Positions 1 through 64,000 of a DNA stretch of 64,000 bases are shown in pieces. Both the position numbers and the translations under genes were made by a program. This DNA comes from Nitrospirota bacterium (lineage in GTDB: Bacteria; Nitrospirota; Leptospirillia; Leptospirillales; Leptospirillaceae), in assembly GCA_021810805.1 (NCBI GenBank), contig JAJZHW010000001.1, positions 186,001 through 250,000 on the forward strand. Direction: 5' to 3'. The stretch's first letter is position 1; each line of letters starts with the position of its first letter. The notes under the pieces are model-generated. The model saw only the letters and a program-made list of their open reading frames with translations, made no database searches and was not told the origin of the DNA.

Positions 1-303
1 TTTCTCTCCGAGCTCCTCGAGGAGTCACCGGGATCCGGGAAGAAGGACTCCGGTCCGAAGGGGAAAGAGACTCGCAAGGCCCTGGAGGTGACCCCGATCT
101 GGAGGGAGGGAACCCTCATGGCTGAACTGGAGGGGATTTCTTCCACCGGAAAGGGGAGCACAAAGTTTCCTCTTGTGGATGAGTATGTGGCCAGCTTCAT
201 GGAAAACTACGTTCCGGAGATCGTGGAGTCGATGATGGGGCTGACGGTTCGCTGGAACAAGAGAAAAGGCGGGGGAAAATTTCTCTCGCTGGGAGTTGTC
301 TGA
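1..303 (+). CDS. C-terminal part of a hypothetical protein (5' end outside window)
   Basis: Open frame from base 1 to stop at 303; no recognised domain. Confidence 0.5.
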   Translation, partial: FLSELLEESPGSGKKDSGPKGKETRKALEVTPIWREGTLMAELEGISSTGKGSTKFPLVDEYVASFMENYVPEIVESMMGLTVRWNKRKGGGKFLSLGVV

Positions 304-386
304 TCACCCTCGTCCGTTGTCTTGCCTTTCTTCGTTCTTCTCATGCCGTCTTCTTCGCGGGGGTATTTTTTTTTCTTTTTCCCCCA

Positions 387-1409
387 TTGCTGAAAGCGGA
401 AGAGCTCCCCTCCCCCCTGTTTTCTTCCACCTACCTTCAGGGGCGGCTGACCTTGGCCAGCGGCGGGAATCCGCCGCGGCTCTTTGTTCTTTCAAAACGC
501 ACCGGTTCCCTCGTTCAGGTTGATCCGAAAACGGGCCAAGGGAAGCTCAGGTTGTCCGGCATCCCCCATCCCGAGGATCTCAATGTGGGGTCTCAGGGCC
601 AGCGCATCCTGATCTCCCTCGGCTCCAGCCGCAGCCTGTGGGTTCTTCCGGTTGCCGCGGGCCCGCCGCTCTCCCTCACCGTGGGCCTCAATCCCGGACA
701 GATTGTCAGAAATGCCCATGGACAGCTATACCTGACCGCCCGGGCCGTTCACATCCTCTACCATCTGAATCCGGATTCCGACCATCCGGATCGATGGACC
801 GCGATGGGCGATATTTTTCCTTTGATTTCCACAGACCCCAAGGGGGATCTCTGGCTCCCGCTTACACGAGGCGAGCAGGTGGCCGACCTGGACCCGAAAA
901 GCCTCGAGCATCGCAGGGTCTTCGATCTCGACTCCTGTCGCGAGCCCTCCCGGGTTCTTCCCCTGCCTTCGGGGGGATTTGTGGTGGGGTGCAGGAACGC
1001 TCTCCTGGTGGCTGGAGCCAATGGCGAGGAGACCGCCCGTCTCCCGTTGCGGGGCCGCCTCTCCCGGGGCGTCCAGGACATGGTGCTCCTCCCGGGAGAG
1101 GATCGTTTGCTTGTTGCCTTCCGAAAATGCAAAATCCTGAATCTTTACCATCTTCGCGATTTTTCGGAGATTTCTTCGTTTCGTGTGTCCTATCTCCCTG
1201 TCCGCTTGTATTATTTTGAAAAATGGCCTACTCTTTTTCTTGTGATGGATGATCCGGACAAGGACAGGACATGGCTTTTGGGCTACCCCCTCTCCGCTTT
1301 CGGGGGGCCGTCCCTGTCTCCTGTCCGGAAATCCCTGTCTCCTGCAAATCCGACAACTCTTTTGCCTGGCGCCACTCCATCCACCTCCAGACCAAGGACC
1401 CATTCATGA
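387..1409 (+). CDS. Hypothetical beta-propeller-like (YncE-type repeat) protein
   Basis: 340 aa ORF with repeated blade-like segments (LFVLSKRTGSLVQVDPKTG..., LWLPLTRGEQVADLDPKS...); 3' end overlaps fabI start. Confidence 0.6.
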   Translation: MLKAEELPSPLFSSTYLQGRLTLASGGNPPRLFVLSKRTGSLVQVDPKTGQGKLRLSGIPHPEDLNVGSQGQRILISLGSSRSLWVLPVAAGPPLSLTVGLNPGQIVRNAHGQLYLTARAVHILYHLNPDSDHPDRWTAMGDIFPLISTDPKGDLWLPLTRGEQVADLDPKSLEHRRVFDLDSCREPSRVLPLPSGGFVVGCRNALLVAGANGEETARLPLRGRLSRGVQDMVLLPGEDRLLVAFRKCKILNLYHLRDFSEISSFRVSYLPVRLYYFEKWPTLFLVMDDPDKDRTWLLGYPLSAFGGPSLSPVRKSLSPANPTTLLPGATPSTSRPRTHS

Positions 1410-2215
1410 CCGACTCGCTCGCCCCGGCCTCATCACTACTTGCCTCCCGTCATATTCTCGTCACAGGGGTTGCCAACCGATGGTCCATTGCCTGGGCCGT
1501 GGCGCAGTCCATCGTCAAGTCCGGAGGGCGCGTTACCTTCACCTACCAGGGAGAGTCCCAGCGATCGACCCTGGAAAAGCTGCTTGCGGAGCTTCCTGTC
1601 TCCGGTCCAGCCCCCCTGCTGCTCTCTCTCGATGTGAAAAACGATGGGGAAATCGCCGCGGTGGCGGAGAGGCTCTCTTCAGAAAACCTCAAGCTCGACG
1701 GCCTTGTCCACAGCATTGCCTTTGCCAAGAGGGAGGAGCTCGATGGGGCCTTTCTCGACACCAGCCGGGAGGGCTTCATTCTGGCCCAGGAAATAAGCGC
1801 CTTCTCGCTTGTTGCCCTGTGCCGGGCCTTTCTTCCCCTCTTTAATCCCCAGGCCTCCATCGTGGCCATGACCTACCTGGGGTCCGAGCGGATCGTGCCC
1901 CATTACAATGTCATGGGAGCCGCCAAGGCCTCTCTCGAAGCCTCGGTGCGCTATCTGGCCCACGATCTCGGCGCCCGGGGAATCCGGGTCAATGCCGTGA
2001 GTGCGGGCCCCATCAAGACCGCTTCGGGTCGGGCCATCAAGGGCTTTGTCGATATGCAGAAGGCCGTGGCCGACCGGGCTCCCCTGAAGGGACAGGATCT
2101 CACGTCGGAGGAGGTGGCCGATGCCACAGTGGCCCTTCTCTCCCCCCTGATGAGAGCCGTGACGGGCGAAGTTCTTTTTGTGGATCTGGGTTATCGTCAG
2201 ATGGGGATGTTCTGA
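1406..2215 (+). CDS. fabI: Enoyl-[acyl-carrier-protein] reductase (NADH), FabI
   Basis: SDR fold with GVANRWSIAWAVAQ, YNVMGAAK (Y-x6-K), SAGPIKT; ATG at 1406 inside the longer listed ORF. Confidence 0.93.
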   Translation: MTDSLAPASSLLASRHILVTGVANRWSIAWAVAQSIVKSGGRVTFTYQGESQRSTLEKLLAELPVSGPAPLLLSLDVKNDGEIAAVAERLSSENLKLDGLVHSIAFAKREELDGAFLDTSREGFILAQEISAFSLVALCRAFLPLFNPQASIVAMTYLGSERIVPHYNVMGAAKASLEASVRYLAHDLGARGIRVNAVSAGPIKTASGRAIKGFVDMQKAVADRAPLKGQDLTSEEVADATVALLSPLMRAVTGEVLFVDLGYRQMGMF

Positions 2216-2280
2216 GCAATCCGGGAATGGGCCGGTCATCTGGCCCGTCCCCTCAACCCTTCCCTATGAAGGAGAGTTCC

Positions 2281-3213
2281 ATGGACAAAGAAGTCACCTA
2301 CCGAGTCGGCATCCCCGTGATGGGCGTACGGGGCGAATCTCTGGGGCGTCTTGAAAAGGTTCTATTGATGGAGTCTCGCCATCAGGTCACCGCCCTGGTC
2401 GTCCGCTCCCTTGACTCCATGCATATTGTGCCGCTTGAGCGAGTCATGGAGGTCACATCGACGGAGGTTCGGACGAATGTCACGCCGGACGACTTGCATG
2501 GATTCCCGGTCTTTGACCCGACCCAGTACGAGGAAGTTCCCCCCTGGTTCTTTCCTCCCGGCCACCACATCGAGCTGGGAGCCCTCGTGACGATCAAGCC
2601 GCTGGACGTCCGGGAGCAGGGAGAGGAAGAGGCCATGACCCGCCGGGCCTTCATGGGGAGATCGGTGGCAATTTTGGCAACGGCGATCGGTGTCTCCCTG
2701 ATGGTGCCCATTGGAGGCTATATCATGGCCGCCGCCACGACTCCGATGAAGGATTCCTGGCGAGACCTTGGGGTCAAGCTGCAGGATCTGCCCCTGGACG
2801 AGCCGGTGTCCCATTCCTTTCGTGCCTTCTCGGTGAGCGGCTGGATGCGTGTTCCGGAAGAGCGGTCGGTCTGGCTCATTCGCCATTTGGGCCCCTCCGA
2901 CCCCCTCTCCGATCCGGAGGACAAAGTTCTGGGACTTGATTCTCCCGTCGAGCTGGCCGACTCAGACCCGCGCCTGACCGTCCTTTCTCCCGTGTGTCCC
3001 CATCTGGGATGCGAGCCGCAGTGGCACAAGGGTCAGAAGCTCTTTATCTGCCCCTGCCACCACTCCATATATCAGATGAACGGGAAGTGCGTGGGAGGTC
3101 CTGCCCCCCGTCCGATGGACCAGCTCCCTGTTCGCATCGCCCCCGATGGCTCGATCTCCGTCATTTACGAGCAATTCGCCATTGGCATCGCGGCTAAAAA
3201 ACGTCTGGCCTGA
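2281..3213 (+). CDS. Rieske [2Fe-2S] protein with N-terminal PRC-barrel-like domain and internal Tat/TM segment
   Basis: CPHLGC...CPCHHS Rieske ligand motifs; TRRAFMGRSVAILATAIGV twin-arginine/TM segment about 120 aa into the protein; N-terminus resembles PRC barrel (VGIPVMGVRGESLGRLEKVLL...VPLERVMEV). Confidence 0.85.
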   Translation: MDKEVTYRVGIPVMGVRGESLGRLEKVLLMESRHQVTALVVRSLDSMHIVPLERVMEVTSTEVRTNVTPDDLHGFPVFDPTQYEEVPPWFFPPGHHIELGALVTIKPLDVREQGEEEAMTRRAFMGRSVAILATAIGVSLMVPIGGYIMAAATTPMKDSWRDLGVKLQDLPLDEPVSHSFRAFSVSGWMRVPEERSVWLIRHLGPSDPLSDPEDKVLGLDSPVELADSDPRLTVLSPVCPHLGCEPQWHKGQKLFICPCHHSIYQMNGKCVGGPAPRPMDQLPVRIAPDGSISVIYEQFAIGIAAKKRLA

Positions 3214-3229
3214 CAGGAAGGGATAAAAA

Positions 3230-4597
3230 ATGGGACACAAAATTTACGCCTACCTCGATGAGCGCATCAGAATCTCCAGCATGATGAGCTTTCTTTTGAA
3301 CGAGCCAATGCCGGGGGGGTCGCGTTGGGCCTATATCCCTGGCTCCATGGTGTTTTTTGTTCTGATTCTCCAGTTTGTGACCGGGATGATGCTGGCGTTC
3401 TACTATGGAGGCACCCCCGATCACGCCTGGGATAGCGTCAACTACATCGACCACCTCACCTATAATGGGGTGGGCGTGGGACGCTTGATCCGGGGAATCC
3501 ATTACTGGGGCTCCTCGATCATGGTTATTGCCGTAGGGATCCACCTCCTGCAGGTCTTTATTTGGGGGGCCTACAAACGTCCCCGCGAGATCATGTGGCT
3601 CGTCGGTGTCGTTCTTCTTGCCCTGACCATGACGGCCTCCTTTTCGGGGTATCTTTTGCCCTGGGATGAGCGGGCCTATTGGGGGACCATTGTGGGAACC
3701 AACATGATCGGCCTGGTCCCCTTTGTGGGCGAGGCCATCAAGGATGCCATCCGGGGCGGTGTGGGCTTAGGGGCCTTGACCCTCTCCCACTTTTTCACCC
3801 TGCATACGATGATCCTTCCCACCCTCTTCATCCTTTTTGTCATGCTGCACATGGTCATTTTTCGACGCGTCGGTCCCGCGGGCCCCTTTTCGGGGACCCC
3901 TGAAAAGCTTGAGGCGACAAAGGACACCTTCTATCCCCGTCAGGTTCTGATGGATGCCTTTGGGATGATCGGGGTCTTCATCTTCATCCTGGCGCTGGCA
4001 CTTCTCCGTCCGCCGGGACTTGAATCTGTGGCCAACCCCTCCAATGCCGCCTACAGCCCGACCCCGGCCTGGTATTTCGATTGGATCTTCGAGCTTCTCA
4101 AGCTCATTCGGCCGGAAATTGTCGGGGTGGTGGGGCTTCCCGTTCTGATCGCCATTGTTCTAGTCTTTCTTCCCTTTCTGGACAAGAAGCCGGTGCGCTC
4201 GCCCTTCCGGCGGCCCTTCGCGGTTCTCTCCACCCTCTTTGTGCTTACCGCGATGCTGGTCTTCTCCCTCATGGCCGAAAATGGCTACAAGAAGCTTGTG
4301 GATGTGGACCGTGCGGCGATGCTTCGTGGGCAAACGGTTTTCAATACGGCAGGGTGCATGGGATGCCATACTCTCTTTGGCAAAGGGGGAAAGATCGGAC
4401 CCGATCTCTCGGAAGAGGGGCTCGTGGGCCACTCCGAGCATTGGCTCAAGGTTCAGTTCGTGAACTCCAAGGCGCACTTTCCTGATTCCATCATGCCGGA
4501 CTTCACCTACCTCACGCCCCAACAGCAACACGACCTTGCCATGTACATCTCCTCCCTTGGGCGCATGGGGTGGCCTGATCCCACCAAAAACCCCTAG
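3230..4597 (+). CDS. Cytochrome b (b6/subunit IV-like) fused to C-terminal mono-heme cytochrome c
   Basis: Multi-TM cytochrome b (GIHYWGSSIMVIAVGIHLLQVF, SGYLLPWDERAYWGT) followed by CMGCH (CXXCH) and DSIMPDF. Confidence 0.93.
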   Translation: MGHKIYAYLDERIRISSMMSFLLNEPMPGGSRWAYIPGSMVFFVLILQFVTGMMLAFYYGGTPDHAWDSVNYIDHLTYNGVGVGRLIRGIHYWGSSIMVIAVGIHLLQVFIWGAYKRPREIMWLVGVVLLALTMTASFSGYLLPWDERAYWGTIVGTNMIGLVPFVGEAIKDAIRGGVGLGALTLSHFFTLHTMILPTLFILFVMLHMVIFRRVGPAGPFSGTPEKLEATKDTFYPRQVLMDAFGMIGVFIFILALALLRPPGLESVANPSNAAYSPTPAWYFDWIFELLKLIRPEIVGVVGLPVLIAIVLVFLPFLDKKPVRSPFRRPFAVLSTLFVLTAMLVFSLMAENGYKKLVDVDRAAMLRGQTVFNTAGCMGCHTLFGKGGKIGPDLSEEGLVGHSEHWLKVQFVNSKAHFPDSIMPDFTYLTPQQQHDLAMYISSLGRMGWPDPTKNP

Positions 4598-4620
4598 AGG
4601 ATTACAAAGTCGATACAGGA

Positions 4621-4649
4621 AAAAAGGCCCCTCATGGGGCCTTTTTTTG
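4621..4649 (+). terminator. Rho-independent terminator after cytochrome b/c gene
   Basis: ggcccctcatggggcc hairpin followed by ttttttt. Confidence 0.85.
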
Positions 4650-4733
4650 TTGGATCCGAGGATGGCTTTCGGTTTGACCCTTGGGCGGTAGCCCCAAGAA
4701 AAGGGGCAGGGAGGGGGTGGGGGAGCGGTCCCG

Positions 4734-4985
4734 TTAACGGGCCGACTTGAGCAGTGAGATCGCCCTCTGCCGCTCCGGGACCCCGACGAAATAGGGGCGA
4801 TCGCCCACAAGAGTGGTGGGAACGGAGCGAATGTTGAAGCGCTCGGCGAGCTCTTTCCCTCGGGGGGTGTCGATGTCGATCTCTTCGTAACTGAACGGGA
4901 TCTCCTGGCGGAGACGGGTCCAGAAACTCTTGGCGGCAGGGCAGCTGGGGCACCAGCTGGCATAGACAAGCCGGACCTTGGCCAT
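4734..4985 (-). CDS. Glutaredoxin/thioredoxin-fold protein
   Basis: VYASWCPSCPAAKSFW and VPTTLVGDRPYFVG cis-Pro region. Confidence 0.85.
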   Translation of the reverse strand: MAKVRLVYASWCPSCPAAKSFWTRLRQEIPFSYEEIDIDTPRGKELAERFNIRSVPTTLVGDRPYFVGVPERQRAISLLKSAR

Positions 4986-5128
4986 GGGGACATTCTCCTT
5001 GAAGAAGGTGGCGAAGAATGGCTGTTGTCAGCCTCTCTCTCTTGTTCCTATAATCAGTATAGCACCGCATGAAAGGCTCCGGGCACTTCGACCGGAGAGG
5101 CTGGGTCATCTCTCAGAGCGAGGAATCG

Positions 5129-5314
5129 ATGGACTACAAAGCGATGGTGGTGGGGGGAGTGGCCGGGGGAGCCTTTGGCTTTCTCGTGAGCGCGATTCTG
5201 ACCCGAAACGGGTGCGGGACGGTGGCCTGCCGGATCAACCGGAGCCCCCGAATTGCGACCCTTTACTACGCCTTCATCGGGGCCTCCCTGGGGCTCACGC
5301 TCCATGCCTTCTGA
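5129..5314 (+). CDS. Small membrane protein (DUF6132-like)
   Basis: 61 aa with Gly-rich TM segments and CGTVACRINRSPRIATLYYAFIGASLG. Confidence 0.55.
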   Translation: MDYKAMVVGGVAGGAFGFLVSAILTRNGCGTVACRINRSPRIATLYYAFIGASLGLTLHAF

Positions 5315-5741
5315 TTCGGGGACCGGCCGGGGTCCGGTTTCGCCGGCAGGGCTCGTCGCGATCGGGTCGCCGCCCGGGGCCCCGCCTCCAGTGGGTCCCT
5401 ATAGCCCCGGAGTTTTGGCCGGGGGATGGCTCTACCTCTCCGGCCAGATTGCCCTCCTCGACAATGGAACGATCGTCTCAGGAGGAGTGAGGGAAGAGGC
5501 CCGGCTCATCTTCTCCCGCCTGGGAGAGATGCTTGCCCTGGCGGGGGTGGCTCCGTCTCAGGTTGTCAAGGTGACCCTCTACCTCACGGATATGGGCACC
5601 TTTCAGATGGTGAATGAGGCGTGTGCCAACTTCTTTTCTCCCCCCTATCCGGCCCGCGTGACCGTCGGAGTCAAGGAACTTCCCAAGGGCGCAAATCTCG
5701 AAGTCGATGTGGTGGCCTATGTGGGGGAGATGCCTCGGTAG
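5304..5741 (+). CDS. RidA/YjgF family (reactive intermediate deaminase-like) protein
   Basis: PVGPYSPGVLAGGWLYLSGQIAL...VTLYLTDMGTFQMVNEACANFF...PARVTVGVKELPKGANLEVDVVAY. Confidence 0.9.
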   Translation: MPSDSGTGRGPVSPAGLVAIGSPPGAPPPVGPYSPGVLAGGWLYLSGQIALLDNGTIVSGGVREEARLIFSRLGEMLALAGVAPSQVVKVTLYLTDMGTFQMVNEACANFFSPPYPARVTVGVKELPKGANLEVDVVAYVGEMPR

Positions 5742-5784
5742 GGTGTGGGGAGAGTCAGGGAGAGATTGGGTCGGGGAAGAAGAC

Positions 5785-5830
5785 AATAAAAAAGGTCCGG
5801 AAACGGAGAAGGGACTCCGTATCCCGGACC
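5785..5830 (-). terminator. Rho-independent terminator for rpmB (minus strand)
   Basis: On minus strand: ggtccgggatacggag...ctccgtttccggacc followed by ttttttatt. Confidence 0.75.
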
Positions 5831-5904
5831 TCTGTTCCTGACTTTGGTGCCGGACTTCGGCCCAAGACGAGGCAATAGACCGTCGATACCCCTTGATCAG
5901 GAGA

Positions 5905-6096
5905 TCAGATGGCTTTCTGGACCTTCCCGCTCCGGATGCAACGGGTGCAGACCCGAATGCGGCGGGGCTGTCCCTCCACAAGGGCGTGGACGGTCTGAAG
6001 ATTGGGCTTGAAGACCCGCTTGCTGACGCGGTGAGAGTGGCTGATTTGATTCCCGACCACCTTGGTCTTCCCGCATACGAAACAGTTGGCTGCCAT
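5905..6096 (-). CDS. rpmB: 50S ribosomal protein L28 (Cys-containing form)
   Basis: MAANCFVCGKTKVVGNQISHSHRVSKRVFKPNLQ...RIRVCTRCIRSGKV. Confidence 0.95.
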   Translation of the reverse strand: MAANCFVCGKTKVVGNQISHSHRVSKRVFKPNLQTVHALVEGQPRRIRVCTRCIRSGKVQKAI

Positions 6097-6358
6097 GATA
6101 AGCTCCCGTGTAAGTCGTTCGATCGAAAAATTCTTTAAATTCTAATCCAATCCCTGTGCAGGTTGCAATCCCCCTTTGTCCGCTTCGGATCCCCGTCGAG
6201 GACCCGGAGGCACTGTCAACCATCGTTTTCCTCATGGCAGGGAACGATCCAGGACTCTTTTGCAAGGCCTTTTCGGGCTTCGGAAGAGTCCGGGGGTGCC
6301 ATTTTCCCGGCTTCTTGCGTATGATGGATGTCTGATCCATGAGGCCTTTCCTTCGTGA

Positions 6359-8587
6359 ATGAGGCGAGACCCTGACTCCGAAGGAGTTTCGAGGGCAACA
6401 AGGCCCGCCTCCTTTTCTGGGAGAATTCTGTCCAAAGAGAGAGAAAACGTTGTGACTGCTCCTCCATTCCCCCGACTGAAACTGACCGCCCCCCTCTCGA
6501 GCTTTCCCTCGATCGGTCCCCGGCGCCATGCCCGCCTCGAGAGGCGGGGACTCTCCACCGTGCTCGATCTTCTTTATTGTTTTCCCTTTCGGTACGAGGA
6601 CCGTCGCATTCGGCGGGTGATTGCCGACCTCGAGGAGGGGACCGAGCAGGGATTCGTGGCGACGGTGCGCTCCATCCGCAAAAAGGCGGTTCCCAAACTC
6701 AAGGCTCCCCTCGTCGAGGCGACGATCTTCGACCACTCGGGGGAGATCTCCGTGGTCTGGTTCGGTCAGGAATATCTTCTCAAGCACCTTCCGGAAGGCT
6801 CGCAAGCCTTTTTCTTCGGGAAGGTGGAGTACTCCGCTTACTCCCGATGCCTTGTGCTTCGTTCTCCCGTGGTGGAGGTCGTCGACCCCGACCAGGGTCT
6901 CCGGCGCTCTTACCACATCGGCCGGATTGTCCCGGTCTACCGCGAGGAGGCAGGCCTCACCACCGGAGTCTTTCGCCGTATCGTCGGGGATGTTCTGCGT
7001 TCCCTTTGGGGGGAGTCCTTTGATCCGCTCCCCGAGTCGGTGCGCCGGGAGGCGAACCTGATGGGCTGGTTCCCGGCGATCGTGGAGATGCACTTTCCCC
7101 GGGAGACCGATCGCCCCATGGAGGAGCTTCTTCGGCCAGGGTATCCTCCGCTGGATCGGATCGTCTTCGAAGAGTTTTTCCTCCTGGAGTACCTCATGAT
7201 GCTCAGGCGACAGGGGGTCCACCGCTCCGGACGCCTGTGGTCCCCGGGAGCTTCCCCGGAGGAGTCCCTCTCGGATTTTGAGCGGCGGAGCCCCTTTGTG
7301 ATGACCGCTGCCCAGCGCCGGAGCTGTGGAGAGATTGCCCAGGATTTCGGCCGGCCCCACCCCATGAACCGATTTCTCCTCGGGGATGTGGGATCGGGGA
7401 AGACGCTGGTGGCGGCCTTTGCCATGCAGCAGGCCCTTCGAGGCGGCTGCCAGACCGCCTTCCTCGCCCCGACGGAGATCCTTGCCCAGCAGCATGCCAG
7501 AACCCTTGCCGGGCTTCTGCCGGATGAGGCTCCTGTTCTGCTGTCCGCTTCGGTGAAAGGGCTCGATCGGCGACGTCTCCTTGCCGGCATTGCCGAGGGA
7601 GCCCATCGGGTTGTGGTGGGGACCCATGCCATTCTCGAAGAGGGGGTTGTCTTTTCCAATCTGGGTCTGGTGGTGATCGACGAGCAGCACAAGTTCGGGG
7701 TGGCCCAGAGAAAGGCGCTGTGGTCAAAGGGGCCGAATCCCGATATCCTTGTCATGACGGCCACCCCCATCCCGAGATCTCTCGCCCTCTCCTATTACGG
7801 AGATCTCGAGATTTCCCTCCTTGACGAGCTTCCTCCGGGGCGTCAGCCCGTCGAGACCCGCATTGTGTCCAAGGCCGACGAAGGCTTCTGGAAAAAGAAG
7901 ATCTCGCCGGTCCTCGAGCGTGCGGAGCAGGTGTTCGTGGTGTTGCCCCTGATCGAGGAGTCGGAGAAGGTCGACGCCAAAAATGCCCTGGATGTCCATG
8001 CCTTCCTGTCGGCCTTCTTCCCCGGGGTTCGTGTGGGGCTCCTGACCGGACGAATGGCGGGCGAGGAAAAGGAATCGGTCATGGAGGGCTTCCGAAGGGG
8101 GGAGATTGCCATTCTGGTCTCGACGACGGTGATCGAGGTGGGGGTGGATATCCCCCGGGCCTCGGTCATGGTGGTGGAAAACGCCGAACGTTTCGGGTTG
8201 GCCCAGCTCCACCAGCTCCGGGGCCGAATCGGCCGGGGAGGTCTTCCGGGAACGTTTTATCTGGTCCCGGGGGAGGGGATGGGGGAGGAGGGGCGAAGGC
8301 GGCTCAAGGTCCTCGAGGAGTATTCGGATGGTTTCCATGTGGCGGAGGAGGATCTTCGTCTCAGGGGCCCCGGGGAGTTCATGGGAGTGAAGCAGTCGGG
8401 GTTGCCGATGTTCGTGGTGGCCGATCTTGTAAGGGATGCAGAGGTGCTTGCCCGCTCTCGCCATCTGGCCTCGGCCTATGTGGAGGGGGCGGAAGGGCGG
8501 ATGGATGCGGCGTGGGAGCAGTCGGGGCTGGAGGAGTTTCTGCGTCTTCGCTACCGGGAGGTGGATGTATGGCTCTCGATCCGATAG
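6359..8587 (+). CDS. recG: ATP-dependent DNA helicase RecG
   Basis: GDVGSGKTLVAA, DEQHKFGV, ATPIPRSLAL, QLRGRIGRG motifs; true start may be a downstream GTG. Confidence 0.95.
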   Translation: MRRDPDSEGVSRATRPASFSGRILSKERENVVTAPPFPRLKLTAPLSSFPSIGPRRHARLERRGLSTVLDLLYCFPFRYEDRRIRRVIADLEEGTEQGFVATVRSIRKKAVPKLKAPLVEATIFDHSGEISVVWFGQEYLLKHLPEGSQAFFFGKVEYSAYSRCLVLRSPVVEVVDPDQGLRRSYHIGRIVPVYREEAGLTTGVFRRIVGDVLRSLWGESFDPLPESVRREANLMGWFPAIVEMHFPRETDRPMEELLRPGYPPLDRIVFEEFFLLEYLMMLRRQGVHRSGRLWSPGASPEESLSDFERRSPFVMTAAQRRSCGEIAQDFGRPHPMNRFLLGDVGSGKTLVAAFAMQQALRGGCQTAFLAPTEILAQQHARTLAGLLPDEAPVLLSASVKGLDRRRLLAGIAEGAHRVVVGTHAILEEGVVFSNLGLVVIDEQHKFGVAQRKALWSKGPNPDILVMTATPIPRSLALSYYGDLEISLLDELPPGRQPVETRIVSKADEGFWKKKISPVLERAEQVFVVLPLIEESEKVDAKNALDVHAFLSAFFPGVRVGLLTGRMAGEEKESVMEGFRRGEIAILVSTTVIEVGVDIPRASVMVVENAERFGLAQLHQLRGRIGRGGLPGTFYLVPGEGMGEEGRRRLKVLEEYSDGFHVAEEDLRLRGPGEFMGVKQSGLPMFVVADLVRDAEVLARSRHLASAYVEGAEGRMDAAWEQSGLEEFLRLRYREVDVWLSIR

Positions 8588-8928
8588 CCGGCCCCAAAGG
8601 CCAGCAATACTCCCGAGGTCTCTCCCGGGGAATTCGGAAGGCGACCCTGTCGCTTCTTCGCTCGGGGGCGGATCTCTTGCGCTTGGACCATCGCCTCCGG
8701 GGGGGGATCAGGATGCGCCTCCTCGACCTCGAGATCGAGAAGGTCCATCGGGACTTGGGGGAGTTTCTCTATGCCCGTCTCCAGCCGGAACCCCTCGACG
8801 AGGGGGATCTTGTCCTTTTTGACCTGATGAGGACCGAGATCTGGCGACTTGAGGAGGAGCGGCGCTTGGCGGAGGCGAAGGCCAAAGGAGAGGGTCGACG
8901 GCATCTCAAGCGGAAGGAGAAGGGGTGA
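8569..8928 (+). CDS. Hypothetical charged/coiled-coil protein
   Basis: ATG overlaps recG stop region and stop overlaps GTG start of the Ppx/GppA gene, suggesting translational coupling. Confidence 0.6.
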   Translation: MALDPIAGPKGQQYSRGLSRGIRKATLSLLRSGADLLRLDHRLRGGIRMRLLDLEIEKVHRDLGEFLYARLQPEPLDEGDLVLFDLMRTEIWRLEEERRLAEAKAKGEGRRHLKRKEKG

Positions 8929-9890
8929 AGGAACGAAAGAAAGTCGCGGTTGTCGACATCGGGACCAACTCTGTGCGCTTGATGGTGGCCGAGGCGACCG
9001 GGAGGGAGATCGAGAGGGTCCTTTACCAGGATGGTCGGATCACCCGTCTCGGAGAGGGAATTGCCGCCACCCGGACCATTGCCCGGGGGGCTGTGGAGCG
9101 GACCTCCTCCGTCCTGACGGAATTTTCCGAGCGAATCCGCTCCTACTCTCCGGATCTCGTCGCGTATGTGGGGACCTCGGCGCTGCGGCAGGCCAGCAAT
9201 CGCGAAGAGGTTCTCGAGCGATTTTTCCATGACGCCGGAGTTCGCGTTCGGGTGATCCCGGGAGAGGAGGAGGCGGCCCTGACCTATCGGGGAGCCCTCC
9301 TCGGACTCTCCGGTGTCCGGGGACCGTTCCTGGTCGTGGACATCGGGGGCGGATCCAGCGAGCTGATTGTCGGGGAGAGCTCCCAGAGCTTCTGGAAGGC
9401 CTTTTCCGTGGAGGTCGGAGTGGTCACGCTGACGGAGGGGTGGTTCCGGAATGATCCCCCGCTCGAGGGAGAATTCTCCCAGGTTCGGAGATACCTCGAG
9501 GAGCGCTTTCGGGATTCGGTGGGCGTCATTGCCCCCTACCTGGCCTCCGGGGCACGGCTTGTAGGGACGGCGGGCTCCGTGACGACGATCCTGGCACTGA
9601 TCCGGGAGATGGCCATCTACGATCCGGCCAAGGTGCATGGTCAGAGGCTGACCCAGAGGGAAATCGACGACCTTTTCAAAAGACTCCGGGCGGTGCCCTC
9701 CCGGGAGAGGCTCTCCTTCCCGGGGCTTGAACGGGGAAGGGAGGATATCATCCTCTCCGGAACCTTCATTCTCCTTTGTCTTCTGGCCTTTCTGCGGCAG
9801 TCGGAGCTGACGGTCTCCTCCTACGGCCTGCGGGAAGGGGTGGTGCTTGACCTCGCCGGAGGGGTGGAGGGTCTCGAGACCGCTAGGTAA
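8925..9890 (+). CDS. Ppx/GppA family phosphatase
   Basis: VAVVDIGTNSVRLMVAE, GTSALRQASNRE, FLVVDIGGGSSELIVG; GTG start. Confidence 0.93.
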   Translation: MKERKKVAVVDIGTNSVRLMVAEATGREIERVLYQDGRITRLGEGIAATRTIARGAVERTSSVLTEFSERIRSYSPDLVAYVGTSALRQASNREEVLERFFHDAGVRVRVIPGEEEAALTYRGALLGLSGVRGPFLVVDIGGGSSELIVGESSQSFWKAFSVEVGVVTLTEGWFRNDPPLEGEFSQVRRYLEERFRDSVGVIAPYLASGARLVGTAGSVTTILALIREMAIYDPAKVHGQRLTQREIDDLFKRLRAVPSRERLSFPGLERGREDIILSGTFILLCLLAFLRQSELTVSSYGLREGVVLDLAGGVEGLETAR

Positions 9891-11550
9891 TCATTCGACG
9901 CCACCGCTCCGGCTCAAGGGTGCGGTAAAGGGAAAAGAGCGTCGGATCCCGAGGATGGGCGCTCATTCCCGATTCCAGGATCTTCTGGGCCATCTCCTTG
10001 TCGGCCGATCGGTTCGCCACCTGGAAAAGGACTCTGTAGAAGCCTGGCCGGGGCCCGTAGATCGAGGAAAATCTTTCTCCCAGAGAGAGAAGGTCGGTGG
10101 AAGGGTCGATGTTGTGGCGGTTTTCGGCCACCCTGTGAAGGAGTGTGACCGGCTCCCGGGAGGCGGAAAGAATCCGGTCATACCATCGGAGGGCACTGCG
10201 ATAGTCTTTCCGGTCTTCGTCGATCATCGCCAGGACCCAATAGGGGACTTCGCTTAACGGATCGACGGTCACCGCCTGTTCCAGAAGGGAATAGGCCTCC
10301 TTCCGGTCCTCCGGAGGGAGGAAGGCCCGGGCCAGGCCGACTGTGGCGAGCCGATGGGCGTCATCCTCGGGAAGTCCCTCGTCACGGATCTGGTCGGCGA
10401 CCTGACGGAGGAGGCGGCCGGAGAGGGAGGTCTCGGGGAACAGAATGCGGGTAAAGGCCAGAGTTTCAAGGAAGGTAAATGTCTCCTCGAACCGGAGCAG
10501 AAGCTTGAGGAGCTCCGGAATGTAATACGGGTCCGGGCGAATGCCGAAGCCCCGGAGAAAGGCCACGGCGGCCTTTTCCGGGCGTTTTTTTCGGAGCCAG
10601 AGCTCACCGAGCTGGTAGTGCGCCGAGGCGGAGTCGATGTCGGAAAGGGCCTCGCTGGCTTTTTCCGGATCCCCGATGTCGACCTGGAGAAGTCCAAGCA
10701 GGAGCCGGGCGTCCGGACTGTCGGGGGCAAGGGCGAGTGCCCGGCGGACGAAGGGAAGGGCCGCCAGGGGCTTTCCGGCCATCTTGTGGGTCTCGGCCAT
10801 GAGAAGGCAAAGTTCGAGCGTCTCGCCCTCCTCTTCCATCAGGAGCCGATAGGTGTCGAGGGCCCGTCCAAACTCGTTCACATTCGTGGCAAGCCGGGCC
10901 ACATGCCGGAGAAGTCGGAGATTTCGGGGGGATTTTCGGAGCTGCTTCCTGAAAAACTTTAGGGCTTGGGACGATTTTTCGATCCGCTCAAGCCCCCTGC
11001 CGTACCAGTCCTGAATGTCGGGGTTGTCGGGGTTGGTGGCGATCAGGTCTTCAAGGCTCCGGGCCACGGGGGCGAAGAGTTCGATAATCTCGAGGGTGTC
11101 CACGGTCGAGGCGAGGGCCAGGATGTTTTCAGGGGCGCGGGGAGCCCGGCGGTGGGCGTCGAGAATAAGGGGGAGGGCCCGGGGCCATCGTCCCTCGAGC
11201 CCGTTGAGGATTCCGGCCTCTCGTTGGAGGTCGGGGTCCTCCGGATAGAGGCGGAGACCTTCCTCGAGGACCCAGAGAGCCTTCTGCCGCTCGTCGGTTC
11301 GGTCCTTGAGAAGGCCCAGGAGAAGGAAGGGGAGAGGACTCCGGTTTTTTTCCGAGGCGATCGCCTTCCAGTAGGACTCCTCTGCCTGGGCAAGGTGACC
11401 CTCTCCCTCCTGGGCCATTCCCCGCAGGGTTTCGACGGCGCTGTCCTGTCCTCGCTCCGGAGCCTCCCGTTCGAGTCGCTGGAGGGCTTCGGAATAAAGA
11501 CGCTGTCGGATCAGGCTGCCGATGGCGGCGGTGTCGGGGAGGGAGCTCAT
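9883..11550 (-). CDS. TPR-repeat protein
   Basis: 555 aa helical repeat protein (AEESYWKAI..., YWVLAMIDEDRKDYRSALRWYDRIL). Confidence 0.75.
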   Translation of the reverse strand: MSSLPDTAAIGSLIRQRLYSEALQRLEREAPERGQDSAVETLRGMAQEGEGHLAQAEESYWKAIASEKNRSPLPFLLLGLLKDRTDERQKALWVLEEGLRLYPEDPDLQREAGILNGLEGRWPRALPLILDAHRRAPRAPENILALASTVDTLEIIELFAPVARSLEDLIATNPDNPDIQDWYGRGLERIEKSSQALKFFRKQLRKSPRNLRLLRHVARLATNVNEFGRALDTYRLLMEEEGETLELCLLMAETHKMAGKPLAALPFVRRALALAPDSPDARLLLGLLQVDIGDPEKASEALSDIDSASAHYQLGELWLRKKRPEKAAVAFLRGFGIRPDPYYIPELLKLLLRFEETFTFLETLAFTRILFPETSLSGRLLRQVADQIRDEGLPEDDAHRLATVGLARAFLPPEDRKEAYSLLEQAVTVDPLSEVPYWVLAMIDEDRKDYRSALRWYDRILSASREPVTLLHRVAENRHNIDPSTDLLSLGERFSSIYGPRPGFYRVLFQVANRSADKEMAQKILESGMSAHPRDPTLFSLYRTLEPERWRRMIT

Positions 11551-11628
11551 GACGTCCTTCCTGAGTCGGTCTCAATGGTCGTTTTGTGGTCAGTGGCCGG
11601 TGGCCCTATGGTAGCATAACCGGCTTGC

Positions 11629-13044
11629 TTGCGGCGCAGGGGAGGAGATCTCGTGGAGCATGGACGGTCGATCGGCATTCAGGCGGGTGCGCGATGGCAA
11701 GGAATCCTCGAGCGCCTTCCCCGACCCTCCGGAGGAACAGTCTACGCCGTGGGCGGATGGAGCCGGGATCGACTCCTGTCCATGATGGAAGGATCCGGGC
11801 TCCCCTCCGACGACAAAGAGTTGGATCTCGTGGTCGACCGCGATTTTTTCCCCTGGGTAGACTCGGTGTGTCGCTCCCTGGCCCCTTGGACCGTGGGATC
11901 TCCTCACGTGGAGAGAAATTTCCTGACGGCCAAGATCGAGCTTCAGGGGGAGGGGGAGCTCCTTCGTCTCGACCTGGCGGGGTTTCGTCGGGAGAGCTAT
12001 CCCCATCCCGGCGCTCTCCCTCGCGTTTTGCCGGGGTCCTTTGACGAGGATGCCCGGCGTCGGGATTTTCCCATGAATGCCCTCTACCTCGAGTGGAGTC
12101 CGGAAAAGAGAAGGTTCGTCCGTCTCCTCGATCCCTTTGGCGGCGAACACGACCTCTCCCTCCGTCGGATTTCTCTCATTCGCCCCGAGGCCTTTCGGGA
12201 GGATCCCACCCGAATCTTTCGGTGGGCCCGGCTGGCGGGTCGTCTTCGTCTTGCCTCCTCCCCCTCCCTTCGCCACTGCCTCCGCGACGCCCTCAAGTGG
12301 CCCGATCTCTGGCGAGAGGTGGGGCCGGCGCGAGTCTTCGCCGAGATGGAGCGTCTCATTCGGGAAGCCGATCCTTTGGCGTGTGTCCGGCTTCTCTTTT
12401 CATCGGGACTCTTGGCCTCCCTGACCGAAAAAGCCCTTGTGCGCCTTTCTCCGGGGCGCACTGGACGTCTGCGGCGCTGGGAGAGTGTCAGGGAGCTCCT
12501 GGGCTCGCTCGCCAAGGAGGAAAAGGTGTGGGAGGGCGCGAGCCGGGAGATGTTTTATCTGGCCCTTCTCTCAGGGCTTGAGCGTGCGCCCTTCCACCGG
12601 GCAGTTGCCTCCTTGGGGGTAGGCGCAAAGCTTGAACGGGCGATCTCGGAGACGCTCTTTCGCCCGGCTCGCTGGCCCGGTGGCCGAGGTTATGAGGGGT
12701 GGCGCAGGAGTGCCGGAGCAGACAGGGGACAAAGGCTCGGGTGGGCAGATCGGATGGTCTCCGGACAGGTGGTTGAGGCGCTTCTGAACTGTGGCGAGGG
12801 GGAGGTCGATTTCTGGCGGGAGTATCTGTTGCAGGAGCGTGCCCGCCCCCCCCTGATCGGGGGAGAGGTCCTTTTGCGCTATCCGTCGATTCGCCCCGAA
12901 GAGCGCAAGATCCTCTTGGCCGACATTCGCTTTCGTCAGAGGACGGGGGAGTTCCAGAGCCGGGAGGATGTTCTTGGCTGGCTTAAGGAGTGCCGCTCTC
13001 TGGCGTCCCCCCCGAAAGACTCAGAGCGTCGCCGAAAGGGCTAA
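11629..13044 (+). CDS. CCA tRNA nucleotidyltransferase / poly(A) polymerase family
   Basis: VYAVGGWSRDRLL, DKELDLVV, RRDFPMNALYLEW, FREDPTRIFRWARLAGRL; possible GTG start at 11653. Confidence 0.88.
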   Translation: MRRRGGDLVEHGRSIGIQAGARWQGILERLPRPSGGTVYAVGGWSRDRLLSMMEGSGLPSDDKELDLVVDRDFFPWVDSVCRSLAPWTVGSPHVERNFLTAKIELQGEGELLRLDLAGFRRESYPHPGALPRVLPGSFDEDARRRDFPMNALYLEWSPEKRRFVRLLDPFGGEHDLSLRRISLIRPEAFREDPTRIFRWARLAGRLRLASSPSLRHCLRDALKWPDLWREVGPARVFAEMERLIREADPLACVRLLFSSGLLASLTEKALVRLSPGRTGRLRRWESVRELLGSLAKEEKVWEGASREMFYLALLSGLERAPFHRAVASLGVGAKLERAISETLFRPARWPGGRGYEGWRRSAGADRGQRLGWADRMVSGQVVEALLNCGEGEVDFWREYLLQERARPPLIGGEVLLRYPSIRPEERKILLADIRFRQRTGEFQSREDVLGWLKECRSLASPPKDSERRRKG

Positions 13045-13604
13045 TGCAGGATCTCCTTGACCATGCGGTTGAGCGAGTAGTAGTTGGCATCTCCCGGAAT
13101 CACATGGCGGATGACCCCTTCTCCGTCGATGACGGCCACCCAGGGCTCTCCGTGAACGCGCCACTCCCGGACTGTTGCCTGCTCCGAATCTTCATAGTCG
13201 TCAATGTGAATGAAGGCCATATCCTGGTGGTAGGTCCCACGAAGCCCTTGAACCACTCTGTCCTCGTGGACGCAGGGGGTGCAATGGATCGGCGCGCCAA
13301 AGAAGACGAGGATGGGGCGATGGTGGTAGATCGCATGGGAGAAGCTCTCGCGGTGGAGATGGTCGGGAACGTTCATCGTGCAGATGTCTCCGAAGCGCTC
13401 GCCCACCGCCAGGGTCGGGTTATGGCTGATCGGAGCCCGCGTTCCCTCCTTGGGAAAGGAGAGAAACCAGTCGCATCCCCCCAAAGTGCCGAGAGCGACG
13501 AAGGCCACCACAAGAAAAAGGCTGCGGAAGAGGCCCTTCGGGAGGGGGCGGTTGATCGGGAGACGGGAGGACGCTGCATTCTGTGTGCTGGGGGGTGTGG
13601 CCAT
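13041..13604 (-). CDS. Thioredoxin-like lipoprotein
   Basis: Lipobox-like LGTLGGC; PILVFFGAPIHCTPCVHEDRVV redox-like motif. Confidence 0.65.
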   Translation of the reverse strand: MATPPSTQNAASSRLPINRPLPKGLFRSLFLVVAFVALGTLGGCDWFLSFPKEGTRAPISHNPTLAVGERFGDICTMNVPDHLHRESFSHAIYHHRPILVFFGAPIHCTPCVHEDRVVQGLRGTYHQDMAFIHIDDYEDSEQATVREWRVHGEPWVAVIDGEGVIRHVIPGDANYYSLNRMVKEILH

Positions 13605-13803
13605 GTTTACTCCAGAAAAAGAAACCGTCAGGATATATCGATTGCCAGGGACGGATGCGTCCCCTCGATCTCTCCATCATAGGCCCGCCGGGATCCCCTT
13701 GTCACCCTCTGGTGAATTCAGGTAGTCTCAATCACCTGTCGACCCTTAACATGGTTTGCACACAATATCTTTTGTTTTTTCGTCTTAATACCGAGGACCA
13801 GTT

Positions 13804-16800
13804 TTGCCCGACAAGAAAAAAGGTTTTTCCCTCCCCGACCTCTCCCTGACCCATCCTTTGGCCACCCTGCTCCTGCTTGTGGGGGTGGTCGTTGTGGGGA
13901 TCCTTTCCTATCACCGGATGGGGGTCGATCTCTTTCCCCGGGTCCAATTTCCGTTGGTGAGCGTGACGGTTACCGATCCTGGAGACTCCCCTCGGGGAAT
14001 CACCCGCGACATCGCCTTGCCTCTGGAGGGGGAAGTCGCCTCGCTCCCGGGCATTTTGCACGTGCACTCGACCATTGTCTCGGGGGCGGTGGTGGTGACG
14101 GCTGTCTTCAGGGACAGTGAACTGGAGAGCGACACCTTGTCCCGAGTGACCAAGGCGGTCGATCGCGTTCGCGGGCGATTCCCCTCCTCCGTGCGCTCCG
14201 TCAGGATCAAACGCGAGAACCCCACCCGGCAACCCCTCCTGTGGATCCTCTTTCCCGTCCCGTCACAAGGGGCCGCTCCCAACGACACCTCTCTTAAGAA
14301 AAGGGCGGAGGAAGAGGACTTCGTGGAAAACTCGATCCTCCCCGCGATCTCTCGCATGAAGGGTCTCCGGAGAGTCGATCTTCTCCTGCCTCCCCAGAGA
14401 GAGATGCAGCTGAGGGTGACGACACAGTCCCTCGCCTCCGTGGGAGGCTCTCTGGATTCCCTGGCCTCCTGGCTTAAGGACCGTTCTCGCGAGTACCCGG
14501 CGGGGGCGGTGGCATCCGGGGGAAACCAGGAATCCTTCAGCGTCCGGGGGGAGCCCCTGACCCAAGAGGGGCTCCCACGGCTCCTGATTCCGCTTCCCTC
14601 GGGGAAAACGGTTCCCCTGTCAACGCTTGGAACCCTGTCCACGGCTCCCCGGGAGCAGGGAGGAGTCTTCCGCTTTGACGGGCGTCAGGCGATCGCACTG
14701 AAGGTCTTTGCCCGCTCCGGTGCCAACCTCGTGACCCTCTCCTCCCAGATTCGCTCCAGGCTTTCGTCCCTTGTCTCCCTTCAGGGACGAACCCCTTCTT
14801 CTGCAGGACTTTCGGAAAGTCCCCGCTTCGTGATCTTGATGGACCGTTCTGTGGAAATAGGACAAAACAACAGGGAGCTCCTTGAAACCCTCACCCTGGG
14901 GGGATGTCTTGCGGTCATTTCCATTCTCTTTTTTCTTGGGAACATTCGGGAGACCGTCGTGGCGGCGGTGGCCATTCCTTCGTCCATTCTGGCGGTCTTT
15001 CCCGCCCTCCACCTCTTTGGCTTTACCCTGAACACACTGACGATGCTGGCTCTGTCATTGGTTGTGGGCATCCTCATCGACGATGCCATTGTGGTCGTGG
15101 AGAGCATCAATCGCCATCGGGCGCTGGGGGAGAGCCTGACCGAGGCGGCGAGGACGGGGGTGGGAGAGATCGCGCGGGCCGTTGTGGCTACGACATTTTC
15201 CATCGTGGCCGTTTTTGCCCCCATGGCCATGATGCACGGGGTTCTCGGAGAGTTCTTCCGGGAGTTCGGCTGGACTGTCTCGCTTGCGGTGCTGGCCTCC
15301 CTGCTGGTGTCGTTGACTGTGACCCCGGTTCTGGCCGGACGGGGAGAGGGAGCCTCCCTCGCCCCCTCCTCTCGACTTTTTCCCGGTCTTGCCCGGACGG
15401 GGAGGCGTCTTGGGGATGTGTATGAGCGTCTTCTTGTGGGGGCAATGGGAAGGCCTGTGGCACTGATCCTTTTTTCGCTCGTTCTTCTGGCCGGATCTCT
15501 TTTTCTGGCAGAGCGCCTCCCCTCCAATCTGATTCCGGAAGAGGATCGAGGGGTCTTCCTTGTCCATCTTCGAGTGAAGGGGGCCCCCAGCCTTGAAAAA
15601 ACTGACCGACTTCTCGGATCGCTGGCAGACACACTGAGACAGCTTCCTCCCGTGCGTTTGGTTCTGGCCCAGGCGGGGGGACCGAAGGAAACCCTGCCAT
15701 CGGAGGGATTTCTCTATGTGACGTTGAGGGAGGCTCCCCAACGGACAATCCCGGACACCCAGGTCATGGACCAGGTTCGGAAGATTCTTGCCGGAATGGG
15801 CGAGCTCTCCGGCTCGGTGAGCCGGCCGGGACCGCTGGGCGGCACCGGAGAGACACCGGCCTTCCAATGCTTTCTTTTGGGACCCGACTCCCAACGGCTC
15901 GACAAATTGGGTCTCGATCTGGCGAACTTCCTCTCCACCCAAAAGGGTATCAGGGATGCCCGGAGCTCTTCCGGGGGAGAGGTGGGACAGGTCGTTCTCC
16001 ACCCCACCCCCGCCGCCATGTCTCGCTTTGGTCTTTCGCCGGGCCGTCTGGCAGGATGGCTGGCGAGTCTGAGCGAAGGAGAAGCGGCTGGAGATGTTCA
16101 ATCTCCCGGCGGGCCACTTCCCTTAAGGCTGATCCTTGACCCTTCCGAGATTGACTCCGTCAAAAAACTAGGAGCCCTTCCCTTCCCCGTCGCCCCGGGG
16201 AGGGTTCTTCCTCTTGCTTCCCTGACCACCATCGGACAGGAGCTCTCCGGAGAACGGCTAAATCGTGATGACCAGAGCCCATCCGTGACCGTGTCGGCCG
16301 AGCTCATGCCCCCCCTGTCCCTCGGGGAGACAATGGACAAGGTGACCCAATGGGCCAAGCGGAGCTTGCCTCCCTCCTACCATCTCCGATATGCCGGGAA
16401 CGCGGATGTCCTTCGTGATGCCAAGGGCCAGATCCTGCTTGCGATCGTCGTCTCTGTGAGTGGGGTCTTTCTGATCCTGTCATTCCTTTTCAGGAGTTCG
16501 CTCCTCCCGCTCGTAATCATGGTCTCCATTCCCTTCGGGGTGGTGGGGGCCGTCTTGGCACTCTGGATTTCTGGAATTTCGGTCAATATGATGGGGGCCA
16601 TTGGGCTGATTATTCTGTTTGGATTGGTGACAAAGAATGCTATTCTTTTAGTGGATTGTGCCAACCGTCAGCGGCGGCTCGGAAAGAGTCCCCAGGAGTC
16701 CGCAATCATCTCGGCCCGAACCCGTCTTCGTCCCATCTCCATGACGACCTTTGCCATGGTTTTTGGAATGTTGCCCATGGCTGTGGGGCTGGGCTCGGGA

Positions 16801-16974
16801 GGCCGGATCAGGGAGTCGATGGCCCTCGTTGTGATCGGAGGCCTGTTGTCGTCAATGGCCTTCACGCTGTTTCTGGTTCCCGTCGTCTACGCCAGAGTGG
16901 AGAGCCTCTCTGGACGATGGAGGAAAGGGAATATATTGAGAATGCACCGAGAGGAGGAGAATCATGGAGATTGA
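13804..16974 (+). CDS. RND family efflux transporter permease (AcrB/CzcA-like)
   Basis: Two-fold TM architecture, VVGILIDDAIVVVESI, GLVTKNAILLVD, FGVVGAVLALWISG. Confidence 0.92.
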   Translation: MPDKKKGFSLPDLSLTHPLATLLLLVGVVVVGILSYHRMGVDLFPRVQFPLVSVTVTDPGDSPRGITRDIALPLEGEVASLPGILHVHSTIVSGAVVVTAVFRDSELESDTLSRVTKAVDRVRGRFPSSVRSVRIKRENPTRQPLLWILFPVPSQGAAPNDTSLKKRAEEEDFVENSILPAISRMKGLRRVDLLLPPQREMQLRVTTQSLASVGGSLDSLASWLKDRSREYPAGAVASGGNQESFSVRGEPLTQEGLPRLLIPLPSGKTVPLSTLGTLSTAPREQGGVFRFDGRQAIALKVFARSGANLVTLSSQIRSRLSSLVSLQGRTPSSAGLSESPRFVILMDRSVEIGQNNRELLETLTLGGCLAVISILFFLGNIRETVVAAVAIPSSILAVFPALHLFGFTLNTLTMLALSLVVGILIDDAIVVVESINRHRALGESLTEAARTGVGEIARAVVATTFSIVAVFAPMAMMHGVLGEFFREFGWTVSLAVLASLLVSLTVTPVLAGRGEGASLAPSSRLFPGLARTGRRLGDVYERLLVGAMGRPVALILFSLVLLAGSLFLAERLPSNLIPEEDRGVFLVHLRVKGAPSLEKTDRLLGSLADTLRQLPPVRLVLAQAGGPKETLPSEGFLYVTLREAPQRTIPDTQVMDQVRKILAGMGELSGSVSRPGPLGGTGETPAFQCFLLGPDSQRLDKLGLDLANFLSTQKGIRDARSSSGGEVGQVVLHPTPAAMSRFGLSPGRLAGWLASLSEGEAAGDVQSPGGPLPLRLILDPSEIDSVKKLGALPFPVAPGRVLPLASLTTIGQELSGERLNRDDQSPSVTVSAELMPPLSLGETMDKVTQWAKRSLPPSYHLRYAGNADVLRDAKGQILLAIVVSVSGVFLILSFLFRSSLLPLVIMVSIPFGVVGAVLALWISGISVNMMGAIGLIILFGLVTKNAILLVDCANRQRRLGKSPQESAIISARTRLRPISMTTFAMVFGMLPMAVGLGSGGRIRESMALVVIGGLLSSMAFTLFLVPVVYARVESLSGRWRKGNILRMHREEENHGD

Positions 16975-17599
16975 TCTGCGGGTTCGCCGGCCGACCGTCG
17001 TCGGTGCGATGTCCCGAGCCATTTTGTTGGCGGGAGTTCTTGGGGGGTGTACCTTCAACCATCCGCATCCGACACTCCATTCGGCAGGACTGACCCCGGA
17101 TGCGAGCCCCAACGGAATCATCGTAAGGGCCATCAACCCCTTTTACAACAAGAAGTCCCTCCCCTATGAGCTCCCCTATACCATTCGCCTGGATGCCGAC
17201 CACCCTTATGTCATCCACTGTGAGCACAACCGCGTGGTCAAGCTTCCTTCCCGCTATCGAAACGTGATCGTCCGATTCATCGGGCGGGAGAATGGGTACG
17301 TTCAATCGGTCGAGGTCAAGGGGACAGACTGGAATAACAGAATCGATCGCCGCTTCTACTTTCACCCGGATCTGGACCGGTTTCTGCGCACGCTCTCTCC
17401 GGTGGCGGTAGACAGCCAAAAAGGAATCGGGATTGGGAACTATGTCAACGGGTGCACCGATCCGCTTTTGATCCTTTCCGTGGCTCCCGGAAATCCGAAG
17501 ATTGTCAATGAATTCACATTCCTCGGAGACTTCATCCAGAAGCTGCTCGACCCCCAGAGCCCGCTCAAGGTGTTCTCGTTTCTTCTCGTGGATCAGTGA
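16964..17599 (+). CDS. Hypothetical lipoprotein overlapping the RND gene
   Basis: Signal peptide with LAGVLGGC lipobox; start overlaps end of RND permease. Confidence 0.65.
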   Translation: MEIDLRVRRPTVVGAMSRAILLAGVLGGCTFNHPHPTLHSAGLTPDASPNGIIVRAINPFYNKKSLPYELPYTIRLDADHPYVIHCEHNRVVKLPSRYRNVIVRFIGRENGYVQSVEVKGTDWNNRIDRRFYFHPDLDRFLRTLSPVAVDSQKGIGIGNYVNGCTDPLLILSVAPGNPKIVNEFTFLGDFIQKLLDPQSPLKVFSFLLVDQ

Positions 17600-17638
17600 G
17601 GCACGAAATGATGGTCGGGGGACCTCAGGAGGGGATTC

Positions 17639-18136
17639 GTGTATACGCCTGACGAAATGCGTCGGACAATTGCTCACCATGGGGTCAGGCTGACGCCGCA
17701 GCGCTCCGCCATTGTGGAGGAGCTCGTTCATTTTTCCGGGATCTTCTCCGTGGCGGATCTTCAAAAACGGATGGGGTCACGTTACCCTGATCTGGGGCGG
17801 GCGACTCTCTTCCGGACGATCGATCTCTTTGTCCGGCTTGGGGTTCTCGAGCGAATGCATCGGGAGGAAGGTGAAGACGGATATATCGTGGGCATGGCGG
17901 GACATCATCACCATTTGGTTTGTCGCGTGTGCGGAGAGGTTCGCCACATCGACTTCTGTCCGCTTGAGCCAGCCATCGATGAACGTGTGCGACGAGAGGG
18001 TTATGCCGAAACGGTGCATCGATTTGATATTGAGGGGATCTGCTCCCGGTGTCAGGAGACTCGGGCAACAAAAAAGAAAAAGGGAGGTCAGGGACCGAGT
18101 GGCTTGAAGGTGGGAAGCTCGCTCGAGGCAATATAA
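17639..18136 (+). CDS. Fur family transcriptional regulator
   Basis: GVRLTPQRSAIVEEL, GRATLFRTIDLFVRLGVLER, HHHHLVCRVCGEVRHID; GTG start. Confidence 0.92.
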   Translation: MYTPDEMRRTIAHHGVRLTPQRSAIVEELVHFSGIFSVADLQKRMGSRYPDLGRATLFRTIDLFVRLGVLERMHREEGEDGYIVGMAGHHHHLVCRVCGEVRHIDFCPLEPAIDERVRREGYAETVHRFDIEGICSRCQETRATKKKKGGQGPSGLKVGSSLEAI

Positions 18137-18210
18137 AGACCCGCCCCCAGAAGAACGAGAAGGGCGAGAATAAGAAGAACAGGCTTTAAATAGGAAGGAT
18201 GCTGTGTGGC
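18088..18210 (-). CDS. Putative small single-TM protein
   Basis: VATQHPSYLKPVLLILALLVLLGAGLYIASSELPTFKPLGP from an in-frame GTG; overlaps 3' end of the Fur-family gene. Confidence 0.35.
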   Translation of the reverse strand, partial: ATQHPSYLKPVLLILALLVLLGAGLYIASSELPTFKPLGP

Positions 18211-18613
18211 CACGCAAACAATTCTAGGCAGGTTCCGGGAAGGAGTCAAGGGAGCGGGCGTTGCCCTTGTTCTCGCAGGCGCCATGTTCACCGCCTCCGG
18301 ATGTTCTTCCGGCAATGAACTAGGTGCCGCTATATCCGTCGATGATCAGCCGACCCCCATCCGCTTTGAAGGGCAGTCCACGCCCGTTCTTCTGCCCCGG
18401 ACGAATCTTTATATATTTCTGACTTCGAGCCGTCCCCTTTATATGCGGGATGGGGTCTACTTCCAGTACTATCAGGACCACTGGTATCGATCGGAGGATC
18501 TCAAGGGGCCATGGGAAGCCATCGATGGCGACCAGATTCCCGATCTCCTGCAGAACCTGCCTCCCGACTATTACTATGACAACTTCCCCTATAAGCTTCG
18601 CAAGGACCACTGA
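18206..18613 (+). CDS. Hypothetical lipoprotein
   Basis: AGAMFTASGC lipobox; GVYFQYYQDHWYRSEDLKGPWEAI. Confidence 0.65.
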   Translation: MATQTILGRFREGVKGAGVALVLAGAMFTASGCSSGNELGAAISVDDQPTPIRFEGQSTPVLLPRTNLYIFLTSSRPLYMRDGVYFQYYQDHWYRSEDLKGPWEAIDGDQIPDLLQNLPPDYYYDNFPYKLRKDH

Positions 18614-18617
18614 GTCC

Positions 18618-19427
18618 TTAAGGCGTCGTCTGACCGGTTGAAAGAATTCGACGACCGGCTCCCCCCGCGACCCTGACCGTCACACGATGGCCAAGCCTCA
18701 TTCCGGTCCTCTCTGCGGCATTGCCCTCCCGACAGAAGACCTCGAGCCATCCCGAGCTGTTGATAAGACAGCCCAGGGATCCCCGAGAGACATCCTGATA
18801 TCTTCGGACGAAGGGGATGGGGCGTCCCTCGTGGACGAATGCCACACTCTCGGGGGGGCGGAGGGTGAAGTAGTCAAGGAGAACATTGCCGAAATGGTCG
18901 ATATTCCAGACGAGGAGCTGGTTCTCCGGAGAGATGTCGGCATGGGGTGTCAGTGAGCCGGTCGGAATGAGGGGACCCAAATCCTTGGGGGTGTATCGCC
19001 CCGATGTCAGGGCGACAACGGCGGGGGCGAACAGGTCCCGCCCTTGAAAGGTCGGGGTGGCTTTGCCTCCAAAGATCTCCGGGGTGTCGAGATGGTAAAA
19101 GCGGAGATCCTCGATCCATGCACAGAGAAGGGCTGCCAACCCATTGTCGGGAAGGACGAATAAAGCATCCTTTCCCTCGCCCGCCAGGGCCTTTCGGGAG
19201 CTTCCGACGCCGGGGTCCACGATGCAAAGATGGAGTGTTCCCGGGGGGGAAACGGCCATAATGTCGATGAGGGGAGGGAGCGCCAACGCCGGGGAAAAGG
19301 GGGGAATCTCATGGGTGACGTCGATCACCTCGGTCTGGGGGTCTCCGGCCAGAATTCTCACTTTGACACTGGCAACGTAAGAGTCCCGTGTTCCGAAGTC
19401 GGAGGTAAAGGTCACAAGGCGTCTCAT
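18618..19427 (-). CDS. DUF62 / SAM hydrolase (S-adenosyl-L-methionine hydroxide adenosyltransferase) family protein
   Basis: VTFTSDFGTRDSYVASVK, IVDPGVGSSRKAL, LPDNGLAALL, TFQGRDLFAPAVV. Confidence 0.88.
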   Translation of the reverse strand: MRRLVTFTSDFGTRDSYVASVKVRILAGDPQTEVIDVTHEIPPFSPALALPPLIDIMAVSPPGTLHLCIVDPGVGSSRKALAGEGKDALFVLPDNGLAALLCAWIEDLRFYHLDTPEIFGGKATPTFQGRDLFAPAVVALTSGRYTPKDLGPLIPTGSLTPHADISPENQLLVWNIDHFGNVLLDYFTLRPPESVAFVHEGRPIPFVRRYQDVSRGSLGCLINSSGWLEVFCREGNAAERTGMRLGHRVTVRVAGGAGRRILSTGQTTP

Positions 19428-20215
19428 GGCGATCCTCGAAAGAATGTTTCCCAGGTGGGCGCGGTGATGGCGACCGCCAGGGCCAGAACCGCGCTTCCCC
19501 AAAAGAAACGCAGATCCGGTGTGATCCAGAAGGAAAGAAATCCTCCCAGCAAGGCGGCATTGGCGGCCTCCGACCGAAGGGCCCTTCCCCCGCCCCTCCG
19601 GAGGATCGTGATCGCCGCCTTCAGAGATGATATCGGGAAGGTTCCTCGGGGGAACAGGGCAGGAATGTGTTTCCGATAGCCATTATACTCGGGGTGAAGG
19701 ACTGCCAGATGACGTTCTTCGAGCCAGGCAAAGAGAATGAGAAGGGGAATGTCGATCCCGATAAGAAGGCCGGCCCCTTGAGGCGATGAGACAAGGGCCA
19801 GGGAGAGAATCATGAGGCCCGATCCGAGATAGATGGGGTGGCGAACGATCCCAAACAGCCCTTCCTCATGAAAATCTCCGTCGTCGAAGGAGGCGCGCCA
19901 GACGGCCCTGGCCCCCAAAGTCGCCGTGGCGGAGAGCCGCATGAAAAAACCGGCGCCATAGAGGACCAGAGCGGGGAGCATGAGGAGCCGTCTCCCGAGG
20001 GGAGACAGGGGGAGCTGTCCATGGAAGATCCCATAAGCCAGTGCCCAGAGAGGGAGGGGATGTCTCCCGTTTTCGACCATGGCCAGCAGGAACGGAAGTC
20101 CCAGGAGAATGATGCGGAGCCGATAGGCCTTTTGGGCAAGCGGCTCCCACAGTCCTGGGCGAGGAGGTGCGGAAGGCGATATGGGGGGTGTTTTTTTTGA
20201 AGATGGGCTCGTCAT
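19424..20215 (-). CDS. Isoprenylcysteine carboxyl methyltransferase-like membrane protein
   Basis: LFGIVRHPIYLGSGLMILSLAL...LEERHLAVLHPEYNGYRKHIPALFP. Confidence 0.75.
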   Translation of the reverse strand: MTSPSSKKTPPISPSAPPRPGLWEPLAQKAYRLRIILLGLPFLLAMVENGRHPLPLWALAYGIFHGQLPLSPLGRRLLMLPALVLYGAGFFMRLSATATLGARAVWRASFDDGDFHEEGLFGIVRHPIYLGSGLMILSLALVSSPQGAGLLIGIDIPLLILFAWLEERHLAVLHPEYNGYRKHIPALFPRGTFPISSLKAAITILRRGGGRALRSEAANAALLGGFLSFWITPDLRFFWGSAVLALAVAITAPTWETFFRGSP

Positions 20216-20993
20216 GGGTAACAGCATCCTAGCAGGAGAAAGCGCTTTCGTGAAAGTTCTGAAAGGTTTACTGCCTTCAGCCCCGATTCTGCTCTCGGGT
20301 TTTCTTTTGGCCGCATGTTCCACCTCCCCTGATGCCCTTTCTTCTCCGGACCTCTCGCGTGAGGCGCACAAGGCCCTCCTCGCGGGAGATCTTTCCCGGG
20401 CCGTTCACCTTGACAAGGAGGCACTTGCCCGTTCGCCCAACGATCTGGCTCCCATGAACAATATGGCCGTGGCTCTTGACCGGAGCGGGAAAAAGAAAGA
20501 GGCAGAGGGTATTCTCTTGGCCGCTCTTCATATGCATCCAGATTCTCCTGTTCTCCTTTTAAACCTGGCGAGAATCGAATTGTCCCTTGGGCAGGCGGGG
20601 ACAGCTTATATCTACGCCTCGCGCATCATCTCCCAGGACAGTTGGCCGGGGGGATTTCGGACCCTCATGGGGAAGATCGATATCGACCGGGGCAACTATC
20701 AGGAGGCCCACATCTATCTCCACGAAGCACAGGAACGCCATCCGGACAACCCTCTCATCCTGACCTATCTGGGCATTGTCCACTATCGCCTGGGGGAGTT
20801 GTCCGAGGCAAAAAAAAATTTTCATTCGGCACTGCGTCGCCATCCTGCCGCCGGTCTGGCCCGGACCCTTCACTCCCTGTTGCGGGACCCTCAACGGGTA
20901 TTGGGGCAGGCAAGGCGGATCGACCATGAGGGGAAGAGAAACGGGGTGGCTCAGAAAAAGGGCGGCTCCCTCCCTCAGACCACGAATCCCTGA
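20214..20993 (+). CDS. TPR-repeat lipoprotein
   Basis: LLSGFLLAACSTS lipobox; TPR-like repeats. Confidence 0.75.
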   Translation: MGNSILAGESAFVKVLKGLLPSAPILLSGFLLAACSTSPDALSSPDLSREAHKALLAGDLSRAVHLDKEALARSPNDLAPMNNMAVALDRSGKKKEAEGILLAALHMHPDSPVLLLNLARIELSLGQAGTAYIYASRIISQDSWPGGFRTLMGKIDIDRGNYQEAHIYLHEAQERHPDNPLILTYLGIVHYRLGELSEAKKNFHSALRRHPAAGLARTLHSLLRDPQRVLGQARRIDHEGKRNGVAQKKGGSLPQTTNP

Positions 20994-21127
20994 GGGCTCT
21001 TGGGCAGGATCAGAACCCGGTAGAGGCGCAAGGAGGAAAAAGACTTTTCTTTCGGTCGGGTTCGCGATAGAATAGAAAGATTCCATACCGTAGGAAAACG
21101 GTGCGGGCAACAGGAGGATCTACACGC

Positions 21128-22762
21128 ATGTCACTATCAAACCAAAACAATCTTAAAGAAGAAGTTGTCGTGGACCAGGATGAAAATCTCGGTCGCGACG
21201 AGATGGACCGTCTCTACTCCGAAACCCTTCAGAACTTTGAGGAAGGGGCTGTAGTTGACGGGACGGTCATCGCCGTTCTCCCCACCGAAGTTGTCGTCGA
21301 TATCGGCTACAAGTCGGAGGGGCACATCGCCAAATCCGAGTTTTCCGAAGAGGAAGCCTCCAACCTGAAGGCGGGAGACCGCATCAGCGTCTATCTCGAA
21401 GAGAGAGAGGATGCCATGGGCAACCTCGTCCTCTCCAAGGAAAAGGCTGACAGGATGAAGGTGTGGGACTCCCTGGAGGCTTTGTCCGAAAAGGGAGAGG
21501 TCCTCGAAGGAAAGGTCATCAGCCGCATCAAGGGCGGCATGACGGTCGACATTGGACTCAAGGCCTTCCTCCCCGGCTCCCAGATCGATCTTCGTCCGGT
21601 CCGGGACATGGACCGCCTTGTGGGTCAGGCCATTCAGGTCCGGATCATCAAGATGAACAAGAAGCGGGGAAACATTATCGTCTCCCGCCGCGTTCTTCTC
21701 GAAGAGTGGCGTGATCGCCGGAAGAAGCTGACCATGGAGTCGCTCAAGGAGGGAGAGGTTCTTGAAGGAATTGTCAAGAACATCACCGACTACGGGGCCT
21801 TCATCGATCTTGGTGGCGTGGATGGGCTTCTTCATATTACCGACATGTCGTGGGGTCGGGTTTCCAGCCCCCAGAACCTCATGGCCGTTGGTGACAAGAT
21901 CAATGTCATGGTGTTGAAGCATGACAAGGAAACCGGACGTGTCTCCCTTGGGTTGAAGCAGCTGAAGAGCGATCCCTGGAGCACTGTCGCCTCCCGTTAC
22001 CCCGAAGGTTCGAAGGTTCCGGCCAAGGTGGTTTCCATCACCGATTACGGAGCCTTTTTGGAGATCGAGCCGGGAGTTGAGGGGCTGATGCATATCACCG
22101 AGATGAGCTGGAACCACGAGGTGAAGCATCCCAGCAAGATCATGGCTGTGGGGGATACCGTCGAGACCAAGGTTCTGAAGATCGACGAAAAGAACCGGAA
22201 GATTTCTCTCGGTCTGAAACAACTTGGCCCCAATCCCTGGGATCTCGTTGAAGATCGCTATCCGATCGGTACGATTGTCTCCGGTAAGGTGAAGAGCCTC
22301 ACCGACTTTGGTGTCTTCGTCGGCCTCGATGAGGGAATTGACGGGTTGATCCATATCTCCGACCTTTCCTGGACTCGCCATGTCCGCCACCCGTCTGAGA
22401 TGTTCAAGAAGGGGCAGAAGGTCGAAGCCATCGTTCTGAAGATCGAAAAGGAGCGTCAGCGCCTTTCGCTCGGCTACAAGCAGATGGCCTCCGATCCTTG
22501 GGAGACTGATATTCCCGAGCGTTTCCAGGTCGGGCAGTCGATGAAGGGCAAGGTGACCAAGGTCATGGATTTTGGGTTCTTCGTGGAGATCGCGGAAGGC
22601 GTGGAAGGACTTGTCCACGTGAGCGAGGTGGATCTTCCCAATGGAGAGCGTCTTGACCAACTCTTCCCGGTCGGAACAGACCTTCAGGTGCGAATCGTGA
22701 AGGTCGACAAGGGAGAGCGTAAGATTGGCCTGTCGGTCAAGGGAGCGGAGGAGGGAGCCTAG
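21128..22762 (+). CDS. rpsA: 30S ribosomal protein S1
   Basis: Six S1 repeats (ITDYGAFIDLGGVDGLLHITDMSWGR, LTDFGVFVGLDEGIDGLIHISDLSW, ...). Confidence 0.95.
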   Translation: MSLSNQNNLKEEVVVDQDENLGRDEMDRLYSETLQNFEEGAVVDGTVIAVLPTEVVVDIGYKSEGHIAKSEFSEEEASNLKAGDRISVYLEEREDAMGNLVLSKEKADRMKVWDSLEALSEKGEVLEGKVISRIKGGMTVDIGLKAFLPGSQIDLRPVRDMDRLVGQAIQVRIIKMNKKRGNIIVSRRVLLEEWRDRRKKLTMESLKEGEVLEGIVKNITDYGAFIDLGGVDGLLHITDMSWGRVSSPQNLMAVGDKINVMVLKHDKETGRVSLGLKQLKSDPWSTVASRYPEGSKVPAKVVSITDYGAFLEIEPGVEGLMHITEMSWNHEVKHPSKIMAVGDTVETKVLKIDEKNRKISLGLKQLGPNPWDLVEDRYPIGTIVSGKVKSLTDFGVFVGLDEGIDGLIHISDLSWTRHVRHPSEMFKKGQKVEAIVLKIEKERQRLSLGYKQMASDPWETDIPERFQVGQSMKGKVTKVMDFGFFVEIAEGVEGLVHVSEVDLPNGERLDQLFPVGTDLQVRIVKVDKGERKIGLSVKGAEEGA

Positions 22763-22883
22763 CTCCTGAGTCCCGGAATCCCTCGCCGAACCCTCCTTGA
22801 AGGTGCGCGGGGGGAAGGCGAAGGTGCGTTGCTAGGAGAGGGAGGGCGACTTCCCTCTCTCTCTTTTTTCGTCGGGACATCGA

Positions 22884-23774
22884 ATGCTTCTTAAGAAGAT
22901 TTTTAGGGTTTTTTTTGTTATTGTTGTAGTTCTGGGTGTTCTTTTTATTCTGGGTCGGGGTGCGGCCTTTTTTAGCCGCTCGGTCCCTCTCGTCGGGGGG
23001 GCTGAAATTGGGGTTGTACGCATTTCTGGAGTCATTCTTTCCTCTCGAAAGCCAATCCGGCAAATCCGCGAACTCGCCCATGATCCCAAAGTGAAGGCCA
23101 TTCTTCTCCGGATCAACAGCCCCGGAGGAGCCGTCGTTCCCTCGCAGGATATCTACGAAGAGGTCGTGAAGGCGAGGAAGACGGGCAAGCCGATCATTGC
23201 ATCCATCGGAACGGTGGGAGCGTCTGGGGCCTATTATATTGCCTCCGCCTGCAACCGCATTGTTGCCTCTCCGGGATCATTGACGGGAAGCATCGGTGTT
23301 ATCATGGAACTGGCTCAGTTTGAAGATCTTTTGAAGAAAATAGGGGTGCAAAGCGAGGTCATGAAGAGTGGTGCATTGAAAGATGCTGGCTCTCCCTTTC
23401 GTCCCATGACCCCCGAAGAGAAGTCCTACCTGCAATCTGTTCTTGACGAAATGCACCACCAGTTCATCCAGGATGTGGCTAAGGGGCGCCATCTACCGGT
23501 GGCTGCCATCGAACCCCTGGCGGATGGGCGAGTCTTCACCGGAGCCTCCGCAATCGGGAACCATCTTGTGGATGCGTTGGGTGACTATGAAGATGCGGTG
23601 GATACCGCGGCCAAAATGGCCCATATTTCAGGAAAGCCTGTAGTCCGGACATTTCCGGAAAAGAGCTTTCTCGACAAGATGGTGTCCTCTCAGGTGGGTC
23701 ACCTCTGGGAGACACTGGGGAAGGAATCGTTCGGATTCTGGTCTGTGATGCCGGAATCTGCCGGAATTCGATAA
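22884..23774 (+). CDS. sppA: Signal peptide peptidase SppA (protease IV-like)
   Basis: LRINSPGGAVVPSQDIYEEV, SIGTVGASGAYYIASACNRIVASPGSLTGSIGV. Confidence 0.92.
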   Translation: MLLKKIFRVFFVIVVVLGVLFILGRGAAFFSRSVPLVGGAEIGVVRISGVILSSRKPIRQIRELAHDPKVKAILLRINSPGGAVVPSQDIYEEVVKARKTGKPIIASIGTVGASGAYYIASACNRIVASPGSLTGSIGVIMELAQFEDLLKKIGVQSEVMKSGALKDAGSPFRPMTPEEKSYLQSVLDEMHHQFIQDVAKGRHLPVAAIEPLADGRVFTGASAIGNHLVDALGDYEDAVDTAAKMAHISGKPVVRTFPEKSFLDKMVSSQVGHLWETLGKESFGFWSVMPESAGIR

Positions 23775-23814
23775 TCTATCCATTCAAGCTGCAAGGAAGG
23801 AGCGTTGAGGATCA

Positions 23815-24105
23815 ATGACCAAGGGTGAGCTTGTGCAAAAACTGGCCAGACAGTTTCCCGGAATTCGTCGGGAGGATGCACGCATCATGATCGACCTCTT
23901 CCTCGAGTCGATGAAGGAAGGTCTGCGCGAGGGAGACACGGTTGAACTTCGCGACTTCGGGGTGCTCAGGGTAAGAACCCGATCCGAACGCAAGGCAAGA
24001 AACCCCCGGACGGGAACTTCTGTCCTTGTCGGATCCAAGAAAGTTCCTTACTTTAAGCAAAGCCGCATTCTCAAGGCGATGCTCAAATCCAAGCCTGCCG
24101 AGTAA
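23815..24105 (+). CDS. HU/IHF family DNA-binding protein
   Basis: MTKGELVQKLARQFP..., VELRDFGVLRVRTRSERKARNPRTG. Confidence 0.92.
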   Translation: MTKGELVQKLARQFPGIRREDARIMIDLFLESMKEGLREGDTVELRDFGVLRVRTRSERKARNPRTGTSVLVGSKKVPYFKQSRILKAMLKSKPAE

Positions 24106-24111
24106 GACCGC

Positions 24112-25446
24112 ATGTTTGAAAGTCTGACAGGCCGCCTTGAAGGAATCTTCAAGAAGCTGACCGGCCGGGGTGGACTCACCGAGCAGCTCGTCGGAGAGAC
24201 ACTCGAAGAAATTCGTGTGGCACTTCTCGAGGCCGATGTGAGCCTTGAGGTGGTCAAGGCTTTTGTTGAGGGACTTTCCGTGCGACTGGTGGGCCAAGCC
24301 CAACAGTCCGGGCTGACAGGGGCCCAGCAAGTGATCGCCGAGGTCTACCAGGAGATGGTCCATATTCTGGGAGATCATAGGGCGACCATTGCTCTTGCCT
24401 CGAAGCCTCCGACCGTCATCTTTATGATGGGGCTCCAGGGAGCCGGAAAGACGACCACAGCAGCCAAGCTGGCCTTGCACTTCAAGAGCCAGAATCGCCG
24501 GGTTCTTCTCGTGGCAAGCGATCTCGCCCGCCTGGCCGCCATCGACCAGTTGAAGGTTCTCGGAGAGCAGATCGGTGTTCCCGTTCTTACCCCTCCCGAT
24601 GGGGTCACCCGCCCTGCCGAGATCCACCCCTTCGTGAAGCGTCGAGTCATCGAGGGAATGTACGAGATCGTCATCGTCGATACCGCCGGACGCCTGACCG
24701 TCGACTCTGCATTGATGGAGGAGCTGAAAGAGCTACGCCGACTTTACTCCCCGAAAGAGTCTCTGCTTGTGGTCGATGCCATGCAGGGTCAAGAAGCGGT
24801 GGGTGTGGCCAAGACGTTCGATGCCGAGATCGGGGTCGATGGGGTGATCTTCACAAAGCTCGATGGCGATACCCGGGGCGGCGCTGTCCTCTCGATTCGC
24901 CAGGTCCTGAAAAAGCCCATCAAGTTTGTCGGCATGGGCGAAAAGCTTGATCGTCTCGAAGCCTTCTTTCCCGACCGCATGGCCTCCCGGATTATCGGGA
25001 TGGGGGACATTCAGACCCTCATCGAAAAGGCCAAGAGCGTTGTCTCGCAGGATGAGGCGGAAGCCCTGGCCCGCAAGATGGGCAAGAACAAGATGGATCT
25101 CGACGACTTTCTTCAGCAGATTCAGGGTATGAAGAAGATCGGCTCCATCGACGATCTCATGGGGATGATTCCCGGAGCGGCATCGCTAAAGGCCAAGATT
25201 GATATGGGCCTGATGGAGGCTGAGCTCAAGAGAGTCGAGGCGATGATCTTTTCAATGACGAAGAAGGAGCGCTCCAACCCCGAACTCATTGATGGAAGTC
25301 GCAGAAAGAGAATCGCGCAAGGGTCGGGAACAAGTGTTCAGCAGGTCAATCAACTGCTGCGCCAGTTCGACCAGGCCCGTCGCATGATGAAGACGGCGCT
25401 CAAGACAAAAGGAAGTCGATCATTGAGGTCGATGTTTCCGTTTTGA
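24112..25446 (+). CDS. ffh: Signal recognition particle protein Ffh
   Basis: GLQGAGKTTTAAKLA, VDTAGRL, TKLDGDTRGGA, Met-rich M domain. Confidence 0.97.
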   Translation: MFESLTGRLEGIFKKLTGRGGLTEQLVGETLEEIRVALLEADVSLEVVKAFVEGLSVRLVGQAQQSGLTGAQQVIAEVYQEMVHILGDHRATIALASKPPTVIFMMGLQGAGKTTTAAKLALHFKSQNRRVLLVASDLARLAAIDQLKVLGEQIGVPVLTPPDGVTRPAEIHPFVKRRVIEGMYEIVIVDTAGRLTVDSALMEELKELRRLYSPKESLLVVDAMQGQEAVGVAKTFDAEIGVDGVIFTKLDGDTRGGAVLSIRQVLKKPIKFVGMGEKLDRLEAFFPDRMASRIIGMGDIQTLIEKAKSVVSQDEAEALARKMGKNKMDLDDFLQQIQGMKKIGSIDDLMGMIPGAASLKAKIDMGLMEAELKRVEAMIFSMTKKERSNPELIDGSRRKRIAQGSGTSVQQVNQLLRQFDQARRMMKTALKTKGSRSLRSMFPF

Positions 25447-25496
25447 CAATCACTCAGACTTCCGGAGTCACTCCGGAAGAGATTCAAGGAGAAATG

Positions 25497-25742
25497 ATGG
25501 CTGTTCATATTAGACTTGCCCGGCACGGACGTCGGAAAATGCCGGTTTATCGTATCGTGGTGGCCGATTCCCGCATGCCCCGGGATGGACGTTTCATCGA
25601 GGTTGTGGGAACCTATGCCCCCCAAAAGGCTGAGGGAGAGCTCCGGATCAACAAGGAGAAGATCGACAACTGGGTCTCCAAGGGAGCCGTTCCCACGGAT
25701 ACCGTTGCCCGCCTGATCAAAAAAGCGGCCTCCCAGTCCTAA
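25497..25742 (+). CDS. rpsP: 30S ribosomal protein S16
   Basis: MAVHIRLARHGRRKMPVYRIVVADSRMPRDGRFIEVVGTY. Confidence 0.96.
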   Translation: MAVHIRLARHGRRKMPVYRIVVADSRMPRDGRFIEVVGTYAPQKAEGELRINKEKIDNWVSKGAVPTDTVARLIKKAASQS

Positions 25743-25756
25743 CGGAGGGCCCTCTT

Positions 25757-26329
25757 CTGGAGGAGAAGCGGAAGACAGGGAAAGACCCGATCCTTGTGGG
25801 TCGCATGGGCCGCTCCTTCGGGGTTCTGGGGTACGGACGCGTTCACGTGCTTTCGGACAACCCTGATCGCTTCTACGGAGATATCGGCCAGTCCTTTCTC
25901 CTGAAGGCTTCCTCCCGCAACATCGGAGGGGGGAGGGGAGCTCGAAGCCGCTCCTTGGTTCTCGAGGATGCCATCGACAAGTCCGGATCCCTTCTGGTCA
26001 AATGGAGAGGTTTTGATTCTCCGGAATCCCTCCGGGAAATTTCGGGATGGGAGATCTTCTGGGAAGGGGAGGACACTTGGGTCCCGGAGGATTCGGGGGA
26101 AGAAAGAATTGACGACCTTATCGGCTTCGATGTTCGGGATGCCGAGACATCCGACCTGGTCGGACAGGTCGGTGGGTATTACGACAGGCCTGGACAGGAC
26201 CTTTTGTCGATTGTGACGAAGGATGGTCAGGAGGTTCTTTGCCCCTTTGTCCTGCCTCTGGTTCCGAATGTCGACAGGGGGAAAAGGGAGGTCATTGTCC
26301 GTTGGAGCATTGTCGGCACATCGGGGTGA
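25757..26329 (+). CDS. rimM: Ribosome maturation factor RimM (possible CTG start at 25757; listed GTG at 25796)
   Basis: Position between rpsP and trmD; DPILVGRMGRSFGVLGYGRVHVLS...; SD cggaggg upstream of the CTG. Confidence 0.8.
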   Translation: MEEKRKTGKDPILVGRMGRSFGVLGYGRVHVLSDNPDRFYGDIGQSFLLKASSRNIGGGRGARSRSLVLEDAIDKSGSLLVKWRGFDSPESLREISGWEIFWEGEDTWVPEDSGEERIDDLIGFDVRDAETSDLVGQVGGYYDRPGQDLLSIVTKDGQEVLCPFVLPLVPNVDRGKREVIVRWSIVGTSG

Positions 26330-27030
26330 TTACCCTTTTTCCCGAGATGCTGCGAACTGTTCTCGGGACAAGCATTCCTGACCGAGCCCGCCAGAAGGGT
26401 CTCGTCGAGTACCATATATGGGACCTGCGTGCCTTTGGAATTGGTTCCTATCATTCTGTCGACGACTATCCCTTTGGCGGCGGGGGAGGGATGGTCCTGA
26501 AGCCGGAGCCCATTTCGGAGGCGCTCGATGTCGCCATCCCGGAAATGGAGACCCAGTCGGGAGGGCTCGTCCCGAGACTGGTCTACCCTTCTCCTCAGGG
26601 AAAGGTCTTTCTCCAGCGGGTCGCCCAGTCATGGTCGGTGGATCCCCGCCCGATGATTTTTCTTTGCGGTCACTACGAGGGGATTGATCAGAGGATTCTC
26701 GACAGCTATCCCTTCGAAGAGTGGTCGTGTGGCGACTATGTCCTCTCGGGAGGGGAGTTGCCGTTCGCTCTGATGGTTGATGCCGTTGTCAGGCTCATTC
26801 CCGGGGTCCTGTCAAACCTGGAGTCACCCCAGACCGAGACATTTTCCAACGGATCGTTCGACTTTCCGCAATATACCCGCCCCCGGGTCTTTCGGGGACG
26901 GGAGGTTCCTCCCGTTCTCCTGTCGGGAAACCATGAGGCAATCAATGTATTCCGGGAGCAGCAGGCCCGGAAAAAACAACAGGAAGTTCGTCCCGACATG
27001 GGAGATGCCCGGTCGGGGATTTCCGTTTAA
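26326..27030 (+). CDS. trmD: tRNA (guanine-N1)-methyltransferase TrmD
   Basis: VITLFPEML, DDYPFGGGGGMVLKPEP, LCGHYEGIDQRI, SGGELPFALMVDAVVRLIPGVL; GTG overlaps rimM stop. Confidence 0.96.
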   Translation: MITLFPEMLRTVLGTSIPDRARQKGLVEYHIWDLRAFGIGSYHSVDDYPFGGGGGMVLKPEPISEALDVAIPEMETQSGGLVPRLVYPSPQGKVFLQRVAQSWSVDPRPMIFLCGHYEGIDQRILDSYPFEEWSCGDYVLSGGELPFALMVDAVVRLIPGVLSNLESPQTETFSNGSFDFPQYTRPRVFRGREVPPVLLSGNHEAINVFREQQARKKQQEVRPDMGDARSGISV

Positions 27031-27063
27031 CCACGTCACCCTTGGATGACGCAAGCGAGGTGC

Positions 27064-27417
27064 ATGATGCAGGTTCTTGATCAGGTTGAGCAATTATTTA
27101 TGAAGGAAGCCACTCCCGAGATCAGTGTGGGGGATACCGTCAAGGTTCACAGCAAGGTCGTTGAAGGGGAGAAGGAACGGGTCCAGGTTTTTGAGGGAGT
27201 GGTGATCGGCCTTCGTGGAGGCGGAACGCGCTCCATGGTGACCGTGCGCAAGATTTCCTTTGGTGTGGGGGTCGAGAGGACCTTCCCGATTCATTCCCCT
27301 CAGGTGATCAAGATTGACCGGGTTCGCTCGGGCCGCGTACGTCGCGCCAAGCTCTACTTCCTTCGGGACAAGAAGGGAAAGGCGGCCCGTCTCAAAGAGG
27401 TCAAGAACGAAGAATAG
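27064..27417 (+). CDS. rplS: 50S ribosomal protein L19
   Basis: [26 protein letters not shown]...[31 protein letters not shown]. Confidence 0.96.
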
Positions 27418-27418
27418 C

Positions 27419-28084
27419 GTGACCTCGTCCCAGGGACTACCCAATGGTTCCTGGGAAGATTCCCTGTCGGTTGCCGGGGGAGCCCCCGCTCTTGTGGTGG
27501 GAGTTGACGAGGTGGGGCGAGGAGCCCTGGCCGGTCCGGTGGTGGCGGCATGTGTCATCTTCGATTCACCAGTGTCCCGATTGTCCTCCCTAGGGATTGC
27601 TGATTCAAAGAGCCTTTCTCCAGAGAGGCGGGCCTTTCTTTCCCGTCTGATCCACCAGGAGGCGGCGCATCTTTCCCTGGGCTGGGCTACTGTTGAAGAA
27701 GTGAATGAGAGGAATGTCCGCCGGGCAACCTTCCTTGCCATGACCCGGGCCTTTGAGCTTCTGCCTCCGTCGATTCGACGAGATCCTCGGCTTTGCGTCA
27801 CTGTCGACGGCCGGGATCGGATTCCGGATCTGGACGTCCATCAGGTGACTGTGGTGGGGGGAGACCGAAAGGTCCTTTCGGTCGCAGCCGCCTCCGTTGT
27901 GGCCAAGGTGGCCCGGGATCGCTATATGGAAAAGCTTGACGGGCTCATTCCCGGGTATGAATTTTCAAAACATAAAGGGTACGGGACGGAGGAACATCGT
28001 GTTGCGATTCTCCGTCTTGGACTCTCTCCCCATCACCGGCCACTGTTCTGCCGGAAGTTACTTACGCAGGCCGATTCCCTATGA
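27419..28084 (+). CDS. rnhB: Ribonuclease HII
   Basis: VVGVDEVGRGALAGPVVAACV, DSKSLSPERR, EFSKHKGYGTEEH; GTG start. Confidence 0.95.
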   Translation: MTSSQGLPNGSWEDSLSVAGGAPALVVGVDEVGRGALAGPVVAACVIFDSPVSRLSSLGIADSKSLSPERRAFLSRLIHQEAAHLSLGWATVEEVNERNVRRATFLAMTRAFELLPPSIRRDPRLCVTVDGRDRIPDLDVHQVTVVGGDRKVLSVAAASVVAKVARDRYMEKLDGLIPGYEFSKHKGYGTEEHRVAILRLGLSPHHRPLFCRKLLTQADSL

Positions 28085-29088
28085 GTTCTGACTCCTCCGA
28101 TCCGTTTTCCGGTTTTCCCGAAGCCCCTCGCTCCGCTACTTCCGATATCCCTTCCGATCCGTCTCCCTTCCGATCCTGGGCTTTCATCATTGTGCATCTT
28201 CTTTCTTCTGCTTTTCTCCTTCTCTTTGTCTTCTGGACACTGATGACCTATCGGGCGCTGGAGGCAATGCGTTCTCGCGAGGCATCATCGGCCCATCTGT
28301 TGATCGTCTTTGACCAGCCTCCCCCAAAAAAGGAGATCGCGGGTCTGCAAGCAACCCTCGAGAAGATTGTGGGGACGGGCAATGTTTCTCCCATGTCCGT
28401 TCAGGCCGGGCAAGGCCCAACGGAGAGACGGACCCGGCAACGGGTTCTCTCCGTCCTTCTCGCCCCTGGCCAAGATGCCGCAGGAAGGCCCGTTCTGCTT
28501 GCGGACATGATCCGCTCCATCTCCCAGGTCGTTCATAATGACGCCCGCATCCAGGACGTGGTCTACAGTCCGGACTGGATTTCTCGGGTTGACTCGCTGA
28601 TGTTCCTTTCTTTAGGCATTCGCAAGGGACTCCTTCTGGTAGGCGCCCTGGCTGCCGTCTCCCTCTCTCTCTATTGGGGCCTTATGGGCTTCCCCCTTTT
28701 CAATCGCCTGAGGCAACTCTCCCGTTCCGGCGAACTTTCCTCTGGCAGTGGCCGCACCTCAATGTTCGGTCAGGAGACATCTCCGTCGAAAGATCTTCCC
28801 CTCCGCTCCCGCATGAAAGAGTCCCTCCCTGTTTCCTTTGGCTTGAGGTCTTTCGGCGGCGCGGCTTTGGGGGGAATCTCCGCCCTGATCGTTCTTCTCT
28901 TGTCCTGGTCCCTCAAGAGCGTCCTCTTTCCCTCAACTTTTCCCTCTCCCCTCTCACTCGGGCTTCTTCATGAAGGTCCACTGCTGCTTGTCTTTGTGCT
29001 GGGGTCCTTTGGGGCGGGATTGCTCGGAGGCGCCCTGGCCGCCCTGATCTCCCCCAAGGAGCAACGTACGGGAGATCCTCTCCGGTGA
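28081..29088 (+). CDS. ftsX: FtsX-like permease (divergent)
   Basis: One TM, extracellular domain, then three TMs (FtsX topology); immediately upstream of EnvC-like and S41 peptidase genes. Confidence 0.75.
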   Translation: MSSDSSDPFSGFPEAPRSATSDIPSDPSPFRSWAFIIVHLLSSAFLLLFVFWTLMTYRALEAMRSREASSAHLLIVFDQPPPKKEIAGLQATLEKIVGTGNVSPMSVQAGQGPTERRTRQRVLSVLLAPGQDAAGRPVLLADMIRSISQVVHNDARIQDVVYSPDWISRVDSLMFLSLGIRKGLLLVGALAAVSLSLYWGLMGFPLFNRLRQLSRSGELSSGSGRTSMFGQETSPSKDLPLRSRMKESLPVSFGLRSFGGAALGGISALIVLLLSWSLKSVLFPSTFPSPLSLGLLHEGPLLLVFVLGSFGAGLLGGALAALISPKEQRTGDPLR

Positions 29089-30296
29089 ATCGGGGTTTCT
29101 CTGCGGAGAGCTCCCCGTTGCCCCATCTGCTCATCATTGCCCGCCGTCTCCTTGGGGGACTCTGCCTCTTTCTCTTGCTCTTTTCCGCTGTGGTCGCCGG
29201 GATTTCTCCAGCGATGGCCAAGGAGGCCTCGGTGGACCGTCAGCTGGAAAAGCGGCAAAAGGAGATGGAGACACTTAAAAAGCGCCTCCTCGACAACAAG
29301 AGACGCATTGTTCAGGTGAGAGGACGCCGCCATAGGCTCAGAAAAAAAATCCTTTCTCTCCGGGTCCGTGCCGAAGAATTCCATCTGAAGATCGAACGCC
29401 TTCAGATTCGGGAAATTCGTGACAGACAGGCCATTCGGCGAGTCCAGCACGCCATCGATCGCCTGGACACTATTGTCGATGCCGACCTTCGGGAAAAAGG
29501 CTCTCTTGAGAGCGTTCTCCTTTCGAGAAAGGCGGAGCAGGCCCTTTCTCACATGGATGGTGTGGATATTGTTCCGGAAAGCATCGTTCACTCCTATGTT
29601 CTGTCCGATCAGTCCCAGCACCTTGCCACACTTGTCCATGGTTATCGCCACAAGGAGCACCACCTCGAAGGAAGCCGAAGCCAGCTGAAAAGTCTCGAAC
29701 GTCGCGAAGTGTTGCTTCTCAAAAGACAGCAGGCGGAAGAGTCGGGGCTCTCTGCCAAAATGAAGCATATTCAGACTGAGATCGCCCGGCTGAAAAAGCA
29801 GGAAGGTTCGATCCACGCGGACAACCGTTCGATCCTCCGGCGCCGCAAAAAGCTCATGGAGCTTATCGCACGTCTGGAAAAGCACCGGCAGAGGGTCGGG
29901 AGACCGGAGGTCTATCGGAACCCCCCCGTTCTCGGACGGAGCCGCTTCCTCTGGCCGCTTAGAGGGAAGATCATTGAGCCGTTCGGAACCTTTCATGATG
30001 GGATCGATATCGCCGCCTCCATCGGGGAGAAGGTGAAGGCTGCCTGGTCGGGAAAGGTCCTTTTTGCCAGGGACTACTCCGGATACGGACGGCTCATTAT
30101 TTTGTCCCATGGGAATCATCTCTATACCCTTTACGGCCATCTCGACAGGATCTATGCCCGGGAAGGCCAACATGTCGCTGCCGGTCGGGTTCTTGGAACG
30201 GTGGGAAGGGGGGGCACGAAGGGGAAATCGACCCTCTTTTTCGGAGTGACCCATCGAGGTCACCCGATGAGCCCCATGCGCTTTCTCTCCCGATAG
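29085..30296 (+). CDS. envC: EnvC-like coiled-coil/LytM-domain (M23) protein
   Basis: Long coiled coil then FHDGIDIAASIGEKVKAAWSGKVLFA...LYGHLDRIY. Confidence 0.87.
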   Translation: MNRGFSAESSPLPHLLIIARRLLGGLCLFLLLFSAVVAGISPAMAKEASVDRQLEKRQKEMETLKKRLLDNKRRIVQVRGRRHRLRKKILSLRVRAEEFHLKIERLQIREIRDRQAIRRVQHAIDRLDTIVDADLREKGSLESVLLSRKAEQALSHMDGVDIVPESIVHSYVLSDQSQHLATLVHGYRHKEHHLEGSRSQLKSLERREVLLLKRQQAEESGLSAKMKHIQTEIARLKKQEGSIHADNRSILRRRKKLMELIARLEKHRQRVGRPEVYRNPPVLGRSRFLWPLRGKIIEPFGTFHDGIDIAASIGEKVKAAWSGKVLFARDYSGYGRLIILSHGNHLYTLYGHLDRIYAREGQHVAAGRVLGTVGRGGTKGKSTLFFGVTHRGHPMSPMRFLSR

Positions 30297-30497
30297 GGCG
30301 AGGGGAGAGGTCTGGTTCTCTCCCCGGTGGAGTCGATGTCGATCAGTTTTCAATGCTGGTCGAGGATTTTTCTGGGGTTTTCGCTTGTAATACACAAAGA
30401 TCAATGATAATCTTTCTTCTCGGACACGTATTTGTGGGGATGTGTCGGGGGGATGGAACTTGTCCGGAGATGCCGGGATTGGGATTGAGGGTTATTG

Positions 30498-31820
30498 ATG
30501 CGTCTTTTTGAATCGATGAAGGGTCCAAAACGGAGTGGTTGGAAGATACTGATGAAGACAGGAAATGTCATACTCCTCCTTCTTGTGGGGATCCTTGCCG
30601 GCGGTGTGGGCCATGCTGTTCTTGCAGACGGCGGAACAGACAAGAGCCTCAAGATCTTTTCCATGGTTTATGCCCTGATACAGAACGACTATGTGGACAA
30701 GATTCCGGCCCATCCGGTCCTTGACAGTGCCATTCGGGGCATGGTGTCCTCCTTGGACCCCCACTCCGAATACATGACGCCTCAGGAATACCATGATCTT
30801 GAGATCAACACCCAGGGACGGTTTGGAGGGGTGGGGATCAAGATCACGACCTCGGGAAATCATATTCTTGTCCAGGCTCCCATTGATGGCTCACCGGCCT
30901 TCAATGCCGGGATCAAGAGCGGGGATGAGATCATCCGGGTCAATGGCGTGGGAACAGCCACCCTTGGCTTGGCCAAGGCCGTTCGCAAGATGCGGGGGAA
31001 GCCGGGAACGCATGTTGTTCTGACGATCTACCGAAAGGGCGTCTTTCAGGCAAAGAATTTCGACCTTGTTCGGGAGATCATCAAGATCCATACGGTGAAG
31101 CCCCGTATGTTGTCGAATCATATCGGCTATGTCCTGATCCGGGAGTTTTCCGAAAATACCGGACGGGATCTCGATGCGGCCCTTAAGAAGCTTGACCGTG
31201 AAGGAATGCGCGGACTTGTGATCGATCTGAGAAACAATCCCGGCGGCCTTCTGACGAGTGCGGTGGATGTTGCGTCCCTCTTTATTCCAGACGGGAAGAC
31301 GGTTGTGTCGATGAAGGGACGGCGTCAGTCCCGAGCCTTCCGTTCCCATGGAGGAAACGGATTCCCTCAGGTTCCCATCGTGATTCTGGTGAATACGGAA
31401 ACAGCCTCCGCCGCCGAGATTGTCTCCGGGGCCCTGCAGGACTACCATCGGGCGACAATCCTCGGAACCCAGAGCTTTGGCAAGGGCTCGGTCCAAACGA
31501 TCCTTCCCCTGTTTGATGGCTCTGCTCTCAGGCTGACGACGGCCCGCTATTTTACTCCTTCCGGACGCTCCATCCAGGACTATGGTATTACCCCCGATCT
31601 CATCGTCAAGGAGTTCATTCCCAAGGGAGCCCGTTCGATCGAGGTGCCCCGGGAGGTGGATCTCAAACACCACTTCCTGAATCCCGATGGGAAGGAGCAG
31701 CGTATTGTGATTCCCCGAGGGAATATCCAGAAGCATCTCTTGTACCCGATTCCGTCGGGCAAGAAGGATACCCAGCTCGTGGCAGCCCTCTCGTTGCTGA
31801 AAAAACGAATCGAACACTGA
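30498..31820 (+). CDS. ctpA: S41 family carboxy-terminal processing peptidase
   Basis: PDZ (FGGVGIKI...GDEIIRVNG), LRNNPGGLL, SAAEIVSGALQDY, GTQSFGKGSVQ. Confidence 0.95.
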   Translation: MRLFESMKGPKRSGWKILMKTGNVILLLLVGILAGGVGHAVLADGGTDKSLKIFSMVYALIQNDYVDKIPAHPVLDSAIRGMVSSLDPHSEYMTPQEYHDLEINTQGRFGGVGIKITTSGNHILVQAPIDGSPAFNAGIKSGDEIIRVNGVGTATLGLAKAVRKMRGKPGTHVVLTIYRKGVFQAKNFDLVREIIKIHTVKPRMLSNHIGYVLIREFSENTGRDLDAALKKLDREGMRGLVIDLRNNPGGLLTSAVDVASLFIPDGKTVVSMKGRRQSRAFRSHGGNGFPQVPIVILVNTETASAAEIVSGALQDYHRATILGTQSFGKGSVQTILPLFDGSALRLTTARYFTPSGRSIQDYGITPDLIVKEFIPKGARSIEVPREVDLKHHFLNPDGKEQRIVIPRGNIQKHLLYPIPSGKKDTQLVAALSLLKKRIEH

Positions 31821-31840
31821 TCTGTCATATCCTCACTGCG

Positions 31841-31870
31841 GGGCCGATTTCGATCGGCCCTTCTTTTTTC
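31841..31870 (+). terminator. Rho-independent terminator after ctpA
   Basis: gggccgat ttc gatcggccc then ttctttttt. Confidence 0.8.
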
Positions 31871-31909
31871 TTTGTCCTCAATGGTTTTCTTCCTTCGCTC
31901 TCCTTGTCG

Positions 31910-31936
31910 TTAGCACTCTCCCCGAGGGCTTGCCAA
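31910..31936 (+). promoter_or_regulatory. Second, degenerate CIRCE-like element with perfect left half
   Basis: TTAGCACTC-TCCCCGAGG-GCTTGCCAA; left half 9/9, right half 6/9 to consensus. Confidence 0.55.
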
Positions 31937-31958
31937 CTCTCCTCTCCTCTGGTATGCT
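31930..31958 (+). promoter_or_regulatory. Sigma70-type promoter for groESL (-35 TTGCCA, 17-bp spacer, -10 TATGCT)
   Basis: TTGCCA 31930-31935, TATGCT 31953-31958, directly upstream of the CIRCE. Confidence 0.75.
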
Positions 31959-31959
31959 T

Positions 31960-31986
31960 TTATCACTCAGGTCGCGTGAGTGCTAA
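31960..31986 (+). promoter_or_regulatory. CIRCE operator (HrcA site), one mismatch
   Basis: TTATCACTC-N9-GAGTGCTAA vs consensus TTAGCACTC-N9-GAGTGCTAA. Confidence 0.9.
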
Positions 31987-32022
31987 AACTGATGAAAAAC
32001 CCCAAACCCGAGGGAGGTCTGA

Positions 32023-32286
32023 ATGAAATTTAAGCCATTGAAAGATCGCGTTTTTGTCAGCTATGCCGAGGAGGTCGAGAAGACCCAGGGTGGACTTTAC
32101 ATTCCCGATGCGGCCAAGGAAAAGCCCCAGAAGGGGAAGGTTGAGGAAATCGGTGATGACGTGAAGTCCCTGAAGAAGGGCGACACCATTCTCTTCGACA
32201 AGTACTCCGGCTCCAAGATCACCATGGAAGGGACCGACTATCTCATCCTGCGGGAAGAAGATATCCTCGGAGTCTTCTCCAAGTAA
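32023..32286 (+). CDS. groES: Co-chaperonin GroES
   Basis: MKFKPLKDRVFVSYAEEVEKTQGGLYIPDAAKEKPQKGKVEEIG. Confidence 0.97.
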   Translation: MKFKPLKDRVFVSYAEEVEKTQGGLYIPDAAKEKPQKGKVEEIGDDVKSLKKGDTILFDKYSGSKITMEGTDYLILREEDILGVFSK

Positions 32287-32358
32287 GCACTTATCCGTCA
32301 AAAAACGATGTGAACCCCTAGGATTCATTTTTTGACATTCAATCAGGAGGAATGACAT

Positions 32359-33987
32359 ATGGCAAAACAGATGGTTTACAGTGACGAAGCCCGGAGTGCC
32401 GTTCTTCGTGGCGTGACGGCTCTGGCCGATGCCGTGAAGGTGACCCTTGGACCCAAGGGGCGCAATGCGGTCATCGACAAGAAGTTCGGCGCCCCCACCA
32501 TCACCAAGGATGGTGTGACTGTGGCAAAAGAGGTCGAGCTCAAGGATCCCTATGAGAACATGGGCGCCCAGCTGGTGAAGGAAGTGGCCTCGAAGACCAG
32601 CGATATCGCCGGAGACGGAACCACCACCGCCACCGTTCTTGCCCACGCGATCTATCGCGAAGGCGTGAAGAACGTTACGGCTGGCGCGAACTCCATGGAC
32701 ATCAAGCGGGGAATCGATCTTGCCGTCTCTGCGGTTATTGAGGAGCTCAAGAAGCTCAGCAAGCCCTGTCAGGACAAGAAGGAAATTGCCCAGATTGCCA
32801 CGATTTCAGCGAATAACGATTCTGAAATTGGCCGCCTCATCGCCGATGCGATGGACAAGGTGGGCAAGGACGGGGTGATCACCGTGGAAGAGGCAAAGAG
32901 CATGTCGACCTCTCTCGATGTTGTCGAGGGTATGCAGTTTGACCGCGGCTATGTCTCTCCCTATTTCGTTACCGACCAGGAGCGGATGGAAGTTGTCCTC
33001 GACAATCCCTACATCCTGATCCACGAGAAGAAGATCAGCAACATGAAGGATCTTTTGCCGATCCTCGAGCAGATTGCCAAGATGGGTCGTCCCCTGCTCA
33101 TCATTGCCGAAGAGGTTGAGGGAGAGGCTCTTGCGACCCTCGTGGTCAACAAGCTTCGTGGCACCCTGAACGTTGCCGCGGTGAAGGCTCCCGGCTTCGG
33201 TGACCGCAGAAAGGCCATGCTCGAAGACATCGCCGTGCTTACCAGCGGAACGATGATTGCGGAAGACCTTGGCCTCAAGCTTGAGAACGTGAAGCTCTCC
33301 GACCTCGGACGGGCGAAGCGCGTTTCCATCGACAAAGACAATACCACCATCGTCGAAGGGGCGGGCGAGCATGCCAAGATCCAGGCCCGGGTGAAGCAGA
33401 TCAAGGCCCAGATCGAAGAGTCCACCTCCGATTACGATCGGGAGAAGCTTCAGGAGCGCCTTGCAAAGATCGTCGGCGGAGTTGCCGTGATCAATGTGGG
33501 TGCTGCCACCGAAACCGAAATGAAGGAAAAGAAGGCCCGCGTCGAGGATGCCCTCCACGCCACCAAGGCAGCTGTCGAGGAAGGAATCGTTCCCGGCGGC
33601 GGTGTGGCACTTCTCCGCTCCTCGGCCGTCCTTGATCACCTCAAGGCCGAAGGCGACCAGAAGATCGGCGTCAACATCATCAAGCGGGCGCTCGAAGAGC
33701 CGCTCCGTCAGATCTCTCACAATGCGGGCCTCGAAGGCTCGGTGGTTCTCCAGAAGGTTCGTTCGGAGAAGGGCTCCATGGGCTTTGATGCCGCCACCGA
33801 AACCTATGTGGACATGATTCAGGCCGGAATCATCGACCCGACCAAGGTCACCCGGAGCGCGCTCCAGAATGCCGCCTCCGTGTCCGGTTTGCTTCTGACC
33901 ACCGAGGTCATGATCTGCGATATCCCCGAGAAGGAAGCCAAGGGTCCGGCCATGCCCGGCGCCGGCGGCATGGGGGACATGTACTAA
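32359..33987 (+). CDS. groEL: Chaperonin GroEL
   Basis: [19 protein letters not shown]..., [16 protein letters not shown]-terminal motif. Confidence 0.98.
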
Positions 33988-34005
33988 GAGTCTCCGCACT
34001 ACGGG

Positions 34006-34034
34006 AAGGGGGGCTTTGGCCCCCCTTTTTTTTA
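34006..34034 (+). terminator. Rho-independent terminator after groEL
   Basis: aaggggggctttggcccccc followed by tttttttt. Confidence 0.85.
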
Positions 34035-34236
34035 TTTTACTTCGTGAGACCCGGAAAATAGGGCCGGAAAGTAGGAAAAGATCGGCGGTCGCCCCTTTGC
34101 ATGCCTTCCCCTTGGGATCCCGGATCGTGTAGAATATCGGGATACAAGAACCCGAGGGATGCCGGTCGGCTGATCAATGAGCCAATGTTCCGACAGGGAT
34201 CCATTTGGCTCTCCACCTTAAAGAAGGAGTTTGTGA

Positions 34237-34569
34237 ATGAGTGCAAATGTTGCGGAAATCACCACTGCAGAATGGGACAAGAAGGTACTTGAGTCGAAGG
34301 GCCTCGTGATGGTGGACTTTTGGGCTCCCTGGTGCGGCCCGTGCCGGATGGTGGCTCCCGTGGTTGACGAGCTGGCCGAAGAGTACAAGGGACGGGTCTC
34401 CTTCATGAAGCTCAATACCGATGACAATCAGGAAATTGCAGTGCGCTACCAGGTGATGGGGATTCCGACCCTGATCTTCTTCAAGGACGGAAAGATCGTC
34501 AGCAAGCTGGTGGGTGCGCAGAGCAAGAAGACCTTTAAGGACAAGATCGAAGAGATTCTGGCGGCCTGA
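34237..34569 (+). CDS. trxA: Thioredoxin
   Basis: [33 protein letters not shown]. Confidence 0.97.
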
Positions 34570-34573
34570 CCGC

Positions 34574-36226
34574 GTGCTCTCACATCTTCGCGTGGCAGCG
34601 TTTGCCACGATTCGCGAGATTTCTCTTTCATTCGACAGGGGGCTCACCGTCATCACCGGAGAAACCGGGGCCGGGAAGTCCCTTCTTGTCGACGCCCTTT
34701 CTTTGATTGCCGGTCAGAAACCCCGTAATCTCTCCCTTCGCCCCGGAAGCTCCGAGGCTGTCGTCGAGGCCTCCTTTACCCCCCTCAACTCCCCCGTTCC
34801 CGAAACCCTTTCCGATATCCTGACCCCCGATGACGATATCGTGATCCGGCGCATCATTGCTCCCAATGGCCGCCTTCGTCAGACGGTGAACGGTCAGACG
34901 GTCTCCACCTCCCAGCTCTCCGCTCTGGTTCTTCGTCTGTTTGACCTTGTCGGACAGGGAGAGAGCCTTCGAATGAGCGGAGGAGAGAACCACCGTCAGT
35001 TTCTCGACGAATACGCCGGAACGACCCCCCTGGCGGCCGACTATGAGCGACTGCGCCGGGAGATCCTGGCAAAGCGCCGGGAGCGGCAGGAGATTCTCGA
35101 GAGAAAGGCAAATCTTGATCGCTCCCTGTCAGAGTGGCGTGAGCGGCAGGAGGATGCCCATCTGCTTTCAGGGCGTCCTGGAGAGTTCCTCGAGCTCTCT
35201 GCCACCCTGTCGGCACAACTGAACCTTCAGGAGATTCTCCAGTCCGCAAGTCGCGCCTACCAAATGCTGAGCGAGGATGAGGAAAGCGTTCTGGTCCATC
35301 TCGGTCGGGTAGGAAACGAAATCGACCATATTCTGGGATTCGATCCGGCCGTTCAGCCCTTCCGGGATCGATTGGGGGAGGCCCGGGAGATCCTGAAGGA
35401 CGTGGCTGGGGAGCTTCGACATTATCAGGAGGGTCTCGAGATTGATCCCGGGCAGCTGGAGACGTTGGAGAGTCGCTTTTCCCTCTATCGGAGGCTGGCT
35501 CAAAAATACCATGTCCGTCCGGAGGATCTCGTGGACCTTCTCGAAGAATCGGGGGGAGGTGACCCGGAGGCCATCGACCGGGAACTTGAGGCCTTTGACC
35601 GGGAGCTGGCGTCACTTCAGAACACATTGAGGGAGACCGGCCAGGACCTTTCATCAAGACGAAAAAAGACGGCCGGAGGCTTTGCAGAGGCGGTGAAGGA
35701 GTCCTTGCGGCGGCTCAGGATCGATCATCCCTCCTTCACCGTCTCGCTGGTCCCCTACGAGGGGGATCTTGGGGGAGCCTTCGGCCCTGAGCAGGTGGAG
35801 TTTCTCTTTTCGGCCAACCCGGGAATGCCGGAAAAGCCCTTGGGTCAGGTGGCCTCGGGAGGGGAGACCTCCAGAGTTCTGTTGGCGATTACCCGGGCGT
35901 TGGCCGACAAGGATCCTGTCCCCACACTGATCTTCGATGAAATCGACTCCGGAATCGGTGGAGAGGTGGGCGAGGTTTTAGGAGACCTTCTTCGGGAAAT
36001 CGGACAGACCCGACAGGTCATCTCCATTACCCATCTTCACCAGGTGGCTCGGAAGGGTGAACATCACATTCTCGTGGAGAAGGTCTCGGACAAGGACGAT
36101 ACAACTTCCCGGGCGTTTTTCGTCGAGGGGGAGGGCCGGGTTCGGGAGATCGCCCGGATGCTCGGAGGGGAAAAGATCTCCCCCTCCGCCCTGTCGATTG
36201 CCCGGGACCTCCTCGCTCATCCCTGA
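34574..36226 (+). CDS. recN: DNA repair protein RecN
   Basis: GLTVITGETGAGKSLLVDAL, VASGGETSRVLLAI, FDEIDSGIGGEVGEVLG; GTG start at 34574. Confidence 0.95.
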   Translation: MLSHLRVAAFATIREISLSFDRGLTVITGETGAGKSLLVDALSLIAGQKPRNLSLRPGSSEAVVEASFTPLNSPVPETLSDILTPDDDIVIRRIIAPNGRLRQTVNGQTVSTSQLSALVLRLFDLVGQGESLRMSGGENHRQFLDEYAGTTPLAADYERLRREILAKRRERQEILERKANLDRSLSEWRERQEDAHLLSGRPGEFLELSATLSAQLNLQEILQSASRAYQMLSEDEESVLVHLGRVGNEIDHILGFDPAVQPFRDRLGEAREILKDVAGELRHYQEGLEIDPGQLETLESRFSLYRRLAQKYHVRPEDLVDLLEESGGGDPEAIDRELEAFDRELASLQNTLRETGQDLSSRRKKTAGGFAEAVKESLRRLRIDHPSFTVSLVPYEGDLGGAFGPEQVEFLFSANPGMPEKPLGQVASGGETSRVLLAITRALADKDPVPTLIFDEIDSGIGGEVGEVLGDLLREIGQTRQVISITHLHQVARKGEHHILVEKVSDKDDTTSRAFFVEGEGRVREIARMLGGEKISPSALSIARDLLAHP

Positions 36227-36302
36227 GATTCTCCTCTCGCTTTTATCCTGACCAAGTCCCATAAATAGGGTATGAACACCGGACGAATCTTCCTGTAGTC
36301 TG

Positions 36303-36872
36303 GTGGGCATGAAAATCTTCGGCAAAATTCTCGATGCGACGATTCTCGAGACGATCCGGACGGAGGCGGATTTGGCCGTCTTCCGGAGCGCCATGGCGCG
36401 GAGGATCTGCGAAACGCTGGGATGGAAGGGCGCGGAACGGGAAGCCCCAGGAGAGGCCCGCCAGCTGGGCAACGACCATCGTCTGGAAGCCTGCCTGGCG
36501 ATCGATATGGTGGTAGCCTGGAGGCTCTTCCCTCTGACGAAGCTGGGACGGGAGACCCCCGAGGCGGCGAAGCCGGTCTTTTTCGAAGAGGCGGAATGGA
36601 AAGCCTTGTACATGGACAACTTCCACAGCAAAAAACCCGACCCTCCGGAAATACCTCCCACCCTTCGGGCGGCGACCCGGATGGTGGCCAAGAGGGGGGG
36701 CTTCCTGGGAGGCAAAGGGGACGGAGAGCCGGGAACCGAAGTGCTGTGGAAGGGGCTTCAGTCGATCGAGAATGTCGCCAGAATTTTGGGAAATTCTGGA
36801 AAAGATGAAGAGAGCCGGTCCCACATCTTTGGTGCTCAAGCGTCCTGCGCGCAAAGGGACGGATGGCTGTAA
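36303..36872 (+). pseudogene. Internally deleted IS4-type transposase remnant (copy A)
   Basis: N-terminal MARRICETLGW joined to C-terminal DHRLEACLAIDMVVAWRLFPLTKLGRETPEA...FLGGKGDGEPGTEVLWKGLQ; far shorter than a full transposase. Confidence 0.75.
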
Positions 36873-37008
36873 AGGCCGGGGAGGCGGCAGTTCGCCACCC
36901 GCGACCCCGGAGAGGAGATCCCGCGCATCTTCGGGAAGGTCCGCAATTCGCAAAGCCGGATCTTTGCCGGACAGGAAAAGAAGGGGCGCCTTCGTCGAGG
37001 GACCCCTC

Positions 37009-37356
37009 TCAGGGCGTCCCTCCGCTTCGAGGCTTTTGAAAAGACGGGCGCCTCTCTGCCGAAGGGAGACGAAGCGAACGCTCGCTCCGCCAGATGCGGA
37101 CGATTCTCACTCTTTGGGGATTGCGCCGGTATACGAGACGAAATGGGGGGTGAACAACTTCACGCAGAAGGGACCGGTCAAATTCGGGAACAACACGCCC
37201 CATGTCGGGGTGGTCGACCAGGGATTGGAGGCGCTGGAAAATCTCCGCCACGAGCCGCACCTCGACATCAGGAACCCCTTGGTCGGCATACCAGGTTCGA
37301 ACAGCCTCGAGATCGCGAATGGCAGATTCAGCAAAACTGATGGTCACCAAAGCCAT
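37009..37356 (-). CDS. RelE/ParE-family toxin
   Basis: ISFAESAIRDLEAVRTWYADQG...MGRVVPEFDRSLLREVVHPPFRLVYRRNPQRVRIVRIWRSER. Confidence 0.85.
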   Translation of the reverse strand: MALVTISFAESAIRDLEAVRTWYADQGVPDVEVRLVAEIFQRLQSLVDHPDMGRVVPEFDRSLLREVVHPPFRLVYRRNPQRVRIVRIWRSERSLRLPSAERRPSFQKPRSGGTP

Positions 37357-37364
37357 GGGACGAC

Positions 37365-37631
37365 TTACAGACCGAGCCGTGCCCTGGCGTCCTCGATGGC
37401 TATATCGCGCCCCGCGTCCAGGTCAGCAAGACCAGTGATTACAGCACGCATGAAGGAGAGCTCTTCCTGGACTTTTTCATAATCGGCGACCGACTGGACG
37501 ACGGCAACTCCCCGACCTCGGCTGGTCAGCAACACGGGCCGGTGTGATTCGGCGGCATGCTTCACCACACGCCCCGGGTTCACCTTCAAATCCGTCAATG
37601 GAACCAAGTCTTCGGAAAATTTGATCGTCAT
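37365..37631 (-). CDS. Phd/YefM-family antitoxin
   Basis: VPLTDLKVNPGRVVKHAAESHRPVLLTSRGRGVAVVQSVADYEKVQEEL; directly upstream of toxin on the same strand. Confidence 0.87.
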   Translation of the reverse strand: MTIKFSEDLVPLTDLKVNPGRVVKHAAESHRPVLLTSRGRGVAVVQSVADYEKVQEELSFMRAVITGLADLDAGRDIAIEDARARLGL

Positions 37632-37886
37632 AACGTCTCCACAAAGGATGATATTGAGTCCTTAAAATAGCACCTGTTCAACGGTCTTACAAGAGGTCGC
37701 GAGGCAGGTGCGGTCTGATTTTTGACCAATTTCTGAAGCCGTGACAATCTTTCGTGAGGGCAGGCTTCTCTTGAACCCTCTTCCCACAGAAGGGCGGGGC
37801 GAAGAGATCCGGTCTCTCCCGGACACATCTTATGCGCCGGAGGGGATAATCGGTATCGGGATGAGAGAACCGTTCAATCGGGTCCA

Positions 37887-38057
37887 CAATCCAACGGGAA
37901 GCTGGAACGGTTTCACAAGACCCTCAAGTCTGAATGTGTGCGGACCACAGCCCTGGGCGAATAAGAGGAAGTCCAAAATATCATCGGGGCGTACGGTCAG
38001 GACTACAACCAGGAGCGCCTCCATTCCGCTCTCCGCGATTTGACTCCTTCGGGTGAC
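37887..38057 (+). pseudogene. IS3-family transposase (integrase core C-terminal) remnant with in-frame stop
   Basis: Frame reads QSNGKLERFHKTLKSECVRTTALGE*EEVQNIIGAYGQDYNQERLHSALRDLTPSGD. Confidence 0.85.
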
Positions 38058-38061
38058 CGCA

Positions 38062-38360
38062 GATGGGACGGGAGATCCCCGAGGCGCCGTGTACGGTCTT
38101 TTTCGAAGAGGCGGAATGGAAAGCCTTGTCCATGGACATCTTCCACAGCAAAAAACCCGAACCTCCGGAAACACCTCCCACGCTCCGGGCGGCGACCCGG
38201 AGGGTGGCTGAGAGGGGCGGCTTCCTGGGAGGCAAAGGGGACGGAGAGCCGGGAACCGAAGTGCCGTGGAGGGGCTCCAGTCGCTCGAGAATGTCGACAG
38301 AATTTTGGGAAACTCTGGGAAAGATGAAGAGGGCCGGTCCCACATCTCCGGGGCTCAAGT
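38062..38360 (+). pseudogene. IS4-type transposase C-terminal remnant (copy B), frameshifted
   Basis: MGREIPEAPCTVFFEEAEWKALSMD...FLGGKGDGEPGTEVPW, near-identical at DNA level to 36541-36840; 1-nt deletion relative to copy A. Confidence 0.8.
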
Positions 38361-38455
38361 GTCGAAGATAGGGGGAAAGGTCAGGCTTTTCCCCTTTCTT
38401 ATCCTCTTGCTCCTCCCAAGCCCCCTCCGGACTTCGCCGGTCGGGCTTCCCCCGC

Positions 38456-41197
38456 TTACTGCCGTTCCAGTGCCTTCAGGATCTTCTGGACCCGATCGCC
38501 AAAAAGGGAGAGATCTCCCTTTTTCATGGCCTCTTCTGCCTCCCGACCCAGCCGCCTGAGCCGCGTCAATCCCGTTTCCGACTGCGTTGATCTTCCCGGC
38601 CTTCCCGATGTTTCCAGTGCCACAGAAGGGGCTCCCGAAAAGAGGGCCTCGAGGGCTGACGCCAAGGTTTTTTTCATGACGACCCGATCTCCCATGGAGA
38701 CGATCACCCGCCGAAGCTCCGGGAGAGATCCCGGACTGGTGGCCGCGAGATAGAGGGGTTCCACATAGAGGAGCGACTGGGCGACGGGGATGATGAGAAG
38801 TGTCCCTCTGACCACATGAGATCCCTGTTGGTTCCAGAGGGTCAGCTGCTTGGAAATCGGTCCCTGCTGATCAATCCGTGCCTCGATCTGGTTGGGGCCG
38901 TAGACGAGGCGTTCCTTGGGGGAGCGATAGATGCGAAGTTCGCCCATGTGTCCCCGGTCCTGTCGCCCGACGAGCCAGGCGGAGAGATTGTCCCGGTGGG
39001 CGGGGGTGTAGGGGAGCATCATGACATACTCTTCCTGGCTCTCCCCGGGAAGGCGCAGGACCATATAGTAGGGCGCCAGGGGGCGAGCGTCCCGGGTTGC
39101 CAGCGACCAGAGGTCTTCCCGATTGAAGAAGACCTGGGGGTCCGTCATGTGGTAGGCGGCGAGAACGCTCGCCTGAAGGGAGAAGAGTGCCGGGGGAAAT
39201 CTCAGGTGGGGAGCCACCTCTGCCGGAAGTTCCGACAACGGAGAAAAGAGCGAGGGAAAGCTTTTTCGGTAGGCTGCCAGAATGGGGTCTGAGGGATCGG
39301 TCACGTAAAAGTGGGCCATCCCGGTCTTGGGATCGATCAGGACCTTCACGGGATTTCTGATGTAGTTGACCTCCCCCTTCCAGGAGGCCAAGGCCTTCCG
39401 ATGTCCCCCCTGGAAGAGGCGGCGCACATGGAAAAATCCCCGAGAGGCCGAAATCATCGTCGCGTTGGGGTAGTGCCGGGAGGTGGTGTAGGCGTCCATC
39501 ATCCACAGGAGACGTCCCTGGGGGCCAATGATGGGAACCACGTCGGGGTCGAGGGAGAGAAAGGGCGCCAGCCTGTGAACGATGTCGAAGATATTCCGGT
39601 GAACCAGAATGCGACTGTTCGGGGTAATGGCACTGGAAAGAAAGATCTTCAGCGTCCCGTACTCATAAGAGTAGAGAAGCCGTCGCAGAGGGTCCGAGAG
39701 TCGAATGCCCCCCTGGGCATCGTAATGGTTGGAGATGTTCTGTCGACCCTTGGGGTAGTCGAACTCCGGGATCCGGGTGTTGACGATGGCATAGGGAGAG
39801 GCCTGATCGCCGTAGTAGATCCGGGAGTGAAGGAGGGAGAGCGGGACGGAGGCTTGGGGAGGAATATCCCGGAGCCAGAATTCGGGAAGCCCTTCGTTGG
39901 TGACCCGATTGACCGGAGACATGATGAGTCCGTGGCCATGGGTATAGGTCAGGTGCACATTGATCCAGTTGGGGCTCGGAAGGTTGGGGTAGGAGATCTC
40001 CCGGGGAGCGACAAGCACCTGCCGGAGAGAGCCGTCAATCATGTAGCGGTCGGGGGCCAGGATGGGGAAGGTATAGTAGGTCCGGATCTGCTGGAGCTGA
40101 CGGACCGTGGTCAGCATCGGTCGGTGATCCCAGAGGCGGATGTTCCGGACCGTGGCCATGTTGCGGGTGATGTCCTCCGGTGTCAGATCGGAGAGGCTCG
40201 CGATTCGCTCGGACTTGCCCCGATCGATGCCGAAGGCCTTGCGGGTGGCTTCGATATTGTTCCCGATAAAGGGCTTCTCCTGGTTGAACTGATTGGGAAG
40301 AACCACGAAACGGGAGAGCCCCCAAGGGTAGATCACCAGCCCTGCGACCCAGAGCGTCCCTGCCGTCATGGCCAGAGTTTTTGAGAAGATCTTCTTTTCC
40401 CGAAAGCTTTCAACGAGGAGTGCCAGCGCCAGAAGGGCCAAAGTCACGGCCAGGAGAGTCGAGACGGGAATCCGGGCATGGAGATCGGTGTAGGAGGCTC
40501 CGGAAAATCCCTGATGGCTTGAGAGAAGGGTTCGGGTTCGCGCCAGCAGAGCTTCGAGAGAGAGAATGGCCGAGATTCCCGCCAGACAGTGGAGGAGGGG
40601 GCGAAGCAGTGTCGGATCGAGTCGAACCGTTCCCTCGCCCAAAATGACCCGTCGGGAGAGAAGCCCCACGACCCCGGCCAGGAGGGCCGCAATGAGGAAG
40701 GCTTCAAGGGTCAGGGAGATGATCTCGTCGTAGAGGGGAAGATGAAAGAGGTAAAACGCCAGGGGGAGGTGGAGGATCGGATCCCTCTCCGGCGTGGCGG
40801 GGGCGTTGACGGCGGCCAGAAGACGGAGCGCATTCCCTGTGCTCGAGTAGGGGAGGGCGAGAAAGAGCGAGAGAAAAAGAAGAAGAGTCTCCGAGGCCCG
40901 ACGAATGGAGGAGCCCTCCAAGGTCAGGGGCGGAGGACCCCCTGGAATCCTGCGTCCCAGTGAGAGGGAGGGGGTTCCTCGAAGAAGGGGTCTCAAAATG
41001 ATCGTAAAAATGATAAAAAACAGCAGGAAGGCCCCGGCAAGGATCTCCCCCCGGACCTCGAGGATCTTCAGATAGACGATCGCCTGATGGTTTGAGGAGA
41101 ACCAGAGGAGGCGGGCCCAAAGATCAAGGAGGGTCTGACTCCCAAAATAGAGGAGGGTAACGAGGGCGAGGACCGCAAGCGGCCATTTCTGACGCAT
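38456..41197 (-). CDS. UPF0182 family membrane protein
   Basis: 913 aa with N-terminal multi-TM region and MLPYTPAHRDNLSAWLVGRQD, VYGPNQIEARIDQQGPISKQLTLWNQQGSHVVRG. Confidence 0.93.
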   Translation of the reverse strand: MRQKWPLAVLALVTLLYFGSQTLLDLWARLLWFSSNHQAIVYLKILEVRGEILAGAFLLFFIIFTIILRPLLRGTPSLSLGRRIPGGPPPLTLEGSSIRRASETLLLFLSLFLALPYSSTGNALRLLAAVNAPATPERDPILHLPLAFYLFHLPLYDEIISLTLEAFLIAALLAGVVGLLSRRVILGEGTVRLDPTLLRPLLHCLAGISAILSLEALLARTRTLLSSHQGFSGASYTDLHARIPVSTLLAVTLALLALALLVESFREKKIFSKTLAMTAGTLWVAGLVIYPWGLSRFVVLPNQFNQEKPFIGNNIEATRKAFGIDRGKSERIASLSDLTPEDITRNMATVRNIRLWDHRPMLTTVRQLQQIRTYYTFPILAPDRYMIDGSLRQVLVAPREISYPNLPSPNWINVHLTYTHGHGLIMSPVNRVTNEGLPEFWLRDIPPQASVPLSLLHSRIYYGDQASPYAIVNTRIPEFDYPKGRQNISNHYDAQGGIRLSDPLRRLLYSYEYGTLKIFLSSAITPNSRILVHRNIFDIVHRLAPFLSLDPDVVPIIGPQGRLLWMMDAYTTSRHYPNATMISASRGFFHVRRLFQGGHRKALASWKGEVNYIRNPVKVLIDPKTGMAHFYVTDPSDPILAAYRKSFPSLFSPLSELPAEVAPHLRFPPALFSLQASVLAAYHMTDPQVFFNREDLWSLATRDARPLAPYYMVLRLPGESQEEYVMMLPYTPAHRDNLSAWLVGRQDRGHMGELRIYRSPKERLVYGPNQIEARIDQQGPISKQLTLWNQQGSHVVRGTLLIIPVAQSLLYVEPLYLAATSPGSLPELRRVIVSMGDRVVMKKTLASALEALFSGAPSVALETSGRPGRSTQSETGLTRLRRLGREAEEAMKKGDLSLFGDRVQKILKALERQ

Positions 41198-41289
41198 GGA
41201 TGAACTCCTGGGGAAAGGGAAGAGCTGTCTCTCTCTTCATTCTCCTCGTCTTCGGCCAGCTATTCAATGGGGAAAGGGAAGGGGGAGAG

Positions 41290-42747
41290 TCAGTTTCGGA
41301 CGACGGTGATGAGGCGATTGGTCATGTCGAGGCCGTCCATGGTCGCTCCCGAGTCCCGGAAGCGGCACAGCGTTTCAATGACCGTGGGGGTGATTTCTTC
41401 TCCGGGGAGAAGGAGGGGAACCCCGGGGGGGTAGACGGTGACAATATCGGCGGCGGTTCGGCCGGCGGAGTCTTCGAGGGGAAGGGTTTCGTGGGGGGCA
41501 AAAAAGGCCTCCCGGGGAGTCATGCGAAGAAGATTGTCGAAAAAAACCATTGAGGGAACCGGAGGTCGCTGGGAGAGGGTCCTGTTTTCGGTCGAGAGAA
41601 TCTGGAGGGCCGAGACGAGGCGCTCGAGGTCGCCTCGGTGATCGCCGATGCTGACGATGACGAGAACATGATCGATGTCGGCCATCTCCACCTGGATGCC
41701 AAATTCGAGATTGAGGCGCTGGGAGATCTGGTAGCCGGTCACCCCCCATCCCCTCACATCGATGGTGAGCTTTGTTTCATCGAGGTCGTTTTCTCCGGCC
41801 GACAGTGCCTGGATTTCAGTCCGGTTGGCGCACTTGAGCCCGGGAATCTCCCGGATCTTCATCCGGGCCCATCGCGCGAGCTCAAGGGCCCGTCCCAGCA
41901 GTTTGGTGCCTTCCGTCGCCATCTGCATGCGTGCCAGGTCGAGGGAGGCCATCAGAATATACGAGGGGCTGGTGGTCTGAAGATATCGGAGAACGCTCGA
42001 AAGGCGGGGAATGTCGATCCGCTCGGATCGGGCGTGGAGCATGGAGGCCTGGGTCATTCCTCCGATGATCTTGTGCGTCGACTGGACGGCCAGGTCGATC
42101 CCGGCGGCCATCCCCGAAGAGGGAAGCTCGGGATGAAAATGGAGGTGGGGGCCGTGGGCCTCGTCCAGAAGAACTCTTACCCCTCGGGCATGGGCGGCCT
42201 CGGCGACCCTGACCAGATCGACGGTCACTCCGTAGTAGTTGGGGGAGGTGATGTAGAGGGTCCTGATCTCGGGGTGGGCGTCCAGGCTCTCGAGGATGTC
42301 GGCCGTTCCGTAATTGAGGGGAAACGAGGCGTTGTGTCCCGAACGGAAGGGAATGAAGACGGGGCGACAGCCGGTCATGACCATCCCCGAAATCACCGAC
42401 TTGTGCACATTTCGTGTGACGAGAACGGGCTCGTCGGGGGAGAGGGTGGCCACGATCATGGCCTGGTTTCCTCCCGAGGTCCCGTTGACGAGAAAGTACG
42501 ACTGATCGGCACCATAAATGGCCGCCGCCAGCTCCTGGGACTCCTTGATGACCCCTCGAGGTTTCTGGAGGGAATCGACCTCGTCGAGACAGGTCAGGTC
42601 AATGGAGAAGACCCGGGGACCGACAAACTTGCGAAAGCGGGTGGAGATTCCCTTCCCGCTCTTGTGTCCCGGGGTATGAAAGGAGACCTTTCGGCTTTCG
42701 GCGAGGGAGACCATCGCATCGAAAAGAGGTGTTTTGCTTTGGTCCAT
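41290..42747 (-). CDS. Orn/Lys/Arg decarboxylase family PLP enzyme (SpeA/CadA-like)
   Basis: VSFHTPGHKSGKG, FLVNGTSGGNQAMI, DEAHGPHLHFHP, QSTHKIIGGMTQASMLH. Confidence 0.9.
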   Translation of the reverse strand: MDQSKTPLFDAMVSLAESRKVSFHTPGHKSGKGISTRFRKFVGPRVFSIDLTCLDEVDSLQKPRGVIKESQELAAAIYGADQSYFLVNGTSGGNQAMIVATLSPDEPVLVTRNVHKSVISGMVMTGCRPVFIPFRSGHNASFPLNYGTADILESLDAHPEIRTLYITSPNYYGVTVDLVRVAEAAHARGVRVLLDEAHGPHLHFHPELPSSGMAAGIDLAVQSTHKIIGGMTQASMLHARSERIDIPRLSSVLRYLQTTSPSYILMASLDLARMQMATEGTKLLGRALELARWARMKIREIPGLKCANRTEIQALSAGENDLDETKLTIDVRGWGVTGYQISQRLNLEFGIQVEMADIDHVLVIVSIGDHRGDLERLVSALQILSTENRTLSQRPPVPSMVFFDNLLRMTPREAFFAPHETLPLEDSAGRTAADIVTVYPPGVPLLLPGEEITPTVIETLCRFRDSGATMDGLDMTNRLITVVRN

Positions 42748-42762
42748 GGAGGATCGGATCGC

Positions 42763-43683
42763 CTAGTGGTAGGTAAAGATGGGGTGATTGTCCTCAATGA
42801 TGAGGTTGGCGCTGTCGAGTCCGGCACGGATATGACGGGGAAGGCCAAAGATTCCCTGATGGGCCAGTCCATCGTAGAAGCGAAGGTTGTTCAGGCCGCG
42901 CTCGGCGAGAACTCGGTCAACAACGTCCCGGTTCATGGAGAGGGGGTCAACGCCTTTCGAGGCCAAGGTAAATCCCCAGGGCAGACCAAAGGAGGGGATG
43001 TTGACGGAAAATCCTCGAACCGTGGGAAAGGCAGTCCTCATGGTCTGGTAGACGGAGGAGAAGGCAAGAAGGAAGGGATGGGCCGCGGATCCCGCCTGGA
43101 CAGAAATCGTTCCCCCGGGTGAGAGGTGGTCGCAGGCGATCTTGTAAAACTCCCGGGTGTAGAGAAGGTAGGCCGGCCCTTCCTCCACGGGTTCCGAAAG
43201 GTCGGTGATGATGACATCAAAGATCTCTTTCGATTCTTCGAGGTACTTCCGGGCATCGGTGGAGATGACCTCTGCCCGGGGATCGTCAAAGGCCCCCTGG
43301 TGCCATTCGGGCAGGTGTTCCCGGGAGAGGGAGATGACTTGGTCATCGATGTCCACCATGACGGCACGTTCGACGGTGGGGTGGCGAAGGGCCTCCCGAA
43401 GGGTGGCACCCTCCCCTCCTCCCACGATAAAGACGGAGCGGGGAGCGGGATGGGCGATCATCGCGGGGTGGACCAAGGCCTCGTGGTAGATGAACTCGTC
43501 CTCCTGGGTCGACTGCATCTTTTCGTCGAGGGCCAGGGCTTTTCCATAGACATTCGTCCTGAGAATGTCGACCTTCTGGAACTGGGTTTGACGGGAGACG
43601 ATGATGCCGTCTATTCCGTGCATGTGTCCCAGGGACGGGGCCGCGTACTCAATATACCACTTGGAGGCTCTCGCTTGGCTCAT
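42763..43683 (-). CDS. speE: Spermidine (polyamine) synthase
   Basis: QTQFQKVDILRTNVYGKALALDEKMQSTQEDEFIYHE, VFIVGGGEGATLREAL. Confidence 0.95.
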   Translation of the reverse strand: MSQARASKWYIEYAAPSLGHMHGIDGIIVSRQTQFQKVDILRTNVYGKALALDEKMQSTQEDEFIYHEALVHPAMIAHPAPRSVFIVGGGEGATLREALRHPTVERAVMVDIDDQVISLSREHLPEWHQGAFDDPRAEVISTDARKYLEESKEIFDVIITDLSEPVEEGPAYLLYTREFYKIACDHLSPGGTISVQAGSAAHPFLLAFSSVYQTMRTAFPTVRGFSVNIPSFGLPWGFTLASKGVDPLSMNRDVVDRVLAERGLNNLRFYDGLAHQGIFGLPRHIRAGLDSANLIIEDNHPIFTYH

Positions 43684-44128
43684 CCGTTTCGATTCCTTTC
43701 CCCTGGTTGTCGGAGCGATTCCCGGAGAGGGCGGTACTTGCCTCCCCTTCGATCTTGTGGGCGATCTTTTCGTTGGAGATCCCGATGATTCCACGCTTGA
43801 TCTCGTGGATGCTGGGATTGTGGGACTGGAAGGCCCGGGCAAGATGGATGGCGGCCACTTCGGGCTGAAGCGTGTCTCCGCAGGTGAAGACGTCAACCGC
43901 GGCATAGCGATATTCGGGCCAGGTATGAATGGCAAGATGGGATTCGGCGATGACAACGACGCCACTGACCCCAAAGGGGCTAAAGTGGTGGAATTTGTCG
44001 TCGACAATGGTGGCTTTGGCCGCCAGTGCGGCTTCAATCATGGCGTTGCGAACGAAATCCGGATCGGAAAGGGAGTCGGACTGACAGTCTTTCAGTTCGA
44101 CGAGAAGCTGTGTTCCCAAAGCGTGCAC
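43649..44128 (-). CDS. speD: S-adenosylmethionine decarboxylase proenzyme
   Basis: HHFSPFGVSGVVVIAESHLAIHTWPEYRYAAVDVFTCGD with intact E-S-H processing site; GTG start. Confidence 0.95.
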   Translation of the reverse strand: MHALGTQLLVELKDCQSDSLSDPDFVRNAMIEAALAAKATIVDDKFHHFSPFGVSGVVVIAESHLAIHTWPEYRYAAVDVFTCGDTLQPEVAAIHLARAFQSHNPSIHEIKRGIIGISNEKIAHKIEGEASTALSGNRSDNQGKGIETDEPSESLQVVY

Positions 44129-44152
44129 TCGGCACCCCCTGTCGTGAGGTCG

Positions 44153-44287
44153 TTAGGTCAACCCGAAGCCCTTTGGCCAGACATGCCAAAGGCCGGGATC
44201 GGTGGCGGTTAAATGACTGCGTTCCTGTCTCCACGAGCGGAAGGTCAACGTGTTGCCGCCGGTCGTGAGAGTTTCGGGGGAAGTCAC
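44153..44287 (-). CDS. Putative 44-aa leader peptide/small protein upstream of speD
   Basis: GTG preceded by AAGGAG (7 nt); MTSPETLTTGGNTLTFRSWRQERSHLTATDPGLWHVWPKGFGLT; stop 24 nt before speD start. Confidence 0.5.
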   Translation of the reverse strand: MTSPETLTTGGNTLTFRSWRQERSHLTATDPGLWHVWPKGFGLT

Positions 44288-44438
44288 GACAAAGCTCCTT
44301 TGTTGCAGGGAAAGCCAACGGGTAACGCCGATGGGACACGGTCCTCTTCGGTGCGCTCCGGTCGGTCTTGCAGGACCGTCTTTCTGCCATGGATTCCATT
44401 GTCGGGGCAGAGCCGGTTCCCGGTCAACAATCGGTCAG

Positions 44439-44466
44439 AATATACACGATTTTTTAGGGATTGCAA
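44439..44466 (-). promoter_or_regulatory. Putative sigma70 promoter for speD operon (-35 TTGCAA, 16-bp spacer, -10 TATATT)
   Basis: Read on minus strand; gives a roughly 300-nt 5' leader. Confidence 0.65.
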
Positions 44467-44560
44467 GTAATATTTTTATCTTTTAGTTACGGACACTTGG
44501 ATGGACTCCGGGAAGATGTTCTCCCCGGAGTCGAGATCAGAGTGGAGGATCGATCGCGCA

Positions 44561-45217
44561 TTACGGACGCTTGACGGCCCAGGAGACGACCGGCTGGGTG
44601 TTGATCTGGCGGGTGAAATCGTTGATGAAGTCGGCGAAGGGAAGGATGGCCACCTTATGGGTCTTCCGGACCATGACCTTCACATAGAGGGACTTGTCTC
44701 CGGGGACGTAATGGCCGATCCCGTCGAAGCGGACATAGTTCCCCTTGAAGAGGCTGTTCGACAGAAGGATGACAAAGACTCCCCGGTCGAAGGCGCCATG
44801 CTTGACGAGCTGTCCTTTCTTGTCATAGGCCTTTACGACGATGGCGTCGAGAAGGTTGGGTTCGTTGCGGGGATGCCAGAAGCGAACGGTAATCTCATTG
44901 ATTCCATGGAAAGTTTTCGTGTTGGGAATCACGATCTTTCGGCCCCGGGCATCGACGTAGGGCTTTGTCCGTGTAATGTCCATCCAGAATTGGTTGTAAT
45001 GAAGACGTCGCGAGGGGGCAAAGTCCAGCGAGAGTGTCTTTTCCGTCGACCCCTTCTGGGTGACGAACAGAACTTTCTGTCGCGTGGTTTTTGCCAGAGC
45101 CGTCCCAGCTTCATGCCCGGAGAGAAAAAATGTCGCGCCCAGCATCAGTGCGATCGCCAGAGGGCGGGATCGAAGATCTCGAGCGGACAGGGAGCGGGAG
45201 CGGAAAAAAGAATTCAT
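44561..45217 (-). CDS. Hypothetical secreted protein
   Basis: N-terminal signal-like segment LAIALMLGATFFLSGHEAGTALA; no recognised domain. Confidence 0.65.
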   Translation of the reverse strand: MNSFFRSRSLSARDLRSRPLAIALMLGATFFLSGHEAGTALAKTTRQKVLFVTQKGSTEKTLSLDFAPSRRLHYNQFWMDITRTKPYVDARGRKIVIPNTKTFHGINEITVRFWHPRNEPNLLDAIVVKAYDKKGQLVKHGAFDRGVFVILLSNSLFKGNYVRFDGIGHYVPGDKSLYVKVMVRKTHKVAILPFADFINDFTRQINTQPVVSWAVKRP

Positions 45218-45577
45218 GCGATCCTCCTTCGGAGCGTTTCTGTCATATTGATCCCCAATGGACGATGGCCCCGGCCTGCCGTTGTTACACCCTTTCCCGA
45301 AGGGCGCACGCAAAGGTTGCCATCGTCGCTTTACGGATCATGTCAAAGGAATTATACTGAAAGACGGGTTTTTTTCAAGGAGCCGGTTCGGAGGGATGCT
45401 TTTTTTTGTCTTTTCCTGGTGGGTGGTTATGTGGCTCCTTCGCTGCGTGATCGCCGATCTTCGCCACGCTCTCACCGTTCCATGCTCTGAATGATTTTAT
45501 CATTAATATAAGGACACATATCTTCCTTCGGCCGTTTGAGGCCTCCGGGAAGTGTGAGGTCCCATGCCGGAGCCCTG

Positions 45578-46291
45578 ATGTCGACGACCGCCTTTGTTCC
45601 CTTTCCCGGAGTTCGCCCCAACTACGCTGAGATTTCAGGAGTCCTTGTCGATCCGAAATTCTGGACGACCACCTATACCTGTGATGTGGTTCTCCAAAAC
45701 TGTCATTCAACCTGCTGTTACCGCTCGAACATCCTGGCTCCCGGGGAGCGGGCCCGGATCGAGGGGCATATGGAGGGCATCCTTCCGTTCATGGATCCGG
45801 AACGGAGGAAAATCTATGAGACGCGGGGAGGGTTCGAGGCTGTCTGTACCGAACAGTGTCCGGATGGGTGCGAGCTCGACGTGGATGAGGTGGCGGCCAT
45901 GGCCCGCATGTTCCCCCTGGAGGAGGACTATCGATGCAACCTCATCGTTCGCGGTGAGGACCACGACTCCTGTCTCTTCTTGGCAAAGAGCCCCGAAGGA
46001 CTGGAGCACTGTTCGATCCATGCCTATGCCCTGGCGAACGATCTCTCCTGGATGGCCTTGAAACCGGTCGACTGCGTTCAGTATCCGCTCGCCATCTATG
46101 AGGAGAACGGCCGCAAGGTTCTGGGGGTCCAGACCACCCCCTTTCTCTCCCATCTCCCGTGCCATGAGAGTGGCCTGGGCCCCCTCTTCTACGAGTCGAT
46201 GGCTGGAACGATCAAGTTTTTCATGGGCGAGGACTTCTACGATGCGCTCGACCGCCATGTGCGCTCATTGGGAACGCCGTCCCGGTCGTGA
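45578..46291 (+). CDS. Cys-rich DUF3109-like protein
   Basis: CDVVLQNCHSTCCYRSN..., CTEQCPDGCELD, CSIHAYA. Confidence 0.55.
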   Translation: MSTTAFVPFPGVRPNYAEISGVLVDPKFWTTTYTCDVVLQNCHSTCCYRSNILAPGERARIEGHMEGILPFMDPERRKIYETRGGFEAVCTEQCPDGCELDVDEVAAMARMFPLEEDYRCNLIVRGEDHDSCLFLAKSPEGLEHCSIHAYALANDLSWMALKPVDCVQYPLAIYEENGRKVLGVQTTPFLSHLPCHESGLGPLFYESMAGTIKFFMGEDFYDALDRHVRSLGTPSRS

Positions 46292-46294
46292 TTC

Positions 46295-46774
46295 TTGGGT
46301 AGCGCTCCTCTCCGCTCCCCCTGGTTCTGGATCTATTCCACGGGGGGGATCGGAGCCTCTCCCTGGGCTCCGGGAACCCTTGCCAGTGCTGCCTGTGTGC
46401 TCATCTGGCGGCTCGCCCCTTCCCCTGACTGGCGTGTCTTCCTGACCCTTCTCGTCTGTCTCTCCCTTGTGGGGCTTGTGGCATCGGACAGGGCAATCAG
46501 GGAGACGGGGCTCAAAGACCCTTCCGTTGTGGTGATCGACGAATGGCTGGGGCAGGGAGTCGCCCTTCTGGCGGCGCCCCACTCGTGGTCGGGAGCCGGG
46601 CTTGCCTTTGTGTTTTTCCGCGTCTTTGATATCCTGAAGCCCCCCCCGGTCTCCCTTCTCGAGCGGGCTCCTGGAGGAGTGGGGATCATGCTCGATGACG
46701 TGGGAGCCGGTCTCCTTGCGGCCCTGTGCCTTCACTTTTTAATTCTCTTCCTGCCCATTTTGGGGGGAAGATGA
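46295..46774 (+). CDS. pgpA: Phosphatidylglycerophosphatase A
   Basis: STGGIGASPWAPGTLAS, DPSVVVIDEWLGQGVALL, FRVFDILKPPPVSLLERAPGGVGIMLDDVGAG. Confidence 0.93.
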   Translation: MGSAPLRSPWFWIYSTGGIGASPWAPGTLASAACVLIWRLAPSPDWRVFLTLLVCLSLVGLVASDRAIRETGLKDPSVVVIDEWLGQGVALLAAPHSWSGAGLAFVFFRVFDILKPPPVSLLERAPGGVGIMLDDVGAGLLAALCLHFLILFLPILGGR

Positions 46775-46865
46775 GCGATATGTGCCATCGGAGCGCTTCG
46801 GCCTTCGACAACAATAATCATAACGGCTCAAGGGGCGCGAGCCCCGGAGGCTGGTGGGAGGTCCA

Positions 46866-47939
46866 TTGACGGAGAAGGATTCCAATAAACAGAGATCGCT
46901 CGATCTCGCCCTGTCCCAGATCGAAAAGCAGTTTGGCAAGGGGTCGATCATGAGAATGGGCAAGGATGCCCCGATCATTGAGACCCCGGTCATCTCTTCG
47001 GGTTCCCTGGCCCTGGACATTGCCCTGGGCATCGGGGGCTATCCCAAGGGACGCATCATCGAAATCTATGGGCCTGAGTCTTCGGGAAAGACGACGCTGG
47101 CCCTTCACGCCATTGCCGAGGTTCACAAAAAGAATGGCATGGCCGCCTTCATCGATGCAGAGCATGCCCTGGACCTGGCCTATGCCCGCAAGCTTGGCGT
47201 CAAGACGGAAGATCTCCTTATTGCCCAGCCGGACTCCGGCGAACAGGCCCTGGAAATTGCCGAAACCTTGGTTCGCTCAGGAAGCCTCGACCTGATTGTG
47301 GTGGATTCGGTGGCGGCTCTGGTCCCGAAGGCCGAGCTCGAAGGCGACATGGGAGACTCCCATATGGGCCTTCAGGCGAGGCTGATGAGTCAGGCCCTCA
47401 GGAAGCTGACCTCCTCCATCTCCAAAAGCTCGACGGTGGTGATCTTCATCAATCAGATTCGCATGAAGATCGGGGTGATGTTCGGCAACCCCGAGACCAC
47501 GACCGGGGGAAATGCCCTCAAGTTCTATGCCTCCCAGAGACTCGACATCCGCCGGATCGAGTCCATCAAGGAGGGGGATCACGTCTTGGGGAACCGGGTG
47601 CGGGTGAAGGTCGTCAAAAACAAGATGGCGCCTCCCTTCCGGCAGGCGGAGTTCGACATCTCCTTCAATGAAGGGGTCTCCACCGCTGGCGAGCTCATCG
47701 ATCTCGGAGTTGAGTACGGCCTCCTTGAAAAGAGTGGTTCCTGGTATTCCTATGGCACGGAAAAGATCGGGCAGGGGAAAGAGGCGGTCAAAGCCTACCT
47801 GAAGGCCCATCCCGATCTGGCAAAGAGCCTCGACCGGGCGATCCGGGAAAAGGCAGCACTGCCGGCTCCGTTGGCCTCGGAGCCTGCGGCGGAGAGCTCT
47901 CCCGCACCCAAAAATGCGCGGCGAGGGGGGGGCGAGTAG
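46866..47939 (+). CDS. recA: Recombinase RecA (TTG start)
   Basis: [69 protein letters not shown] directly before TTG. Confidence 0.97.
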
Positions 47940-47943
47940 CGGC

Positions 47944-50598
47944 ATGGACTCTCTCCGCATACGCCAGAGCTTTCATGAATTCTTCGAGGGGGTGGGCCAT
48001 CGTCGCGTCCCCTCCTCCTCCCTGATTCCTCCGGGGGACCCCACCCTTCTCTTTACAAATGCCGGGATGGTTCCCTTCAAGGATGCCTTTCTCGGCACCG
48101 AGCCCCCTCCGGCCTCCCGGTGCGTCTCGATCCAGCGATGCGTGAGGGCCGGCGGAAAGCACAACGACCTTGATCGCGTGGGATTTACCCGCCGCCATCA
48201 TACCTTCTTCGAGATGATGGGGAATTTCTCCTTCGGCGACTATTTCAAGAAAGAGGCCATCGCCTTTGCCTGGGACTATCTGACAAAGACCCTGGGCCTC
48301 TCCCCTTCGGTGCTCTGGGTGACGGTCTTTACCGATGACGACGAAGCGGCCTCCCTTTGGCAGAGCGTCGCCGGCGTCTCTCCCTCCCGGATCGTCCGGC
48401 TTGGGGAGAAGGACAACTTCTGGCAAATGGGGAACACGGGCCCCTGCGGTCCGTGTTCGGAGATCCTGGTCGACCAGGGGCCGGCCTTCTCCTGCGGTCG
48501 TCCCACCTGTGCCGTGGGGTGCGACTGCGACCGCTATCTTGAGATCTGGAACCTCGTTTTCATGCAATACGACCGCAATGAGGCGGGGGTCCTGACCCCT
48601 CTTCCCCGGCCTTCAATCGATACGGGAATGGGCCTCGAGCGCTTGTCCTCGGTCTTGCAGGGGGTCCAGAGCAACTTCGAGACCGATCTCTTTCTCCCGC
48701 TGATGGACGCCATCGGGAAGAAGACCCGGATTCCCTACGGACGCGGGGAGGGGGAGAAGGACTTTGCCTACCGGGTCATTGCCGATCACGTTCGCGCGAG
48801 TACCTTTCTTGTCTGGGAGGGGCTCGTTCCCTCCAACGAAGGGAGAGGCTATGTCCTGCGACGCTTCATTCGCCGGGCCATGCAGTTTTCCCTGGACCTG
48901 GGCCTTCCCACCCCCTTCCTTCCGGATCTTTCCCGGCGCTTTGCCGAACTGATGGCTCTCCCCTATCCCGAGCTTGCCGCGGGGATGGACCGGGTGGTGA
49001 CACTGCTCGCCTCCGAGGAGGAGCGCTTCATGAAGACTCTCGAGACGGGATTGCCCCTGGTTCAGGATCTCGCCCGCTCCGCACGGGAACGGGGAGATTC
49101 CCTCCTCTCGGGAGAAGAGCTTTTCTGGCTCTACGATACCCATGGTCTGCCAGTGGATGTGGTGGGAGACTGGGCCGCCCCTCTGGGGGTGACCCTCGAT
49201 ACTGAAGGATTTACCGTTCGCATGGGAGAGCAGAAGGAGCAGGGGCGCCGTTCCTGGACCGGAGGGAGGGCAACCTTTCCCGTTCCTGCGGCTCGTCTTG
49301 CGACGCCCACGCGATTCGAAGGGTACGAGAGGCTTGAAAGCTCGGCCCGTCTTCTCCTCCTCGCCTCCGGGGAGTCCGAGGTGAAAAGCGCCAGGGAAGG
49401 CGACGAGATCTGGGCGGTGACCGATGTCTCCCCCTTCTACCCCGAGGGGGGAGGACAGGCAGGGGATCAGGGGCGTCTTGTGGCTCCCGGGGGAATCGTG
49501 GCCGTCTCCGGTGCCTATCGACCCTATCCCGGATGGATTGCCCTTCGGGGGAAGGTGGTGTCCGGCGTCGTGGCCGCGGGGGAGACGGTCCAGCTTGAGG
49601 TGGATCGCACCCTTCGGCTCGGGGCCCGTGTCCACCACACGGCGACCCATCTTCTCCATTCGGCCCTCCGGAAGATTCTGGGAAGCCATGTCCGTCAGGC
49701 CGGCTCCCTCGTTCTCCCCGATCGCCTTCGATTCGACTTCTCCCATGGATCCCCGGTGACGGCAAGCCAGCTTCAGGAGATTGAAGGGATGGTGAACCGA
49801 TGGATCGGCGAAGGGGCCCCGGTGGAGGTCTCGGAAAAAAACAAGGCCGACGCACTGGCTTCCGGAGCCATGGCCTTCTTCGACGAGAAGTACGGAGACC
49901 GGGTTCGGGTTGTCGAGATTCCGGGAATGTCGGTGGAGCTCTGCGGGGGAACCCATGCCCTCTCCACCTCGGAGATTGGCTCCTTTTTTATCCTCTCGGA
50001 ATCGGGGGTGGCGGCGGGAACCCGCCGGATCGAAGCCGTGGCGGGAGCCGCCGCGACGCGTGCCGCAGCGGCATGGCGAGAAGAGCTGCAGCAGATATCG
50101 GGCGAGCTCAAGGTCGCCCCTGGGCGGATTCTTGACCGGATTGCGGCAGAGAAGCGGGAGAGGGACGAGATTGACCGCGAGCTTTCCCGGAGCAAGTCCC
50201 GCCTCTTTGATCTGGAGACTCAGACCCTTCTTGCCGAGTCAATGGTGGTCGGTGGAGTTCGCATTCTGGTGGCGGCGGTCGAATGTCATGACCTGGCTGA
50301 CCTTCGCCTTCGCATGGATGTGCTGAAGGTGCGCATTCCTTCCGGGGCGGTCATTCTGGCCGGCAAGGCGGGAGATGACCGCGTTCTTCTTCTCGGGTGG
50401 GCGACCCCGGACCTTGAAAAGTCCTTTCCGGTCAACAACTGGGTGCGCTCCATGGCACAGACGTTGGGTGGCCGTGGCGGCGGGAGGCCCCTCTGGGCGG
50501 AAGGGGGAGGCTCTCCCCCGCCATCGTGGCCGGAATTTCTCTCGCAGGTTCGGACGACCATGCGGGCGGCGGCCGAAAAAGCTTTGGGCGGATCCTAG
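47944..50598 (+). CDS. alaS: Alanyl-tRNA synthetase
   Basis: FTNAGMVPFKDAFLG, CVRAGGKHNDLDRVG, HHTATHLLHSALR, CGGTHALSTSEIG. Confidence 0.97.
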   Translation: MDSLRIRQSFHEFFEGVGHRRVPSSSLIPPGDPTLLFTNAGMVPFKDAFLGTEPPPASRCVSIQRCVRAGGKHNDLDRVGFTRRHHTFFEMMGNFSFGDYFKKEAIAFAWDYLTKTLGLSPSVLWVTVFTDDDEAASLWQSVAGVSPSRIVRLGEKDNFWQMGNTGPCGPCSEILVDQGPAFSCGRPTCAVGCDCDRYLEIWNLVFMQYDRNEAGVLTPLPRPSIDTGMGLERLSSVLQGVQSNFETDLFLPLMDAIGKKTRIPYGRGEGEKDFAYRVIADHVRASTFLVWEGLVPSNEGRGYVLRRFIRRAMQFSLDLGLPTPFLPDLSRRFAELMALPYPELAAGMDRVVTLLASEEERFMKTLETGLPLVQDLARSARERGDSLLSGEELFWLYDTHGLPVDVVGDWAAPLGVTLDTEGFTVRMGEQKEQGRRSWTGGRATFPVPAARLATPTRFEGYERLESSARLLLLASGESEVKSAREGDEIWAVTDVSPFYPEGGGQAGDQGRLVAPGGIVAVSGAYRPYPGWIALRGKVVSGVVAAGETVQLEVDRTLRLGARVHHTATHLLHSALRKILGSHVRQAGSLVLPDRLRFDFSHGSPVTASQLQEIEGMVNRWIGEGAPVEVSEKNKADALASGAMAFFDEKYGDRVRVVEIPGMSVELCGGTHALSTSEIGSFFILSESGVAAGTRRIEAVAGAAATRAAAAWREELQQISGELKVAPGRILDRIAAEKRERDEIDRELSRSKSRLFDLETQTLLAESMVVGGVRILVAAVECHDLADLRLRMDVLKVRIPSGAVILAGKAGDDRVLLLGWATPDLEKSFPVNNWVRSMAQTLGGRGGGRPLWAEGGGSPPPSWPEFLSQVRTTMRAAAEKALGGS

Positions 50599-50602
50599 TC
50601 GG

Positions 50603-51124
50603 ATGGGTGCTGCGGACCGATTCCCGGGAGTTCTCATGGGGATCGACTGGGGAGGTCGCCGGGTCGGGGTGGCCCTGTCGGACCCTTCCCGGACATTGGC
50701 CCGCCCCCTGGTGGTTCTGGTCCGTGAAGGGGACGGAATGATCCCTCTCGAGTCGGGAGAGAGGATCATTGGCTCCCTTCTGAAAATTGCCGGGGACCAT
50801 GAGGTGACGGGGCTTGTCGTGGGGATCCCCTACTACCACCTCTCCGGGGACGAAAATCCTCATGCCCCCCTCTTTCTCTCCGTCGCGCGGGATCTCGCCC
50901 GGGAGCTGGCCCTGCCTCTCTTTCTCTGCGACGAAGGCCAAAGCACCGAGACGGCCCGGGACATTCGACGGGGAAGAAGCGGACGACGGGGACATTCCCT
51001 AGGCATGGCCCAAGGGGTGGACCATCTGGCGGCGGCCGCCCTTCTTCAGGGCTTTCTTAACGAGCCGGCCCCGGCCAAAACGCCCCGTCCCGAGAGGGTC
51101 CTGGTGGCTGGAGACGAGCCGTGA
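50603..51124 (+). CDS. ruvX: RuvX/YqgF family putative Holliday junction resolvase (ATG 50603 or 50636)
   Basis: MGIDWGGRRVGVALSDPSRTLARPLVVL, VVGIPYYHLSGDE, FLCDEGQSTETA. Confidence 0.85.
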   Translation: MGAADRFPGVLMGIDWGGRRVGVALSDPSRTLARPLVVLVREGDGMIPLESGERIIGSLLKIAGDHEVTGLVVGIPYYHLSGDENPHAPLFLSVARDLARELALPLFLCDEGQSTETARDIRRGRSGRRGHSLGMAQGVDHLAAAALLQGFLNEPAPAKTPRPERVLVAGDEP

Positions 51125-52158
51125 GCCTCTCTTCCCGCCTGGACCAGATCCGGAAGATCTCCCTCGCCCTTCTGGCGGCACTCCTTCTCTTCCTTCTCTG
51201 GTCCGCAGATGCCTTCTTCGGGGAGAGCCAATTTTCCGGCCCACCCTTTCTGTTGACCGTTTCCCACGGAACGCCCTTCCGGAGCGTGGTCAGATCCCTC
51301 GCCCGGCGGGGGGTGATCACAAAGCCGGAGACTGTGATCCTCTGGGGGGACCTCTTGGGTCTTTCCCGGGCGATTCGGGAAGGGGATTACGAGATTTCGG
51401 GGGAGGATCGTCCGGTCAAGGTTCTCTGGAACCTTGTCGCCGGCCAGCGCTATTACCGCAAGCTGACCGTTCCCGAAGGTTTTACCGGATCCCAGGTGGC
51501 GGCCCGGATGGCCCGCTTGGGGATCGGAACCGTCGATCAGGATCTGGCGCTCATGAACGATGTGGGTTTTTTGCAGCAGCTCCATGTTCCCTCCCGCTCC
51601 CTTGAGGGCTACCTCTTCCCCAATACCTATTATTTTTCCCGAGGGACCACCCCCCGGGAGGTCCTGTCGATGATGGTCTCCCGTTTCTGGCATGTCATGA
51701 CCCCTGACTGGAAGAGCCAGTCGGCCGTTCAGGGGCTGACACTTGCCCAGGCGGTGACCCTGGCCTCCATCGTCCAGAAGGAGGCGGGAACCTCCGGAGA
51801 CATGCCGCTGGTGGCAGGGGTCTTCCTCAACCGCCTGAGAGGCGGGATGAAGCTTCAGAGCGATCCCACAGTGCTGTACGTGCTTCCGGGCCACCACCAT
51901 CTTACGGCCTCCGATCTCAAGATCGATTCTCCCTACAACACCTATCTCCACGAGGGGCTTCCGCCCACCCCCATCGCGAACCCCGGAGCCGAGGCCCTCC
52001 ATGCCGTGCTCTTTGCCGAAAAGGTTCCGTATTACTATTTTGTCTCGGCGGGACCGGGCACTCCCTCGGTTTTCTCCAAAACGCTGGCCGACCATGACCG
52101 GGCCATCGTCCGGATCATGAGGGACAAGCGGCGAGCGGCTCGAGAGTCGGCAAAATAG
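51121..52158 (+). CDS. mltG: Endolytic transglycosylase MltG
   Basis: LTVPEGFTGSQVAARMA, SLEGYLFPNTYYFSRG, ASIVQKEAGTSGDMPLVAGVFLNRLRGGMKLQSDPTVLY, SPYNTYLHEGLPPTPIANPG. Confidence 0.95.
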   Translation: MSLSSRLDQIRKISLALLAALLLFLLWSADAFFGESQFSGPPFLLTVSHGTPFRSVVRSLARRGVITKPETVILWGDLLGLSRAIREGDYEISGEDRPVKVLWNLVAGQRYYRKLTVPEGFTGSQVAARMARLGIGTVDQDLALMNDVGFLQQLHVPSRSLEGYLFPNTYYFSRGTTPREVLSMMVSRFWHVMTPDWKSQSAVQGLTLAQAVTLASIVQKEAGTSGDMPLVAGVFLNRLRGGMKLQSDPTVLYVLPGHHHLTASDLKIDSPYNTYLHEGLPPTPIANPGAEALHAVLFAEKVPYYYFVSAGPGTPSVFSKTLADHDRAIVRIMRDKRRAARESAK

Positions 52159-52190
52159 ACAAAAATAATTTTCTGGAATGGACATGACCC

Positions 52191-54857
52191 ATGAGTGATA
52201 TTCAAGACGATGACGCGCAAGCGACCGAAGAGGGAGGGGACTTTCCCACCCGGTTTGACTCAACCCGCGTCGAGGCCGAGATCCTCTCCCGCCGGCAGGC
52301 TCCCCCCTCCCGAAAGGGAGCCCCTCCCTTTTCGATGGTGGTTCCCCCCCCCAACATCACCGGACGCCTTCATATGGGACATGCCCTCAATCTGACGATT
52401 CAGGATGTGATGGCCCGTTACCACCGGATGGCGGGAGACGATGTTCTGTGGGTTCCCGGGGTGGATCACGCCGGCATTGCCGCCCAGAACGTCGTGGAAA
52501 AAAAGCTTCGCGCAGAAGGAATCGATTTCAAGAGTCTGGGTCGCGAGGACTTTGTCGCGCGTGTCTGGGAGTGGAAGGACTCCATCGGCTCCGGGATCGG
52601 GGACCAGATTCGAAGGCTTGGCGCCTCTCTCGCCTGGGACCACGAGCGATTCACCATGGATCCGGGATTTTCCCAGGCGGTGCGCGAGGTCTTTGTCCGC
52701 CTTTACGAAGACGGCGCCCTCTATCGGGCCGAGCGCATGATCCACTGGTGTCCGCGATGTCTCACGGCCCTGTCGGATGTGGAGGTGACCCACCAGGACC
52801 GTGTCGGAGAGCTGGTCTATGTGCAGTATCTCCTGGCGGAGGGGGAGGGCGAGGCTCTCGTGGTGGCCACCACGCGGCCGGAGACTATCGTCGCCGACCT
52901 GGCCCTGGCCGTCCATCCCGACGACGAACGATACCGGAGCTATGTGGGGAAGAAGGTCCGGGTCCCCCTCTCCGACCGGGTGATCCCGGTCGTCGCCGAT
53001 TCTGCGGTGGATCCCCAGTTCGGAACGGGTGTTCTGAAGATCACCCCCAGCCATTCGATGGTGGACTTCGAGATCGGCAGCCGCCATGGCTTGGGGACGC
53101 TGTCGGTGATCGAGGCCGATGGGACGATGAACCCCCTGGCGGGTCCTCTTTCGGGGCTTCCCCGGGACAAGGCCCGGGCCCGGGCCCTGGAGATTCTCGA
53201 GTCCGACGAGCGGCTTGAGCGGCGGGAGCCCTATCCCCATGCCGTGGGTGTCTGCTATCGATGCCAGACGGAGGTCGAGCCAAGGCTTTCGCTACAGTGG
53301 TTCGTCCGGATGGCGCCCCTGGCCGCCCGGGCCCGGGAGGCCGTCTCTTCCGGCCAGATCCGCTTCTTCCCTGCCACCTGGGTCAAGACCTATTACGAAT
53401 GGATCGACAACATCCGCGACTGGTGCGTTTCGAGGCAGATATGGTGGGGCCACCGGATTCCGGCCTGGAGCTGTGGTGCCTGTGGCCATCTGGCCGTACT
53501 CCGGGAGGATCCTGCGGTCTGCCCCGCCTGCAAAAGCCCCGATATCACCCGGGATCCCGACGTTCTCGATACCTGGTTCTCTTCGGCCCTCTGGCCCTTT
53601 GCCACCCTGGGGTGGCCCGAAGAGACGCCCGACCTGGCGCGTTTCTATCCGACATCCCTGCTCGTGACCGGCTTCGACATTCTCTTCTTCTGGGTGGCGA
53701 GGATGATCATGATGGGGCTCTACCTCACCGACAAAATCCCCTTCCGGGACGTCTATATCCATGCCCTGGTCCGGGACGAGTTCGGCCAGAAGATGACCAA
53801 GAGCCGGGGCAATGTGGTCGATCCGCTCGAGCTCATGGATCGCTTCGGGACCGATGCCTTTCGCCTTTCGCTGGCCCTTCTCGCCTCTCCCGGGCGGGAT
53901 ATCCGCCTGTCGGTGGAGCGGGTGGAGGCGGCCAGAAATTTTGTCTCCAAGCTCTGGAATGCCTTCCGCTTCATCTCCCGGGTCGTTCCCCGGGAGACTC
54001 CGTCCCTTCCCCGTCCCGGAGAGGTTCGAGGCGTGGCCAACCGCTGGATCCTCTCGGAGCTTGTGCGAACCGAAAGGGAGTATCGGGAGGCATTGGCGAA
54101 CTACCGCGTGGACGAAGCGGCGCTTCTCGTCTACCGCTTTACCTGGAGCCTCTTCTGCGACTGGTATCTCGAGGCGGCCAAGGTCGATGTCGACCGGGAA
54201 GCCCACGATCCCTTGCGCCAGGAGACCCTCTCCACCCTCCGGACCGTGGGGTCCGCCCTTCTCGACCTCGCCCACCCCTTTCTCCCCTTCGTGACGGAGG
54301 AGCTCTCCCGCATCTTCGCCTTTTCCAATGGCTCAGTCGGCTCGGAGCCCGCCCTTCTCGGCCTTGCCGAACTTCCGGGAGCGGCTCCGGACGACTTCGA
54401 GCGGATCCGCTCGATGGTGGGGTCGGTGCGCCAGATCCGGACGGTCATGAAGATCCCTCCGACCCAGGAGATCCCGGCCGCACTCATGCTCTCTCTTCCG
54501 GGAGAGGATCCCGCCCTCTTCTGGCCCTTCCTCCGGCGGCTGGCCCGGATCGTTCCCTCCTCCTCCCCGAATCCCCGGGGGCTTCGTGCCCCCTTCCGGG
54601 ACGGACACCTCCTTCTGGAGCTGGGAGATCTGGTGGACTTCTCCCAGGAGGCCTCCCGCCTCGACCGGGAGGTGGCCCGGGTCGAGGCGCGCCTCGACGA
54701 GGTGGCCGGGCGTCTCTCCCGGGAAGACTTTCTGCAAAAGGCCCCTCCCGAGGTCGTGGAAAAGGACCGGGCGCAGATCCTGGCCCTGGCCGAGGAGAAG
54801 GAGGGGCTCGTGGCCGCCCGGGAGCAGGTTCGGGAATTTCTGGGGGAGAGCCGATGA
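52191..54857 (+). CDS. valS: Valyl-tRNA synthetase
   Basis: PPPNITGRLHMGHALNLTIQD, GVDHAGIAAQNVVEK, TRPETIVADLALAV, KMTKSRGNVVDPLE. Confidence 0.97.
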   Translation: MSDIQDDDAQATEEGGDFPTRFDSTRVEAEILSRRQAPPSRKGAPPFSMVVPPPNITGRLHMGHALNLTIQDVMARYHRMAGDDVLWVPGVDHAGIAAQNVVEKKLRAEGIDFKSLGREDFVARVWEWKDSIGSGIGDQIRRLGASLAWDHERFTMDPGFSQAVREVFVRLYEDGALYRAERMIHWCPRCLTALSDVEVTHQDRVGELVYVQYLLAEGEGEALVVATTRPETIVADLALAVHPDDERYRSYVGKKVRVPLSDRVIPVVADSAVDPQFGTGVLKITPSHSMVDFEIGSRHGLGTLSVIEADGTMNPLAGPLSGLPRDKARARALEILESDERLERREPYPHAVGVCYRCQTEVEPRLSLQWFVRMAPLAARAREAVSSGQIRFFPATWVKTYYEWIDNIRDWCVSRQIWWGHRIPAWSCGACGHLAVLREDPAVCPACKSPDITRDPDVLDTWFSSALWPFATLGWPEETPDLARFYPTSLLVTGFDILFFWVARMIMMGLYLTDKIPFRDVYIHALVRDEFGQKMTKSRGNVVDPLELMDRFGTDAFRLSLALLASPGRDIRLSVERVEAARNFVSKLWNAFRFISRVVPRETPSLPRPGEVRGVANRWILSELVRTEREYREALANYRVDEAALLVYRFTWSLFCDWYLEAAKVDVDREAHDPLRQETLSTLRTVGSALLDLAHPFLPFVTEELSRIFAFSNGSVGSEPALLGLAELPGAAPDDFERIRSMVGSVRQIRTVMKIPPTQEIPAALMLSLPGEDPALFWPFLRRLARIVPSSSPNPRGLRAPFRDGHLLLELGDLVDFSQEASRLDREVARVEARLDEVAGRLSREDFLQKAPPEVVEKDRAQILALAEEKEGLVAAREQVREFLGESR

Positions 54858-55735
54858 TCGAAGGGCTGCTTCCGGCCACGGTCGACCGGATCCTGTCGGG
54901 ATTTCTCGAGGAGGATCTCCCCGAGGGCGATCTCACCAGCCGCCTTTTTTTCGGAACCCCCCAGTCCAACCGCAGGGTCGAGGCCGCCCTGATGGCCGAA
55001 GAGAGCGGTGTCCTGGCCGGAACCTTTCTTGTCACAAGGATCTATGCTCTTCTGGGAGGTGCGGTCGAGGTCTCCTGGTCAATCGCCGAGGGGGGGAACT
55101 TTAATGCCGGCCAAACGCTGGCCCACCTGAGGGGGCCGATCCACGAGCTCCTGGCCGGAGAGCGTCTGGCCTTGAACCTGGCCAAACATCTCTCGGCCGT
55201 GGCCACCCTGACCCGGCGATATGTGGAGACGGTGGCCCGCCATCGCCCTCCCGGCCTGCGCCCCCTTCGGGTGACCGAAACCCGGAAGACCCTTCCCGGT
55301 CTTCGCCTTTTCCAAAAGCATGCCGTTCGGGTGGGGGGAGGACACTCGCACCGCTCCTCGCTCTCCTCCGGCATCCTCATCAAGGACAACCACCTCGTGG
55401 GAACGGGAGGGGTGGGGGCGGCCCTGGCCTTGGCGAGGCGCGACGCTCCCCATCCCTATCGGATTGAGGTGGAGGCCGACACCCCGGACCAGGCCCGGGA
55501 GGCGGTGGCAGGAGGCGCCGACATCGTTCTTCTGGACAACATGTCGGCCGCAATGATGGCCTCTCTGGTGCCCGAGCTTCGGGAAATGGGCCGGGAGGTC
55601 CTTCTCGAGGCCTCCGGGGGGCTCACGCTGGAGAAGGTTCGGGATCTTGCCGCCATCGATCTCGATGTGTTGTCGGTGGGCGCCCTGACCCACTCGCCCG
55701 GGGACATCTCTCTTCGGCTCGATTTTCTGTCCTGA
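54854..55735 (+). CDS. nadC: Nicotinate-nucleotide pyrophosphorylase (carboxylating)
   Basis: GDLTSRLFF, ERLALNLAKHLSAVAT, TRKTLPGLRLFQKHAVRVGGGHSHR, ILIKDNHL; ATG overlaps valS stop. Confidence 0.95.
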   Translation: MIEGLLPATVDRILSGFLEEDLPEGDLTSRLFFGTPQSNRRVEAALMAEESGVLAGTFLVTRIYALLGGAVEVSWSIAEGGNFNAGQTLAHLRGPIHELLAGERLALNLAKHLSAVATLTRRYVETVARHRPPGLRPLRVTETRKTLPGLRLFQKHAVRVGGGHSHRSSLSSGILIKDNHLVGTGGVGAALALARRDAPHPYRIEVEADTPDQAREAVAGGADIVLLDNMSAAMMASLVPELREMGREVLLEASGGLTLEKVRDLAAIDLDVLSVGALTHSPGDISLRLDFLS

Positions 55736-56568
55736 TGCCGACCTGGCCGAGTGACGAACCCCTTCGGCTCCGCCGGATCTATCCTGACCCTCCGGGATAC
55801 TTTGCCCGGGAGCTCCCCTCCACGAACGACACTCTCAAAGCTTTGGTCCAGGCTGATGAGCCGGAACCCTTCACGGTTTTGGTCTGTGGCCGACAGACCC
55901 GGGGAAGGGGGCGCCCCGGGAACCTCTGGTCCAGCCTTCGGGGGGATCTTGCCATGAGCCTTTGGCTTCCGGTGGAGAGCCAGGAGCGGGCGCTTCCGCT
56001 CTCGCTCTTCGTGGCAGGAGCCTGTCTTGAGGCCCTTTCAGAGGTGCCGGGGGTCCGCTGGAAATATCCCAATGACCTCTGCCGCGAGATGCCGGCCTCT
56101 TCCGACGAGGGGGGCGTGGGCAAGCTTGGAGGGATCCTGGTGGAGCCCCTGCGTCGGGAGGGCCGCCTTCGGGGCCATGTGGCCGGGGTCGGGATCAACC
56201 TGGTCGATGATCGTCCCTCCGCTCCCTTCGCCGCCGGGGCGCTTCCCCTGACCACGGTCGCTCCCTCCCATCTCCCCCCGCTTCGCCTGTCTCGCCAAAT
56301 CGCGTGCTCCCTCCGATCCTTTCTCGACCGGGGGGAGGATGCCCTCCGGGAATGCCTCGACCGCCATCTCCTCTGGCGGGGACGATGGGTGGCCTATGCC
56401 CTGGAGACGGGAGAAAAGGGGGCATCGGGATTTCATTTGGGGCGCATGACGGGTCTCTCGTCGGAGGGGAGTCTTCGGGTGGTCGATTCTGACGGAAGGC
56501 CCCACCTCCTTCCGCCCCACGTCCGTACCCTGCGGCTGGTGGAGTCCCCCGGAGGAAGAGGTGTTTGA
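55735..56568 (+). CDS. birA: Biotin--[acetyl-CoA-carboxylase] ligase
   Basis: LPSTNDTLK, GRQTRGRGRPGNLWSS, VRWKYPNDL, GVGINLVDDR. Confidence 0.92.
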   Translation: MPTWPSDEPLRLRRIYPDPPGYFARELPSTNDTLKALVQADEPEPFTVLVCGRQTRGRGRPGNLWSSLRGDLAMSLWLPVESQERALPLSLFVAGACLEALSEVPGVRWKYPNDLCREMPASSDEGGVGKLGGILVEPLRREGRLRGHVAGVGINLVDDRPSAPFAAGALPLTTVAPSHLPPLRLSRQIACSLRSFLDRGEDALRECLDRHLLWRGRWVAYALETGEKGASGFHLGRMTGLSSEGSLRVVDSDGRPHLLPPHVRTLRLVESPGGRGV

Positions 56569-57373
56569 GCGGCCCCCCTGGCGCGAGGCCTGTGGGGTGA
56601 CCGTCAAGGTGGGGCTCTCAAGAATATCGGTGGCCCTCCATGGATCCCGGGGGATTGTGGCCATCCGGACAGCCCCGACTCCCCCTCCGGGGGGGAAAGC
56701 CGCCCTCGGGGAATTTTTCTCCTCCCTCTGGCCGGCCCTCTCCCGGGAGGCTCTCCCCGGAGCCCTCGTCTGTGTTGTTCCGGATCTCGCCCCGGATCTT
56801 ATCGAGCATTGGAAGAGGCGCTTCGGGGTCGTTCTTCGCCCCTTCGATCTGGCCGAGGCCCCCTTCTCCTCCGAAGACTACGCCGGGGTCCTGGGAGCCG
56901 ACCGGGGGGCCTCCCTCTGGGGGGCTGTGGTGCGCCACGGGAAGAGTCTGGGTCCGTCGTTCATGGTGGCGGACTTCGGCACCCACACGGTGACGACGGT
57001 CCTGTGCCGGGGTCGCATCCTCGGGGGGACGATCATGCCGGGAATCACTTTGACGATGGGGGCGGTGGGGGCGGGCCGGGTCCTTTTGGGACAGGAGGCC
57101 ACTCCTCGAGGGGAAGGCTTTGGGAGAGAAAAGCTTCGTCTTGTGGCGGCGGTGGGGCGAGGGACGCGGGAGGGCATTCTCTCCGGTGCAGTGCTGGGAG
57201 GCGTCGCAGCGGTGGAGGGACTCAGGAGCCGGGCGGAAAAAGAGGTGGGAGAGCCTCTGGGTCTGATTTTGACCGGAGGACTCTCACCCCTTCTTGCCCG
57301 TTTTTTCTCCGGAGATCCTCCGGTCGATCGTCAGCTCCTGCATTACGGGGCCACGTGCTTTCTGCTGGCGTGA
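56561..57373 (+). CDS. coaX: Type III pantothenate kinase-like
   Basis: VADFGTHTVTTVL, GGTIMPGITLTMGAV, LGGVAAVEGLRSRAEKEVGEPLGLILTGG. Confidence 0.85.
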   Translation: MFERPPWREACGVTVKVGLSRISVALHGSRGIVAIRTAPTPPPGGKAALGEFFSSLWPALSREALPGALVCVVPDLAPDLIEHWKRRFGVVLRPFDLAEAPFSSEDYAGVLGADRGASLWGAVVRHGKSLGPSFMVADFGTHTVTTVLCRGRILGGTIMPGITLTMGAVGAGRVLLGQEATPRGEGFGREKLRLVAAVGRGTREGILSGAVLGGVAAVEGLRSRAEKEVGEPLGLILTGGLSPLLARFFSGDPPVDRQLLHYGATCFLLA

Positions 57374-57492
57374 GCCAGCTCTTCCCGGACCACGGCGTGC
57401 GAGGGCCGGACGATGAGGTAGAGAAGGGCGGTGATCATGACAAAGCCCAGAATGCTGAGAACTCCGAAGAGAAGTGGAATGACGGTGTCCAT
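57343..57492 (-). CDS. Putative small membrane protein (about 49 aa)
   Basis: MDTVIPLLFGVLSILGFVMITALLYLIVRPSHAVVREELAHASRKHVAP. Confidence 0.45.
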   Translation of the reverse strand: MDTVIPLLFGVLSILGFVMITALLYLIVRPSHAVVREELAHASRKHVAP

Positions 57493-57664
57493 GGCAGACC
57501 TCCTTTCAGGGGTCTCTTCGGACGCTCCCAAAAAAACTTGAGACTATGATCCCCGTCAGGGTGGGGGCCATGCCGACGGGATAGAATAGGCGATGGTCGG
57601 AGACTTCGTGTAGACTCCCAAGGCCCTTCGATGGTAGGATCATCTCGTCCGCTCTTTGACGGAT

Positions 57665-57712
57665 GGCGATGGGGTTCGCCTAATCCCGACCTGTCGGGTG
57701 ATGACTCCTACC
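57665..57712 (+). promoter_or_regulatory. Fluoride riboswitch aptamer (crcB motif)
   Basis: GGCGATGGGGTTCGCCTAATCCCGACCTGTCGGGTGATGACTCCTACC: stem GGCGA/TCGCC, stem CCCGA/TCGGG, conserved TGATGAC-CCTAC tail, pseudoknot GGGGT/ACTCC. Confidence 0.88.
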
Positions 57713-57913
57713 ATGGGTGATCCTGGATCAGGGTTCCGGCACATGTGGTGGGAGCGTGCGTTCCTCCGAGTCTTCTTTCCCCCTGCCGTCTTCTTTCCCG
57801 ATCCTCTCCCCAGACTGAGACTCGATGTGGTGCCAAATTGCTATGAGGTCTGCGCTTTCGTGGACCTGCGACCTTGACCCCCGGTCGGGGACATTCCGAC
57901 TTCGAGGACTTCT

Positions 57914-58858
57914 ATGGCCGAACCCGTTCAACCCCTCTCCTGGCGTTCCCCCAGAATCATTCTGCCCCTCCTGGGGCTTTTGGCCACCCTGGTCTGGGGG
58001 CTCTTTCTGCTTGTGGACCGGGGACGCTATGTCCGTTCGGTGGACTGTTACGTGCAGGGGAAGATCACCCTGGTCTCCTCCCCCATTGGCGGGCGAGTGA
58101 TCGCCCTTTCGGTCAACGAGGGCGACCCCGTCTCCATGGGAGAGGTCATTGCCACCCTCGACACCACGGGGGATCGCTACACTCGCCGCCACAACGTCTC
58201 CGCCAACATCTCCCCCTACCGGACGCTGGCCCGGGATCTGGCCAGAAAGGTCCGGGTGGCCCGGGAGGTCACCGATGCCCGGGACCACTTCCTCCGGGGC
58301 AAGACGCTCCTTGCGAACCATTTCATCTCCGAGCAGGACCTCGAGGATCTGGAGACGACCTACCGGAAGGAAAAGGAGGCTCTGGCGGAGATCGACCGGA
58401 TGGTGGCGGCCGACCGGGAGATGCTGGCGACCTCGGAGGTCCATCCGCGAAACCGGACGGTCTTTGCCCCCCGCACCGGCCAGATCGTCCAGCGGCTGGT
58501 GACCTTGGGGGATGCGGTTCGCCCCTCCCAGCCCCTGGTGAGCCTGGTCGACCCCAAAAGCCGTGAGGATCTCTGGCTCGATGCCTACCTTCGGGAGACC
58601 CAGGTCTGGAAGGTCCACCCGGGGCAGAAGGTTCAAATTCGCATCGATAGCTATCCCGGGGTGGTCTTCTCGGGCCATGTGCTGGAGTTCATCCCGGCGG
58701 CGAGCCAGGCCTTCTCCCGACTTCCCCTCCAGAATGCCGCCGGGACCTTCGTGAAGGTGGTCCAGCGGGTTCCCGTGAGAATCGTCTTCGACAGCCTGAA
58801 GGGAAGGTCTCTTTACCCGGGGATGTCTGCCGAGGTGGCGATTGACCGGAGGTCCTGA
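57914..58858 (+). CDS. HlyD/EmrA-family membrane fusion (adaptor) protein
   Basis: Single N-terminal TM, YVQGKITLVSSPIGGRVIALSVNEGDPVSMGEVIATLD, RVPVRIVFDSLKGRSLYPGMSAEVAI. Confidence 0.92.
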   Translation: MAEPVQPLSWRSPRIILPLLGLLATLVWGLFLLVDRGRYVRSVDCYVQGKITLVSSPIGGRVIALSVNEGDPVSMGEVIATLDTTGDRYTRRHNVSANISPYRTLARDLARKVRVAREVTDARDHFLRGKTLLANHFISEQDLEDLETTYRKEKEALAEIDRMVAADREMLATSEVHPRNRTVFAPRTGQIVQRLVTLGDAVRPSQPLVSLVDPKSREDLWLDAYLRETQVWKVHPGQKVQIRIDSYPGVVFSGHVLEFIPAASQAFSRLPLQNAAGTFVKVVQRVPVRIVFDSLKGRSLYPGMSAEVAIDRRS

Positions 58859-60239
58859 GGTGTCCACAGTCCCGACTCCTCCCTTCGTGTGGTGGTGCCG
58901 CGGGAGCGGAGGGATGCGGCGAAGAATGATCGGGCTCTTCCTGGCTGCAGCAATTGCCGCCCTCCTGGGAACTCCGCCCGTCTGGGCCGATCCGGCGCCC
59001 GTGGAAATCGACCGGGAGACGGTGGTCAAAACGGCCCTCGCCTCCCATCCCCTTGTACGAATGGCGGTGGACCGGACCCGGGCCCAGGATGAAGGGGTGG
59101 GAGCCGCCCTGGCCGATTACTATCCCCACCTTACCCTCTCCATCGACCAGCTCTTTCTGAATTCGGCCTTTGTGGGAGGAGTCTTCCCGGACTACCAGCC
59201 GATCGCCCCGGAGCTTCTCAACCCGACCCTCACCCAGGAGATTACCGATTTCGGCCGGCGCCACTACCGGGTCAGTGCGGCAAGAAATCGCCTCGAGAGC
59301 CGGCGACAGGAGCTGGCGGAGGCCCGCCTTTCGGTGGTCTATCGGGCTCGGGTGGCCTTCGATCAGCTCGCCATGTTCGAACATCTCCTCATCGCCGCGA
59401 AAAAAGGCGTGGAGGATGCCACCCTTCACTACCGGCAGGCCGCCCTGCGCCTGTCCAGCGGCTTTGGCGTTGTGACCGATGTGACCATGGCCCGGCTGCT
59501 TCTGGAGAAGACGCGCCTGGCCGAAATCCGAACGGAAAATTCCCTTCGCAAGGCTCAGGCCGATCTGGCCTATGCCATGGGCCAGGAGAGCGGTCTCTAT
59601 CGGACCAAGGCCGGCCCGCCTTCTGCCTCTTCCCCGTTTTCCCTCTCCGGGTCGATGGCCTATGCCATGGCCCATCGACCTCTCCTTCTGGCCGCCCAGG
59701 CCCGGGATCGGGAGGCCCACAACCGGGTGGATGAGGTTCGCACAAGAAATTATCCCCATCTCTCCCTGTTCGCCCAGGGATACCTCCTTTGGGGGGTCCC
59801 GGCGACGATCTCGGGGGCCCCCGCCGGCACGGGCCTCTTTCTCCCCACCTTCCAGAGCGGGGTGGCGCTCACCCTCCCCATCTTTGTGGGGGGGGAGATC
59901 GCCCACGAGACCCAGCGGGCGCGGATGGAGTCTCGTCGGGAGAGCGAGAAGACGCGTCTTGTCCGGATCCGGATTGCCCGGAACATCAGAAAGCTCGTCC
60001 TCGACATGAAGACCCAGGAGGAGACTCTGAGCCTCGATGAACGTCGCTTTGACAATGCCAGGGTCAACCTTGCCCTCGTCGAAAAGCGCTTTGCCCGGGG
60101 GCTGGTGGACGGGGTCACGGCCCTCGATGCCCAGACCGAGCTTATCGCCAGCCGGGAGCGGCTGGTGGCCGACCGGTACCGGCTGGCGATGATCCAGGAT
60201 GCCCTTGACCGGGAGACGGGACGACGGGTGGGATTTTAA
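58842..60239 (+). CDS. TolC-family outer-membrane efflux protein
   Basis: Signal peptide; TolC-type helical barrel segments (VRMAVDRTRAQDEGVGAALADYYPHLTL..., ARVNLALVEKRFARGLVDGVTALDAQTELIASRERLV); overlaps the HlyD gene. Confidence 0.92.
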   Translation: MTGGPEVSTVPTPPFVWWCRGSGGMRRRMIGLFLAAAIAALLGTPPVWADPAPVEIDRETVVKTALASHPLVRMAVDRTRAQDEGVGAALADYYPHLTLSIDQLFLNSAFVGGVFPDYQPIAPELLNPTLTQEITDFGRRHYRVSAARNRLESRRQELAEARLSVVYRARVAFDQLAMFEHLLIAAKKGVEDATLHYRQAALRLSSGFGVVTDVTMARLLLEKTRLAEIRTENSLRKAQADLAYAMGQESGLYRTKAGPPSASSPFSLSGSMAYAMAHRPLLLAAQARDREAHNRVDEVRTRNYPHLSLFAQGYLLWGVPATISGAPAGTGLFLPTFQSGVALTLPIFVGGEIAHETQRARMESRRESEKTRLVRIRIARNIRKLVLDMKTQEETLSLDERRFDNARVNLALVEKRFARGLVDGVTALDAQTELIASRERLVADRYRLAMIQDALDRETGRRVGF

Positions 60240-60447
60240 GATCCTCGATGCTTTGCTTTTTTTCTCCTCTGATTTCTTATATCTTTTTCTTTGAAGTCAT
60301 AAAAAATCATAAAAAAATATAATTGTTTTACGGGAAATCCCTTGAGTTTTCCCTTCCGATTCCTGTAGGCTCTGTTTGAGACAGGGAAAATAGGGTTTCC
60401 GTTGTTCCCCCCAATCGGTGCCGCCCGATGCTTGGAGGAGGATCGAC

Positions 60448-62301
60448 ATGAACGGACGAGAGGATCTCGCAGAGGAAGATCGGCGCATCCGGGAGGCCTT
60501 CGGGACCCTGACCCGCTTCTACGAGGCTCTGACCTCCCTCAATGCCCTGGCCCGGGAGAAGCTCTCCGAAGAGGACTTTCTGACCCGGGCGATCCCGATC
60601 CTCATCGACCGGGCCGGTTTTACCGCCGCAGGGTTCTATTTTGTCGAGGGGGAGACCCTTCGGCTGGGAGTCCATCGGATCGTCGATCCGGATCAGATGC
60701 AGGATCGCCATCCCCTTGCCTTTTCCCTGGATCCGGACTCCCCCGACAGTCGGACGGGAACGGTCCGGGCCTTCCGCAGCGGCACACCCGTCTTCGTCGA
60801 CGATCTGCAAAAGGCCTACCACGATCTGGGACTCGCCCGGCGGGCCGAGGACTACCGGAGCATCTCCTTCCGTTCGACCGGATTGTGCCCCATCGTCCGG
60901 GGAGGTCAGACCGTCGGCGTCTTCGCCGTGGTCTCCGACCGGACTCACTTTTTTACCCCCGAGATCCGCGAGCTCCTTCTCGAGGTCTCCCGCATCATCT
61001 CCTTTACCCTCGATTACATCGATAGCGAATGCGCCCGCCGGCAGTCCGAAGAGTATTTCCGGACCCTCGTTGATGCCCTTCCCGATGGAGTCTGGCTCAA
61101 GGACGGCAAGGGGGCCTGGCTTTTGGCCAACAGGGTGGCGCTGGAGCTCTTCGGCCTTTTGGACCGGAGCGACTGGTTCGGAAAGACCGAAGAGGAGCTC
61201 TCCCGGGTAAACTCTCCCTTTTTCCAGGCCCACTTGACCTGTCTTGCGACGGATGAGCAGGCATGGCAGGACGGAAAAATCACCGACGCCGTTGAAGCGG
61301 TGTCGGCACCCGACGGGACTGTCCATATCATCGAGAGCCGGAAGATTCCGCTCTTCGACGACGACGGAGCCCGCCGGCGGCTTGTGGTGATCGGACGGGA
61401 CGTGACGGACCGGCTTCGGGCCGAGGAGGAGAAAAATCTCTCCGAGAAGATTTTCGAGACGAGCCCCTTCGGGATCTTCGTCACCGACAGCGCCCGCCGG
61501 ATCATCCGGGTCAATCCGGCCTTTACCGCCATTACCGGGTGGGTGGCGGCGGAGGTCTTGGGAAAAAACTCCCGGATGCTCGCCGACCCGTCTGTGGACG
61601 ACGAGACCTCCCGGACCCTCTGGGAGCATGTGGACACCCGGGGAGGATGGTCGGGGGAGGCCCGCTGCCAGAAGAGCAATGGCGAGCGTTATATCGGATG
61701 GTACGACATCAAGGCACTCAAAAAGAACGGGGTGACCACCGGGTACTTCGGACTCTTTTCCGACATTACGAAAAGAAAGGAAGACGAAGAACGGATCGTT
61801 CACCAGGCCTTTCACGACCCCCTCACCGACCTGCCCAACCGGAGAAGCTTCATTTTGCGTCTCGAAGAGGAGATTGCCCGGGCGGGGCGGGATCCCTCTC
61901 TCCAATTTGCGGTGGGACTCCTCGACCTCGATGGTTTCAAGGAGGTTAACGATCGTTATGGCCATCCGGCGGGAGACGAGCTTCTGGCGATTGTCTCCCG
62001 CCGACTGGAAAAGACCCTTCGGACGACGGACTTCCTGGCCCGCTTCGGGGGAGACGAATTTGCCATTCTTTTTGACAAGGTGGGTGCCGGTGACCCCGTC
62101 TTTGAAAGGATCATCACCTCCATGAGGGTGCCGGCCGTCATTCGGGGCCATCAGGTTCCCCTCTCCGGAAGTCTTGGCCTCTGCCTTTGCCCCCCGGCTC
62201 CTTCCGACTCGGACCAGCTTCTGTCCCGGGCCGATGCCGCCCTCTATGAGGTGAAAAAGCGGGGACGCAATGGCTGGAGCCTCTACTCCTCCCCCCCATG
62301 A
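60448..62301 (+). CDS. GAF-PAS-PAS-GGDEF diguanylate cyclase
   Basis: GAF-like N-terminus, two PAS segments, RTTDFLARFGGDEFAILF with RxxD I-site. Confidence 0.92.
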   Translation: MNGREDLAEEDRRIREAFGTLTRFYEALTSLNALAREKLSEEDFLTRAIPILIDRAGFTAAGFYFVEGETLRLGVHRIVDPDQMQDRHPLAFSLDPDSPDSRTGTVRAFRSGTPVFVDDLQKAYHDLGLARRAEDYRSISFRSTGLCPIVRGGQTVGVFAVVSDRTHFFTPEIRELLLEVSRIISFTLDYIDSECARRQSEEYFRTLVDALPDGVWLKDGKGAWLLANRVALELFGLLDRSDWFGKTEEELSRVNSPFFQAHLTCLATDEQAWQDGKITDAVEAVSAPDGTVHIIESRKIPLFDDDGARRRLVVIGRDVTDRLRAEEEKNLSEKIFETSPFGIFVTDSARRIIRVNPAFTAITGWVAAEVLGKNSRMLADPSVDDETSRTLWEHVDTRGGWSGEARCQKSNGERYIGWYDIKALKKNGVTTGYFGLFSDITKRKEDEERIVHQAFHDPLTDLPNRRSFILRLEEEIARAGRDPSLQFAVGLLDLDGFKEVNDRYGHPAGDELLAIVSRRLEKTLRTTDFLARFGGDEFAILFDKVGAGDPVFERIITSMRVPAVIRGHQVPLSGSLGLCLCPPAPSDSDQLLSRADAALYEVKKRGRNGWSLYSSPP

Positions 62302-62403
62302 ACCCCTTCCGGCTCCTCCCTGCCCCGATCCTTTTTATCGCACTCCTCGTCCCCGCTCCCCTTGCAAATGTCTCGTGACGGCAATGAAAAACGATTGTCC
62401 GGC

Positions 62404-62432
62404 TTGCCTTTTTCTGAGCGATTTCGTATGAT
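62404..62432 (+). promoter_or_regulatory. Sigma70-type promoter upstream of mdh (TTGCCT-N17-TATGAT)
   Basis: Hexamers at 62404-62409 and 62427-62432. Confidence 0.65.
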
Positions 62433-62521
62433 CTGTCCCATAGTGACAACCTTGGGATGACCGCTTCATGGCTCTTTTCGCCCTCTCCCGGACAGGTCGG
62501 TGAGGGGGGATTGGGTCGTTT

Positions 62522-63529
62522 GTGGCTCGCGGAGAGGTAACTCTTGTCGGGAATAAGGAGATTCGTGTGCGGATAGCGAAAAAGAGAAGAAAGGTCAGCA
62601 TCATCGGTGCCGGAAACGTCGGCGCGACCACAGCCCAGAAGATCGTCGAAAACGGCCTGGCCGATGTCGTTCTTCTCGATATTCGCGATGGGGTGGCCCA
62701 GGGAAAGGCCCTGGACATCCTGGAGGCCGGACCCCTGATGGGGTTCGATACCCGGATCATCGGCACCGGCCATTATGAAGATATCGCCGACTCTTCGGTG
62801 GTCGTCGTAACGGCGGGCTTCTCCAGAAAGCCCGGCATGTCTCGGGACGACCTTCTTCACAAGAATGGCGAGATCATCCGCGATGTGGCCCACAATATCT
62901 GCAAGTTTGCTCCCGACAGCATCATCATTCCGGTGACCAACCCCATGGACCTCATGGCCTATGTCCTCTGGCGGGTGACGGGCTTTCCCCGGGAGAGGGT
63001 CATCGGCATGGGGGGCGCCCTGGACAGCTCACGGTTCGCCTACTTTCTCTCCGAAGAGACCCGGACCTCCGTCTCCAATATCCACAGCCTCGTCATGGGG
63101 GGGCATGGGGATCAAATGGTGCCTCTCCTGGACTTTTCCACCATTGCCGGGGTGCCGGTCCGGAAGATGATTCCCGCCGACCGCCTCGAGGCGCTTGTGA
63201 CCCGGACCCGGAACGGGGGCGCCGAAATCGTCCACCTGATGAAGGATTCCTCGGCGTACTTCGCCCCGGCTGCCGCCACCTATTCGATGATCGAGTCGAT
63301 TCTCCACGACCGGCATCGCATCATTCCCTCCTCCGTCCTCCTCGAGGGAGAGTACGGCATCCGCGGGGCCTTTGTGGGAGTTCCGGTGCGGCTGGGAAAT
63401 CAGGGTCTCGAAGAAATCGTTCAGCTTCCTCTCTCTGCGGAGGAGTCGAGCCAGCTGGCCCATTCGGCGGCGGTCATTGCCGAGGGCATCTCTGCGCTCA
63501 ATCGGCTCTTCAACGATTTTTCAGAGTAG
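62522..63529 (+). CDS. mdh: Malate dehydrogenase (LDH-like family)
   Basis: VSIIGAGNVGATTAQKIVENGLADVVLLDI, VTNPMDLMAYVLWRVTGFPRERVIGMGGALDSSRFAYFLSEE; GTG start. Confidence 0.93.
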   Translation: MARGEVTLVGNKEIRVRIAKKRRKVSIIGAGNVGATTAQKIVENGLADVVLLDIRDGVAQGKALDILEAGPLMGFDTRIIGTGHYEDIADSSVVVVTAGFSRKPGMSRDDLLHKNGEIIRDVAHNICKFAPDSIIIPVTNPMDLMAYVLWRVTGFPRERVIGMGGALDSSRFAYFLSEETRTSVSNIHSLVMGGHGDQMVPLLDFSTIAGVPVRKMIPADRLEALVTRTRNGGAEIVHLMKDSSAYFAPAAATYSMIESILHDRHRIIPSSVLLEGEYGIRGAFVGVPVRLGNQGLEEIVQLPLSAEESSQLAHSAAVIAEGISALNRLFNDFSE

Positions 63530-63586
63530 ACTCCTGTCCGCAGGGGCCATGGCCTCTGCGTCCGGATGTGCGTCTCGGGAGGGAGC

Positions 63587-64000
63587 ATGCTGACGCTTCT
63601 TCGCCGAAAGTCAGTATTGGTGGGCCTCTCCCTTCTTCCCCTTCTTGGCGCCATCATCCTTTTTGGCCTTCTGGCCCGCCGGCACGTCGCGGACAGGGGG
63701 GCGGTCCCCACCGATCTTCATCCCCCGGCGACGCCCGTTGTCGTCATCCGGAATTTCACCTACTCCCGGACATTTCGCTCTCAGACCCGCTGGTTCGTCA
63801 AGGCCAGGGAGGCTCGGGTCGGTCAGGGACAGAGCCGGACGACCCTTTCGGATCTTTCCGCCCATATCATTCTTTCGGAGACCCTCTCCCTCTTTATTCT
63901 GAGTCAGGAGGGGACCATCGACCGGGTCGGACACCAGTTCCTTGTTTCGGGACGGACGGTTCCTGTGTCTGCCGCCTTTTCCAGCGGGTTGCGGGTCGTC
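63587..64000 (+). CDS. LptC-like LPS export protein (3' end outside window)
   Basis: N-terminal TM anchor then VVIRNFTYSRTFRSQTRWFVKAREARVGQGQSRTTLSDLSAHI. Confidence 0.65.
   Translation, partial: MLTLLRRKSVLVGLSLLPLLGAIILFGLLARRHVADRGAVPTDLHPPATPVVVIRNFTYSRTFRSQTRWFVKAREARVGQGQSRTTLSDLSAHIILSETLSLFILSQEGTIDRVGHQFLVSGRTVPVSAAFSSGLRVV

Follow-up and report, generated by a model that had tools for sequence, protein, structure and literature searches.

The window, the whole 64,000-nucleotide stretch of Nitrospirota DNA that was analysed, carries on its forward strand a gene (2281-3213, +) for a 310-residue protein in which a PRC barrel is fused to a Rieske iron-sulfur protein, with full-length homologues in its own family and beyond. 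The ribosome-binding region of this gene (2266-2280, +) can be read directly from the sequence: an AAGGAG Shine-Dalgarno motif lies 7 bases 5′ of ATG 2281, and a GGAG-type site with the same spacing is found in most congeners. The protein is composed of a PRC-barrel core (residues 1-70; 2281-2490, +), a conserved continuation and linker with three short strands that contains VFDPTQYEEVPPWFFPPGHHIELGALVTIKP (residues 71-118; 2491-2634, +), the twin-arginine motif TRRAFMG together with a single transmembrane anchor (residues 119-155; 2635-2745, +), and a predicted extracytoplasmic Rieske [2Fe-2S] head (residues 156-310; 2746-3210, +; PF00355, E 1.2e-9). About 118 residues stand N-terminal to the Tat-type signal-anchor (R121-R122), within which residues 120-148 read TRRAFMGRSVAILATAIGVSLMVPIGGYI; the sole transmembrane-like stretch of the protein spans approximately residues 124-148, with its hydropathy peak at 128-146. 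The internal placement of the twin-arginine and transmembrane segment, which a sequence-only reading of this DNA had proposed, is thereby confirmed. Moreover, R121, R122 and F124 are invariant in 25 homologues, and this RR-F pattern with its one hydrophobic segment identifies a putative Tat-type signal-anchor with a single helix; TatC is encoded in the same genome.

The start codon determines whether the N-domain exists at all. If the start were mis-called, translation would begin at Met119 and the N-domain would never be made, and a purine-rich sequence, GGGAGAGGAAGAGG, indeed lies immediately 5′ of ATG 2635. However, Met119 is missing in six of the 11 congeners compared, where codon 119 is GTC, CTC, CGG, CGG, CTG or TTG (it is ATG in the other five), while all 11 keep ATG 2281 as codon 1, and the region upstream of Met119 is under purifying selection (dN/dS of 0.115 for residues 1-118 versus 0.086 for the Rieske head, across 11 congeneric genes). 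For these reasons the internal start is rejected, and its probability is judged to be negligible. The comparison rules out a start near TRRAF, which the sequence-only reading had named as the finding that would count against it, and indicates that the N-domain is really made. A longer in-frame start at ATG 2227 was also considered and rejected, as it has no Shine-Dalgarno sequence and is not conserved.

The N-domain is a PRC barrel, which is clear at the family, profile-profile and structure levels. Taken alone, the window's protein scores 12.3-12.4 bits against PF05239 (E 0.16-0.17), below the curated cut-off of 21.2, and DUF2171 scores slightly better than PRC in the single-protein Pfam search; further, a PF05239 search of its own genome returned no match at E 0.001, which we attribute to the divergence of this member. 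With a sub-threshold score for the single protein, PRC identity is settled by the family-level evidence. In particular, PRC Pfam matches occur in 18 of 25 homologous N-domains (best E 4.7e-5), and two relatives exceed the curated PF05239 cut-off (L022, 21.4 at full length; G250, 22.1). A blind PRC search of 17 genomes returned five PRC-Rieske open reading frames, two of them over the cut-off. Against PDB sequences, the N-domain profile gave weak matches (best E 0.013), the top four of which were PRC proteins, one being a reaction-centre H subunit; no sequence among the 60 top-ranking PDB matches spans both the PRC and the Rieske parts. Aligned with hhalign to 22 stand-alone PRC domains, the N-domain profile reached a probability of 94.6%, compared to 0.3% for a reversed profile and at most 1.8% for 50 column shuffles.

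The structural evidence is consistent with this assignment. The AlphaFold model of the N-domain has a pLDDT of 90.2 (mostly above 90 in residues 1-70) and a pTM of 0.83, and only PRC barrels stand at the top of its PDB matches. The best Foldseek matches are reaction-centre H subunits, mostly at 1.5-1.9 A over about 70 columns, with a probability of 1.00 and modest E values of about 1e-3; the 50 best matches listed comprise reaction-centre H subunits, archaeal PRC/CdpB proteins, 3htr and 1pm3 (MTH1859). The PRC-like N-terminal extension claimed by the sequence-only reading is thus borne out, and the family-profile and structure evidence answers the objection, raised in the same reading, that a profile search might yield no PRC match.

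Sequence constraint is unevenly distributed along the protein. The PRC core evolves faster than the Rieske head (mean identity of 71% versus 84%), with a dN/dS of 0.146 for residues 1-70, while residues 71-118 have the lowest value in the protein (0.077) and include F78, G100 and P107, which are invariant in 25 homologues. The segment between the barrel and the twin arginine (2491-2634, VFDPTQYEEVPPWFFPPGHHIELGALVTIKP) is therefore more constrained than the barrel core itself, and within it lies an aromatic-proline stretch, WFFPPG, that is specific to the window's family. Because the strongest constraint falls on residues 71-118, they are likely to form a contact or membrane-surface element.

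The Rieske head contains the motifs CPHLGC and CPCHHS, corresponding to CxHxGC and CxCHxS, and its cluster residues are invariant in 25 homologues. It scores below the curated NCBI equivalog cut-offs, with 52.9 of 97.4 bits for TIGR01416 and 51.8 of 250 for NF045928; judged by its sequence, it is a divergent subunit of neither the proteobacterial nor the cyanobacterial type. A match to the actinobacterial QcrA_N family was set aside, as it is weak and covers the anchor region only. With the head outside and one helix crossing the membrane, the N-domain should lie inside; the twin-arginine motif and the single transmembrane segment point to the cytoplasmic side, since the PRC domain is fused ahead of an internal signal-anchor. 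The position of the domain thus supports the earlier proposal that it would stay cytoplasmic. In the full-length model (pTM 0.51), pLDDT falls to about 49-62 around the anchor, making the placement of the PRC domain relative to the anchor uncertain. Across the 25 homologues, the N-domain has no conserved Cys or His position, the best being His96, present in 17 of them; redox-cofactor binding by the N-domain is consequently unlikely, and a direct electron-carrying role was rejected as unlikely on the same grounds.

The cytochrome b gene (3230-4597, +) begins 16 bases 3′ of the PRC-Rieske stop codon, an order that is repeated in relatives, and it is the next gene in fused loci wherever the following gene could be read. 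Its 455-residue product has b6 and subunit-IV parts and a C-terminal c-type cytochrome domain (PF00033, E 7e-43; PF00032, E 4.6e-11; PF00034, E 2e-9), so that cytochrome b6, subunit IV and a c-type cytochrome with a CMGCH motif are joined in one protein. Together, the Rieske gene and the b6/IV/c fusion gene look like a two-gene bc-type complex, and two genes seem to be enough for a bc complex here. In the family to which the window belongs, the gene pair is flanked by FabI and a thioredoxin-like gene, and there are no adjacent bd-like genes. The latter neighbour (4734-4985, -) encodes a small thioredoxin/glutaredoxin-like protein with a CPSC motif and is convergent with the bc operon; a similar gene occupies the same place in a second genome (G015, L073). 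Upstream of FabI, a 340-residue open reading frame (387-1409) resembles a beta-propeller-type repeat protein by eye and has no Pfam match. In other Nitrospirota families, four loci (L068, L062, L066 and L078) have the PRC-Rieske and cytochrome b genes clustered with two cytochrome bd-like subunit genes and a c-type cytochrome; PF01654 was found in L068 and PF00034 in L078.

A phylum-wide profile search of 396 Nitrospirota genomes found full-length matches in ten families (f1, f7, f10, f14, f18, f28, f29, f39, f42 and f43), mostly with E below 1e-80; in the other Nitrospirota families tested, E values were 1e-37 at best, and those inspected have a short Rieske protein of about 145-200 residues that begins near the RR motif. 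The homologue survey that the sequence-only reading had called for therefore places the fusion in ten Nitrospirota families and finds no full-length match in the others tested. The N-domain was directly confirmed in f28, f29, f39, f42 and f43, within frames of 312-330 residues. Full-length identity is 54-91% within the family and about 24-29% to other Nitrospirota families; residues 1-118 are conserved throughout the family and are 16-27% identical to Nitrospirota relatives. In a tree built from the anchor and head only, a single branch (93/87; 96% of bootstrap trees) separates the 22 fused proteins from the rest, in keeping with one fusion event. By these sequence comparisons, the PRC-Rieske fusion has a single origin and is found across a large group of Nitrospirota rather than in this genome alone. 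Plasmid records, searched for fusions beyond Nitrospirota, yielded matches to the Rieske part or to anchor plus Rieske only, none covering most of the query.

Further, the same genome encodes a second Rieske protein of 206 residues that has the same twin-arginine anchor without a PRC domain, indicating that the domain belongs to one complex and not to Rieske proteins generally. The second Rieske gene and a split cytochrome b follow directly after a gene for a GltD-like NAD(P)H/Fe-S protein (G000 contig C16, approximately 43000-47400; L092), an arrangement that is also present in genus g3 of family f1 (L094).

Known systems share parts of this architecture. Like the Rieske subunits of bc1 and b6f complexes (PetA, PetC and QcrA), the window's protein has a Tat-type signal-anchor, a single helix, an extracytoplasmic 2Fe-2S head and a cytochrome b partner; unlike them, it carries a further domain of about 118 residues at its N-terminus, a PRC barrel that would lie in the cytoplasm. 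Actinobacterial QcrA has its twin-arginine motif far from the N-terminus, and hence an internal Tat signal, but its N-terminal extension consists of transmembrane helices and not of a soluble PRC barrel. The best fold match, the H subunit, forms a cap over the quinone side of the photosynthetic reaction centre; like the window's protein, it pairs one transmembrane helix with a PRC barrel in the cytoplasm, at the quinone side of an electron-transfer complex in the membrane. However, the H subunit is a separate subunit of a different complex, with an N-terminal helix, a C-terminal barrel and no redox head. As the window's PRC domain is N-terminal to its helix and its neighbour is cytochrome b, the protein is not an H subunit and at most would work like one. 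Subunit IV of the Rhodobacter sphaeroides bc1 complex likewise has one helix, together with a cytoplasmic part predicted at about 10 kDa, though it is encoded by a separate gene and is not known to be a PRC barrel; its helix lies across those of the Rieske protein and c1, and activity is threefold higher when subunit IV is in the complex (PMC10041115). Cyanobacterial PetP is also a small beta-barrel protein that binds the cytoplasmic face of the b6f complex, but it has an SH3 fold and is a soluble, unfused peripheral subunit (PMC9342900).

We propose that the PRC barrel serves the bc complex as a built-in accessory module in the cytoplasm, docking on cytochrome b from the n-side and tuning the complex, a reading to which we give an even chance. 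The Tat system would export the folded 2Fe-2S head, the single helix would remain as an anchor, and the PRC barrel would be left on the cytoplasmic face. There, the barrel would most probably pack on the n-side of the complex, against either the cytochrome b surface around the Qn site, where quinone is reduced, or the n-side ends of the Rieske helices, and it could thereby stabilise the dimer and tune quinone or proton access and turnover. Such an action would be analogous to that of the PRC-bearing H subunit on the quinone side of the purple reaction centre, of subunit IV in bc1 and of PetP in b6f. The single origin of the fusion and its retention in ten families argue for a function specific to the bc complex; the faster evolution of the barrel core is in keeping with a peripheral role, and also with loose constraint. 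In a bolder and improbable version, the barrel would gate or govern quinone reduction at the Qn site from the cytoplasmic side, for instance to favour reverse electron flow in members that oxidise iron or nitrite, and two different energy-converting complexes would independently have acquired an H-like fold on their quinone side.

Other roles would account for parts of the same evidence. The barrel could be an assembly or proof-reading module that holds the precursor in the cytoplasm until cluster insertion and Tat export are licensed, or that guides its docking onto cytochrome b. Its position directly N-terminal to the twin-arginine motif and the strong constraint on the adjoining residues 71-118 agree with such a role, as does the precedent of RimM, a PRC protein that works in assembly and uses its PRC domain to bind a ribosomal assembly intermediate. 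Yet the same twin-arginine anchor occurs without the domain in the second Rieske protein of this genome and in related Rieske proteins of Nitrospirota, and a permanent fusion is not needed for a role in biogenesis only; we regard this alternative as unlikely, while keeping it in view.

Since PRC barrels are generic interaction modules, the partner could be other than cytochrome b. The barrel might serve as a platform that draws a further partner into a supercomplex, such as an adjacent membrane enzyme or a donor or acceptor in the cytoplasm. Hetero-complexes formed by PRC barrels (8onw and 8qzo, among the Foldseek matches) offer a precedent, and in other families the gene lies between cytochrome bd-like subunit genes and a c-type cytochrome, but the window's family keeps the domain beside FabI and the thioredoxin-like gene without adjacent bd-like genes, and we consider such a platform quite unlikely. 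A passive anchor, in which a folded plug sets the topology and steadies the single helix but regulates nothing, would explain why the barrel core tolerates more change than the remaining protein, and WFFPPG could then lie at the membrane surface; however, its maintenance in ten families since one origin suggests more than ballast, making this explanation distinctly improbable.

A search of open-licence papers for a PRC barrel or PRC domain with Rieske or cytochrome bc found nothing relevant, an absence that is not proof, and in excerpt a 2025 Nitrospirales survey mentions a canonical bc1 complex without mention of an extra domain (PMC12342949). The PRC-Rieske fusion seems so far to be undescribed and unexplained. 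The Rieske subunit of the well-studied bc complex is usually seen as a head on a stick; here, a Nitrospirota group that probably includes nitrite oxidisers and Leptospirillum-like iron oxidisers, which push electrons uphill, has a folded and presumably cytoplasmic domain on it. A protein whose Tat signal is preceded by a soluble folded domain would also be a useful substrate for studies of Tat biogenesis. Overall, the fusion offers a testable case of how a minimal bc complex gains accessory parts, and of whether its turnover may be controlled from the n-side through the Rieske subunit.
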